DNA from: a virus
Strand: one strand, 5' to 3'
IMG/VR virus record: IMGVR_UViG_3300042923_000660
Location: 1-44,410 of that record
DNA length: 44,410 nt
Of this stretch, positions 1-44,410 are shown one piece after another. Both the position numbers and the translations under genes were made by a program. Under the pieces are notes generated by a model. It worked only from the letters and a program-made list of their open reading frames with translations. It ran no database searches and had not been told where the DNA came from. Each line of letters begins with the position of its first letter. Within the stretch, counting starts at the first letter, position 1.

Positions 1-1
1 G

Positions 2-181
2 ACTAATCGACTTGATGCACGAATTGAGGCCGAGGAATACTGCAAGCAAAATGGATTCAGGTTTGATGGTGTACATAAAGTTCAGGGAACCGGTAAAGAG
101 GGTGCAACGCTCACTAAGTTTGCAGCTTATCGTAAACAAAATCCAAACAGGCATCACCCACATTATTCGAAAGCGTTGTAA
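2..181 (+). CDS. C-terminal end of an unrecognised protein (partial)
   Basis: An open frame runs from the left edge to a TAA stop at 179-181 and gives 59 residues, so the start lies outside the window. The visible part has a charged helix (RIEAEEYCKQNGFRF) followed by a basic tail rich in His and Asn, ending HHPHYSKAL. It reads in the same direction as the early genes that follow, 44 bases before the next start. I recognise no family. A different frame over the same bases also lacks stops but has no ribosome binding site. Confidence 0.55.
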   Translation, partial: TNRLDARIEAEEYCKQNGFRFDGVHKVQGTGKEGATLTKFAAYRKQNPNRHHPHYSKAL

Positions 182-225
182 TTCGATAAAAGTCTAATTT
201 GATTGGGAGTTAGGAGGAGTTAAGC

Positions 226-465
226 GTGCCAAAGCAAATAGTAGTAACGGCAATGGGCAACAGAATTCAATATGCGACAACGAATGGAAAAGGTGTTATT
301 ACAGGAAAGCGTGAAGATATAACAGACGAGTGCATTAAGGCAGTATTTCAGCATTTACAAGCCGAGCATAACCGCAAGGACAGAGGAGAAAAGTCTTTTG
401 GATACGGCTTTGATGGTCTAGGAGAAATCCATTTTCATCCACCAAAAACACAAATGCCAATTTAA
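226..465 (+). CDS. Small early protein, unknown function
   Basis: The 79-residue product starts at GTG, with a strong site (TAGGAGGAG) eight bases upstream. The N-terminal half looks beta-rich (KQIVVTAMGNRIQYATTNGK), a helix around ECIKAVFQHL follows, and the end is GEIHFHPPKTQMPI. There is no membrane segment or signal peptide. Its TAA stop is in the same frame as the next small gene, so the two could be read as one open frame interrupted by a stop. The well-placed internal binding site argues for two genes. Family not recognised. Confidence 0.7.
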   Translation: MPKQIVVTAMGNRIQYATTNGKGVITGKREDITDECIKAVFQHLQAEHNRKDRGEKSFGYGFDGLGEIHFHPPKTQMPI

Positions 466-486
466 TCAAGAATTGAGGCGATATTT

Positions 487-687
487 ATTCCAAATTACTT
501 ACATGAGATAGATGAATTGAAGGAGGATCTTTACCAAAAAGTGTACTCATTCATGGTTGGCAACCGGATTAACTGCAAGGAAACAATTTATCAATGTGAT
601 TGGGTTATCGAAAATGCGTATGAGTTCATCGACGATCTATTTAATATTATCAAGCCGAAATTACCACTCACAGAATACGACGATTAA
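487..687 (+). CDS. Small acidic helical protein, probable ATT start
   Basis: This frame is open from the TAA of the previous gene (463-465) to TAA at 685-687 but has no ATG, GTG or TTG near its beginning. The best-spaced initiator is ATT at 487, eight bases after GAGG within TTGAGGCGAT (473-482). It would give 66 residues starting MPNYLHEIDELKED. Alternatives are TTG at 517, which has no site, and GTG at 541, which sits 14 bases after an AAGGAGG that also encodes part of the protein. The composition (LHEIDELKEDLYQKVYSF, WVIENAYEFIDDLFNII) looks truly coding. Function unknown. It is one of four genes here with an AUH-type start. Confidence 0.5.
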   Translation: MPNYLHEIDELKEDLYQKVYSFMVGNRINCKETIYQCDWVIENAYEFIDDLFNIIKPKLPLTEYDD

Positions 688-724
688 TCTATGTCAAAGA
701 GATGATTCATAAGGAGATGATTTA

Positions 725-982
725 ATGGTAGAGGTTGGACAGATAACATATGAGCATTTTCGTCTTCCAAAAGATGAGACAATTTATTACCGACTTGGAG
801 TAGTGATTAAGAAATTTGACAATGTGTTTTTCTTTAAACTGAAAAGAGGAACAATTATCAGTTGCTTTCTCGGTGAGTTAAAGGACGAAGTTGGAGAAGG
901 CGAAATAGGTACTATGATCCTACGTAATAATGGTGAGCCGGTGTATGCCAAGAAGAATATTTTTGGAAGATATAAAATCTGA
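725..982 (+). CDS. Small early protein, unknown function
   Basis: The 85-residue product starts at ATG after AAGGAGATGATTTA. It is mixed basic and acidic, with short beta-like stretches (YYRLGVVIKKF, VFFFKLKRGTIISCFLG) and a turn-rich middle (GEVGEGEIG-like run), and ends FGRYKI. It lacks a membrane helix or signal. A GC-rich, hairpin-forming stretch begins about 18 bases after its stop. Family not recognised. Confidence 0.65.
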   Translation: MVEVGQITYEHFRLPKDETIYYRLGVVIKKFDNVFFFKLKRGTIISCFLGELKDEVGEGEIGTMILRNNGEPVYAKKNIFGRYKI

Positions 983-999
983 TTCAAGATAGAAAATGA

Positions 1000-1160
1000 A
1001 GGGAGCTGAGTTGCGAGCTCAACTCCCGGAATACACACCCAAAGAATGCCCCAGTTCCGCTAAATCTCTGCGAGAGACCCTTCCCCGAGGCACGAGTGCA
1101 TTTTAATACTACATTTGATGGAAACATATTTCCATAGGAACATTTGTCAACAAATGTAAA
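1000..1160 (+). ncRNA. Candidate structured RNA or leader between two early genes
   Basis: Between the stop at 982 and the next start at 1197 there is no convincing gene, but there are several inverted repeats. GAGTTG/CAACTC lies at 1008-1013 and 1020-1025, inside GGGAG/CTCCC. TCTC/GAGA occurs around 1065-1075, CC..GG around 1079-1090 and GCAC/GTGC around 1090-1099. ATGGAAA/TTTCCAT (about 1118-1135) and ACATTTG/CAAATGT (about 1139-1156) are perfect. Bases 1000-1100 are clearly richer in G and C than the neighbouring genes. No T-run follows, so this is not a plain terminator. It could be a cis-regulatory leader for the small membrane gene at 1197 or a stand-alone RNA. I recognise no named RNA family. 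Confidence 0.4.
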
Positions 1161-1196
1161 AGTGTGCTAGTACCACAGGGAAGGGAGATGATTGAA

Positions 1197-1346
1197 ATGA
1201 AAATCCTTAAACCGATACTTGTTTTATCGGCAGCAATCTTACTAATTTTCGTTGGGATTTTTGATATAACTTTTATAAATCAAATTTTCAATAAATTTAT
1301 AATCGTTTTTAGGTTTTATTCAAACAAGCCAAAGAAAAGACGTTAG
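1197..1346 (+). CDS. Small single-span membrane protein
   Basis: The preferred start is ATG at 1197, nine bases after AAGGGAG; an ATG at 1188 abuts that site and is less likely. The 49-residue product has one strongly hydrophobic segment near residues 5-25 (LKPILVLSAAILLIFVGIF), a second hydrophobic run, and a basic end (NKPKKRR). This predicts a small inner-membrane protein with a cytoplasmic basic tail. It follows the structured stretch at 1000-1160. Function unknown. Confidence 0.55.
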   Translation: MKILKPILVLSAAILLIFVGIFDITFINQIFNKFIIVFRFYSNKPKKRR

Positions 1347-1403
1347 TTGGTTTTTGTATGAAAGATATATTTTATTCTAAATTAAAAGGGAGATAAGAAG
1401 CCT

Positions 1404-1802
1404 ATGGAGAAAGAATTTCTGGAATTACCTTCAGATTTAATTGAACGCAGACAGGTTCTTGAGAAAGCACTTGCGTCAGTTGTTACGGAGGTTTGCTTTA
1501 CTGGACTTCGTGAAGAACTTATTAAACTATTTGAGGAATACAAGGTTGAACCTAAACCCGATCACGTTGAGTGGTCGTTTAGTGGAGAGTATGATGACGA
1601 AGGTGGAACTACCTATTATCCGACCGGAGTCCAAATTAATGCCAACGGAGATGAGATCGAATGTAAGGAACTAACTATTAACAAGAAGTCAAAATGGTCA
1701 GATACCTATTATGATAATGAACTCGGAGAAGAGATTCTAGAAATCATCTGCGACTACAGGGAAGACCTTTACGAACATGGAATTGAAGAAATTACATTGT
1801 AG
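1404..1802 (+). CDS. Acidic early protein, unknown function
   Basis: The 132-residue product starts at ATG after AAGGGAGATAAGAAGCCT. It is strongly acidic. A predicted helical N-terminal half (LIERRQVLEKALASVVTEV) precedes a Gly/Asp/Tyr-rich central stretch (FSGEYDDEGGTTYYPTGV) and an acidic helical end. Its TAG stop overlaps the ribosome binding site of the next gene, so the two are probably translationally coupled. I do not recognise the family with confidence. Confidence 0.7.
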   Translation: MEKEFLELPSDLIERRQVLEKALASVVTEVCFTGLREELIKLFEEYKVEPKPDHVEWSFSGEYDDEGGTTYYPTGVQINANGDEIECKELTINKKSKWSDTYYDNELGEEILEIICDYREDLYEHGIEEITL

Positions 1803-1813
1803 GAGTGATTTCC

Positions 1814-2197
1814 ATCTCACATCCAGATATTCATGCCAAAACATCTGTTAAAACTTTTGGTGGGTCGATTGAAGACTATCTTCCGATTCACCATTGGTTT
1901 GACAATTCCAAATCTCACATGGCAGACATGAGACATAGAGCACTCAAACATCACGCAGCAGGGATCTTCGAATGCGAGGAAGTGTTTGGAAAATCAATTG
2001 TTAATTCCGAAGGCAAGACTGTTTACACACGCTACATAGGAGAACAGCACGTAATCGAGGATCTTGGATTCATACCGACACTTGAAGATTGGTTCGAAAA
2101 TATCGAATTCCAACAATGGATGATGAATGCTGATAAGAGAGTGAAAAAGTTAGTTAAAGGAAACAGACTACCGAAAAGTTTAGAAATTACGATCTAA
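1814..2197 (+). CDS. Conserved early protein resembling DUF6915, probable ATC start
   Basis: A 127-residue protein reads SHPDIHAKTSVKTFGG then DYLPIHHWFDNSK, and later HRALKHHAAGIFECEEVFG. From memory this matches the DUF6915 family of unknown function, whose members begin M[AS]HP..HA. On that basis translation should begin just before SHP, at ATC 1814, which sits eight bases after AGGAG (1801-1805). The only conventional start, GTG at 1805, lies inside that binding site and would add three residues. The gene overlaps the regulatory end of its upstream neighbour. No biochemical role is known to me. Confidence 0.65.
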   Translation: MSHPDIHAKTSVKTFGGSIEDYLPIHHWFDNSKSHMADMRHRALKHHAAGIFECEEVFGKSIVNSEGKTVYTRYIGEQHVIEDLGFIPTLEDWFENIEFQQWMMNADKRVKKLVKGNRLPKSLEITI

Positions 2198-2228
2198 TTT
2201 TAGTTTCATGAGGGAAGGAGGAGTAGAT

Positions 2229-2477
2229 TTGAAACAAGTTTTAGAGGATAGCGAAGTATATTTTGAATCAATCGACGAAAACGAGTGTAAATTAGAAATT
2301 GAATACAATTATTCCACTTTGGAAGAAGTTAAAAGTAACGGCGGCGATCCTATATATCTCATTATAACTGAGAGTTTTGGCAATAATGACAGAGCCGGTG
2401 CTTCACTGTCGATAGAACAAGCGGAAGCGGTAATAGAAACATTAAGATTTATGATCGATAAAATTAAGTCTGAATAA
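2229..2477 (+). CDS. Small acidic early protein, unknown function
   Basis: The start is TTG at 2229, about six bases after AAGGAGGAG; an ATG at 2208 precedes that site and is rejected. The 82-residue product is acidic: MKQVLEDSEVYFESIDENE, a beta-like stretch with DPIYLIITESFG, and a C-terminal helix (IEQAEAVIETLRFMIDKIK). No membrane segment is seen. Function unknown. Confidence 0.65.
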   Translation: MKQVLEDSEVYFESIDENECKLEIEYNYSTLEEVKSNGGDPIYLIITESFGNNDRAGASLSIEQAEAVIETLRFMIDKIKSE

Positions 2478-2509
2478 ATTTGAGATTTGATCGAAAGAGG
2501 TGAATGTTT

Positions 2510-2671
2510 ATGAATGCTTTTGAAATAATGGTGGATGATGACTGTGTTGATATCATAGATTGGATTGGGACACATTTTGAAAATGGAAATTGGCACAAAA
2601 ATTTCGAAGTCACAGTATCATTAAGGGAATTTACATACAATGAAGACGGAGAAAAGGAATACGTTGATTGA
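2510..2671 (+). CDS. 53-residue acidic protein
   Basis: A short frame with ATG at 2510 preceded by AAAGAGGTGA, ending TGA 2669-2671. The product is MNAFEIMVDDDCVDIIDWIG... and ends NEDGEKEYVD. It is acidic and soluble, with Trp/His in the middle (NGNWHKNFEVTVSLREF). It sits between two well-supported small genes on the same strand with normal spacing. Function unknown. Confidence 0.55.
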   Translation: MNAFEIMVDDDCVDIIDWIGTHFENGNWHKNFEVTVSLREFTYNEDGEKEYVD

Positions 2672-2710
2672 GTAACAACGAATTGCACATTTCCTGCAGA
2701 GGATGATTAA

Positions 2711-2935
2711 ATGAAAAAGATAAAATACATTAGAATGAATATTGAGAATGCCTACAGCATGTTCGATAAAGTTGATCATCCAAAAATACAAGACGGAAAA
2801 TTGTTCACAAAGGAAGAGTTTAATCAATTCAAAGAGACCATTTCCGATTGCGGGCTGTTAATTGATGATGTTGCAGAAGACGACTATCAAGTTGTGTATG
2901 AGGATGGAACGATTATAAATAAGAAATGGCGATGA
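2711..2935 (+). CDS. Small early protein, unknown function
   Basis: The 74-residue product starts at ATG after GCAGAGGATGATTAA. It is mixed charge, with a predicted helix (LFTKEEFNQFKETISD) and an acidic C-terminal half ending in GTIINKKWR. No signal or membrane helix is visible. It is part of the rightward chain of small genes. Confidence 0.6.
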   Translation: MKKIKYIRMNIENAYSMFDKVDHPKIQDGKLFTKEEFNQFKETISDCGLLIDDVAEDDYQVVYEDGTIINKKWR

Positions 2936-2972
2936 AACAGTTCTTATATCAGGAAAGGTGGAGAGAAACATT

Positions 2973-3167
2973 TTGACCTTATTAGTTTTGTCACTAGTGT
3001 CTAACGTATTGTTTAGTGCTGTTATCTTGAGATATAGAAAAGACAATAAGATTCTTAAAATAAATTATTATTTAGACAAAGCAATATTCAGTACCGCTAT
3101 TAATGGAATGCAGATTGGGAATTCTCTAAAAAGTATCCGTTCAAGAGTTTCGAATTCAAAATTATAA
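2973..3167 (+). CDS. Small membrane-anchored protein
   Basis: The product is about 64 residues with one N-terminal hydrophobic segment (TLLVLSLVSNVLFSAVILRY) and a basic soluble tail rich in Lys, Asn and Ser. The start is uncertain. TTG at 2973 lies ten bases after AAGGTGGAG, while ATT at 2970 in the same frame is slightly better spaced, and GTG at 2958 falls inside the binding site. The topology suggests a type of small inner-membrane protein. Function unknown. Confidence 0.5.
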   Translation: MTLLVLSLVSNVLFSAVILRYRKDNKILKINYYLDKAIFSTAINGMQIGNSLKSIRSRVSNSKL

Positions 3168-3193
3168 AATCAAAATATGAGGAGAGATTGAAA

Positions 3194-3379
3194 ATGAAAG
3201 TAAAAATTTATACTAATAGATTGAAAGAAGCAATTATCACAGAGGTAAATCAGAAATCAACACAGGAAATTGTTGCGTATCTTACAGGAAACAGAGATGG
3301 GTGGTATGCAACGAACAAGGTTATCATCAGAGTAAATGATATTATCCATGTTGAAAATATCGAACCCGAAGAAAATTAA
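3194..3379 (+). CDS. Small basic protein, unknown function
   Basis: The 61-residue product starts at ATG 3194. Its leader contains AAAATATGAGGAGA, a 14-base motif shared with the next three genes. The product has alternating beta-like and polar stretches (VKIYTNRLKEAIITEV, YATNKVIIRVNDIIHV) and an acidic end. It has no membrane helix. Function unknown. Confidence 0.6.
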   Translation: MKVKIYTNRLKEAIITEVNQKSTQEIVAYLTGNRDGWYATNKVIIRVNDIIHVENIEPEEN

Positions 3380-3398
3380 AATATGAGGAGAATGTAAA

Positions 3399-3659
3399 AT
3401 GAGTAACTTCGCTCAGGCACTAACTCTAATTGGCATTAAGGTAAAGAATAATGATGGTTCCAATAGGGATCTCGGTGGAATTCTAAATGACTTATCCGCT
3501 ACATGGGAAAAACTCACCACAGAACAGAAGGACACTTTGAGTCAAGTTTTCGCCGGTGAGCAGCCAATTGTATACAATATCAATAATATCAAAGGCGGAG
3601 ATCCCGATTCGTTTATTAAACAGATGAAATTGAGATCGCAATTCGGTAAAAACAATTAA
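3399..3659 (+). CDS. Miniature tape-measure-like protein
   Basis: The 86-residue product combines two pieces that in TP901-type tape measure proteins are far apart. Residues about 6-52 (LIGIKVKNNDGSNRDLGG, then ILNDLSATWEKLTTEQK, then AGEQ) resemble the core segment that in this phage's own tape measure gene reads LSLKKDDNTFKSTFDIFNDL...AGKRQ. The last 26 residues (YNINNI..PDSFIKQMKLRSQF) match the extreme C-terminus of that protein (YNIDKV..PDDFVKEMRLRSKF). The start is ATG after AAAATATGAGGAGA. Its location among early genes on the opposite strand from the tail genes is odd for a structural gene. I infer an internally deleted tape measure relic or a deliberate decoy; the function is unproven. 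Confidence 0.65.
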   Translation: MSNFAQALTLIGIKVKNNDGSNRDLGGILNDLSATWEKLTTEQKDTLSQVFAGEQPIVYNINNIKGGDPDSFIKQMKLRSQFGKNN

Positions 3660-3689
3660 ACGAAAATCAAAATACAAGGAGATGTACAA

Positions 3690-4217
3690 ATGAAATTCGC
3701 ACAAAGAAGCGTAATCGATCTAACGGTATATGATGAGAGCGGAAGTCTTGTTGTGACTCTAAATAGTCTGAAAGAAAGTTCAATCATCCTTAATTCACCC
3801 ACCCCTGCTGTTTATGTCAAAGACGCACTCTTAGATACATACTTACTAAAATTCATAGGCAGGGAAGAGAGAAGTCAATTAACTGAATTTGAAAAAGACC
3901 TCGGAACTCGGAGCTACCAAACTACAATTGTTTTTGGAAAACCTATTAAGAAAAAATGCAAGTTGATTGGCAAAGGAACATTTAGAGATAGCTATACATC
4001 GAGAGATATCGAATTCCTCTTTGAAATTCCAAATGTAGAACTGGCTTACGGGTATGACTTTGAGAACAATAATGAGAGGGCATCTGAATATGATCTTAAT
4101 TTTTTAATTCTTCCATTTAATGAAGAAGGAGATACGGTTAAACTCCGTATTAATGAGCCTTCGAGCACAGATATGCTTATTGACACACTCGATAAGACAT
4201 ATATGCGCAAATGCTAA
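3690..4217 (+). CDS. 175-residue protein, unknown, perhaps structural in origin
   Basis: It starts at ATG, with the shared leader AAAATACAAGGAGA. The product is beta-rich throughout (VIDLTVYDESGSLVVTLNSL, YQTTIVFGKPIKKKCKL, DIEFLFEIPNVEL), with an acidic middle and no membrane helix. It directly follows the mini tape measure gene and shares its leader, so the two may form a unit. The opening phrase (DLTVYDESG.LV..L) reminds me of small tail or capsid proteins, but I cannot name a family, and this is a weak inference. Confidence 0.65.
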   Translation: MKFAQRSVIDLTVYDESGSLVVTLNSLKESSIILNSPTPAVYVKDALLDTYLLKFIGREERSQLTEFEKDLGTRSYQTTIVFGKPIKKKCKLIGKGTFRDSYTSRDIEFLFEIPNVELAYGYDFENNNERASEYDLNFLILPFNEEGDTVKLRINEPSSTDMLIDTLDKTYMRKC

Positions 4218-4279
4218 ACGAGAACCTTACGATCAAACCATAATTTGATTACAAATGAAAATACGAGGAGAACGTAAAA

Positions 4280-4576
4280 ATGACAGTTAAAATTTATGAT
4301 TCTGTACTTGAGCAAATTCAAAATGAAATCGACAACTCAAAATTCCCCAAAATAGAAAACGAAGAATCTCGCCATTATTATTTTGAAGGATTGAAAGTCG
4401 CCAAACAGATCGTCGAGAGCATCCAAGACAATGATTATAGCGATTACGCTTACGAAAAATTTGAGGAGATCGTTGAATCGTACTTAGATTTAGAAGTAAA
4501 TCAAAGTTTAAGTCTATATCCAGAAGATATTTTGGAGGTAACTAAATCGCTGGTAGACGAAATGTATGAGGATTAA
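4280..4576 (+). CDS. Acidic helical early protein, unknown
   Basis: The 98-residue product starts at ATG, with the shared leader AAAATACGAGGAGA. It is predicted all-helical and very acidic (SVLEQIQNEIDNSKF, YYFEGLKVAKQIVES, YAYEKFEEIVESYLDLE). It is the last small gene before the ribonucleotide reductase pair, 47 bases upstream of the nrdB start. Function unknown. Confidence 0.65.
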   Translation: MTVKIYDSVLEQIQNEIDNSKFPKIENEESRHYYFEGLKVAKQIVESIQDNDYSDYAYEKFEEIVESYLDLEVNQSLSLYPEDILEVTKSLVDEMYED

Positions 4577-4623
4577 ATCACAATCAAAGGAATCCTGAAC
4601 GCTAACAAGGAATGGAGAGAAAT

Positions 4624-5889
4624 ATGGGATTACCAAAACTGATTACTAAACGCAATGGAACAAATGCTGAGTTTAATAAAGAGAAGATTACAAACGCAAT
4701 TAGGAAGGCGGGTATCCAGACAGGAGAGTTTGATGTCGTCGAAGCGGAAAGACTGACTCTTGATGTATTGAGGTTAATGGAGAGCAGCAATTATGATGAA
4801 ATAACTGTTGAAAACGTACAGGATATAGTGGAGATAGCCTTGTTAAAATCAGAACACACTTCTACAGCAAAAGCGTACATTATCTACCGAGAAAAACGAA
4901 ATCAAGCAAGAAAACCTGATATTTTCAAACATCGATTAAATTTAAAGCCATACGAGTACCCCGAACTCACCAGCTATAAAGAAGCAATTCAGCACTCCTA
5001 TTGGTTACATACTGAATATAACTACACATCAGACATTCAAGATTTTAAGGTTAATGTATCAGATGCAGAAAGAAATGTAATAAAAAATGCAATGCTTGCA
5101 ATTGCTCAAGTAGAGGTGGCGGTAAAATCCTTTTGGGGCGATTTATACCGTCGCCTTCCAAAGCCAGAGGTCGGTTCTGTCGGATATACGTTCGCAGAAA
5201 GTGAAGTGAGACACCACGATGCTTATTCTCATTTGCTAGAAGTCTTAGGGTTAAACGACGAATTCAAAAAGATTGAGAAGATTCCCGAACTATTCCAACG
5301 TGTTGACTATTTAACTAGAGGCGTGGCATTAGCACGTACTGAAGACAACAGGGACTACACATTGTCTATTCTACTGTTTTCGCTATTTATCGAGCATGTA
5401 TCATTGTTTTCGCAATTTCTAGTTATCATGTCTTTCAATAAATATAAGAATATCTTTAAGGGAATGTCAAATGTTATCGAGGCAACTTCTAAAGAGGAGC
5501 AGATACACGGTCTATTTGGGATCGAACTCATCAATATTATTCGCAATGAGCATCCTGAATGGTTTGATGATCGCGTAGAGCAAATGGTGATTCTGGCATG
5601 TAAGGAATCTTATGAATCAGAGCAAATCGTCATTGATTGGATTTATGAGTCTGGCGACTTAGACTTTTTGCCGAAAGCAACCGTCAAGGAATTTGTCAAG
5701 GATAGGTTAAACAACTCACTAGAGAGTATCGGCTATAAGCGCATCTTTGAAACTAACGATCAACTTCTAAGAGATACCGACTGGTTCAACACAGAGATTA
5801 TCAGTACAAAACATGTAGATTTCTTTGTTAAACGCTCAATTAATTATAGTAAACGCACACAGAGTTTTACGGGAGACGACTTATTTTAA
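4624..5889 (+). CDS. nrdB: Ribonucleotide reductase small subunit with N-terminal ATP-cone
   Basis: The 421-residue radical-generating subunit of class I ribonucleotide reductase. Residues 5-92 form an ATP-cone (LITKRNG, FNKEKI, STAKAYIIYREKR), the allosteric activity switch that usually sits on NrdA. The ferritin-like R2 domain follows. Its likely metal ligands are E164, E194 and H197 (ESEVRHHDAY), E257, and E292 and H295 (EEQIH). Y201 is seven residues after E194, the spacing of the radical tyrosine. ATG 4624 is chosen because GGAG lies six bases upstream; an in-frame ATG at 4612 precedes that site. The order nrdB then nrdA is the reverse of common operons. ATP-cones on NrdB are known in some Bacteroidetes and in the NrdAi/NrdBi subgroup; which metal it uses cannot be read from sequence. 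Confidence 0.93.
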   Translation: MGLPKLITKRNGTNAEFNKEKITNAIRKAGIQTGEFDVVEAERLTLDVLRLMESSNYDEITVENVQDIVEIALLKSEHTSTAKAYIIYREKRNQARKPDIFKHRLNLKPYEYPELTSYKEAIQHSYWLHTEYNYTSDIQDFKVNVSDAERNVIKNAMLAIAQVEVAVKSFWGDLYRRLPKPEVGSVGYTFAESEVRHHDAYSHLLEVLGLNDEFKKIEKIPELFQRVDYLTRGVALARTEDNRDYTLSILLFSLFIEHVSLFSQFLVIMSFNKYKNIFKGMSNVIEATSKEEQIHGLFGIELINIIRNEHPEWFDDRVEQMVILACKESYESEQIVIDWIYESGDLDFLPKATVKEFVKDRLNNSLESIGYKRIFETNDQLLRDTDWFNTEIISTKHVDFFVKRSINYSKRTQSFTGDDLF

Positions 5890-5914
5890 TAGATATCTGG
5901 AGGCTATTCGCTAT

Positions 5915-7585
5915 ATGAAGTGGTTAAATGAAAATAGTAGGAATTTTTTATCGCGCGGGTATTTGACAGAAGGAGTAACACCTGAACAACGTATTCGCAA
6001 AATCGCAGATAGAGCAGAAGACATTCTTGGCATCAAAGGATTTGCAGATAAATTTTATAGAAATATGGAAAACGGTTTTTACTCGTTATCAACTCCGGTA
6101 TGGTCAAACTTTGGAATTGATAAAGGCCTCCCCATTAGCTGCTTTGGGTCATTTCTTCCAGATAATATGGGGGGCATTCTGTACACACAGTCTGAAGTCG
6201 GAATGATGAGCAAATTTGGAGGTGGGACTTCTGGTTATTTTGGTGACTTGCGTCATCGAGGAGCATCAATAAAAGATAATGGACAGTCTTCTGGTGCTGT
6301 ACACTTTATGAGATTATTTGAATCGACTATGGATATTGTTTCTCAGGGTTCAACTCGTAGAGGGAGGTTCTCTCCATACTTGCCGATAGATCATCCAGAT
6401 ATTGAAGAGTTTTTGAAAATTGGTACTGAAGGTGATCCCATTCAAGGATTGACACATGGGGTAACTGTGACGGATAAATGGATGAACGACATGATTTCGG
6501 GAGATGCTGAAAAGCGCGCTTTATGGGCGAAGGTTATCCAGCGTCGAGTTGAAATTGGTTATCCCTACATTTTCTTTACAGATACAGTTAATAAAAATAC
6601 AGTGGACGTTTATAAGGATAAAAACTTAAAAATTCGTGCGAGCAACCTTTGTTCCGAGATCGCCTTGCCAAGTAACGATGAGTGGTCTTTTGTCTGTAAC
6701 TTGTCATCCATGAATTTACTACATTATGACGAATGGAAAGAAACAGATGCAGTAGAAACAATGGTATTTTTCCTAGACGCAGTTATGACCGACTTCCTAG
6801 AAAAACTTGAAAGAATGCGCGATTCCGAAAGTAAAGAGGATAGACTGGCATTCTCTTTCATGGAGAGAGCATATAATTTCGCTAAAACTAATCGTGCGTT
6901 GGGATTGGGCGGCCTTGGATGGCATTCCTATTTGCAATCCAAAATGATCCCATTTGAAAGCTTGGAAGCATCTAAATTAAATTCACGTATTTTTAGTTCC
7001 ATCCAAAAAAAGGCACACAATGCATCGAAGGAATTGGCAGCAATTTTTGGAGAACCTGAGTTGTTGAAAGGATATGGTCGTAGAAACACAACATTGACTG
7101 CTATCGCTCCAACAACATCGTCGGCCTTTATTTTAGGGCAAGTCTCCCAGAGTATTGAGCCTATCTGGTCAAACTGCTATGTGAAGGACGTTGCGAAGCT
7201 GAAAGTGACGATTCAGAATCCTTATTTGAGGGAAGTTTTAAAGTCTTATGATAAGGATACACGAGAAGTATGGAATAGCATTCGAGACAATGACGGTTCT
7301 GTGCAACATCTTGAATTTCTAAACAGCAACGAGAAAGATGTGTTCAAAACTTTTTGTGAAATCGATCAATATGTTATTTTGGATCAAGCCTCTACTCGAC
7401 AGTTATTCTTAGATCAAAGTCAGTCACTAAATCTAATGATTAATCCAAAGGTATCTGCTAAACAGATCAACGAGTTGTATTTGTTTGCTTGGGAGAATAA
7501 CGTCAAAACGCTGTATTACCAACATAGCACAAACGCAGCGCAGCAATTTAGCAAAGATAAATTGTGTTCGGCATGTGAGGCATGA
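5915..7585 (+). CDS. nrdA: Ribonucleotide reductase large subunit lacking an ATP-cone
   Basis: The 556-residue catalytic subunit reduces ribonucleotides to deoxyribonucleotides together with the upstream NrdB. All key residues are present: the thiyl-radical motif NLCSEI, the cysteine pair in PISCFGSF and FVCNLSSMN, the radical-transfer tyrosines in KTLYYQ, and the C-terminal reducible CSAC. Also typical are NRALGLGGLGWH and PTTSSAFILGQ. It is much shorter than E. coli NrdA because it begins directly at the core (MKWLNENSRNFLSRGYL), with no ATP-cone, which fits the cone being on NrdB. The start is ATG 5915, 11 bases after TGGAGG, 25 bases past nrdB. The open frame extends upstream into nrdB but without a good start. 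No intron or intein interrupts it. Confidence 0.93.
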   Translation: MKWLNENSRNFLSRGYLTEGVTPEQRIRKIADRAEDILGIKGFADKFYRNMENGFYSLSTPVWSNFGIDKGLPISCFGSFLPDNMGGILYTQSEVGMMSKFGGGTSGYFGDLRHRGASIKDNGQSSGAVHFMRLFESTMDIVSQGSTRRGRFSPYLPIDHPDIEEFLKIGTEGDPIQGLTHGVTVTDKWMNDMISGDAEKRALWAKVIQRRVEIGYPYIFFTDTVNKNTVDVYKDKNLKIRASNLCSEIALPSNDEWSFVCNLSSMNLLHYDEWKETDAVETMVFFLDAVMTDFLEKLERMRDSESKEDRLAFSFMERAYNFAKTNRALGLGGLGWHSYLQSKMIPFESLEASKLNSRIFSSIQKKAHNASKELAAIFGEPELLKGYGRRNTTLTAIAPTTSSAFILGQVSQSIEPIWSNCYVKDVAKLKVTIQNPYLREVLKSYDKDTREVWNSIRDNDGSVQHLEFLNSNEKDVFKTFCEIDQYVILDQASTRQLFLDQSQSLNLMINPKVSAKQINELYLFAWENNVKTLYYQHSTNAAQQFSKDKLCSACEA

Positions 7586-7637
7586 TGATAAACATGCGGT
7601 AAACTATTTATTATAAAAGGAGAATTTTAAACAAATA

Positions 7638-7970
7638 ATGAAAACAATTAATCAATTGGTAGATGAAGCACATCAAAACGCCGTATCTAAGGGATGGTGG
7701 GAAGAGGATAGAAGTTTCGGGGAAATCATCGCCCTAATGCACAGCGAACTATCGGAAGCCCTTGAATTCTACCGTGAAGGCCGAAGCGTCACGGAACGGT
7801 TCTATACGAATGGTGTAAAGCCTGATGGTGTACCAGCGGAATTAGCAGACGTAGTGATTCGCATATTTGACGCTTGTGGACGGTATGGAGTCGACCTAGA
7901 AAATGCAATTATCGAAAAGATGGAGTACAATGCAACTCGACCTCATCGGCATGGTGGGAAAGTGATCTAA
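7638..7970 (+). CDS. MazG-like nucleotide pyrophosphohydrolase
   Basis: The 110-residue all-helical protein has the MazG/all-alpha NTP-PPase metal motif: ExxE in HSELSEALEFYREG and ExxD in AELADVVIRIFDACGRYGVDL. Members hydrolyse (d)NTPs to the monophosphate; phage copies are thought to feed dNMP pools or lower alarmone. Its place between RNR and thymidylate synthase supports a role in nucleotide supply. It starts at ATG 7638; the AAAGGAG site is 15 bases upstream, longer than usual, so translation may be weak. The family assignment is firm, the substrate is not. Confidence 0.85.
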   Translation: MKTINQLVDEAHQNAVSKGWWEEDRSFGEIIALMHSELSEALEFYREGRSVTERFYTNGVKPDGVPAELADVVIRIFDACGRYGVDLENAIIEKMEYNATRPHRHGGKVI

Positions 7971-7986
7971 GAATAGTCAGATAAAT

Positions 7987-8014
7987 GGAGCGTGGATAAT
8001 TCTGCGCTCCTTTC
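7987..8014 (+). terminator. Weak intrinsic terminator between mazG-like gene and thyA
   Basis: GGAGCG (7987-7992) pairs with CGCTCC (8005-8010), with a 12-base loop that may pair further (GA/TC), followed by TTTCT. The T-run is short, so it probably attenuates rather than stops transcription into thyA. Confidence 0.35.
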
Positions 8015-8045
8015 TAAACTTTATTAAGGGGAGAACAACAGTATT

Positions 8046-8846
8046 ATGAAGCAATATCTAGACTTACTCTCAGACGTATTGAACACCGGTATAGAAAAGT
8101 CTGATCGAACTGGCACAGGAACATTGTCCGTATTCGGAAGACAACTTAGATTCGATTTATCAAATGGATTCCCATTGGTCACAACTAAACGCGTACATCT
8201 TAAATCAATTATAGGTGAATTATTATGGTTCTTATCTGGCAGCACAAATGCCAATGAACTCAGGGACAAATTCGGTGTCACTATTTGGGAAGAGTGGAAA
8301 GATCCCGATACAGGCGAACTAGGCCGAATCTACTCAGCACAATGGAGGACATGGATTGCTGCAGATGGTCGTGTTATTGATCAGATTGCAAAAGTCATTA
8401 ACTCAATCAACAACAATCCAGATTCTCGAAGACATCTGGTATCAGCTTGGAATGTTGGCGAGGTTGATGATATGGCCTTACCTCCATGTCACTATAGTTT
8501 TCAGTTTTATGTCGCGAATGGAAAGTTATCCTGCTTATTCAATATGAGATCGGTTGATACATTTCTCGGCCTACCATTTAATATTGCTTCCTACGCAATT
8601 CTAACTATGATGATTGCTCAAGTAACCGGATTAGAGGTCGGAGAATTAGTATTCAGTGGTGCAGATGTCCATATTTATTCCAACCATATTGAACAAGTTA
8701 AACTACAATTGACCAGAGAACCAAAACATCTGCCCAAACTATACTTAAATCCTACTGTGACAAATATAGACGCATTTACCCTTGCCGATTTCATCATTGA
8801 TGAATATGAACCACATCCAAAAATAAAAGCCGATGTTGCAATATAA
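8046..8846 (+). CDS. thyA: Thymidylate synthase
   Basis: The 266-residue enzyme methylates dUMP to dTMP using methylene-tetrahydrofolate. The catalytic Cys148 is in [12 protein letters not shown], the dUMP phosphate-binding arginines are in DSRRH (about 128-129), and [11 protein letters not shown], the folate-site region [12 protein letters not shown] and the closing VHIYSNH are all present. Length and motifs are those of a complete ThyA. It starts at ATG 8046 after GGGGAG. It completes the dNTP block with NrdA, NrdB and the MazG-like protein. A terminator follows about 45 bases downstream. Confidence 0.96.
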
Positions 8847-8860
8847 GAAGTAAAAATACA

Positions 8861-8889
8861 TTGACGTATAAGTTAATATGGTATATAGT
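8861..8889 (+). promoter_or_regulatory. Sigma-A-type promoter upstream of the CPBP/YyaC set
   Basis: TTGACG at 8861-8866 and TATAGT at 8884-8889 are separated by exactly 17 bases. This is one of the best promoter matches on the plus strand. Transcription should begin near 8896, inside the left arm of the terminator stem at 8891-8918. It would drive the genes at 8940, 9522 and 10117 independently of the dNTP operon. Confidence 0.75.
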
Positions 8890-8890
8890 A

Positions 8891-8925
8891 ATGGCATGGG
8901 AAACAATTCCTGTGCCATCTTTTTA
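8891..8925 (+). terminator. Intrinsic terminator after thyA, overlapping a promoter start
   Basis: ATGGCATGGG (8891-8900) pairs with CCTGTGCCAT (8909-8918) over ten base pairs including G-U pairs, with an AAACAATT loop, then CTTTTTA. It should end transcripts arriving from thyA. Transcripts starting at the promoter just upstream would begin within the left arm and so form only a shortened stem. Confidence 0.7.
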
Positions 8926-8939
8926 TAGGAGTGATAAAA

Positions 8940-9506
8940 ATGAAACTTGATTTAAGTAAATTACAACTCGATGACCACGCTAAACAAAGAATTGCTGAAC
9001 GGTTTGGTCATAATACGGATGAAAAAGCACTTCAATTTTGCAGAAGTATGTTGGGAAAAGCAATATGTATGGGCGAGAATGTTTGCGAGAGAGGTCACAA
9101 ATCAATAATGTATGGAACAAGTGGAATGGCTTTCTATCTTGCGTTCGACAATCCTCATCTTATAAAGACAGTAGTCAAAGTAGATAGGAAGCCTTACTTG
9201 GCAGATGTTGAACGTGAGAATCCGCTATACGGAAAACTTCTGATGCTTTATGAAAAAGAACTCAGAAAATGCGAGAAATTTGAGCAGTCTTATCAAAAGA
9301 GAATCATAAGCACTCAACTTGAAATTGATATTAAAATAGCGCAACTTAGGCATAGAATACATAAGACACGTTCAAAAAACGTAAAAGAAGAATGCGAAAC
9401 TTTAATAAAATCCATGCAAACATCAGTAACAGATATGCAAATTTCATTAAATACAATGAAGTCCAATAAGCGCAAAATAGCCAGAGCGCTAACCGCTTTA
9501 ATTTAA
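8940..9506 (+). CDS. Unknown protein with C-terminal coiled coil
   Basis: The 188-residue product starts at ATG 8940 after AGGAGTGAT; a GTG at 8931 lies inside that site. The N-terminal part has a basic helix (HAKQRIAERFG) and a small globular region (MYGTSGMAFYLAF, KTVVKVDRKPYL). Residues 100-188 are a long charged helix, probably coiled coil (LRKCEKFEQSYQKRIIST and onward). It is the first gene behind the promoter at 8861 and ends 15 bases before the CPBP gene. The first part is faintly like small toxin-fold proteins of the RelE kind, but I do not claim this. Confidence 0.65.
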   Translation: MKLDLSKLQLDDHAKQRIAERFGHNTDEKALQFCRSMLGKAICMGENVCERGHKSIMYGTSGMAFYLAFDNPHLIKTVVKVDRKPYLADVERENPLYGKLLMLYEKELRKCEKFEQSYQKRIISTQLEIDIKIAQLRHRIHKTRSKNVKEECETLIKSMQTSVTDMQISLNTMKSNKRKIARALTALI

Positions 9507-9521
9507 TGGTGGTGATATCAC

Positions 9522-10103
9522 ATAAAAAGTAAATATACATGGATATTCATAATATATTCATTACAAGTCCCATTAGCTTTCATACCTCACAATACATATC
9601 TCATCGTGTTAGCACCGCTTATTATCTTCTCATCAATTCTTTACCTCATGAGAGCAGACATCATACCATATCTCAACTTTACAGAAATCATTAAGTCTAA
9701 GGGATCAGCTTGGAGCACCTTTGTTGCAATCGTGGTATCTCAAGCAATCTGCAACGTTATCATAAGTCAATTGTTTACTAGTCCAGATCCGTTATCAATG
9801 AAGTTGCTATATCTGCCGATCATTCCGGTTTACATGGTCGTGTTCGCTCCGACAGTCGAGGAGTTACTTTTCAGACGAGTAATCTTCGGAGAATTGAGTA
9901 AGCGATACGGATTCATTATCGGCTCAATAGCATCATCCCTAGTCTTTGCTGCAGGTCATATGACGCTCACTGGTTCCATCGGTTACTTTGTAACAGGAAT
10001 GATTCTCTGTTGGTCATATCGCAAGTACGGATTCGTCACAATCGTATTCGCGCATACCTATTTGAATCTCGCAGTGGTTTTAATTTCTTCATTAAAAATG
10101 TAA
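9522..10103 (+). CDS. CPBP-family intramembrane metalloprotease, probable ATA start
   Basis: The 193-residue polytopic membrane protein carries the CPBP (CAAX protease and bacteriocin-processing, Abi) motifs: PTVEELLFRRVIFGEL with the EExxxR core near residues 108-113, AGHMTLTG, and a final FAHTYLNL histidine motif. Members cleave substrates within the membrane and include bacteriocin-immunity proteins. The first conventional start, GTG 9606, would remove the first hydrophobic segment (TWIFIIYSLQVPLAFIP) and has no binding site. GGTGAT at 9510-9515 instead places initiation at ATA 9522, giving MKSKYTW. It sits between the coiled-coil gene and yyaC under one promoter. The substrate is unknown. 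Confidence 0.8.
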   Translation: MKSKYTWIFIIYSLQVPLAFIPHNTYLIVLAPLIIFSSILYLMRADIIPYLNFTEIIKSKGSAWSTFVAIVVSQAICNVIISQLFTSPDPLSMKLLYLPIIPVYMVVFAPTVEELLFRRVIFGELSKRYGFIIGSIASSLVFAAGHMTLTGSIGYFVTGMILCWSYRKYGFVTIVFAHTYLNLAVVLISSLKM

Positions 10104-10116
10104 AGGAGATGTACTA

Positions 10117-10647
10117 ATGGACAATATGAAAGTTGAGATGGAAGATGTTGCAGACGCTATAATGACGGTATTTCCAGAGGACATGAATAAGGAAAATACA
10201 ATTTTCGTTTGTATCGGAACAGATCGTTCGACTGGTGATTCACTCGGCCCATTGGTAGGAACGGAACTAGAAAAGAACAAATTCAAGGTGTTTGGAACAG
10301 TTGATGAACCGGTACATGCGATGAATCTTCAAGTGACTTTAAACAATTTGCCCGAACATAAATACATAGTGGCTGTCGATGCCAGTCTTGGACAGGAAAA
10401 GTCAGTAAAGAAAACGATGGTCTTTAAGGGATCGATAAGCCCCGGAGCAGGAGTGGGTAAGAGTCTGCCGAGAGTTGGTCATTACTCGATTTCGCCAATT
10501 GTAAATGTTGGTGGTTTCATGGAGTACTTCGTCCTGCAGAACACAAGATTATCAATTGTGATTAAATTGGCTGAAGCAGTCGTAAATGGATTGAATAAGA
10601 AGTTTCAAAGTCAAACAAGTCTACTAGTTGCTGCATCAAAAGAATAA
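10117..10647 (+). CDS. yyaC: YyaC/DUF1256 family sporulation protein
   Basis: The 176-residue protein closely resembles Bacillus subtilis YyaC, a sporulation protein related in fold to the spore germination protease GPR and to hydrogenase-maturation proteases. Landmarks are VCIGTDRSTGDSLGPLVG (about 30-47), DEPVHAMNL, YIVAVDASLG, a Gly-rich PGAGVGKSLP, and NVGGFMEYFVLQNTRL. The conserved aspartates of the first and third motifs are present, so the fold is likely intact. The N-terminus is preceded by AAAGGAG, seven bases from ATG. Finding it in a phage early operon, with a membrane protease next door, is unusual. Whether it cleaves spore proteins or modifies sporulation timing is inference. 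Confidence 0.9.
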   Translation: MDNMKVEMEDVADAIMTVFPEDMNKENTIFVCIGTDRSTGDSLGPLVGTELEKNKFKVFGTVDEPVHAMNLQVTLNNLPEHKYIVAVDASLGQEKSVKKTMVFKGSISPGAGVGKSLPRVGHYSISPIVNVGGFMEYFVLQNTRLSIVIKLAEAVVNGLNKKFQSQTSLLVAASKE

Positions 10648-10666
10648 AAATAAGGAGAGTGTTAAT

Positions 10667-10891
10667 TTGTATTCAAAAGAAACTTTGAAACTTGCTGAGC
10701 TGTGTTGGTCGGGAAAAGAAGCGCGTTGCACGAGTGCCGTTGTTGGAGAAACTTATCACGATGCCCAAGGAACGAAATACAAAATTACCGAGAATACATA
10801 TGATGAACTAATTGATTATCAGGCCAAAGCACCACAGAAATTCAAGGTAAGACGTTACGGTAAAATCATCAATCTAATTGGAGTTAATTAA
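10667..10891 (+). CDS. Small early protein, unknown function
   Basis: The start is TTG 10667, after AAGGAGAGTGTTAAT; other starts upstream lie in the yyaC gene. The 74-residue product begins MYSKETLKLAELCWSGKEAR, with two cysteines near the front, and ends in a beta-rich basic segment (FKVRRYGKIINLIGVN). Function unknown. Confidence 0.6.
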   Translation: MYSKETLKLAELCWSGKEARCTSAVVGETYHDAQGTKYKITENTYDELIDYQAKAPQKFKVRRYGKIINLIGVN

Positions 10892-10897
10892 AGGGCA

Positions 10898-10917
10898 AAT
10901 AAAAGCATTGTTTTATT
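10898..10917 (+). repeat. Perfect inverted repeat before a ribosome binding site
   Basis: AATAAAA (10898-10904) and TTTTATT (10911-10917) form a 7-base stem with loop GCATTG, directly abutting the AGGAGGGGGAG site of the gene at 10933. It could affect initiation or be a chance AT palindrome. Confidence 0.3.
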
Positions 10918-10932
10918 AGGAGGGGGAGACGA

Positions 10933-11316
10933 ATGGAACTATTGAAAACAAATCACAGATACTATTGCTCAGAAAGTAATTATTACGTAAATGGTTATGA
11001 AAATTGGGGACGCTGTGACTACGATACTTGGCAAGATTTTAAGGATGAATGGTTAAACAATGATTTGACGATAGATCATGACTACAACCATTGTTTTCGG
11101 TTTGATATTAAGAATCAATTGGACGAAGAAAAAGATGAAGAAATATTGGGAAGGTACTATATGGAATTGTTTTTCATCTTGCAGCGGAAGGGCATTTTCA
11201 GACCAGTAATAATTAAAGAAATAGTAGAAACCGACATGCCAGACATCGAAGCATACTTACAATCCTGTTGGAACTACATGCAGGGTCAATGGGCAGAATT
11301 CAGTACGAAATCGTGA
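10933..11316 (+). CDS. Acidic aromatic-rich early protein, unknown
   Basis: The 127-residue product starts at ATG after AGGAGGGGGAG. It is rich in Tyr, Trp, Asp and Asn at the front (HRYYCSESNYYVNGYENWG, CDYDTWQDFKDEWL) and helical behind (YYMELFFILQRKGIF, IEAYLQSCWNYMQGQWAEF). No membrane span is seen. Function unknown. Confidence 0.65.
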   Translation: MELLKTNHRYYCSESNYYVNGYENWGRCDYDTWQDFKDEWLNNDLTIDHDYNHCFRFDIKNQLDEEKDEEILGRYYMELFFILQRKGIFRPVIIKEIVETDMPDIEAYLQSCWNYMQGQWAEFSTKS

Positions 11317-11335
11317 ATTTATTGGAGGGTTGAAG

Positions 11336-11659
11336 TTGGAAAAGAAAACAAGAAGAGTAGATGTTGGCAATGGTTATTATTATCTTGTCGAATATGAAAT
11401 CGATTTTCGTCTATTCCAAGACCAAGCAGATGTAAAGATAACTGTACCGGTATACAAACTTGACAATGGAAAGCCTGTTTACATAAGGAGTTTCGCTGGC
11501 AAGTCAGGGAAGCCGAAATGGTACGAAAAATTAATGGGAATTACCTATGATTATAAACTAAGATTCACAACGGATAATATCGAATCACAGGTTAACCGGG
11601 AAATAAAACAGATGATCCATTTTGAGAATGTTGTTGATATAGAATCAAAACGTAAATAA
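11336..11659 (+). CDS. Basic early protein, unknown
   Basis: It starts at TTG 11336, six bases after TTGGAGGGT; an in-frame TTG at 11330 overlaps that site. The 107-residue product is beta-rich and basic (GNGYYYLVEYEIDFRLF, DVKITVPVYKLDNGKPVYI) and ends ESKRK. No signal or membrane helix is present. Function unknown. Confidence 0.6.
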   Translation: MEKKTRRVDVGNGYYYLVEYEIDFRLFQDQADVKITVPVYKLDNGKPVYIRSFAGKSGKPKWYEKLMGITYDYKLRFTTDNIESQVNREIKQMIHFENVVDIESKRK

Positions 11660-11685
11660 AATACCTGTTTGAAAGGAGTGAATAT

Positions 11686-11868
11686 ATGAGTAAATATGAT
11701 TATCATATGGGAATGGCTGCCAGTGCGTACTTCACAATCGCGTGTCTGTCTTCAGCAATCTATGGATTAATTTATCCCAATACAACGACTCCTTGGTTTT
11801 GGTTTGCTGGAACCGTAATTTCGATAGCGACAGGCATGTATAAGTGGTTGAAATATCACAATACGTGA
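11686..11868 (+). CDS. Small protein with two membrane spans
   Basis: The 60-residue product starts at ATG after GAAAGGAGTGAATAT. Two hydrophobic segments (ASAYFTIACLSSAIYGLIY and FWFAGTVISIATGMYKWL) are joined by a short loop with NTTTP, giving a hairpin membrane topology. It is too short and early-located to be the main holin. Function unknown. Confidence 0.6.
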   Translation: MSKYDYHMGMAASAYFTIACLSSAIYGLIYPNTTTPWFWFAGTVISIATGMYKWLKYHNT

Positions 11869-11904
11869 GACGATAAAACTCATATTTTATAAGGAGGAAT
11901 GTAG

Positions 11905-12126
11905 TTGAGTCCTACAGAAAAGCAAATAAATTATGTAAACAGAATCATCCTCTACCTTGGAGAAGAAAGAGTTACGAAGTACATACAACACTTCTACCCA
12001 ACTGCTCAATTAGAAACGTTGGAGAAAGATGAAGCCCAAAAAATCATCACTGGACTTTCTTCGTACCTGCCTCGGAAACATTGGGGTGGAAACGGTATGT
12101 CAATGGGATGGATACAGAGTCAATAA
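11905..12126 (+). CDS. Small early protein, unknown
   Basis: It starts at TTG 11905, after AAGGAGGAATGTAG. The 73-residue product begins MSPTEKQINYVNRIILYLGE, a helical opening seen in some phage and plasmid proteins, continues with a charged helix, and ends WGGNGMSMGWIQSQ. I know of no assigned function. Confidence 0.55.
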   Translation: MSPTEKQINYVNRIILYLGEERVTKYIQHFYPTAQLETLEKDEAQKIITGLSSYLPRKHWGGNGMSMGWIQSQ

Positions 12127-12145
12127 GTTAAATAGAGGTGATTCG

Positions 12146-12331
12146 ATGGAGTTTACTCATAGTCAACGTTGGATTGTATTTCAAGCAATCGAAGAGAAAT
12201 TATTTAAACTATACTTCCATATTAGAGACTTAGAGAAAATGGAGCAAACAAAGGAAATGATTTACCATATTGGAAACTTGAAAAAAGATCAAGAGGAACT
12301 TCGGACAGTGAGAAAAAAGATGCAAATGTAA
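12146..12331 (+). CDS. Small helical charged protein
   Basis: It starts at ATG 12146 after AGAGGTGATTCG. The 61-residue product is predicted to be one long charged helix or coiled coil (AIEEKLFKLYFHIRDLEKME, then NLKKDQEELRTVRKKMQM). Function unknown. Confidence 0.55.
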   Translation: MEFTHSQRWIVFQAIEEKLFKLYFHIRDLEKMEQTKEMIYHIGNLKKDQEELRTVRKKMQM

Positions 12332-12391
12332 ATGGAGATTGAAATAAGCACCAAATAAAATGCGACTTTGATCGGGAAAGGAGGGACGAAC

Positions 12392-12655
12392 TTGAAAAAG
12401 GAAAAAGGGCTGCGGTTCACATTTCAACAAATCGTTGAAGTCTTTAATCCAGAAGATTCTTGTCAAATTAATGGAATGGTTGATTATGTCCAAACAACTG
12501 AGGGCTATGCCGAACTGAATGATAATAATGAAGTTGACTGCTTGGTAATTGATAAGTGTGAAGTTGATACAGGAAAGAGAAAACTAATCAATACAGATGT
12601 TCTGAAGGTAAAAGAGGGTTATGTGAAAATCATTAACGGTGTACTTAGGCAATAA
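12392..12655 (+). CDS. Small early protein, unknown
   Basis: It starts at TTG 12392 after AAAGGAGGGACGAAC. The 87-residue product begins MKKEKGLRFTFQQIVEVFN and continues as mixed beta with many acidic residues (VDYVQTTEGYAELNDNN, CLVIDKCEVDTGKRK). Function unknown. Confidence 0.6.
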   Translation: MKKEKGLRFTFQQIVEVFNPEDSCQINGMVDYVQTTEGYAELNDNNEVDCLVIDKCEVDTGKRKLINTDVLKVKEGYVKIINGVLRQ

Positions 12656-12687
12656 ATACTCCATTTTAACCAGAAAGGAATAATAAT

Positions 12688-12945
12688 ATGAAACGACTTA
12701 AATTTGAAATGTGGGAATATAGAAGTAAGCCTGATGAACCGGTAAACGGAATCATGTCACGATTTACCGATGGAAGAGGAATATTCACTGACTCTTGGTG
12801 GAGTAGCCCTCCAACTTCAATTGATCATGTAGGATTTGGTTATCTTCGAAATCCACATAGGCATCCGAACGTAGCGAACGAAAAGCATGTTGAGTTCATT
12901 AAGAAACGTTTCAAGGAAGAAGTAGTTAAGTGCAAATCTGAGTAA
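12688..12945 (+). CDS. Small early protein, unknown
   Basis: The 85-residue product starts at ATG after AGAAAGGAATAATAAT. Trp, Pro and His are frequent (FEMWEYRSKPDEPVNG, DSWWSSPPTSIDHVGFG, PHRHPN), and the C-terminus is a basic helix. No family recognised. Confidence 0.6.
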   Translation: MKRLKFEMWEYRSKPDEPVNGIMSRFTDGRGIFTDSWWSSPPTSIDHVGFGYLRNPHRHPNVANEKHVEFIKKRFKEEVVKCKSE

Positions 12946-12976
12946 AAGTTTTATTATTCGATGAGGTGATAGCGGA

Positions 12977-13213
12977 ATGGTTAAACAAAAAGTTAGAATT
13001 GATTTTTCGTACAGCCAACTTGGGGAATTAGGCTACAGGTATTCGCTTATGGAAGGTGGATATCTAAGCAGAGACTTAGCAACGATTGTCATCGATAACC
13101 GAAGACCGTACATCAGAGAAGTTATGCAATATACTGACTGTGCCGAAGAACAGCACTTAAGGAATGTCGAAGAATTAAAGGATAAAGGGTACTTACAAGA
13201 CGATAAAATTTAG
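12977..13213 (+). CDS. Small early protein, unknown
   Basis: The 78-residue product starts at ATG after GATGAGGTGATAGCGGA. It has beta-like and helical parts (VRIDFSYSQLGELGYRYSL, REVMQYTDCAEEQHLRNVEE). Function unknown. Confidence 0.55.
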   Translation: MVKQKVRIDFSYSQLGELGYRYSLMEGGYLSRDLATIVIDNRRPYIREVMQYTDCAEEQHLRNVEELKDKGYLQDDKI

Positions 13214-13233
13214 GTTTCGTAGGGAGACGAGAT

Positions 13234-13470
13234 ATGACCAAAAATGATCAGATAATTGGGATTGGCAACACTGCCCTTTCACTCATTCCTGAAGAAGGCG
13301 AAACACTTATCATTAGAGGTGGACTTGGGAACAAGTCGCTCAATCAGACAAAAAGGGAAAACAATAAATTCTATGAACGGAAAGATGAGAATGAAGAGTG
13401 GATTGAAATACCTGATTATGTTTGGAGACTATATCAAAGAATGAGCAAGATGTTTGACAGCGTACTATAA
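13234..13470 (+). CDS. Small early protein, unknown
   Basis: The 78-residue product starts at ATG after TAGGGAGACGAGAT. The N-terminal half is Gly-rich (IIGIGNTALSLIPEEGET, IIRGGLGNKS) and the C-terminal half charged (EENEEWIEIPDYVWRLY-like). Function unknown. Confidence 0.55.
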   Translation: MTKNDQIIGIGNTALSLIPEEGETLIIRGGLGNKSLNQTKRENNKFYERKDENEEWIEIPDYVWRLYQRMSKMFDSVL

Positions 13471-13505
13471 AACAAGAAATTCATTATAAAAGGAGTTAAA
13501 ATACG

Positions 13506-13796
13506 ATGATTATAAAAATTGATTGGTTAACTCGGAACCTATATTCTCAACTCTGCCCCATCAGCTCCAGCAAATGTGAATCGGTATACGAGTTAGACTA
13601 CAAGATTCAACGCTGCATCGATCTCGGTAAAGTAACGAAAGCCTCAAATGGTCTCAAACTTATCCAATATTATCGTAATCAATTCCATGTGAAGAACAAT
13701 CAAATTATCGACATTGTTAAAACGAAGCACTCCTATGAGGTGAACGAAAAATCTAAGAATGCTCATTACAACAAATCTCACAAAGTTGTGGTCTAG
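13506..13796 (+). CDS. Small basic early protein, unknown
   Basis: The 96-residue product starts at ATG 13506 after AAAAGGAGTTAAAATACG. It is basic, with Cys, Tyr and Lys (NLYSQLCPISSSKCESVYEL, KLIQYYRNQFHVKNNQII), and ends HYNKSHKVVV. Nucleic-acid binding is possible from charge alone. No family recognised. Confidence 0.55.
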   Translation: MIIKIDWLTRNLYSQLCPISSSKCESVYELDYKIQRCIDLGKVTKASNGLKLIQYYRNQFHVKNNQIIDIVKTKHSYEVNEKSKNAHYNKSHKVVV

Positions 13797-13806
13797 AGGT
13801 GATTAT

Positions 13807-14163
13807 ATGAGACAGAAAAAGGAATCTGCTTATGATTTTCTAATTGATAGAGCTATCGATACTGCGGACTTTGAATGGGCGAAGGAGTTAGTTGAAGAGA
13901 AGAACAAACAAACTAATACGGCCTACACGATTGATGATATTGGTTGCGAATATGGAATTCTGGACAATGGAGTCATTCGTAAGATCCGAGGAGTTACTGA
14001 GAGTGAATTTATATACGAAGTACTCGTTAAGCTCCCAACAACCATTACATATAAGAATAAGTTAGTTGAATACGTACCGCAAACAATGACTGACAAAGTA
14101 TTTCTATATGGGTATTTCAAAGGTGCAATGCAATCGTCATTATGGGGGAAACCAACATTTTAG
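13807..14163 (+). CDS. Early protein, unknown
   Basis: It starts at ATG 13807 after AGAGGTGATTAT, 11 bases past the previous stop. The 118-residue product is acidic at the front (DFLIDRAIDTADFEWAKELV) and beta-rich behind (EYGILDNGVIRKIRGVTE, FIYEVLVKLPTTITYK). Function unknown. Confidence 0.6.
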   Translation: MRQKKESAYDFLIDRAIDTADFEWAKELVEEKNKQTNTAYTIDDIGCEYGILDNGVIRKIRGVTESEFIYEVLVKLPTTITYKNKLVEYVPQTMTDKVFLYGYFKGAMQSSLWGKPTF

Positions 14164-14176
14164 AGGGAGGAACAAA

Positions 14177-14512
14177 ATGAATATTACAGAGTTGGCAAGA
14201 TGGGAATCGAGTGGAATCGGTCATGTAGAAAAATACTTGCAAGAGACTGTAGGTCAAGGTGAGATTGGATTGATTAATGGAGCAATCGTTGAAGACTTAC
14301 TGACTTCAAGGGGGTTGAACATTAAGAGTGGAGATCCATCGAAGAAGTATTATGTTTATTACAATTACCATCCGACAAGTGGGTATAAGACTAGGTTTGA
14401 AATCTCTAGTCAAGGCATCAGGTATAAAGTAGATAAGCCAAATGGATTTTCGCTTCAAGCCTTTGTATCAGAGATAGTTATTCTAGATATTAAATATGAC
14501 GATCAAACGTGA
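14177..14512 (+). CDS. Early protein, unknown
   Basis: It starts at ATG 14177 after TAGAGGGAGGAACAAA. The 111-residue product has a helical first half (LARWESSGIGHVEKYLQE) and a Tyr-rich beta second half (KKYYVYYNYHPTSGYKTRFE, IRYKVDKPNG). Function unknown. Confidence 0.6.
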   Translation: MNITELARWESSGIGHVEKYLQETVGQGEIGLINGAIVEDLLTSRGLNIKSGDPSKKYYVYYNYHPTSGYKTRFEISSQGIRYKVDKPNGFSLQAFVSEIVILDIKYDDQT

Positions 14513-14533
14513 ATTTGATGAGGAGACATGTAA

Positions 14534-14995
14534 ATGAAAGACAGGATCATCCTAAGAAATTTATTTTCAACTTATGAAAAAGCAAACAAGGGAAAGCGAA
14601 ACGAAGTTTATTACAACGATCACCTAAATAATCTGATTGTCTTTGAGCCTTATGACAAAGAATGCGACACAGATAGTATCTGCAATGGTATTGGAGTAGA
14701 GCCTTACAACTATCTAATTAAGGTTCTCAATGAAAAGAAAAATGTTGTCGTACACTGGACGCAAGTCGAAGGAACAACAAGCGATTACGATATCTTCTTT
14801 AATCACAATCCAATTGAATTAAAAAGCTTGAGTCATAAAGATATAATAGATCTCTTGTTCGATTCCGTAGCCAATAAGGCGGTTAGAATGAAGTATCGTA
14901 TTGTCGATAAGATCGGAGTTATGTCATCAATTTCAAGAGAAGAGATGCAGGCAGTTCACAATAAAAGTGTCATTTCGAAGGGATTAAGAAACTAA
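14534..14995 (+). CDS. Early protein, unknown
   Basis: The 153-residue product starts at ATG after TGAGGAGACATGTAA. It is mixed alpha/beta (IILRNLFSTYEKANKGKR, NYLIKVLNEKKNVVVHW, HKDIIDLLFDSVANKAV), soluble, with no obvious catalytic motif. It directly precedes the nucleotidyltransferase-fold gene. Function unknown. Confidence 0.65.
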   Translation: MKDRIILRNLFSTYEKANKGKRNEVYYNDHLNNLIVFEPYDKECDTDSICNGIGVEPYNYLIKVLNEKKNVVVHWTQVEGTTSDYDIFFNHNPIELKSLSHKDIIDLLFDSVANKAVRMKYRIVDKIGVMSSISREEMQAVHNKSVISKGLRN

Positions 14996-15012
14996 AAAAG
15001 AGGAGAAATTAA

Positions 15013-16275
15013 ATGTCAAAATTAGATGTAGCAATTCAAGAATTTGTTAAGAAGCATGAGGAAGAGGTGAATCGAAACAGGTATACATATGAAAAGAATA
15101 AGCTACTTGATTTAGTTGGTGATGATCTTGCCGAACTTATGAAAACTCATAAATGTTTTATTGCTGGAGGAGCAATTACCAGTATCTTTACCGGAGCAGA
15201 GATAAATGATCTAGACGTTTATTTCCGCGATGAGAAATCCTGTGTCGCCTTCGTCAAGCATTGTTGGGAAGACAGTATCGGGCGAGTCAATATGCTTACA
15301 AAAAAATCTATCCTAATGAGATCAAACGATCAGGATGTCCAGCTTATTCACTTCGATTACTTCAATACCGCACAGGATATTTTCAACACTTTTGATTTCA
15401 CGGCATGTATGGGAGCCTTTGATTTTTCAACGGAACAATTCGTTTTGCATGATGATTTCATGAAACACAACTCTCAACGTATCCTCAAGTTTAATAAAGA
15501 AACTGCATTCCCTATCATTTCATTATTGCGTGTACAAAAATACAACAAGAAACAATACTCAATCTCCAAACCGGAATTTCTACGCATTGCAATGAAGTGT
15601 ATGACGTTGAAAATTAACACTGTCGAGGAATTAAAGAATCATCTTGGAGGAATGTATGGAATCAACTACGACAAGATTATCAAATTTGAGGATGGAGAAG
15701 AATTTTCGTTAGATAAAGTTATTGATAAAATCGCAGACATTACTCATAGCGAAGACTACTTTAAGAAACCTGTAGAAACCACTTATGATGATTTGCAGGA
15801 TGTTATCGATACTATTCAGAACAAAAGCCCTGTCATTGTCGAGTTAAAGGGAAGGATTTATAGAATCGGCTATAATAATTCGCTCAAGGCATTGTCTGAA
15901 CGACCTGCTTCTTATCAAGAAATTTCAGCACAAACCTTTTTCGAGAATAAGAAGTTCTATAAATTTGTTGAGAAAGAAAATGAAAATACATATCGCAGCC
16001 ATTATGATAAGACGTTCACATATGAAATTGGTCAGGGAGCAACTGCAAAAGGAGATTATCTGTATTTCAATGAACAATCTGAATTTATGACATCTTCATA
16101 TAAAGGGAAGGGATCATTGATCGAGGCCACAATTCACCATGACGATTTCGTAAGAAAGGATGGAACTACAATTCTAACTAAGACATGCAAAGTAATTCGT
16201 GAGGTTCCAAAAGAAGAGTATGAGAAGTGGACGAAGCAAATTGATAATGATGAGTTCGAAAATATCTATTGGTAA
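15013..16275 (+). CDS. Nucleotidyltransferase-fold protein
   Basis: The 420-residue protein starts at ATG after AGAGGAGAAATTAA. Near residues 48-72 it has FIAGGAITSIFTG followed by INDLDVYF. This is the GG...DxD signature of the polymerase-beta nucleotidyltransferase superfamily, in the arrangement seen in poly(A) polymerase and CCA-enzyme heads. A third acidic cluster may lie in IHFDYFNTAQDIFNTFDFT (about 116-135). The last 150 residues are beta-rich with no family I recognise. Possible roles include RNA or tRNA tailing, or a toxin-like transferase. Substrate unknown; only the fold is claimed. Confidence 0.7.
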   Translation: MSKLDVAIQEFVKKHEEEVNRNRYTYEKNKLLDLVGDDLAELMKTHKCFIAGGAITSIFTGAEINDLDVYFRDEKSCVAFVKHCWEDSIGRVNMLTKKSILMRSNDQDVQLIHFDYFNTAQDIFNTFDFTACMGAFDFSTEQFVLHDDFMKHNSQRILKFNKETAFPIISLLRVQKYNKKQYSISKPEFLRIAMKCMTLKINTVEELKNHLGGMYGINYDKIIKFEDGEEFSLDKVIDKIADITHSEDYFKKPVETTYDDLQDVIDTIQNKSPVIVELKGRIYRIGYNNSLKALSERPASYQEISAQTFFENKKFYKFVEKENENTYRSHYDKTFTYEIGQGATAKGDYLYFNEQSEFMTSSYKGKGSLIEATIHHDDFVRKDGTTILTKTCKVIREVPKEEYEKWTKQIDNDEFENIYW

Positions 16276-16308
16276 ATTAAAGAACAATTTGATCAGGAGT
16301 TGAGAATC

Positions 16309-16512
16309 GTGATCGATGCAAAGCTTCACGAATACCTAATAAGTAAAGGTTTTACAACTGATGAAGATATGGAGTTTTACAGACATTCCAACTGCCTTCG
16401 CATCACATTTAGTAGTGAAGAGTGGGAAGTCGAAGACATTTGTGACGAATGGATTAAAGATGGATTTCTAAGCGACACGTCTCGGCTAATTGAGATTATC
16501 GAAAGTCTATAA
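16309..16512 (+). CDS. Small acidic protein, unknown
   Basis: It starts at GTG 16309, nine bases after CAGGAG; a TTG at 16300 abuts the site. The 67-residue product (MIDAKLHEYLISKGFTTDED...) is acidic and mostly helical, ending RLIEIIESL. Function unknown. Confidence 0.55.
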   Translation: MIDAKLHEYLISKGFTTDEDMEFYRHSNCLRITFSSEEWEVEDICDEWIKDGFLSDTSRLIEIIESL

Positions 16513-16543
16513 ATGGAATATTTTATGAGGAGGAGAGGATAAT

Positions 16544-16741
16544 ATGAGGTTTATATTGAGAGATAAAGCAACTTCGCTGATGGTTGACGAAGATTATATT
16601 TACAATATCTACATTGGCTTGGATGGAAAGCCATATGAAGTTTCTGCTGCTTGTATGGGCGGGGATACTTGGTTGGACACAGAAGATGTGTCTGATAAGT
16701 ACAGTGTTTATCTAGTGGGAGTAGATGTATCAATTGACTAA
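16544..16741 (+). CDS. Small acidic protein, unknown
   Basis: The 65-residue product starts at ATG after GAGGAGGAGAGGATAAT. It is beta-rich and acidic (DEDYIYNIYIGLDGKPYEV, KYSVYLVGVDVSID), with a CMGGDTW turn in the middle. Function unknown. Confidence 0.55.
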   Translation: MRFILRDKATSLMVDEDYIYNIYIGLDGKPYEVSAACMGGDTWLDTEDVSDKYSVYLVGVDVSID

Positions 16742-16798
16742 CATTACGAGGAAATGATGTTTTGATAGAAAGTTAAAATAAGGAGATGATCATAAGAA

Positions 16799-17158
16799 TT
16801 GGAGAAAGAGTTTGGCACATTCGGCAGAATGGCATATGCAGATTTTTGGGGAGTTGATGGCGGCGCATTAGATGACATCGTTTATCTTGAACGTATTTGC
16901 AGGATTGCAATTGAACGTTCCAACGCAACCATTCTAAAAGATGTTAAGCATAAATTTACTCCGCAAGGTTGCACAATTTTATTTCTTTTAAGTGAAAGCC
17001 ACTTTGCTATCCATGCAGCACCGGAATCAAATTACATAGCTATTGATGCATTTACCTGTTCAGAAGATTGCCATCCAGATAAGTCAATTGATTATATGGC
17101 TCTAGTTCTTCAGCCAACGGTAATAAAAAGGAATTCAGTTATTCGAGGTGTACAGTAA
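16799..17158 (+). CDS. speD: S-adenosylmethionine decarboxylase (SpeD) homologue
   Basis: The 119-residue protein matches bacterial SpeD proenzymes from end to end: FGRMAYADFWGVD at the front, KFTPQGCTI, LLSESHFAIH and DAFTCSEDC. The self-cleavage site is Glu66-Ser67, which makes the pyruvoyl cofactor. His72 and Cys87 lie five and twenty residues further on, the same spacing as in Thermotoga SpeD. SpeD makes decarboxylated AdoMet for spermidine synthesis, but phage homologues have been reported with ornithine or arginine decarboxylase activity, so the substrate is open. It starts at TTG 16799; a stop two codons upstream fixes this limit, and AGGAG is 13 bases away. It precedes the DNA polymerase gene by 17 bases. 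Confidence 0.85.
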   Translation: MEKEFGTFGRMAYADFWGVDGGALDDIVYLERICRIAIERSNATILKDVKHKFTPQGCTILFLLSESHFAIHAAPESNYIAIDAFTCSEDCHPDKSIDYMALVLQPTVIKRNSVIRGVQ

Positions 17159-17175
17159 GGAAGGAGGTTATCTAA

Positions 17176-20100
17176 ATTTGCTTCTATTGTAATTATCATA
17201 AACACACAGATGGTTCGAACATCTATGTTGCGGATAGTTCGGTTAAGATTGAAGATTATGTTTCCCGCTCGAAAGAACTTGATCATAAGATCCTGACAAG
17301 TGTTGAGCATGGATTTCAAGGTAGATACTTTCATACGTATGATTTGGCTAAGAAAGCAGGATTAAAATTCATTTTCGGAACTGAAGCATACTGGGTTAAA
17401 GATCGATTAGAGAAGGATAAGACTAACTCACATATTTGCTTATTCGCTAAATCTGAAAAGGGTAGACGAGATATCAACAGGATTTTGTCTGATGCCAATA
17501 TTGATGGCTACTATTATCGTCCTAGAATCGATCTTAACCTGCTTTCCACTGTTGATCCAAATGAAGTCTTCATTACTTCTGCTTGCTTGGCATTTTGGCA
17601 TTATGAGGACATAGACGATATTGTACTCGACCTTCATTCCTACTTTGGTAAGAACTTCATGTTAGAGGTTCAATCTCATAATACTGAACCACAGAGAGTC
17701 CTGAATCAACGTATATTGAACATCTCTAAGCAACATGGCATTGATATCATCATGGGATGTGACAGCCATTTCATCTATCCTGAACAGGCACAGGAACGTG
17801 ATGATGTATTAGAGGCCAAAGGTATCCGATATGAGAATGAAGATGGTTGGTATATGGATTATCCTGATGGTGAGACAGTCATTAAGCGTTTCAATGAGCA
17901 AGGTATCCTAAACGAAGAACAACTTATGAGGTCAATTAAGAACACTGAATTATTCCTTGATTTTGAAGATTATGATACGGATAAAGTTAAGGTCTTCAGC
18001 AAAGATATTAAGTTGCCTACGCTGTATCCTGATCTAACTCAGCAAGAAAGAAACAAGAAGTATACAGATTTATTGAATAAAGAATGGAAGGAATTCAAGG
18101 TTACAATTCCACAAGAGAACCATAAGAAATATGTTGAAGAGATCCGCAAGGAAGGACAAATCGTACTTAATACCGGTATGGCAGATTACTTCCTCATCGA
18201 TCATGAAATTGTTAAACGAGCAGTTGAAAATGGGGGAGTCATTACTACATCGGGTAGGGGAAGCGGAGTATCCTTCATAACTAACACTTTACTAGGATTC
18301 TCTAAGGTTGATCGTATTGCGGCTCCAGTAAAGTTATACCCTGAAAGGTTTATGTCGGAGAGTCGTATTCTAGAATCGAAGAGTTTACCTGATTTAGATT
18401 TGAATCTTGGGAACCCTGAAATATTTGCTCAAGCACAAACAGAAGTACTTGGCGAAGGTCATTCATACCCCATGATTGCATATGGAACATTTAAAATTAA
18501 ATCTGCGTTCAAAATGTATGCTAAATCTCAGAATCTTGATTTTGAGATTGCCAATGATATCTCGAAGCAAATTGAACAGTATGAGATGGATTTGAAATAT
18601 GCTGACGAAGACGAAGAAGATTTGATTAATGTTTATGACTATGTAGATTCCAAATATCACGAGATTATAAAAGGTAGCGAACCATACACCGGAATTATAA
18701 GTGATAAGAAGGTACACCCTTGCGGCTATCTTATTTATCAAGGAAATATCAAAGAAGAAATAGGACTATTGAGAATTAAAAGCGAGTCAACCAAGAAAGA
18801 TGTCTTAGCGGTTCTAATGGATGGCGATACGGCTGAGAATTATAAGTTCCTTAAAAACGACTTGCTCAAAGTAGACGTTGTTCAAATTATCGCTCAAACA
18901 TATAAGCGAATTGGTACTCCCATTCATACGGAATCAGAGTTGTTGTCGGTCATTAAGAATAATCAGAAAGTGTGGGACGTTTACGCTAATGGGTTTACGG
19001 TAGGTGTTAACCAAGTTGAAAAGACATCGACCACTCAAAAGATTAAACGCTTCAAGCCTCAAAATATATCGGAGTTAACGGCATTCATCGCCGCAATTCG
19101 ACCAGCGTTTCAATCCATGTATCAAGTGTTCGAATCAAGGAAGCCTTTCTCATATGGAATTTCAAGTTTCGACGATTTAATTCAAACAGAAGAGATGCCT
19201 AACTCATTTGTTCTTTATCAGGAGCAAACAATGGCTGCCCTTCAATATGCAGGATTTCCATCCGATCATACATACAGCATTATCAAGGCAATCTCCAAGA
19301 AGAAGCCAGATGTTGTTCGTCCACTCAAGGAGAAGTTTCTTAAAGGTTTTAGCGAAAAGATTATGGATCGAGAAAGCGTATCATTGGAACAAGCAATGGA
19401 GATGAGTGATCAGGTTTGGAAGATAATTGAGGACTCTGCAGGTTACGGTTTCAATGCTTCACATGCCTACAGTTATGCTCTCGACTCAGTTTATTGTGCT
19501 TACCTTAAGAGTCATTATCCATTGTACTTCTATGAAGTATTGCTTCGTTACTACTCAGAAAAGAAGAAAAAAGATAAGGTAGCATTACTCAAACAGGAGA
19601 TGCAAATTGGATTTGGCATCCGTGACGGTGGTATTAAGTTTAGAGCCGATAACCGTGAATTTGTTGCCAGTGTAAATGACCAATCGATATATTCAGATTT
19701 GTCTGGTGTTAAGTTTATGAATAAACGAGTTGCAGATGAGATGTATCCACTTAGAGACAATGCATATGAATCGTTTACGGATGTCCTTATTGATATTGAA
19801 GAAAAGACAAGTATCGATTCTAGACAACTTACTATTCTGATTACACTTGATTACTTTGCCGAGTTTGGCAAGAACAATGAATTGCTTCAGATCAATTCGG
19901 TATTCTCATCAGGAAAGGAAACTTACAAGAAAACTCACAAAGATGAGACTAAAGCAAAGCGAGCGGCAATCATCAAGGAAAAGGAACAAGAAATTAGAAA
20001 CACATTGAAGAACAAAGATATCCCCTTTTATGAGTTAATCAAATTTCAAAAAGAGTATCTAGGATTCGCAACGGTTAAGTATCCGAAGGCCGAGAATTAT

Positions 20101-20361
20101 GCTGTCGTATTGGAAATCGATACAAAGTATAAGCCGAGGATTGTATTTTATAATCTGCAAAATGGTGAAGAGTTTACAGCTCGGATAGAGAAGAAGAGGT
20201 TTTATGATTATGATCAGAATCCCAATCTTAAGGTTGGAGATGTCATAGTCATCTCTGCGAGAGAAGAGAAGAAGCGTCAAAAGAAAACCGATTCGGGTTA
20301 TGTTGAACTCGATGAGACTGAATTACATATTAAGAGTTGGAACAAATACATTAAAGAGTGA
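17176..20361 (+). CDS. DNA polymerase III alpha subunit (family C), probable ATT start
   Basis: The 1,061-residue replicative polymerase opens with a PHP domain (YHKHTDGSN at residues 7-15, TSVEHGFQGRYF, GTEAYWV, GCDSHFIYP). The palm has GRGSGVSFITNTLLG and PDLDLN with catalytic Asp406 and Asp408; the usual third Asp is Asn. Fingers and helix-hairpin-helix follow (FNASHAYSYALDSVYCAYLK near 760), then a C-terminal OB-like end. The frame is closed by TAA 17173-17175. The next codon, ATT 17176, lies eight bases after AAGGAGG (17161-17167), whereas the first conventional start (TTG 17344) would cut off the PHP metal site. This makes an ATT start the best choice. No separate epsilon exonuclease is seen in the window; the PHP site may proofread. 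Confidence 0.9.
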   Translation: MCFYCNYHKHTDGSNIYVADSSVKIEDYVSRSKELDHKILTSVEHGFQGRYFHTYDLAKKAGLKFIFGTEAYWVKDRLEKDKTNSHICLFAKSEKGRRDINRILSDANIDGYYYRPRIDLNLLSTVDPNEVFITSACLAFWHYEDIDDIVLDLHSYFGKNFMLEVQSHNTEPQRVLNQRILNISKQHGIDIIMGCDSHFIYPEQAQERDDVLEAKGIRYENEDGWYMDYPDGETVIKRFNEQGILNEEQLMRSIKNTELFLDFEDYDTDKVKVFSKDIKLPTLYPDLTQQERNKKYTDLLNKEWKEFKVTIPQENHKKYVEEIRKEGQIVLNTGMADYFLIDHEIVKRAVENGGVITTSGRGSGVSFITNTLLGFSKVDRIAAPVKLYPERFMSESRILESKSLPDLDLNLGNPEIFAQAQTEVLGEGHSYPMIAYGTFKIKSAFKMYAKSQNLDFEIANDISKQIEQYEMDLKYADEDEEDLINVYDYVDSKYHEIIKGSEPYTGIISDKKVHPCGYLIYQGNIKEEIGLLRIKSESTKKDVLAVLMDGDTAENYKFLKNDLLKVDVVQIIAQTYKRIGTPIHTESELLSVIKNNQKVWDVYANGFTVGVNQVEKTSTTQKIKRFKPQNISELTAFIAAIRPAFQSMYQVFESRKPFSYGISSFDDLIQTEEMPNSFVLYQEQTMAALQYAGFPSDHTYSIIKAISKKKPDVVRPLKEKFLKGFSEKIMDRESVSLEQAMEMSDQVWKIIEDSAGYGFNASHAYSYALDSVYCAYLKSHYPLYFYEVLLRYYSEKKKKDKVALLKQEMQIGFGIRDGGIKFRADNREFVASVNDQSIYSDLSGVKFMNKRVADEMYPLRDNAYESFTDVLIDIEEKTSIDSRQLTILITLDYFAEFGKNNELLQINSVFSSGKETYKKTHKDETKAKRAAIIKEKEQEIRNTLKNKDIPFYELIKFQKEYLGFATVKYPKAENYAVVLEIDTKYKPRIVFYNLQNGEEFTARIEKKRFYDYDQNPNLKVGDVIVISAREEKKRQKKTDSGYVELDETELHIKSWNKYIKE

Positions 20362-20381
20362 AAATACAAAGGAGACATCGA

Positions 20382-20582
20382 ATGGCATTTAACGAAAAGA
20401 TTCATCCATACAAAATTCTTGAACGGAGAAGCAAGAGTGATTTGGATCGGAGTATAGAGGAACTGGAAAGGAACAATGGATGGACACTGGTTTATCGAGA
20501 CGAGTATAAAAAAGGAAAGACGACAATCTATAGAGCAAAATTCGACATGAGAACTGGTCATCTGAATGGTCGGAATGGATGA
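20382..20582 (+). CDS. Small basic protein before recU
   Basis: It starts at ATG 20382 after AAAGGAGACATCGA. The 66-residue, strongly basic product (HPYKILERRSKSDLDRSIEE, YRDEYKKGKTTIYRAKF) lies 11 bases before the resolvase-like gene. Positive charge and position suggest a nucleic-acid role, but nothing more can be said. Confidence 0.6.
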   Translation: MAFNEKIHPYKILERRSKSDLDRSIEELERNNGWTLVYRDEYKKGKTTIYRAKFDMRTGHLNGRNG

Positions 20583-20593
20583 GGAGTGATTGA

Positions 20594-21148
20594 TTGGCAA
20601 AGAAGAACCAAGGAAAAGCATTTGAGGAACAACTCCAATTAAGCAGTAAAAATACAAAGTTATTCTTCTATAGAATAAAGGATCAATCAATTCCAATCGA
20701 GATGCGTTCAAAGGTTCCCGTTTCTAAAAACAAGTACGATTGTATCATTTTCGATTCAGGCCACTTATTCACGCTTGAATTGAAATCAACGGGAAACAAG
20801 TCGATCAGTTTTGATGAGAAGATAATTAAGCAGCATCAAATTGATAATCTGGTTGAAGCCAATACATATGATGGAGTAATATCCGGTTTCATTTTTAACT
20901 TCCGCGAGTATGAAAATGCGACATACTTTGTTGGCATCGACGAGTTCAACAAGTATAAGGATGTGGCTCAATCGGAGTCCTCTGAAAGTAGTTATGTGAA
21001 GTTGAATAAGAGTTCGATTCCGTTAGAGGTGTGTGAACAAATAGGAGTTAAAATACAATGTTACAAAAAACGAACAAATTTCCATTACCATATTAAGACG
21101 TTTGTTGAAGAGGCTATTGTACGATACGGAGGTAGCAATGAAATCTGA
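20594..21148 (+). CDS. recU: RecU-like Holliday junction resolvase
   Basis: The 184-residue protein has the RecU core: QGKAFEEQLQLSS at the front, FFYRIKDQSIP, then KYDCIIFDSGHLFTLELKS. Asp49, Glu62 and Lys64 have the D-x12-ExK spacing of the metal site in Bacillus subtilis RecU. RecU cuts four-way junctions during recombination and replication restart. It starts at TTG 20594 after GAGGAGTGAT. The last 11 bases overlap the start of a homing endonuclease gene, and the C-terminus (HIKTFVEEAIVRYGGSNEI) may be affected by that arrangement. Late in the early operon, next to the polymerase, is a natural place for it. Confidence 0.85.
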   Translation: MAKKNQGKAFEEQLQLSSKNTKLFFYRIKDQSIPIEMRSKVPVSKNKYDCIIFDSGHLFTLELKSTGNKSISFDEKIIKQHQIDNLVEANTYDGVISGFIFNFREYENATYFVGIDEFNKYKDVAQSESSESSYVKLNKSSIPLEVCEQIGVKIQCYKKRTNFHYHIKTFVEEAIVRYGGSNEI

Positions 21149-22079
21149 ATACAGTATAAATAATGAGTCAGGAATTTATCAGATTAGAAATGTAATTAAT
21201 AATAAAATCTATGTTGGATCTACCATTAATTTAATTCAAAGAAAAAAGGCTCACGAATATCTTCTTAGAAAGAATAAACACAAAAATGATTATTTGCAAA
21301 ATTCATGGAACAAACATGGCGAAGATGCTTTTGTATTTGAAGTACTTGAAGTTGTTGATGATATTCTATTTATCTTAGTAAGAGAACAATATTACATAGA
21401 CAAAACAGAATCCTTTTTGCGAATTCATGGATACAATATTTTTCCACACGCCATAAAATCTGGACAAAAAGTACCCCAAGAAACCATAGATAAAATAAGT
21501 ATTACCTTAAAAAAATTGGATTTTGCAATGCGTGGGAGTAACCATCCGAACAGCAAATTAATTGAAGATGACGTTGTTAAGATTCGCAAACTGGCAAAAA
21601 GCGATGTCACAATAAAGTCAATAGCAGAACAATACAATATAGATTTGACCGTTGTTTACAGGATAATAAATGGAGAAAGCTGGAAGTCAGTGTCCTCAAA
21701 TCGCGTAGTCAGAAAAAACCAAAAGCATATTCTAACCACTGAGGATGTTGTTGATATTAAGAATGACTTGCTTAATAAAGTGTCCTCTGCTGATTTATCA
21801 AGAAAATATAAAGTTGATCATTCTACGATATTATTAATAAAGAATGGAATCAACTGGAGTCATGTCGCACCCGAGTTAAACACAGCAGGAATAAAATCCA
21901 ATCTCCCTAATAAGAGAAAGAAGTTAGACATTGAAAAAGTCAAAAAAATAAAATTAGATTTGTTATTGAAAAAATCAACCAAGTCGATTTCGGAAAATTA
22001 TAATGTCTCACAAAGAACAATTCAAGAAATAAAGAGCGGAAAATCGTGGAATGATGTTGAAATTGATAAAGACACTTAA
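21138..22079 (+). CDS. GIY-YIG homing endonuclease with three helix-turn-helix repeats
   Basis: The 313-residue protein starts at ATG 21138 after GGAGGTAGCA, inside the end of recU. The nuclease domain is at residues 10-100: SGIYQIRNVINNKIYVGST (GIY..YVG), the catalytic Arg in IQRKKAHE, and an acidic REQYYIDKTE. Behind it lie three similar units of about 50 residues (VKIRKLAKSDVTIKSIAEQY..VVYRIINGESW; VDIKNDLLNKVSSADLSRKY..LIKNGINW; VKKIKLDLLLKKSTKSISEN..EIKSGKSW), each a helix-turn-helix read-head. It is typical of free-standing homing enzymes that spread between related phages. It is more AT-rich than its neighbours, as expected for a recent arrival. Confidence 0.88.
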   Translation: MKSEYSINNESGIYQIRNVINNKIYVGSTINLIQRKKAHEYLLRKNKHKNDYLQNSWNKHGEDAFVFEVLEVVDDILFILVREQYYIDKTESFLRIHGYNIFPHAIKSGQKVPQETIDKISITLKKLDFAMRGSNHPNSKLIEDDVVKIRKLAKSDVTIKSIAEQYNIDLTVVYRIINGESWKSVSSNRVVRKNQKHILTTEDVVDIKNDLLNKVSSADLSRKYKVDHSTILLIKNGINWSHVAPELNTAGIKSNLPNKRKKLDIEKVKKIKLDLLLKKSTKSISENYNVSQRTIQEIKSGKSWNDVEIDKDT

Positions 22080-22098
22080 GAAAAAAATTGTGGATACA

Positions 22099-22118
22099 TT
22101 GTCCAACGAATAGGACAA
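22099..22118. promoter_or_regulatory. Inverted repeat, possible operator upstream of the xis-like gene
   Basis: TTGTCC (22099-22104) and GGACAA (22113-22118) are perfect inverted arms eight bases apart, in the 75-base gap before the Xis-like gene. This could be a repressor or Xis binding site. No clear promoter box is seen with it. Confidence 0.35.
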
Positions 22119-22154
22119 ATCATAAAAGGAATACATAATATTAGAGGTGATTAA

Positions 22155-22367
22155 ATGGGGAAATACAATTGCATAGAAGACTTACCAGAGGTTATCGAGC
22201 CACTTGATCTAAAGGACTTTTTGAAGATAAGTAAGACTGCTGCATATGAATTGGTCAAATCAAAACAGTTTCATGTCGTGAAAATAGGAAGAACATTCAA
22301 GGTTCCAAAGAGGGCGTTTCAGCAATGGTTTGAGGGAGACAATAATGAGTATCGGGCTAATGCCTGA
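22155..22367 (+). CDS. xis: Excisionase-like helix-turn-helix protein
   Basis: The 70-residue protein starts at ATG after TAGAGGTGATTAA. It has the MerR-type winged-helix DNA-binding arrangement of the excisionase/HTH_17 family: LDLKDFLKISKTAAYELVKS, FHVVKIGRTFKVPKRAFQQWF. Such proteins help integrase excise the prophage. Its position next to arm-type repeats and the integrase supports this. The terminator stem overlaps its last codons and stop. Confidence 0.82.
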   Translation: MGKYNCIEDLPEVIEPLDLKDFLKISKTAAYELVKSKQFHVVKIGRTFKVPKRAFQQWFEGDNNEYRANA

Positions 22368-22379
22368 TGCTCTTTTTTT
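22347..22379 (+). terminator. Intrinsic terminator at the end of the early operon
   Basis: GAGTATCGGGC (22347-22357) pairs with GCCTGATGCTC (22362-22372) over 11 base pairs including G-U pairs, loop TAAT, followed by seven T. The stem includes the stop codon of the xis-like gene. It should separate early transcription from integrase transcription. Confidence 0.85.
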
Positions 22380-22390
22380 ATTCAGTTTGC

Positions 22391-22649
22391 TTGATGCAAT
22401 TGATGCAAAAGTTGATGCAAAACCTAGTGGGAATAGATGTGAAACGTTGGTATGACAAAAGAATGAGACCATCTGTACACACACGAATTACCCCTTGATA
22501 CTCGTACATATTGGGATTAAATCGGAATCAAATGGACGATTTAGGAATGAGCCATTTAGTCATATGAGGACATCTATCTATCGGTGAATTTGTTGTTATA
22601 CCGGGGTTTGTTACATGTTATAAATTGATTTGATGCAAACTTGATGCAA
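22391..22649. other. Candidate attP region with five TTGATGCAA arm-type repeats
   Basis: The gene-free stretch 22368-22700 holds five exact direct copies of TTGATGCAA. Three lie on the left (22391-22399, 22400-22408, 22412-22420) and two on the right (22630-22638, 22641-22649). Two clusters of short direct repeats around a 209-base centre, between xis and int, is the plan of arm sites flanking a core in tyrosine-recombinase attP regions. The rightmost copy doubles as the -35 of the integrase promoter. The core crossover is not identified; TGTAC/GTACA near 22473-22508 is one candidate inverted pair. Confidence 0.7.
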
Positions 22650-22669
22650 AAGGTGTTTTGGGTTATAAT
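22641..22669 (+). promoter_or_regulatory. Integrase promoter
   Basis: TTGATG (22641-22646) and TATAAT (22664-22669) are separated by 17 bases, upstream of the integrase ribosome binding site. Its -35 lies within the fifth TTGATGCAA repeat, so integrase or Xis binding there could repress int. Confidence 0.75.
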
Positions 22670-22700
22670 ACAGGAAAGGACAAGTCAGAGGAGTGAGCGG

Positions 22701-23819
22701 ATGGCTGAGATACGCAAAAATGAAGAAGCGAAGAAGAATCCTTACTGGTTTCAAATCATGGTGAACGGTAAACGTGTAACGAAACGAGGATTTAAATCAA
22801 AGACAGAAGCGAAACTTGCAATGGCTGAAGTGGTGAACGAGTTAAACAAAGGTGACTATGTTGATCCAACAAAAATGACATTCGGTGATTATTTCAAAGA
22901 CTGGATTGCGAATAGAACTAACTTGGCAACGACAACACGAATCACATATGAATCGTATTACAAAGTTCATATTGAAGATAAATCAATTGGCAAAATTCCG
23001 TTACCTAAGTTATCGGCATTGAATGTGCAAAACTTTATCAAGGAACTTAGGGAAAAGCCATTATCAGATGGAATGGTTAAGGGGATATTCAAGACAATAA
23101 ATGCGTCACTGAATGCTGCTGAGAAAATGGGCATCGTCAATAAGAATGTAGCGGATAAGATTGAGAAGCCGACTGTTAAAAAGCAGGAGAGAAGTATCTG
23201 GAGTAATGATTCCATTAAGCATATGCTCACCTTGTCAAAAGGGGAATCGCGATATTGGATAGCTGTATTTTTGGCTATTATGACCGGGATGAGGCAAGGA
23301 GAGATACTTGGTCTGAAATGGTCTGATGTAGATATAGAAAAGAAACTCATTTACGTTAGACGTGGATTGCGGAAGGATTCAACGGAATTTACAGATCTAA
23401 AAACAGAAAAGAGCAGACGTATTATTTCGATTTCTCCGAGGACGGTAGAGGTATTACAACAACATAAAGAGATGATCGAACTTGAGAAGTTATCAAAGAA
23501 AAAATACACAGACCATGATTTAGTTGTTTGCACCAGTAAAGGAACACCGAGTAGTTCGAGTAGAATCATTGCAACTTGGAAAAGAGTTCAGGACAAGTAT
23601 AAACCGGAGAGTGAGCCTAGAATTACTTTCCATGATTTGCGACATCAAAGCGCAAGCATTATGTTGAATGATGGAACGGATATTCGAATCGTATCTCAAC
23701 GTTTAGGCCATTCAAATGTTTCCACGACATTGAATGTTTACTCACATTTATTGCCGAACGCTCAGGAAGAAGCAGCACAAAGTTTAGATAATCTTATAGC
23801 CGATGATGTAATGAAATAA
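22701..23819 (+). CDS. int: Tyrosine-family integrase
   Basis: The 372-residue site-specific recombinase has an N-terminal arm-binding domain (WFQIMVNGKRVTKRGFKSK, residues 16-34), a SAM-like core-binding domain (60-160) and a catalytic domain. The catalytic residues are Arg198 (TGMRQGEILGLKW), a Lys around 234-237, His311 and Arg314 (HDLRHQSAS), His337 (RLGHSN) and the nucleophile Tyr347 (NVYSHL). It starts at ATG 22701 after CAGAGGAGTGAG; an upstream in-frame ATG at 22641 lies within the repeat and promoter. It would integrate and, with Xis, excise the phage. Confidence 0.93.
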   Translation: MAEIRKNEEAKKNPYWFQIMVNGKRVTKRGFKSKTEAKLAMAEVVNELNKGDYVDPTKMTFGDYFKDWIANRTNLATTTRITYESYYKVHIEDKSIGKIPLPKLSALNVQNFIKELREKPLSDGMVKGIFKTINASLNAAEKMGIVNKNVADKIEKPTVKKQERSIWSNDSIKHMLTLSKGESRYWIAVFLAIMTGMRQGEILGLKWSDVDIEKKLIYVRRGLRKDSTEFTDLKTEKSRRIISISPRTVEVLQQHKEMIELEKLSKKKYTDHDLVVCTSKGTPSSSSRIIATWKRVQDKYKPESEPRITFHDLRHQSASIMLNDGTDIRIVSQRLGHSNVSTTLNVYSHLLPNAQEEAAQSLDNLIADDVMK

Positions 23820-23823
23820 AAAG

Positions 23824-23865
23824 AGGCTCCCCAATCGCAAATTATGTGAAAGGGGAGTATTTTTA
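23824..23865. terminator. Bidirectional terminator between int and the lysis genes
   Basis: CTCCCC (23827-23832) and GGGGAG (23852-23857) form a stem. TATTTTTA follows on the plus side, and on the minus side the stem is followed by CCTCTTTTTATTT. It can stop rightward int transcription and leftward late transcription where they converge. Confidence 0.7.
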
Positions 23866-23962
23866 CTTTATGAAAAGGAAATATAAGGGAATTTATATAC
23901 TATATGTAGTGGTAAAACTTTAAATGGATACAACATATAGACGAAAAATGACCATGAAACAC

Positions 23963-24370
23963 TTATTTTATCGCTTGTTTTTCAAGCCATTCGAGGGATT
24001 CATCGATAATAATGTTGATAATATTCATTTGCTTCTCAGAAGGAACCACTTTGAACTTTGCAAACAAACTGTTGATGACTACTGAGGACAATATTTTCTT
24101 ATCTTCAAGCAACTCTAAATTAACCACATCATGAATGTACTCCGTAACCATGTCGGCAACATCTAGAATGAATTTTGCATCGTTCATAAGCTTGGAATCG
24201 ATACCTAATTTTTCGATGATATCGTCCACGATATGAATCCCTTTGTCGATTTCCTCTGTCACATTTTCAATAACATCTACTGCGTTATATTTATTGCTTA
24301 AAAACACAATAGCTGCCACTAATCCAATAATGCCAAATACCGTAGCGCCAATTACATAAATATCATTCAT
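23963..24370 (-). CDS. Single-span membrane protein, possible second holin
   Basis: The 135-residue product starts at ATG after AAGGAGGATTATTGT. One N-terminal transmembrane segment (YVIGATVFGIIGLVAAIVFL) is followed by a long amphipathic helical domain (VIENVTEEIDKGIHIVDDII and onward). It lies just after the endolysin and is the last gene of the leftward late operon. Some LLH-type phage holins have this plan, but I do not see a decisive motif; antiholin or spanin-like roles are alternatives. Confidence 0.7.
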   Translation of the reverse strand: MNDIYVIGATVFGIIGLVAAIVFLSNKYNAVDVIENVTEEIDKGIHIVDDIIEKLGIDSKLMNDAKFILDVADMVTEYIHDVVNLELLEDKKILSSVVINSLFAKFKVVPSEKQMNIINIIIDESLEWLEKQAIK

Positions 24371-24395
24371 ACAATAATCCTCCTTGTTAAGTTTG

Positions 24396-25844
24396 TTATT
24401 TAGTCAGCGATGCTTTTTTAGTAGTGGAATCGTATCCGACCTTGGCTTCGAAGAAGTTACCCGCTTTTCTGACCTCTACAAAACTAACTCCGTTACGAAC
24501 CAATCCATCAACTGTTTCAATGACATCTCCATTGATAAGATCAATCTTGATTGGAGAAATAACCTGATTGTCAGGAGATGTCGGTGTAATCGGTTCTTGA
24601 TTTCCTTTGCTTTCAGTCACATAAGAAACGCTGAACATTTCACAAATGGCCTTAGCCAATTCTTCTGCACATTCCTTGCGATATGCATCAGTCAGCAGCA
24701 AAGCGGCATCTTCTTTCGATGTCATAAATGCGCACTCCACCAACACCGATGGCATTTTCGTCTCTTTGAGAACGTAAAAATCCGCACTCTTAACTCCTCG
24801 GTCAGGTAGCTTAGTTCCACCAATCAAGTATTTATGAATAATCGAAGCATATTTCTTACTTGCTTCGCTGGCTTTTGTGTAATGAAATGTTTCGATTCCC
24901 CTTGTGTTATTCCACTCGCCATTTCCAACCGCATTGGCATGAACGGATAGATAGAAATCTGCATTTTTGGAATTAGCTAAAGCAGTCCTGTTGGATAGAG
25001 GGGTATCAATGTCAGTTGGAGCAACGAGCAAAGTATCAAATCCACAGCGTTTTAGATGAGCGTCCAGATGCTTTACAACAGACCTATTAAACTCATTTTC
25101 ATGCATAAAATTAGCACCGGTCTCTTTATCATTGATTCCAATAGGAGTCCGCTTTCCTGCAGTTTCCATTCCATGCCCATCACATAAAGCAATTAGCTTC
25201 TTCACTTTTGTTTCATCTCCAGATGTTTTTGTTTTAATCATTAAGCCAGAACCTAATTTCCTACCCCAACCGCTATCCTCTGGGAAGAAGTATGAAGATC
25301 CGCCTCCATCACCATTAAGGGCATCCTTACAGCCAAGTTGGAACATGATGTCTACAAGTGTTGATAATTCAATTTCTTTACGTGTTCTCACAACCACTAA
25401 AGTTTTAGAATCACGCAAGCCAACTGCTGTTCTATAGGTAGGACGCGACCACACATCGGAACCTAACTGATCTCTCTTGATGCTCTCTTGAATTATGTCT
25501 TTACCTGAGTGAATAAGTCTCGGCGATCCTTCTAATGCCCACTTGGAGCCAACAGGAGCCTTGCCAATGTGAAGCGAACCATCGGCAGACATATATAGTT
25601 CTTCTCTTGGAATTGTCTTAGGTATATCACTGACTATAACTTTACCTTCATGAATAACTCTTCCGATGGGGATACCATCATCTGTATTTGCGTAATTAAA
25701 ATTTATCGCTGCATCTGCCTTGAATTGTTTTGCCATGCTTGCGACAGTTCCGCCAACTGAAAACATCGAACTTATGTCATGGGTATTTGTAGAGACGACG
25801 ACATAGGAGAGGGGGATTCCCAGTATTGTTTTTTGAGTTATCAA
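24396..25844 (-). CDS. Two-domain endolysin: phosphodiester glycosidase plus amidase
   Basis: The 482-residue protein. Residues about 1-205 resemble the NAGPA/DUF2233 phosphodiester glycosidase fold (GSPRLIHSGKDI, YRTAVGLRDSKTLVVVRT, and the hallmark NGDGGGSSYFF). Residues about 215-400 are an Amidase_3 domain with zinc ligands in ALCDGHGMET, ENEFN and YLSVHANA and the catalytic Glu in SVLVECAFMTS; it cleaves muramoyl-L-alanine bonds. A Pro/Thr/Ser linker leads to a 50-residue C-terminal unit of unknown type. It starts at TTG 25844, eight bases after AGGAGG. Position after the holin marks it as the lysis enzyme. The first domain could act on teichoic acid or sugar phosphodiesters, by inference. 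Confidence 0.88.
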   Translation of the reverse strand: MITQKTILGIPLSYVVVSTNTHDISSMFSVGGTVASMAKQFKADAAINFNYANTDDGIPIGRVIHEGKVIVSDIPKTIPREELYMSADGSLHIGKAPVGSKWALEGSPRLIHSGKDIIQESIKRDQLGSDVWSRPTYRTAVGLRDSKTLVVVRTRKEIELSTLVDIMFQLGCKDALNGDGGGSSYFFPEDSGWGRKLGSGLMIKTKTSGDETKVKKLIALCDGHGMETAGKRTPIGINDKETGANFMHENEFNRSVVKHLDAHLKRCGFDTLLVAPTDIDTPLSNRTALANSKNADFYLSVHANAVGNGEWNNTRGIETFHYTKASEASKKYASIIHKYLIGGTKLPDRGVKSADFYVLKETKMPSVLVECAFMTSKEDAALLLTDAYRKECAEELAKAICEMFSVSYVTESKGNQEPITPTSPDNQVISPIKIDLINGDVIETVDGLVRNGVSFVEVRKAGNFFEAKVGYDSTTKKASLTK

Positions 25845-25879
25845 TCACAAAACCTCCTTTCATGTTGTATAAAATGCTA

Positions 25880-25950
25880 GTTTGATCTACAATATAAAGA
25901 GAACGGCATCTCCATTAATGCTCCCGCGAAGGGCTTTTTGGTAAATGTCG
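25880..25950 (-). other. Hairpin-rich gap between holin and endolysin
   Basis: On the minus strand AAAGAACGACAT pairs imperfectly with ATGCCGTTCTCTTT, enclosing a second hairpin CCC-TTCGC-GGG. It may be a weak terminator or RNA-processing site just upstream of the endolysin leader. Confidence 0.35.
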
Positions 25951-25954
25951 TTCT

Positions 25955-26380
25955 TTATTTGTTTTCTTCTGAGGGTATTTCTCCAACTTTGTTTTTCAAA
26001 ATAGAGATTAAACTCTTTAACTTGGAGGGTAGTGGAACCCCCATTTTTCCACCGTTCTCGACGATTGAAACAAACTCAATGACGCAGAATGCAGCAGAGA
26101 TACCGTCTGTGACAACTCCATTACTCTTCAACACGGCAGTCTCGATTAGTAACACTGAGCCGATTAGTAGTAAGGTGTAGATTTTCTTAAAGAGGCCGCG
26201 ATAACCTTTAGAACTTTGAAGCCCTTCATTCATCGCTCCTGCCATCAGGCCGGTAATGAAGTCTATAGCCATCAAACCAATTAGAATAGTGAAGACCAAC
26301 CCAAATATTCCAGTTGTTATAGAAACAATTCCTCCGATGACTCCAATTAATGCTTTAATAAACAAGTCGGCTCTTTCCAC
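25955..26380 (-). CDS. Phage holin (holin 4 / BlyB-type)
   Basis: The 141-residue membrane protein has three to four hydrophobic segments (LIGVIGGIVSITTGIFGLVF, FTILIGLMAIDFITGLMAGA, IYTLLLIGSVLLIETAV, GISAAFCVIEFVSIVEN). It carries the family signature IDFITGLMAGAMNEGLQSSK..GLFKK and a basic tail. Members form the pore that releases endolysin. It starts at GTG 26380 after GGAAGGTGTGACAAT; the open frame extends further upstream but through a terminator. It immediately precedes the endolysin in transcription order. Confidence 0.88.
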   Translation of the reverse strand: MERADLFIKALIGVIGGIVSITTGIFGLVFTILIGLMAIDFITGLMAGAMNEGLQSSKGYRGLFKKIYTLLLIGSVLLIETAVLKSNGVVTDGISAAFCVIEFVSIVENGGKMGVPLPSKLKSLISILKNKVGEIPSEENK

Positions 26381-26405
26381 ATTGTCACACCTTCCATAAT
26401 TGAAA

Positions 26406-26445
26406 AACAAAAAGACCCCCGAAGTGGAGGTCTTCTGATGTTGCA
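26406..26445 (-). terminator. Intrinsic terminator after the glycosyltransferase gene
   Basis: On the minus strand AGACCTCC and GGGGGTCT form a stem around ACTTC, followed by TTTTGTTTTT. It lies between the glycosyltransferase stop and the holin start. Confidence 0.8.
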
Positions 26446-26462
26446 GTTGTTGCACCAAACAT

Positions 26463-27263
26463 CTAAATATCTTTGCCAAGTATGACCACATTGAAGAAAG
26501 CCTTCGCATTTCCGCGAAATCGATCAAAATAAGAATGCTTGTATGATCGAATTAAATTTAATAAAGTTTGTTTGACAAAATACAATAAATCAGATTTCGT
26601 GTCTAACCCATGCTTTTTATTTAAATAATGTCTATTTGCTATTTGCATATAACCAAGTTTTTTTCCATTAATACGACCATCTTGACTTTGCATATGGTAA
26701 CAATATGCTTGATTACATCTTAGTAACTTATAATTCTTACTGACCGCTGTCGAAAAATCCCAATCTTCTAACCATCCATATAACGATAACTTCTCATCGA
26801 ACCAAAGATTTTTAATCGCAGCAACTCTAAATGCCATATTACAACCATATAGACTTTTTACGGGCGTTATTTCATAGGCATCGTTTTTGCTATAAAGCAT
26901 TTTTCCATCTTGCAATGGGAACCCATCCACGCCACCTATTTTATAATCAATATCTTCTTTAAAAATGTTCACGATTATTTCAATATAATCATCTTCCAAA
27001 ACTATATCGTCGTCAAAGAAAAAAATGATATCTGCATTTTTATTTGTATTTTTGATTCCAATATTTCTTTGAACAGTCAGTCCTTTTTGATCAGTAAAGA
27101 TGTGATTTGCATTGATTCCTTCTACACTTAAAAGTCCAACGTGATCGCCACTATCTACGATTAATAACTCATCAGGCAACATTGTTTGGTTCGAAAGAGA
27201 TTTGCACAATCTTTTCAAATCTTCGCGTCTATCTTTCGTCGCAATAATCACAGAAATAAACAT
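26463..27263 (-). CDS. Family 2 glycosyltransferase
   Basis: The 266-residue GT-A fold enzyme shows FISVIIATKDRREDLKRLC at the start, ADIIFFFDDDIVLEDDY with the metal-binding DxD (about 75-95), YGCNMAFRVAAI, and the acceptor-side YGWLEDWDF. It starts at ATG 27263 after AGAGGAGAGATGATTCT. It has no membrane anchor, so it probably acts in the cytoplasm on a lipid-linked or nucleotide sugar acceptor. A terminator follows and a possible promoter precedes it, so it looks like a separately transcribed moron within the tail region. It may modify host surface polysaccharide (serotype conversion) or glycosylate virion proteins. Confidence 0.87.
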   Translation of the reverse strand: MFISVIIATKDRREDLKRLCKSLSNQTMLPDELLIVDSGDHVGLLSVEGINANHIFTDQKGLTVQRNIGIKNTNKNADIIFFFDDDIVLEDDYIEIIVNIFKEDIDYKIGGVDGFPLQDGKMLYSKNDAYEITPVKSLYGCNMAFRVAAIKNLWFDEKLSLYGWLEDWDFSTAVSKNYKLLRCNQAYCYHMQSQDGRINGKKLGYMQIANRHYLNKKHGLDTKSDLLYFVKQTLLNLIRSYKHSYFDRFRGNAKAFFNVVILGKDI

Positions 27264-27323
27264 AGAATCATCTCTCCTCTGAATATTTTTGTTCTGTGCT
27301 GCATCACTCTTTTTTAAATGCAT

Positions 27324-27338
27324 GATACAAAATGTATC
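27324..27338. repeat. Inverted repeat in the glycosyltransferase leader
   Basis: GATAC (27324-27328) and GTATC (27334-27338) form a perfect dyad, GATACAAAATGTATC. Upstream on the minus strand, TTGCTT and TATGAT spaced 16 bases apart (about 27380-27353) could be a promoter, which would make the dyad a candidate operator. Confidence 0.3.
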
Positions 27339-27393
27339 TATATATTAGACGATATCATATTATTTCCGCACTAACAAGCAATTTGTAACAAAA

Positions 27394-29268
27394 TTATCCG
27401 ATGTACTCTATGATACACAACCCAGCAACATCTGCATGATTAACCGCGCTATTGGAGGTAAGTACAAGATGCCGCAAATCATCTGAACTGCAACGATGCC
27501 AAAGCGTTGATGCTGTTTGTGCGTTAATGCCTAGTGATGGGTTATCTGAGGTTGGGGTAGCAGTTAGCAAAGTTGTTGGAGAGCCGCCGCTTGATCTTAA
27601 GGTAATAGACCAACCTGTTGCGGTACTTGACGTTACACCGGGAGCGAGGTAAATTCTAGCAGCAACGACAACCACATTCATCGGCAGAAATACATCCCAT
27701 GAGTTATTTGCTACTGGAAGACCACCATTTGCCGCATTTCCGAGATGGACAATTTTACGATCAGCGGTAGCGTGACCATTTAAGTGCCAATTATAAGTGG
27801 TCTCCCAGATGTATTTACTATGGTCGGCGTAGGACATCCCTTTTCCTCGACACATAGTAAATCTACAAAGTGCGTGACCACCTGAATTTGTCCCCGTTGT
27901 GACTATAAAATCACTAGGATCGTCCCAGTGCCATATTTCGCAATTGTCGTACAATATCCTTGGTGATTGACTATAGCCTTCTGAACCGTGTGTATAGGAA
28001 TGTTTTCCTTGGAGTGTGCAGTTAGACCATGTAATAACAGGGCCGGGTTCGTTGCCAAATTCGAATTCGACATTCACACCTCTTACACGAGCGTCATTTA
28101 GGAATTGTTGTGTAGATGTATCAACATTGTAAAATCCTACTGCCCCGAATCCCCACTCACAATGGAATAACTTACATTCAGCGGTGGGAACTTCTACTCG
28201 TGTACTATACATCCCGAAACGTGAAGCGCCGTTATTATGCCCTTGGTTACGGAAGACGAACATAGTCCCGCCAATCGATGTACCATTATAGTACATGTAA
28301 GATCCTCCGAAAATGCCGATAGATCCGCCGTAAGCCATATCGATAAAGGAACCGCCAGCGACTTCCATATTACAAGCATAAAAATTGTAGTTAACAAACT
28401 GATCGCCTACTGTGCCTACGGATTGGGGAACATATAAAAATTTATTCCAATCGCCGTTAACATTACAATGATGCCATGACATTTCCGAGTTAACATTTGT
28501 TCCTAATAGTTGGAGTCCATACATCCAACTGCCACCCCATACACAGTTGGAGAAAGAGAAGTTTTGAGCGCCACCGGTTGACGTACTTTTCATCCAACAT
28601 GCATTGGTTTTATTATTTGCTACAAAAGCGATACCTTCAAATTGCAAGTGCATCCAAGCGTTATTGTTGATAAGCAGATAGGATTCAGCGACAGATGGTT
28701 GAAAATAGATGAAGGTTGTAAATTTTCCATCTCCCTCGAATCGGAGTCCTAGTGTCTTTGTTGTGGATGTACTTTTCATCATAGATTCAGGCTGAGTAAT
28801 AATGTACTCTCCCGCAGGAATATAAAAGACATAGTTCGGTCTACGGTCTCCGTCACCACCACCCGCAACACTAGGCATCGTCTCAATATTTGCATAAATG
28901 AAATCCCAAGTAGCTTTGAAAGCCGCCGAATCATCAGTTACGCCATCGCCTTTTGCCCCGAAGTCCTTTACACTTAGTCTCGTAGTTGGAGAACCGCTAC
29001 TACCGCCGCTTGTCGAAATTGTAATATTGGAAGAACCGTCAAAAGACGCTGAACCGGTTACTCCTCCAGTTAAGGTAATAGTTCTCGCTGTCTGTAATTT
29101 AGCAGCCTGATCTACAACACCGTTATTATTGGTATCATAAACAGACTTGAGCATATAACTCGAACCGCCACCGCCAGAGCCTATCGAATCTTGGACAGTC
29201 GCGTCTAACTTACCCAATGTAATTGTGCCATCTTCGATAATGTTACCTTTTATTTTTTGTACGCTCAC
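27394..29268 (-). CDS. Tail fibre or tailspike with pectate-lyase-type beta-helix
   Basis: The 624-residue protein starts at GTG 29268 after GAGGTGAT (MSVQKIKGNIIEDGTI). Residues 1-110 are a virion-attachment part with Gly/Ser-rich and repetitive sequence (SIGSGGGGSSYMLKSVYD, TITLTGGVTGSASFDGSS). From about 120, LSVKDFGAKGDGVTDDSAAF marks a pectate lyase 3-like right-handed beta-helix. The remaining 450 residues are rich in Asn, Gly and Trp, as in spike helices that bind or degrade surface glycans. It is one of two such spikes here; the other is at 30453. Confidence 0.85.
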   Translation of the reverse strand: MSVQKIKGNIIEDGTITLGKLDATVQDSIGSGGGGSSYMLKSVYDTNNNGVVDQAAKLQTARTITLTGGVTGSASFDGSSNITISTSGGSSGSPTTRLSVKDFGAKGDGVTDDSAAFKATWDFIYANIETMPSVAGGGDGDRRPNYVFYIPAGEYIITQPESMMKSTSTTKTLGLRFEGDGKFTTFIYFQPSVAESYLLINNNAWMHLQFEGIAFVANNKTNACWMKSTSTGGAQNFSFSNCVWGGSWMYGLQLLGTNVNSEMSWHHCNVNGDWNKFLYVPQSVGTVGDQFVNYNFYACNMEVAGGSFIDMAYGGSIGIFGGSYMYYNGTSIGGTMFVFRNQGHNNGASRFGMYSTRVEVPTAECKLFHCEWGFGAVGFYNVDTSTQQFLNDARVRGVNVEFEFGNEPGPVITWSNCTLQGKHSYTHGSEGYSQSPRILYDNCEIWHWDDPSDFIVTTGTNSGGHALCRFTMCRGKGMSYADHSKYIWETTYNWHLNGHATADRKIVHLGNAANGGLPVANNSWDVFLPMNVVVVAARIYLAPGVTSSTATGWSITLRSSGGSPTTLLTATPTSDNPSLGINAQTASTLWHRCSSDDLRHLVLTSNSAVNHADVAGLCIIEYIG

Positions 29269-29365
29269 AGTGTAAATTATCACCTCACCATATATGATTT
29301 TAAAAACGCAAAATAACCATTCGAGAGGAGGATGGGAGAGGGTCGTGTTATTTGTAGCATTTTTA

Positions 29366-29402
29366 GGAAAAACAAAAAGCTCCCCATTAAAGAAGGGAGC
29401 CA
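29366..29402 (-). terminator. Intrinsic terminator after the acetyltransferase gene
   Basis: On the minus strand GGCTCCC and GGGGAGC pair around TTCTTTAAT, followed by TTTTTGTTTTT. It ends transcription from the gene at 29516. Confidence 0.85.
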
Positions 29403-29515
29403 AAATATTGCATAATATTACCTTGCATTTACTCACGAATACTCGTTAATTCTCCGTTTTTCTAGAACAAAATTTCGATAAAATCCCAATTTCGTTTATT
29501 AAAAAAGTCAATTAT

Positions 29516-30022
29516 TTAAGAAGCATTCTCCGTAATATGAATATCTTTTATTTTTGCAGGAATTCCCACAGCCAAGGAATTGCTCGGAACATCGTTTAGC
29601 ACAACCGCATTTGCACCTATGGAAACATTATCGCCTATTGTGATTCCACCTATGACCTTCGCTCCAGCCCCTATATACACATTATTACCAATTTTAGGTG
29701 CTGCACCATTTTTATTGCCTAATGTTACTTGATGAAACAAGGTTACATTATCGCCTATTACAACACGAGGACTTATTATCAATCCGTTCCCATCATGTAA
29801 TATAGATGCATGTTTGCCTATTCTAGTCTGACGTGGAATATGTGCTTTACCCATTATTCTAACTATCAAGATGTCTAATACCTGATATGTTATTAATAAT
29901 AACTGCCTCACTATGGGTATTTTTACTCTATAGTGAACGATATTTCCGAACCGATAGACTCCGAAAACGAAGAACCCAATCGGGCCACGAATTCTTAGAC
30001 ACTCTCTAAAGAAGCTTATCAT
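29516..30022 (-). CDS. Left-handed beta-helix acyltransferase (serine acetyltransferase-like)
   Basis: The 168-residue protein starts at ATG after AAGGGGATGATTGGACA. It has a hydrophobic first half, then hexapeptide repeats ([50 protein letters not shown]) ending in the typical [10 protein letters not shown]. The motif order matches serine O-acetyltransferases and the related exopolysaccharide acetyltransferases. It is flanked by its own promoter-like site and terminator between two spikes, so surface glycan O-acetylation seems more likely than cysteine synthesis. That is inference. Confidence 0.85.
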
Positions 30023-30137
30023 TGTCCAATCATCCCCTTACATTTCCATATACCTATTTATCCACTATAACACAAAACATAATTCGACGATGATATTGTT
30101 TATCATTTAAAACAAATCAGTTGTCATGCAGTTGTTT

Positions 30138-30278
30138 CTACCTTTTCCTTCTCTTTTTTCTTTTGGAATTCTCTATAAATCTGATCGTAGATTTATACAA
30201 CTTATAACCGATTAAACCAACTAGTATACCACTTACAGGTATTAGAATTGAAATCATTGGTATTTCGTTTTTAATCAC
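30138..30278 (-). CDS. Possible small single-span membrane protein
   Basis: In the 430-base gap between the acetyltransferase gene and the large spike there is a minus-strand frame from GTG 30278 (or ATG 30257) to TAG 30138, giving 46 or 39 residues. It encodes MISILIPVSGILVGLIGYKL then a very basic end (NSKRKKRRKR), the plan of a small membrane protein. The ribosome binding site is weak (GGGTG). The rest of the gap, 30300-30452, holds a promoter-like site and no other gene I can support. Confidence 0.4.
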   Translation of the reverse strand: MIKNEIPMISILIPVSGILVGLIGYKLYKSTIRFIENSKRKKRRKR

Positions 30279-30404
30279 TTTTACACCCGATTTCTTAGAC
30301 TGCTTATTATCACATCACTACTAAATAGAACGTCACATCTACGTATATAAAGAGGGTGTGCCAAAAGCATTTTCACTAAAGGTTTTAAACTTCCCACAAA
30401 TAGG

Positions 30405-30434
30405 AATATAGACCCAAATACATCTCGATGTCAA
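30405..30434 (-). promoter_or_regulatory. Sigma-A-type promoter reading toward the acetyltransferase gene
   Basis: On the minus strand TTGACA (30434-30429) and TATATT (30410-30405) are 18 bases apart. It lies just past the end of the large spike gene and reads toward the small membrane frame and the acetyltransferase, fitting a moron with its own promoter. Confidence 0.65.
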
Positions 30435-30452
30435 TTAAAACTTAGAATTAAT

Positions 30453-32729
30453 TTACATTGATGTACCCATTGCATCCTTCCATGTTGAACCGTTCCACCA
30501 AATTGGCTTGTCGAGAGTAGTATCGTAATAAGGATCTCCGTCAGCGTTGTTACTAGGTCTCTGCGATGTTGTTCCGATGCGATAACTTATTCTCCTAATA
30601 ATCGTAGATAACACGCCGAGATTCGTGAGAGTTAAAGTGTCAATAGAATTCCCGTAAGCCGTTACTAAACCCAATACTTCAATACGTACATACGCCGATG
30701 GTCTTCCCGTACCTAAATCTCCACCGCCTAGACGATCCTTGTAAAATGTATTTTCATTGATTTTAGCGACCGCATTGTCCCGTACCCTAACTATGGATTG
30801 AGCATTGTTATCGAATCCAATTCCGCTAAATGTATTGCCTTCAATTATTGCAGATGTGCTGTCTGCAACATTGATTCCTTCAATCGACATATCAATCACA
30901 AAGTTACCCTTTATTTCTGCGTAAGTTCCCGTTCCGGTTAAAGACATCAGGGATCTCGCTTGACCAAAGTGATTATTTTTTACAATGATATTCTTACCTA
31001 CACAGTTTGCAAAAACATTGTTTGTTGCCACTGCACTCTTCGACATAAATGTGCTGCTTTCAATCGTTATATTTTCGCAAACATCAGATGAAAAATTTTC
31101 GATTGTTATGAAAGAAGAAGGGTTTTTATCAACATAAACAACTGAATTCAACCCATACTTCACATCGGTGCAACCGAAGAACCCCGGCGTACAATCCCTA
31201 AATTCATTTACCGCAATATTTACATCTGTTACATTGGTGAATCTTGCCCCCCCACCGCCTAGAGGACTAAACAAATGGTTACTCGTAAATATTAGTCCAC
31301 TACAGTCCTTGGCAACGTATTGACCCTCGGCAGCTCCGTTGTTTTTGAATACGCACGTTTCTACTGTAATTCGTTTCGTTCTTTCTGTTAGAACTAGAAT
31401 ACCCGAAGCAGTGTTTTCTTCGAAGAAACAATCGCTTATTACGATATCTTCGCAGACTCTTCCAGTTTGAGGCTCGATGTCTATACCGCAACTAGGTACA
31501 GTTCCGTTTGTTAACGAGAAGTTGGATGATGTTACTTTACCGCCGATCAATGATTCAATTGAAAATCCTTGACGCCTATTATTTATGCATTTGACGTTGT
31601 CAACGGTTATATCCCTACATTGGCTTTCTTCAAAAGTTAATCCCGTAGTATCCAAAATCATATTCGTGTTAATTCCATCGCCCCAACAATCTTTAATTGT
31701 TACATTTTCAATCTTTATATTAGAGCTTGAGAATATACCTATTCCGTATCCCCATTCACCATCTACACCATTATGGTCGCTTCTGTCACCGATGATAGTT
31801 CCGCCGTAAATACTGGAATTTTCCGCTTGAACGAAATATATAATATTGTAACTTCCGTAAATAGTAGGTATCTGCTTGAGTACCGCCATTGTATCTAGAA
31901 CGAGTCGGATATTACTTAGAACTTTTATTCCTCCGCCTTGTCCTCTATATGTATCAGTTCCCGTTGCCCCTTGGATCATATAAGTTCCAGCGGGAAAGTA
32001 AACTGTTCCTATTCCGTTTGCATGAGCGTATACAATCGCGTTATTTATGGAAGTTGTATCATCCGTGATTCCATCGCCCTTGGCGTAATAGGGATACGAT
32101 CTAACATTTATTCCACGCTGCTCAACATCAGCCTTAAGCACATCGATATCTTCCCGAAGAGTGAGAGCGTCGCTTTCAGTTAAAACGCCTTGAAACCACT
32201 GAGCATAAACTTCAACATCCGCATCAACTCCACCCGGAATTGTGAATGATGTTGTACTGGTCTCAACAATGTTTCCGTTCTGAGGAACATTGCCAACGGT
32301 TATGCTTAGAAAGTTTTTGCCTACCTCATACGAACCAACATCGGATATACTAAACAGTGTTTGTCCCGATGTCGCGATAAATGATTTGTTTTTAATGGCA
32401 AAGGCTGTTCCTCCGGAACCATCTCCACCAACAATAGTAATCCATGTGGAACCATTCCACATTTTAATCATTAAGTTGACGGTATCAATCCAAATATCTC
32501 TAGTGTGTGGATTGGATGGAGGAGTAGAGTCAACGGTAATTCTGACTCCCTTAATCTTATCTACTCCAGAATTAATCAATTCGTCGATAAGACTATTTAA
32601 CTTTCCTCTCAACTCTTCGGCTTGGCTATCCACCGCTGCTTTAAATTGTGCAGCAGACATGATTGGACGGTCAGGTTGATTCTTATGTAAAAAGGAGAAT
32701 CCCGGTAATTTATTATCTTCTAAAGCCAA
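30453..32729 (-). CDS. Large tailspike with beta-helix domain
   Basis: The 758-residue protein starts at TTG 32729 after CAGGAGGTGACAAT (MALEDNKLPGFSFLH). The first 90 residues are a helical attachment region (MSAAQFKAAVDSQAEELRG), followed by a phage tail motif (TRDIWIDTVNLMIKMWNGST) and a beta-sandwich segment. From about residue 215, YAKGDGITDDTTSINNAI opens a long right-handed beta-helix with many Asn/Thr rungs. The end (TTSQRPSNNADGDPYYDTT, PIWWNGSTWKDA) resembles C-terminal caps of other spikes. It probably binds or depolymerises a host capsule or teichoic acid. Confidence 0.85.
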   Translation of the reverse strand: MALEDNKLPGFSFLHKNQPDRPIMSAAQFKAAVDSQAEELRGKLNSLIDELINSGVDKIKGVRITVDSTPPSNPHTRDIWIDTVNLMIKMWNGSTWITIVGGDGSGGTAFAIKNKSFIATSGQTLFSISDVGSYEVGKNFLSITVGNVPQNGNIVETSTTSFTIPGGVDADVEVYAQWFQGVLTESDALTLREDIDVLKADVEQRGINVRSYPYYAKGDGITDDTTSINNAIVYAHANGIGTVYFPAGTYMIQGATGTDTYRGQGGGIKVLSNIRLVLDTMAVLKQIPTIYGSYNIIYFVQAENSSIYGGTIIGDRSDHNGVDGEWGYGIGIFSSSNIKIENVTIKDCWGDGINTNMILDTTGLTFEESQCRDITVDNVKCINNRRQGFSIESLIGGKVTSSNFSLTNGTVPSCGIDIEPQTGRVCEDIVISDCFFEENTASGILVLTERTKRITVETCVFKNNGAAEGQYVAKDCSGLIFTSNHLFSPLGGGGARFTNVTDVNIAVNEFRDCTPGFFGCTDVKYGLNSVVYVDKNPSSFITIENFSSDVCENITIESSTFMSKSAVATNNVFANCVGKNIIVKNNHFGQARSLMSLTGTGTYAEIKGNFVIDMSIEGINVADSTSAIIEGNTFSGIGFDNNAQSIVRVRDNAVAKINENTFYKDRLGGGDLGTGRPSAYVRIEVLGLVTAYGNSIDTLTLTNLGVLSTIIRRISYRIGTTSQRPSNNADGDPYYDTTLDKPIWWNGSTWKDAMGTSM

Positions 32730-32751
32730 ATTGTCACCTCCTGAAGAAATC

Positions 32752-32783
32752 AAAAAAGAGAAGGTCAAATTGACCCTCTCTAC
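32752..32783 (-). terminator. Intrinsic terminator upstream of the large spike gene
   Basis: On the minus strand AGAGAGGGTC and GACCTTCTCT pair around AATT, followed by TTTTTTG. It ends transcription after the gene at 32791. Confidence 0.8.
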
Positions 32784-32790
32784 GAAACGA

Positions 32791-33006
32791 CTATTTCATT
32801 GTCTTTCCCTCGTCTGCTTCAATACTTTTGACACAGTGATTTTTGTCTATTAAATTCAATAAGCCACATATAAAATTACATAGAGCGCAGTCCCGTTTGA
32901 CGAGACGTTTCCCCATTCTGCTACTAATAGTTTCATCGGGAAAACCTCCGAGTACAGTATTGAACAACTGATCGATGGCGATTAGGATGTTATAGATGTA
33001 ACGCAT
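32791..33006 (-). CDS. Small tail-region protein, conserved in phages
   Basis: The 71-residue product begins MRYIYNILIAIDQLFNTVLG with GFPDETISSR. From memory this is a recurring small protein of tail and lysis regions in diverse phages, with no assigned function. It has four cysteines (CALCNFIC..CV) and one moderately hydrophobic stretch. Its ATG lies one base after the stop of the gene at 33008, so translation is probably coupled; no strong binding site is present. Confidence 0.7.
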   Translation of the reverse strand: MRYIYNILIAIDQLFNTVLGGFPDETISSRMGKRLVKRDCALCNFICGLLNLIDKNHCVKSIEADEGKTMK

Positions 33007-33007
33007 A

Positions 33008-33619
33008 TTAATCCCATGATATTAGTGCGACTTCTTCGTTTGAACCCGCTAAATCAACTTGATTCTTTAGTAGCCAATACTTTGAAATCATATTGTTCTT
33101 ATGCGCCAATCCGTGTAGGAACACGGTTTTAAACTGTGCGAATGAATGATTCTGTGGAACATTTGATGCTTTCCAAACTACAGGTTCTGGTACTAATTCG
33201 GCTGTAATCGCGTTGAGCATTCCGCCCAGGTTTATTTGACTGTCATAATCAAAACTATAATAACTATCCGTGCCTAGTGCGTTTGATGTGAATCCTGCTA
33301 GAATAGATTCGTTGCAACGTCGATTTAATTCAGCAATTTTTTGTTCTTTATATGGGGCAATTGGTGTTGTGAAGTTGAACTCTAACTTTCCAGTTGCAAC
33401 ATTAACTCGATAATCCACACATTGTGCAAAATCTTGTGCACGTTCTCCGAATTCTAGTTGAAGCATACCGACTGTTAACGGATTACGATTTGTTAGAGCA
33501 GTATAGAATTCGAAATCTTGAGCTGTTGTTGTCGACACTACCGAACCAGAACGTTCACCAGTATCTGCAATTATATTACCTGTCAATAACTCATAATAAA
33601 TCCTTCTTCCAATTTGCAT
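33008..33619 (-). CDS. Tail protein with DUF4376-like C-terminal part
   Basis: The 203-residue protein starts at ATG 33619. The N-terminal half is beta-rich (MQIGRRIYYELLTGNIIADT). The C-terminal half (IAELNRRCNESILAGFTSNA, SYYSFDYDSQINLGGML) resembles the DUF4376/tail-fibre assembly segment found next to fibre genes in many phages. It sits between the fibre gene and the small conserved gene, a normal tail-tip accessory position. Confidence 0.72.
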   Translation of the reverse strand: MQIGRRIYYELLTGNIIADTGERSGSVVSTTTAQDFEFYTALTNRNPLTVGMLQLEFGERAQDFAQCVDYRVNVATGKLEFNFTTPIAPYKEQKIAELNRRCNESILAGFTSNALGTDSYYSFDYDSQINLGGMLNAITAELVPEPVVWKASNVPQNHSFAQFKTVFLHGLAHKNNMISKYWLLKNQVDLAGSNEEVALISWD

Positions 33620-33639
33620 AAGAAGATATTCCCCCTCAA

Positions 33640-34830
33640 TTATTCAACAGCTACCCAATCGTATATATACCCCGGAGCGCCGTAAGCAGTATAAAGAGCA
33701 AAGCCAGATGCATTAACGTAATATCCACTACCGCCGTTTGAATAATAATACATAGTGCTGCCGCCATCGAACGACCTTATAGGAGTTCCGTTATTTGTGA
33801 AAAATGAACTGTAGATACTGAAAGCACTTGGATTTTGTCGTGCTACTCCAACAATAAGTGAAGGTGTAAAACCTATTCCGCTTACTGCGAAGTAATTTCC
33901 GTTAGGTAATGTAGCTGATCCAGAAGCAACCTTCTTGCCAACAAAAGCAGTTCCTAGCAATCCGAATAGATTAATTCCACTTCTAATATTTTCAGCTATA
34001 AAATCAGGATCGTCGGCATACACACCCATTTGTCCCTGTTGCTCAGATGTGCCGGTCAAATAAGCGCCTAACGGTATTCTTAAATGAATCCTTCCCGGCA
34101 CAGTAGGAGGCATAAATACATCCGCTTGTCTCCAACCCGGATATACTTCACTGCCAAGGACAGGCATAGTACCTTGTAAACCGAATATGTTTTTATTACT
34201 AGGAATGTTAGCGGGGATAAAGTCGGGGTCATTTAACTTGACCTCGGGATAACCAACGCCTCCAACTGCATTAGTGACATAGGCTCCACTAGGAATCCTT
34301 GCCCATATATTTCCTGCGCCAGCAGTAGTATTTACAACATCTGTAACGCCATCTCGACTAGGCATTATTCCTGTGCGTTTCGTTTTTGCATCTGTGTCAT
34401 AATATGTTCTACCAGATAAAACTTGAGCGCTTGTGGCATTGCCTGTCAGTGCTAAGGTTCCTGTGATTTTACCTCCTGCATATGCTGTTTTTGAAGCAAG
34501 AATATCTCCAGCAACGGCAGTTGCATCACTCGTATCTGTTCCTGTATTTATACTTCCAACCTTACTAGCCAATTGTGTAAATGTATCGCTACCTGATGCT
34601 GGAACCCCTTTGCCAGTAATAGCGGTAGCGACCGCATTCTTCCCATCACTGACAGAGGTAAAAAGTTCATTCCAATCCGCTGCTCTGATATGATATGGCT
34701 CTAATTCTATTTGTAAACTCGCCAATTCTGTATTTTCTGCTGTTGTCTTATTTTCCTTTGTGTACAAAAATGTGTACCTATTGCTTTTTGCTGTTAAGGT
34801 TGGATCATTTGCTGGCAGGTCGAATTTCAC
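33640..34830 (-). CDS. Tail fibre protein
   Basis: The 396-residue protein starts at GTG 34830, nine bases after AGGAG; a TTG at 34839 abuts the site. Features are an N-terminal helical part (YTFLYTKENKTTAENTELAS), Gly/Thr-rich repeats (ITGKGVPASGSDTFTQLASK, ILASKTAYAGGKITGTL), two units containing DPDFI..NI.....FGL.GT, and a Tyr/Gly-rich end (MYYYSNGGSGYYVNASG). Such repeats are typical of fibre or receptor-binding proteins. An intrinsic terminator lies just upstream. Confidence 0.78.
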   Translation of the reverse strand: MKFDLPANDPTLTAKSNRYTFLYTKENKTTAENTELASLQIELEPYHIRAADWNELFTSVSDGKNAVATAITGKGVPASGSDTFTQLASKVGSINTGTDTSDATAVAGDILASKTAYAGGKITGTLALTGNATSAQVLSGRTYYDTDAKTKRTGIMPSRDGVTDVVNTTAGAGNIWARIPSGAYVTNAVGGVGYPEVKLNDPDFIPANIPSNKNIFGLQGTMPVLGSEVYPGWRQADVFMPPTVPGRIHLRIPLGAYLTGTSEQQGQMGVYADDPDFIAENIRSGINLFGLLGTAFVGKKVASGSATLPNGNYFAVSGIGFTPSLIVGVARQNPSAFSIYSSFFTNNGTPIRSFDGGSTMYYYSNGGSGYYVNASGFALYTAYGAPGYIYDWVAVE

Positions 34831-34844
34831 TTTTTTCAACTCCT

Positions 34845-34875
34845 CTAAAATAAAAAATCACCCGACATTGGGTGA
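34845..34875 (-). terminator. Intrinsic terminator between tail genes
   Basis: On the minus strand TCACCC and GGGTGA pair around AATGTC, followed by TTTTTTATTTT. It lies after the small tail gene at 34878 and before the fibre gene. Confidence 0.85.
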
Positions 34876-34877
34876 CA

Positions 34878-35141
34878 TCATTTCTTATATTTGATTACTA
34901 GATTGAACATTGAATTATTGATAGCCTCAAGGACAATCTCATCGCCAACCTGTAGAGTGTCGCCAGTCTTATTGGGAACGTTGGTTATCGTATTCGCTCC
35001 ACCCTGCAACCGTATATCTGCCTTTCCGGTTCCCACGGCAACAACTACGGCAGAATAGGATTTATCGTACGGAAGTTTTTCTAACTGTGCTTTAATACGA
35101 TCATCGATCAATTTTAAATATTTATCAAAGTCTGTTTCCAT
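34878..35141 (-). CDS. Small baseplate or tail-tip protein
   Basis: The 87-residue protein starts at ATG after AGGAGTAGAAAAT. A helical start (FDKYLKLIDDRIKAQLEKLP) precedes an OB-like beta domain (YSAVVVAVGTGKADIRLQGG, NKTGDTLQVGDEIVLEAI). Similar small proteins follow the tail hub gene in several Gram-positive phages. The role is inferred from position. Confidence 0.65.
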   Translation of the reverse strand: METDFDKYLKLIDDRIKAQLEKLPYDKSYSAVVVAVGTGKADIRLQGGANTITNVPNKTGDTLQVGDEIVLEAINNSMFNLVIKYKK

Positions 35142-35152
35142 ATTTTCTACTC

Positions 35153-36256
35153 CTATTCGAGAGGCCTACTCTTCCAAACATCTACCTTCATAGTCGAGCC
35201 AATATTCAGCGGAATATCTATCCCACTGATAATGTATCTATCTCTTTTAAGATCATTTCCACTGTCTTCAATAGTAATTATTTCCCCGACATCTAAATGG
35301 AACATTGGGACACTCGTCAAACTGGTTGATTCTTGAACGATAATCGCCTTCCTCAACTCATAAGCAGCTCGTTGAGTGGCAAGTGAAATGTTAAAAATAA
35401 TATCATCATTAATCAATTTAACTCGCTCACCGATAAGTCCAACGCTAGTAGGCGAAAACAAATATGTATCTTGTGCCGAACCTTGTATCTGAGAGCCGTT
35501 TATGTTGTCGCCATAAACGTATACACTATTTTTCAATTGTGCGAAATCAAATCTGCGACTAGAACCTAAGTACGTAACTTCATTAGTGGAGTAGTCATGA
35601 ACAGAAGGGTTAGCATCGTCATTTTCAACAGGTTGGAAGCGGAAGTGTCCATTCTTATCGTAGAAGCACTCGTAACTTATCATTTCAGCAAGTTTAATTA
35701 ACATATCTCCAAAATTATCTCCACGGTCAAGTACCAGAGTATATGGCGTGGTAACAGTTGTAGGAGTAATAATTGGAGGCTTTACATCACCTATTTCAAT
35801 TACTATAATCGTCCGAACTGCGGCTCCAATGTTCGTGCCAATAGGTATGATATAGTCTGTTTTTAAAGTTCCACTCAATGTCCCATCTAAAAGACTCCAT
35901 TTATCATTGAGACTAAGGGAGGATACTGTCTCTGAAAAATTACTTGTTGTTTCAGGTTCAACCAAGCAAAAAATGCCGTTCGATAGAACGACATCATTTA
36001 ATCCGCACGATATTTTAATTTTCGTATTTGCCCATATTCGACCTTTGTGATTGGGAGTGTATTTATTATCAATGTTTATCAAACTTAAATTCGCGCTTCT
36101 ACGACTCCCATTCTGATAATGGATATTGATAGACCCATCCAAGAAATCCTCTGTGATATCCTCTGACACGTCCTCAAACTTATCAAGGAGTTCAATTTTA
36201 TATTCAACATTTGCATTATTCCTAATGGCAACAAGATAATCATATTGGGCAGACAT
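35153..36256 (-). CDS. Tail hub protein (Tal-like)
   Basis: The 367-residue protein starts at ATG 36256, overlapping the previous stop as TAATG. It has the pattern of hub or tail-associated proteins: DFLDGSINIHYQNGSRRSAN, NTKIKISCGLNDVVLSNGIF, LDRGDNFGDMLIKLAEMISY, then LDVGEIITIEDSG and DRYIISGIDIPLNIGSTM near the end. These are typical of the gp27/gp44-like platform. Position after the tape measure and distal tail gene agrees. No lytic domain is visible. Confidence 0.78.
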   Translation of the reverse strand: MSAQYDYLVAIRNNANVEYKIELLDKFEDVSEDITEDFLDGSINIHYQNGSRRSANLSLINIDNKYTPNHKGRIWANTKIKISCGLNDVVLSNGIFCLVEPETTSNFSETVSSLSLNDKWSLLDGTLSGTLKTDYIIPIGTNIGAAVRTIIVIEIGDVKPPIITPTTVTTPYTLVLDRGDNFGDMLIKLAEMISYECFYDKNGHFRFQPVENDDANPSVHDYSTNEVTYLGSSRRFDFAQLKNSVYVYGDNINGSQIQGSAQDTYLFSPTSVGLIGERVKLINDDIIFNISLATQRAAYELRKAIIVQESTSLTSVPMFHLDVGEIITIEDSGNDLKRDRYIISGIDIPLNIGSTMKVDVWKSRPLE

Positions 36257-37188
36257 TACTCATCATCACCTACTTGAGTCCATCGGAAATTAATTGTGTA
36301 CGGTTGTTCTGAGATGGTGTCCATATACTGATATGTGAAATCACTCGTTTGGACTTTGAAGATATCTCCGCTTGTGTTTTTCAGCAATTTGGTTTCACCA
36401 TTAGAAATAAATTCTTCAACTAGGCGAAGAAGTTCATTATTGATTTCCATTTCACCAGACGATCCATAAGGCATCTCATACCATCCAGATAGTCCACCAA
36501 CAGATATTCGATAAGGCATAGTCCGCAATCCACCACTATGAAACTTTCGTTTGCCTTGTCTCATAATAGGATATTTAGTGAAACCTTCGAACAACTTTGT
36601 ATCCATGTTCAATACAATACTGTCACTTTCGATATTCAAATCAAATTTGTAAATGGTTTCGTTGTCCAAACTGCATAAGTACCATCCGAAGAAATCCGAC
36701 TGATTAATGGTAATGATAGGAGCACCCTCAGTGCCATCATCAGAAACGGGGGAGACTTGATACTCATAGTTTGTTCTATTGGCTTGAAGGTAGTCTATAT
36801 ATTCTGTGGAGGATACTGCAAACTCACTAAGTAGAACAGGCGTGAATCTACCAAATTTCCTTCTGCGTATACGCCATTTGGTTATAGGTTTTGAAAATGA
36901 CGAATAGTTACCGGCCTCAAAGTTTCCTTCAAAATTAGCAAGAAACACAGAGTCGGTTCCGAAATATTCGACCGTATCCAAATCTAAAATATCGTCATCT
37001 GATAGCAATTTATTTTTAACGTGGACTGCATCAAAAACACCACTACCAATCAAACTCACTTTATCGTAATTTCTATTTGCAATCACAACCTTATTACTAA
37101 CATAAGATGAGTGGAAAGCGTTCAATCCAAAAAACAATATATTCACCAACTTCCATTTAGAGATATATCGTGTAAGTTGAAGTCTCAA
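36256..37188 (-). pseudogene. Tail protein with LamG domain, downstream part of a frameshifted gene
   Basis: This 310-codon frame continues the gene at 37157-38161 in the +1 frame. Its first residues complete the LamG fold begun there (SKWKLVNILFFGLNAFHSS, ending in VFDAVHVKNKLLSDDDIL). The rest is a distal-tail-like domain (KWRIRRRKFGRFTPVLLSEF, SGEMEINNELLRLVEEFI, INFRWTQVGDDE). There is no ribosome binding site or sensible start of its own. The shift must lie in 37157-37188. Either a one-base change broke the gene, or the ribosome shifts +1 at CTC-TAA-A to read on into KWKLVN. Confidence 0.65.
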
Positions 37189-38161
37189 CGATTACCTTCT
37201 CTGGTTTGAGAGCAATTTTGATAAATTCATTAGGAATAGTTACAAGGTTGCTTAGGGCTGTTTTCCCATCGGCTACGAGATAAAATTGAGTCCCATTATA
37301 TCCAACCCTTACTTCATCGCTTCCAAGAGTAATAATATCGCCAGAGAAACCGATAGGGAGTTTAACCCATAGGTGAATAGTGAAGTCGGTTGGAACAGTT
37401 TTATAGAATACAACTTTACTTGAGGGATCGACCTGAATTCCCTGACCAAATTTTCCTGCTGTAAAATAATATGTTCCAGTAGGGACTCCAGTTACTTGAA
37501 CAACAGGAGACCATTCCAATCTCATACCGCCTGTATCATCTTCAGGAATGGAGACTAAATAACTTGCTGCGTCAGGTTGAGTGTAGGAGACATTAAAAGT
37601 GCGCTTACCGGTTGATGCTGTCATTTGATATTGTGATTCAGTTATAAGTTCAATTTTATAAGTTTGATCAGAAAGGAATCCATCTTGTTCAAATGCAATC
37701 GTATAGTCGTATTTCCAACCCGAATCAACCAATATGATGTCGTTATTGTCATAGAGAATAAACTTGTAACGACTATAAGGTATATTTTGAGCTTGGGTAT
37801 AGTCGCCTGTAAATTTATATGCACGATTTGATAAGGTGACTGGAACGGTAATATTGAGAATGGGTGTGGCGTATGTCTTCAGGAATACAAAGTCCGACAG
37901 GACAGATGTGGAGCCTGAAAATACTTCTAACTGGTATTTGTAGTCGTTGTTGTTGACAAGACTATTCGCAGGTAAAGTAAATTGAGAGATAGATGAAGTT
38001 TTTTTAGTTGAATTGTAAATTAAACTTGAATCAACATTTTTATAGATGCGCAATATAAAATCCGTTTGCGCTGAACCATTATTAGTCCATGTGAATAGTT
38101 GTGGTAGAGTTGCATCAACTGCGATGCTATCAGGTGTCATGGAACTAGGCTTAAAGAGCAA
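37157..38161 (-). CDS. Tail protein with LamG domain, upstream part of a frameshifted gene
   Basis: The 334-residue frame starts at TTG 38161 after AAAGGAGTGAATATTA. It has beta-sandwich repeats resembling fibronectin type III (QLFTWTNNGSAQTDFILRIY, PILNITVPVTLSNRAYKFTG) and then the first half of a concanavalin-like LamG domain (YYFTAGKFGQGIQVDPSS, FTIHLWVKLPIGF). It ends abruptly at VIVETSTYTIYL, in mid-fold. It lies where a distal tail protein is expected, between tape measure and hub. Carbohydrate binding by the LamG domain is plausible. Confidence 0.75.
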   Translation of the reverse strand: MLFKPSSMTPDSIAVDATLPQLFTWTNNGSAQTDFILRIYKNVDSSLIYNSTKKTSSISQFTLPANSLVNNNDYKYQLEVFSGSTSVLSDFVFLKTYATPILNITVPVTLSNRAYKFTGDYTQAQNIPYSRYKFILYDNNDIILVDSGWKYDYTIAFEQDGFLSDQTYKIELITESQYQMTASTGKRTFNVSYTQPDAASYLVSIPEDDTGGMRLEWSPVVQVTGVPTGTYYFTAGKFGQGIQVDPSSKVVFYKTVPTDFTIHLWVKLPIGFSGDIITLGSDEVRVGYNGTQFYLVADGKTALSNLVTIPNEFIKIALKPEKVIVETSTYTIYL

Positions 38162-38214
38162 TAATATTCACTCCTTTCACGAAAAATAGGGGAGAGGCGA
38201 TCTCCCCAACGTTA

Positions 38215-41200
38215 TTAATATTTAAACTTGGAGCGAAGTCTCATTTCTTTGACAAAATCATCGGGATTGTTGGCAACCACTTTATCGATATTGTAATGAT
38301 TGTGAACAACATTTCCGCCAGAAGAAGCGGTTGCTGTTTTGGGAGTAAGACCAGTGAGCATGTTAGCCATACCTTTGAATCCACCGATAATATTTTCAAT
38401 CATATTGATTGGATTCTTTATTACGGCCTCACCGTTAAGTAACTTGAAAAATCCTTCGTTATTCTTAATCCCAAATTTACTGGACAATATTGAGGATATC
38501 GATGTATCGTCTCCGACAATGCCTGATCGTAGACCATCGTGGTATTTGAGCAAATCCCATTTGCCGGTGGCGGGATTAAACTTTCCTCCGAGATCCTTGG
38601 CAATCTGCTGGTTATCGGCTTCTAACTTCTTCCTCTCATCGGGAGTGGCTGTCTTCCAAGCTTCAGAATTATTAGCCATCTCTTGAAGTTTGGAATCGCG
38701 ATCAGAATCTCCAGTTGGATTATAAGTCGCACCATTCACTGCTGACGAAGACATACTGATCATTTCGGCATACATTTGTTTTGCAGCGTTTAGTTTAGTG
38801 CTAAGAACGCCAAGTATTTCATCCCACTTTGTTCCGTAGATTCCTTTTACAGCTTCCAATGATGTTGTAGTGATGGATGAAATTTCAGTCCCATGCAACA
38901 TGAACGCTGTTTTTTCTTCTTCAAACTTTTCATTTCGAAGATTTATTTCATCTTGTTTTGCTTTAATCTTCGCTTGTAGTAAGTCAATAGCCTGTTTTTT
39001 TGCCTGTTCAATTTCCCACTTACCATAATCATCATTCTTATCTTTTAATTCATCAAGAAGATCGTCCAACGTATCTTTTCTAGATGAGGCAAAATCTTCT
39101 TGCATTTGATTAAGTTTATCCGTTTCCTCTTTAACCTTACGAGGATCAGCAACCCATTCAAATTGACCATTTTGGAATAGTCTTACATTCTTCTCGTTTT
39201 GAACATTTTGAAGGACTTGTTGTTGTTTAATAATCTCATTTTGTTTCTCTAGCGCATCGGCTTTTTCCTGTTCTAAGCCAAGTTGTTTGGCGAGTTCATC
39301 CGAGATAGAAGTAAGAGTACCGGAACGATATATTTCAGCCTTTTTCTGTAAGTCAGCAATTTCAAGTTGTCTCTTCGAACGCTCTTCTGATATTTCTTCG
39401 GCATCCCATTTTGCTTGTAATGCATCAATTTGGGATTGATAAGAATCGACTATTGCTTGATCAATTTTATTCTGAACATCGATAATATCCTGTGCAGCGC
39501 TCACTATCGAGTTCTTTAATTCTTCTTTGACCAATTCGATATCGTCGGTAATTTTTAATATCTCGTCCGAATTTTCTCTCCATCCTTGTTTTAGGAGCTG
39601 GAGGGTGCTAAACAGTTCTTCAACTTTTTCCTTTTGTTTCTCAAGTTTTTCTAACTCTGCGTTTCTTTCCTTGACGGATAACTTCGTGTTAGACGCTATT
39701 TTTTGTGATTTATCCGCGATTGAGTTTAATAATTGTTCGTATTTGAGAGAGCCATTGCCATCTGCATCAAACCAAGATTCGGTGTTTAGCGACATTCCGA
39801 TCTCTTTGCCAAGGGTAGCCGCTTTTTTCCTAGCTTCGTCCGCTTCTTTACTCATGTTAGTTTGAGCGACTTTTAGAGCGATGATTGCCTTTTCTTGTTC
39901 TTTAATTTTCTTAGTTGTTAATTCGACAACCGTTATTTCATCTTTGGCCTTTTCTGCAGCTTTTATTTTCCGCTCAAGCGACTCGATATTTCTCTCACGG
40001 ACTTCATACTCGGCATTCATCGAGTTAATTAGTTCTTCCGTTAAGTCAATTTGCTCCATTGCTTCTTTAAGTTGAGGGGAGGCAGGAGCTGTTTTAGCCT
40101 TTTTATCGGTAACATCTTTTGGAGCCTGTTTAAAGTCGATTCCTTTTAAGCTTTGAATGCCATTAATTTGATCGATTAGCGCTTTATATTCATTGAACTT
40201 ACTCTCAAGAAAGGATGCTTCAGGAATAGAAGTTGAGTTAGCAAGGAATCTCGCCTTATCTAATTTCTCAAGTGCTTCAATTTCCCCGGAATAGATACTA
40301 AGTTTAACTACTAATGCTTGGCTTGCGGTCTCTAATTCTATTCTCTTTTGTTCTAATCCATTTTTGAACTCAGTTTCCTTGGCTACCATCAAAGCAAATA
40401 CGGCATCTTTATTGAGAGTTAATTGACCATTCTCGTTTTGTAATGCTGTCAGTAGGGCAGGATATTCCTTGAGTGTGGAAATCAGAGTTTCTTGGCTTAG
40501 AGTTTGATTAGAGTTTAAAGTTTCGTAAACGTTAGCGAGAGAAGTGATACTGTCGATAGCAGACTCGGAGACACCGGTTAGTGCTTCGAAGGCTGTTTTT
40601 GCCTTATCGGTACTATCTACGACTTGTACTGTTTCTTCTTTAAGTGAAGTCAGTTTCTCTACCAAGTCACCATTAATCTTGATATTTGGTAGCTGAGAAA
40701 TTTGATCAATTAGACTGTTCTTATCACTATTTGGAGAAGAATTTACCGCTTCACTAATTGCTACAATATTTTTCTCGTATTCAGCCAAAGTGGAATTACT
40801 TAGAAGACCACTCACATCATTAATAAGGGCGCGTTGAGTATCATTAAACTCTTTCTGTGAAAGGATATTCTGCCTTATTAAGTCTTTCTTATCCTTTTCA
40901 TGAGCGTTAATACGGTCATAAATTGGTTGCAGTTCAGTTAATCTATCTTTTACTTTGAGTAATGCACGTTCCCATTCTTGAGTTGTTTCAGGGGAGCCGC
41001 CTTGGGTTTTAACGATATTGTTGTTATGATCAAGTATTTCGGAGTAAATCTTTTCAAGTTCTTTGTAATATTCAACTTCACCAAGAACTTTTTCTCCTGC
41101 ATTCTCAATTTTGAAATCGCCAAACTCTGGTGAGTAATCAGCCCCTCCATCTGAATTACTCTTGTAGTCAATAACTTCTCGGACTAATTCTGGTCTTCCA

Positions 41201-43914
41201 AGTTTTTTGGTATTTGCATCGAGGAAAATCTGATCTTCTTTTATTTTTGTTTCTAACGCTTTTTTGTTTAGAGTGTCGATGAGTTTTATTTGGTCTTCAT
41301 ATTTTCCGTTAACCAAATCGATACTAGATGCTTCGCTTCCAAAAGAATCAATTAACTTGTTTTGGAGTTGGAAAAGCTCTTCTTTCACCGAACTATCATC
41401 TTTGACCGCTTGATAGTTTTCCTTGTAATAGGTTAAGGTACTCTTCAAAGTATCTGTTTGTTCTTTATAAGCGCGATCATTTTCTTCCATAGCGCTAGTG
41501 TTACCCTTGATGCTACCCGTAAAAGCCGTAAGAGCCATGGTAATACCAGTTATGATAGCGATAGGAGCAATGAACCGAGCGAGACTAGCCAGAGTTACAT
41601 TTAAACCCCTCATTGCTGCAGCAGTAACACCGCTTGTTGCGGCAACTGATCTTAGTTCAAGTTTGAGAAGACTTAATTTTAAAGGGATAGTTTGAAGCAT
41701 TGCATACAGTGGAGTTAGTCCCGATTTGGTGAATAGAATAACCGAAGCTGTTGCCAACCCCACGACAGTTGGAAGTAAACCAATTGAGTTAGCAGTTCCT
41801 CCGAACACCCTAACCAATGTAGTTCCTGCATCAATTAAACCCTTCAGACTGTCCGAGTCAATAGCATTCTCCCAAAATCCAATAACCTCATTCTTGAATT
41901 GTGCTACTTTTGCCTTCATGCTATCAAGATAAACGCCATTCTCTCTTGCGGCAGAACCAGTTGAATTTAAAGCAACAGAAAGGGATGCTTGAGCATCTTT
42001 CCAGTTATCGAGGAGGGAGGTGATGATATTCCCCTGACGCTTACCGGCAACAAGTTCTGTAATATCGGCCTTCTGGAAATCAGTGAGCATTGTTGACCAC
42101 ACAGTAGACAAATCGTTGAATATGTCGAAGGTGGATTTGAAGGTGTTGTCGTCTTTTTTCAAAGATAATCCCAGACTATTAAATTTCTCTTCTAAGCTTG
42201 GAATTAAACCGCCTAAGTCTTCGCCTTCTTCGGATATTCCGCGAATCCGCATCGAAACGGTCTTTAAGGCAGTTCCGACAGATACGGGATCTTGAAGAGT
42301 CGAGTTCGCAGCGGTAATGAGGGCAACTGACTGTTCAACTGTGTTTCCAGCTGCACTTAAGCTGGATGCAGAACGGCGAAGTGCTTCACCGATACCAGCA
42401 GAGGAAATCGCGAACTTATTTCCAACCTCGTTGTAAATATCGACAATATTTCTTATTTTTTGACCTTGTGAATCGACCTCGATACCAAAACCTTTGATTG
42501 CCGAAATTAATGCCTTACTAGCGTCCTCAGCACCCATATCGCCAACGTTGGCATATATGGTCGTTTCGGCAGCAAGTAGTTTTGCTTGATTCATGGTATA
42601 ACCAAGTCTTGCCCATTCCGTGGTTGCGTTAATTACATCCACAGTAAGCGCACCAAGCGATGTCGCTGTTTTATTTACATCATCGAGAAAGTCTTTATAT
42701 TGATCTCCAGTCGCATCCGTAACTTTCTGGAGATTGGTCATTGCTGTATCTAATTCGTAGATACTTCTTATACCTGACTGGAATGCACGAAGCGGAGCAT
42801 AAAATGCCGTTGCAGCCAAAATCCAAATTGGAAATTTCTGAAAAGCTGTACGCATGGCCTCGCCCATCTTCATTGAGTGGCTAGTAGCCGTAGATGTTTG
42901 AGCTATAACACCTTTTAATCCGTTTTCTACTTCTCTAAGTTGATTCCTATAGTTGCCAAGATTCGCATCCGAGAATTTTATTCCATTCAGTTGTGCGCTC
43001 AGCCCGTTTAATTGTGCCTTGGCATTTGTATCTGATCCAAATCTTCTAATGGCATCGTTAATTTTATTTTGTTGAGCAGCAATTGATTGTCTAAAATCTA
43101 ATTCTTTCTTTGCGTTTTGTTGAAGGGCGAGAAAATGTTGCTTATCTCTAGCTTCAGTTCTTTGTTGATTAGTGTTTAAAGCATTATAATGATCGCGATC
43201 AATTTTATCGATCTGCTTAAACATTTGCTCGATTTCACTTTTGTATTTATTGCGATTAATCATTAAGGCTTGGTAGTGAGCTTTTTCAATCGCTAACACC
43301 CTAGCGTTATTGTCTCTTAAAGCGTTAAAGTGTGCTCTGTCAACAGCTTCTAAATCTTGTTTCGCTTTTTTATAATTGGTCAGCTCACTAGAGCCAACTA
43401 ATGTTTGACCATCAGACTCTAAGCGTTGATTCGTTACAGTATAACCTTGCGACGATTTAACATTGAAACCTGTTATCGCATTGGATCGGTTACGAGTAAC
43501 TTTTATAGATTCGATACCGGCCTTATTTGCCTCATCTAAACTTTGAGCAAGTTTATGCGCTGCATCTGATTCGCCCTGCATAGCCTTTTTATTTTCATCA
43601 TGGACTGTCTTTGACTTCTGGATGATCTCGCCATTCTTCAGAACACTTTTTGTTACAGTTTCAATTGAACCATCTAATCTCTTATAAACATCTTGGGATT
43701 CGGAGATTACTTTATTCTGTTCGGAAGAGATTGCTTTCATTTTTTCAACTGCGCGAATAAAGGAGTTGATTTGTGTTCCAAAGTTATTTGGTACTTCTAT
43801 TTTTAGTTTTAAGGAGTTAACCTTTTTTTCTAACCCCGATATCGCAGCATTGATTTCACCAATTGATTTACCAATATTGACACCGGTTGTTATTAAAATC
43901 CTTGTATCGTCCAA
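38215..43914 (-). CDS. Tail tape measure protein (TP901 type)
   Basis: The 1,899-residue protein sets tail length and sits in the tail tube. It starts at TTG 43914 after AAAAGGAGATGAGAAT. The N-terminal 350 residues are coiled coil and include four H[FY]xAL units (194, 212, 241, 259). The TP901 core follows (IRSIYELDTAMTNLQKVTDA, WARLGYTMNQAKLLAAETTI, SMRIRGISEEGEDLGGL, AGKRQGNIITSLLDNW). Hydrophobic segments lie near residues 740-810 (SLARFIAPIAIITGITMALT), then long coiled coils, and the C-terminal tail YNIDKV..PDDFVKEMRLRSKF. The last motif is copied in the mini gene at 3399. Confidence 0.95.
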   Translation of the reverse strand: MDDTRILITTGVNIGKSIGEINAAISGLEKKVNSLKLKIEVPNNFGTQINSFIRAVEKMKAISSEQNKVISESQDVYKRLDGSIETVTKSVLKNGEIIQKSKTVHDENKKAMQGESDAAHKLAQSLDEANKAGIESIKVTRNRSNAITGFNVKSSQGYTVTNQRLESDGQTLVGSSELTNYKKAKQDLEAVDRAHFNALRDNNARVLAIEKAHYQALMINRNKYKSEIEQMFKQIDKIDRDHYNALNTNQQRTEARDKQHFLALQQNAKKELDFRQSIAAQQNKINDAIRRFGSDTNAKAQLNGLSAQLNGIKFSDANLGNYRNQLREVENGLKGVIAQTSTATSHSMKMGEAMRTAFQKFPIWILAATAFYAPLRAFQSGIRSIYELDTAMTNLQKVTDATGDQYKDFLDDVNKTATSLGALTVDVINATTEWARLGYTMNQAKLLAAETTIYANVGDMGAEDASKALISAIKGFGIEVDSQGQKIRNIVDIYNEVGNKFAISSAGIGEALRRSASSLSAAGNTVEQSVALITAANSTLQDPVSVGTALKTVSMRIRGISEEGEDLGGLIPSLEEKFNSLGLSLKKDDNTFKSTFDIFNDLSTVWSTMLTDFQKADITELVAGKRQGNIITSLLDNWKDAQASLSVALNSTGSAARENGVYLDSMKAKVAQFKNEVIGFWENAIDSDSLKGLIDAGTTLVRVFGGTANSIGLLPTVVGLATASVILFTKSGLTPLYAMLQTIPLKLSLLKLELRSVAATSGVTAAAMRGLNVTLASLARFIAPIAIITGITMALTAFTGSIKGNTSAMEENDRAYKEQTDTLKSTLTYYKENYQAVKDDSSVKEELFQLQNKLIDSFGSEASSIDLVNGKYEDQIKLIDTLNKKALETKIKEDQIFLDANTKKLGRPELVREVIDYKSNSDGGADYSPEFGDFKIENAGEKVLGEVEYYKELEKIYSEILDHNNNIVKTQGGSPETTQEWERALLKVKDRLTELQPIYDRINAHEKDKKDLIRQNILSQKEFNDTQRALINDVSGLLSNSTLAEYEKNIVAISEAVNSSPNSDKNSLIDQISQLPNIKINGDLVEKLTSLKEETVQVVDSTDKAKTAFEALTGVSESAIDSITSLANVYETLNSNQTLSQETLISTLKEYPALLTALQNENGQLTLNKDAVFALMVAKETEFKNGLEQKRIELETASQALVVKLSIYSGEIEALEKLDKARFLANSTSIPEASFLESKFNEYKALIDQINGIQSLKGIDFKQAPKDVTDKKAKTAPASPQLKEAMEQIDLTEELINSMNAEYEVRERNIESLERKIKAAEKAKDEITVVELTTKKIKEQEKAIIALKVAQTNMSKEADEARKKAATLGKEIGMSLNTESWFDADGNGSLKYEQLLNSIADKSQKIASNTKLSVKERNAELEKLEKQKEKVEELFSTLQLLKQGWRENSDEILKITDDIELVKEELKNSIVSAAQDIIDVQNKIDQAIVDSYQSQIDALQAKWDAEEISEERSKRQLEIADLQKKAEIYRSGTLTSISDELAKQLGLEQEKADALEKQNEIIKQQQVLQNVQNEKNVRLFQNGQFEWVADPRKVKEETDKLNQMQEDFASSRKDTLDDLLDELKDKNDDYGKWEIEQAKKQAIDLLQAKIKAKQDEINLRNEKFEEEKTAFMLHGTEISSITTTSLEAVKGIYGTKWDEILGVLSTKLNAAKQMYAEMISMSSSAVNGATYNPTGDSDRDSKLQEMANNSEAWKTATPDERKKLEADNQQIAKDLGGKFNPATGKWDLLKYHDGLRSGIVGDDTSISSILSSKFGIKNNEGFFKLLNGEAVIKNPINMIENIIGGFKGMANMLTGLTPKTATASSGGNVVHNHYNIDKVVANNPDDFVKEMRLRSKFKY

Positions 43915-43935
43915 ATTCTCATCTCCTTTTTAAAA

Positions 43936-43968
43936 CACAAAAAAGAGATGGATTTATCACCATCTCTA
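43936..43968 (-). terminator. Intrinsic terminator after the lipoprotein gene
   Basis: On the minus strand AGAGATGG and CCATCTCT pair perfectly around TGATAAAT, followed by TTTTTTG. It isolates the lipoprotein gene from the tape measure gene. Confidence 0.9.
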
Positions 43969-43990
43969 AGTAAGTTGTTATTTAGTTGTT

Positions 43991-44335
43991 TTATTTCAAG
44001 AGCTTTTCAACATCTGAGGATGCTAAAACAAATTCATCCATTGCACTTTGCTTGTCACTGGCTTTTTCGTACAAAACGTATCTATATTTTATGTCATACA
44101 GATCGGTAAGCGCATCAACGATTCTTTGATCCTCGGTGTCATATGAATCATAGTTAATTTCAGTTTTAGAAAAGTAAGCATCCAACAACCTTTGATCCTT
44201 GCTGCTAATTTCCTGAGCATCGGTCATGTAATTGTTTAGTATTCGAAATACCGGTTCTGACTCATTTTTAAGTTTACTTCCATTTGAACAGGCGACAAGC
44301 ACTAAGGCGAGGAGGGGAATAATTAATAATTTCAT
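43991..44335 (-). CDS. Small lipoprotein, moron beside the tape measure gene
   Basis: The 114-residue protein starts at ATG after AAGGAGCGTGTTCGA. A lipoprotein signal peptide, MKLLIIPLLALVLVACSNGS, has its lipobox at LVAC, so Cys16 would be lipidated and the rest displayed outside the membrane. The mature part is acidic and helical (FRILNNYMTDAQEISS, KYRYVLYEKASDKQSAMDEF). Its own promoter-like site and a perfect terminator make it a separately expressed moron. Lipoproteins of temperate phages, such as Ltp of TP-J34, block superinfecting phage DNA by acting on tape measure proteins. The position here makes that a fair guess, not a proven role. Confidence 0.82.
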   Translation of the reverse strand: MKLLIIPLLALVLVACSNGSKLKNESEPVFRILNNYMTDAQEISSKDQRLLDAYFSKTEINYDSYDTEDQRIVDALTDLYDIKYRYVLYEKASDKQSAMDEFVLASSDVEKLLK

Positions 44336-44368
44336 TCGAACACGCTCCTTCTACATAATGGCAGTAAA

Positions 44369-44398
44369 ATTATACCATATGTATAAGAAGCGGATTAA
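44369..44398 (-). promoter_or_regulatory. Likely promoter of the lipoprotein gene
   Basis: On the minus strand a perfect TATAAT (44374-44369) lies 18 bases after TTAATC (44398-44393), a weak -35. The leader to the ATG is about 30 bases and holds the AAGGAGCG site. Confidence 0.5.
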
Positions 44399-44410
44399 TT
44401 ATTTTCACTT

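Follow-up and report, generated by a model that had tools for sequence, protein, structure and literature searches.

A Miniature Tape Measure Gene in the Early Region

The window analysed here, 44,410 nt of the IMG/VR virus record IMGVR_UViG_3300042923_000660, carries in its early region a small open reading frame (ORF) whose predicted product is, judging from its sequence, a tape measure protein (TMP) reduced to 86 residues, without anything that precedes the last quarter of the core domain and without about 1,200 residues behind it, as counted against the resident TMP. Such a fusion of a core piece to the extreme C-terminus had been proposed in an earlier note on this DNA, and the searches bore it out for both halves. 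In profile searches, residues 5-54 of the mini protein matched PHROG 4211 (tail length tape measure protein) with E=3e-5, and further matches were found to PHROG 14917 (E=4e-4) and PHROG 1293 (E=0.01). The Pfam family PhageMin_Tail aligned through its positions 152-200/201 (E=1.5e-3), with a score of 18.9 bits that stays under the gathering cut-off of 33.2 bits and covers 49 of the 201 positions. On the other hand, the C-terminal half aligned with the very end of the resident TMP (12 of 24 residues identical, 19 similar, E=5.5e-5), which was the only significant match to the mini protein among the 391 ORFs of the window. The absence of a profile match, which the earlier note had named as fatal to a TMP identity, thus did not occur. 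On the structural side, which the note had also suggested, the predicted model is poor (mean pLDDT 62.7) and a fold search of the PDB gave no significant match. A sequence search of the PDB gave no match either.

Each of the two matches is short and modest when taken singly, as would be expected if a short helical protein resembled TMPs by chance. Such an explanation is hardly credible, since there are two independent matches to the same protein type, collinear with it, and the core scored 33-39 bits with a hidden Markov model (HMM) purpose-built from 16 TMP cores, where the maximum of 300 shuffles was 13. As the order of core and C-terminus is that of a TMP, the ORF is best described as an internally deleted TMP gene. 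Sequence comparison therefore establishes the homology of both halves and their fusion, that is, the TMP origin of the mini gene (Table 1).

Table 1. Features of the mini gene, the resident tape measure gene and related loci; positions preceded by a locus label belong to other genomes.
Feature	Position	Strand	Remarks
Mini tape measure ORF	3399..3659	+	86 aa, ATG start, Shine-Dalgarno GAGGAG
Mini core, residues 5-55	3411..3563	+	end of PhageMin_Tail TMP core, closing at conserved AGxxQ motif; profile matches, core HMM
Fusion junction (...FAG-EQ-PIVYN...)	3557..3566	+	G005 group I intron 3 at homologous AG codon
Mini C-terminus, residues 59-82	3573..3644	+	homologue of extreme TMP C-terminus; alignment with resident TMP
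Leader copy 1, before gene at 3194	3166..3193	+	
Leader copy 2, mini gene leader with Shine-Dalgarno	about 3372-3399	+	
Leader copy 3, before gene at 3690	3663..3690	+	
Leader copy 4, before gene at 4280	4252..4279	+	
Resident tape measure gene	38215..43914	-	1899 aa; PhageMin_Tail E=4.5e-20; PHROG 4211 E=2.6e-130
Resident TMP part homologous to mini core	42037..42174	-	residues 581-626; 30% identity
Resident TMP part homologous to mini C-terminus	38224..38295	-	residues 1874-1897; 50% identity
Stand-alone TMP-core ORF of G011	L114:4172-4729	-	185 aa; PhageMin_Tail scan of relatives
Group I introns in PhageMin_Tail core of G005	L100:6320-6588, 6860-7042, 7277-7472	-	
Second PhageMin_Tail-like matches	W06:105615-105995, W15:97603-97983, W03:107473-108072, W01:106363-106710		

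Lineage of the Two Halves and the Site of the Deletion

The earlier note had also assigned the mini gene to another lineage than the resident tape measure gene, a claim that survives for one half only. The core is closest to the TMPs of the Psychrobacillus phage Perkons (34%), of Geobacillus E3 (33%) and of others, ahead of the resident TMP, whereas the C-terminal 30 residues share 46% with the resident TMP against 21-22% for two other aligned TMP C-termini. A Perkons-like core joined to a resident-like C-terminus argues against an origin by mere duplication of the resident gene. The resident type of the C-terminus may reflect either descent or the need to fit the same partner. The two halves also differ in G+C content (0.42 and 0.32), and sequence scans for donors of the core or of the C-terminus found none.

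The place where the core ends coincides with a site of intron insertion. Three group I introns (Rfam E=1e-16, 2e-9 and 2e-5) interrupt a single TMP core in the relative G005 (IMGVR_UViG_3300013102_000002), and TMP cores are also broken in further relatives and reference phages (G010, G011, E3, MaeS, TR-TP1 and CB457P1), in some cases with HNH ORFs. As far as sequence goes, this distribution marks the TMP core of these phages as a hot spot for group I introns. TMP genes broken up by introns that carry homing endonucleases have been described before (PMC10448857). The third intron of G005 comes after the codons LAG, at the very position where the core part of the mini protein stops (FAG/EQ), so that the deletion could have started from a break at an intron or homing-endonuclease site in this AG codon. 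This coincidence is only a lead, because introns and homology detection both favour the conserved AG motif. Apart from this, in several SPbeta-like and other large phages PhageMin_Tail also gives a weak match at a second place, further along in the region of the TMP gene, which suggests an internal domain duplication.

A Cassette of Small Early Genes with a Common Leader

The early-operon position described in the earlier note, with intact frame, start and leader, was confirmed. The gene precedes nrdF/nrdE and thymidylate synthase and is the second of four consecutive small genes (starting at 3194, 3399, 3690 and 4280), all preceded by a common 28-nt leader that begins AAAATCAAAATAYRAGGAGA... 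and shows 71-86% pairwise identity among its four copies. The core motif of this leader has four exact occurrences in the window, all of them in the four-gene array, where 0.25 would be expected even allowing one mismatch, and none was found in the other fetched loci apart from a copy of the same region. The leader has the look of a cassette boundary, perhaps one for gene exchange, or it may be a common translation leader. Spacing is compact, the next gene starting 30 nt after the mini ORF. Read in frame, the mini ORF has codon log-odds of 0.253, against values between -0.47 and -0.50 for the remaining two forward frames, and in comparison with 0.263 for the resident TMP and 0.221 for nrdE; its codon usage is thus frame-specific and equal to that of other genes of the phage. 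Gene neighbourhood alone points to early expression. No signal of RNA structure was obtained over the mini gene (z=-0.29), and an Rfam search of the window gave no match.

Two neighbouring ORFs also deserve a brief description. The gene at 3690-4217 (+; 175 aa) has relatives of 29-35% identity in G004 (locus L007), G002 (L005), G009 and G010, the one in L007 lacking the leader, and shows weak matches to the PHROG 2729 virion structural protein (E=4e-4) and to Pfam DUF7629. It was considered as a second protein derived from a structural one and rejected, since PHROG 2729 is the one match in this direction and the relatives lie in small-gene contexts. The 74-aa ORF at 2711-2935 (+) shows a weak similarity to a TBP-TOTE domain (E=0.011) and matches PHROG 38669 (E=8e-6).

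The mini protein is not itself a TMP, since the middle is missing, the score is below the Pfam cut-off and the gene is about 35 kb from the tail genes. Its 86 residues are not the tail-proportional length seen in the 1899 residues of the resident TMP, and it lacks a TMP N-terminus as well as hydrophobic or repeat regions. Moreover, its gene sits outside the tail module (27-44 kb of the window) and on the opposite strand. For a TP901-1 TMP that would give no tail at all, extrapolation leads to 127 aa (PMC5099701), a length that the mini protein does not reach, so that a role as a tail measure is very unlikely.

Kept Gene or Recent Relic

Related phages had been pointed to as a place where the same short gene might occur, and it was looked for in the relatives' records and in viral and phage collections without being found. 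No copy of the fusion appeared in viral contigs, GTDB genome contigs, phages, plasmids or the records of relatives retrieved through NrdE or DNA polymerase; peptide patterns yielded no close homologue in viral_contigs and genome_contigs, and a DNA polymerase bait had no match in genome_contigs. A tblastn search of phages and plasmids with the mini protein returned weak core matches to other TMPs. Matches of residues 36-85 to Vibrio phages (best E=0.07; E=4 for the C-terminal peptide alone) were treated as chance.

How long a TMP core stays recognisable under neutral drift was estimated by simulation. Functional TMP cores, truncated like the mini core and scored leave-one-out with themselves and their near relatives removed, gave 36-63 bits, which places the mini core (33-39) at the low end. 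When such cores were allowed to drift neutrally, the share that still reached the mini score fell from 31% at 10% nucleotide divergence to 11% at 15% and to 3% at 20%, and at 30% no core reached it; an 86-codon ORF stayed open in 30% of the simulations at 10% divergence and in 10% at 20% (indels excluded). Past about 15% nucleotide divergence the core signal is usually erased, and therefore the fragment is either young or maintained.

A first reading takes the gene as a recently captured relic, the product of illegitimate recombination from the TMP of an unsampled phage, functionless and so young that its frame is still open. This is consistent with its absence from every relative and collection searched, with a divergence since capture below about 10-15%, as the simulation permits, with the rapid turnover of small early cassettes between relatives and with the unequal G+C content of the halves. 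A leader shared with functional-looking neighbours, the compact spacing, the phage-like codon usage and an in-frame fusion that ends in a native-like C-terminus and a stop all speak against it, as does another stand-alone TMP-core gene, found in a relative, whose 185 codons are still open in spite of its divergence. As no copy was found in the collections or relatives, we hold a recent relic to be as likely as a kept gene, and neither of the two can be put forward other than tentatively. Even as a relic, the mini gene would still show the transfer of TMP pieces into early accessory cassettes.

The latter gene belongs to G011 (IMGVR_UViG_2615840593_000003), a distant relative in whose early region, as read from its sequence, an independent TMP-core gene stands alone, about 77 kb away from the tape measure gene of that phage. 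The 185-aa protein matches PhageMin_Tail (74-195, E=3e-4) and PHROG 4211 (E=1e-7), and tblastn gave 28% identity to staphylococcal SPbeta-like TMPs (E=1e-7), its best matches being the TMPs of other phages and not its own. The gene has a Shine-Dalgarno sequence and a codon score of 0.508 in frame versus -0.38 and -0.34 under the usage of its own genome, and it adjoins a gene of PHROG 18122 with a homologue in the early region of the window, at 15013. Its structural model is poorer still (mean pLDDT 40.1), and pairwise comparison with the mini protein gave no significant similarity. Altogether, a stand-alone early-region TMP fragment is present in two of the 25 genomes with a recognisable TMP (9 from this work and 16 reference phages); neither these 16 reference phages nor another 44 viral records yielded a further stand-alone TMP-core ORF. 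That large temperate phages repeatedly carve early TMP-derived microproteins, in order to counter TMP-targeting defences or to sabotage rival tails, is a generalization that we consider unlikely.

Possible Function as a Competitor of the Tape Measure Protein

Tail assembly is a recently recognised target of anti-phage defence, and interference with it is an established strategy of prophages and satellites (PMC11364771, PMC12987554). In this line, Rta of PLE11, a tail-assembly inhibitor of 80 aa, acts through the TMP, escapes from it mapping to TMP residues 314-387 (PMC12987554), a stretch within the TMP_3 core domain of the ICP1 TMP. TMP_3 is the counterpart of PhageMin_Tail by position only, homology between them not being proven. 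Tai proteins of prophages and satellites likewise inhibit tail assembly and are met by a counter-defence, Ati (PMC11364771). As for the C-terminal half, a TP901-1 TMP without its last 30 residues yields heads only, and the TMP C-terminus has been placed at the Dit-Tal initiator complex (PMC5099701), so a C-terminus set free would presumably bind the hub or some other partner of the TMP. A free TMP piece in which part of the core is fused to this hub-binding end offers itself as a candidate decoy or dominant-negative protein, and its gene is small enough for simple expression tests.

The reading that we would set beside the relic, with the same reserve, is that a TMP was captured, lost its interior and has been maintained as a small early protein in competition with the full-length TMP, in the first place as a decoy. 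An in-frame deletion of about 1,200 codons in a TMP gene would have brought the AG motif at the end of the core next to the last 30 or so codons, and the product would have been placed behind the leader common to the early cassette and kept as a small protein. Translated early, the mini protein may bind a partner of the full-length TMP, either a tail-assembly protein or a TMP-targeting inhibitor of the Rta or Tai kind, and compete with the TMP for it; we infer this binding because it keeps the tail-initiating C-terminal element and a core piece. As a decoy, it would soak up a Rta- or Tai-like inhibitor of the host, a satellite or a prophage, a version favoured because the gene lies in the phage's own replication operon and its C-terminus is closest to the resident TMP. 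A dominant-negative action on the tails of co-infecting relatives and the timing of the phage's own tail assembly come next. Several points count against a kept competitor: the mini core is unlike that of the resident TMP, although a decoy standing in for this TMP would be expected to look like it; the mini core scores at the low end of the functional range; the fusion has no homologue in the collections; and its poor structural model has no match. Nor is a TMP-targeting inhibitor known to occur in the host of this phage.

Dominant-negative inhibition, in which the free C-terminus would occupy the Dit/Tal hub of related co-infecting or superinfecting phages and leave tailless particles, a result that Tai and Rta bring about by different routes, draws on the dependence of tail initiation on the C-terminal residues and on the strategies of prophages and satellites cited above, and an integrase at 22641-23819 suggests that the phage is probably temperate. 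We consider it quite improbable, since a C-terminus most like that of the own TMP should poison the phage's own tails, and no associated immunity or counter-gene was recognised.

Comparison with Known Systems

The competitor that we tentatively propose can be set against several known systems. With the TMPs of the TP901-1/SPbeta type (PF10145 PhageMin_Tail, PHROG 4211) it shares the homologous end of the core and the extreme C-terminus in the same order, but these proteins have roughly 1,500-3,000 residues and are encoded in the tail module, whereas the mini gene encodes 86 residues in an early operon. Satellite-encoded TMPs (PLE tmp) likewise represent an additional tape measure gene located elsewhere than in the usual tail module; they are, however, near full-length and built into virions, while 86 residues cannot span a tail. 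The 185-aa protein of G011 is likewise encoded by a stand-alone early-region gene of TMP core, but without the TMP C-terminus. Likened by description, Rta of PLE11 is similar in size and its proposed target process is TMP-dependent tail assembly, although it has no reported TMP homology, is satellite-encoded and acts on a contractile tail. By description as well, the Tai/Ati systems of prophages and PICIs resemble the mini gene as small accessory genes, carried by prophages, that act on tail assembly and come with a paired counter-defence, and differ in that the part of their description drawn on here reports no TMP-derived sequence.
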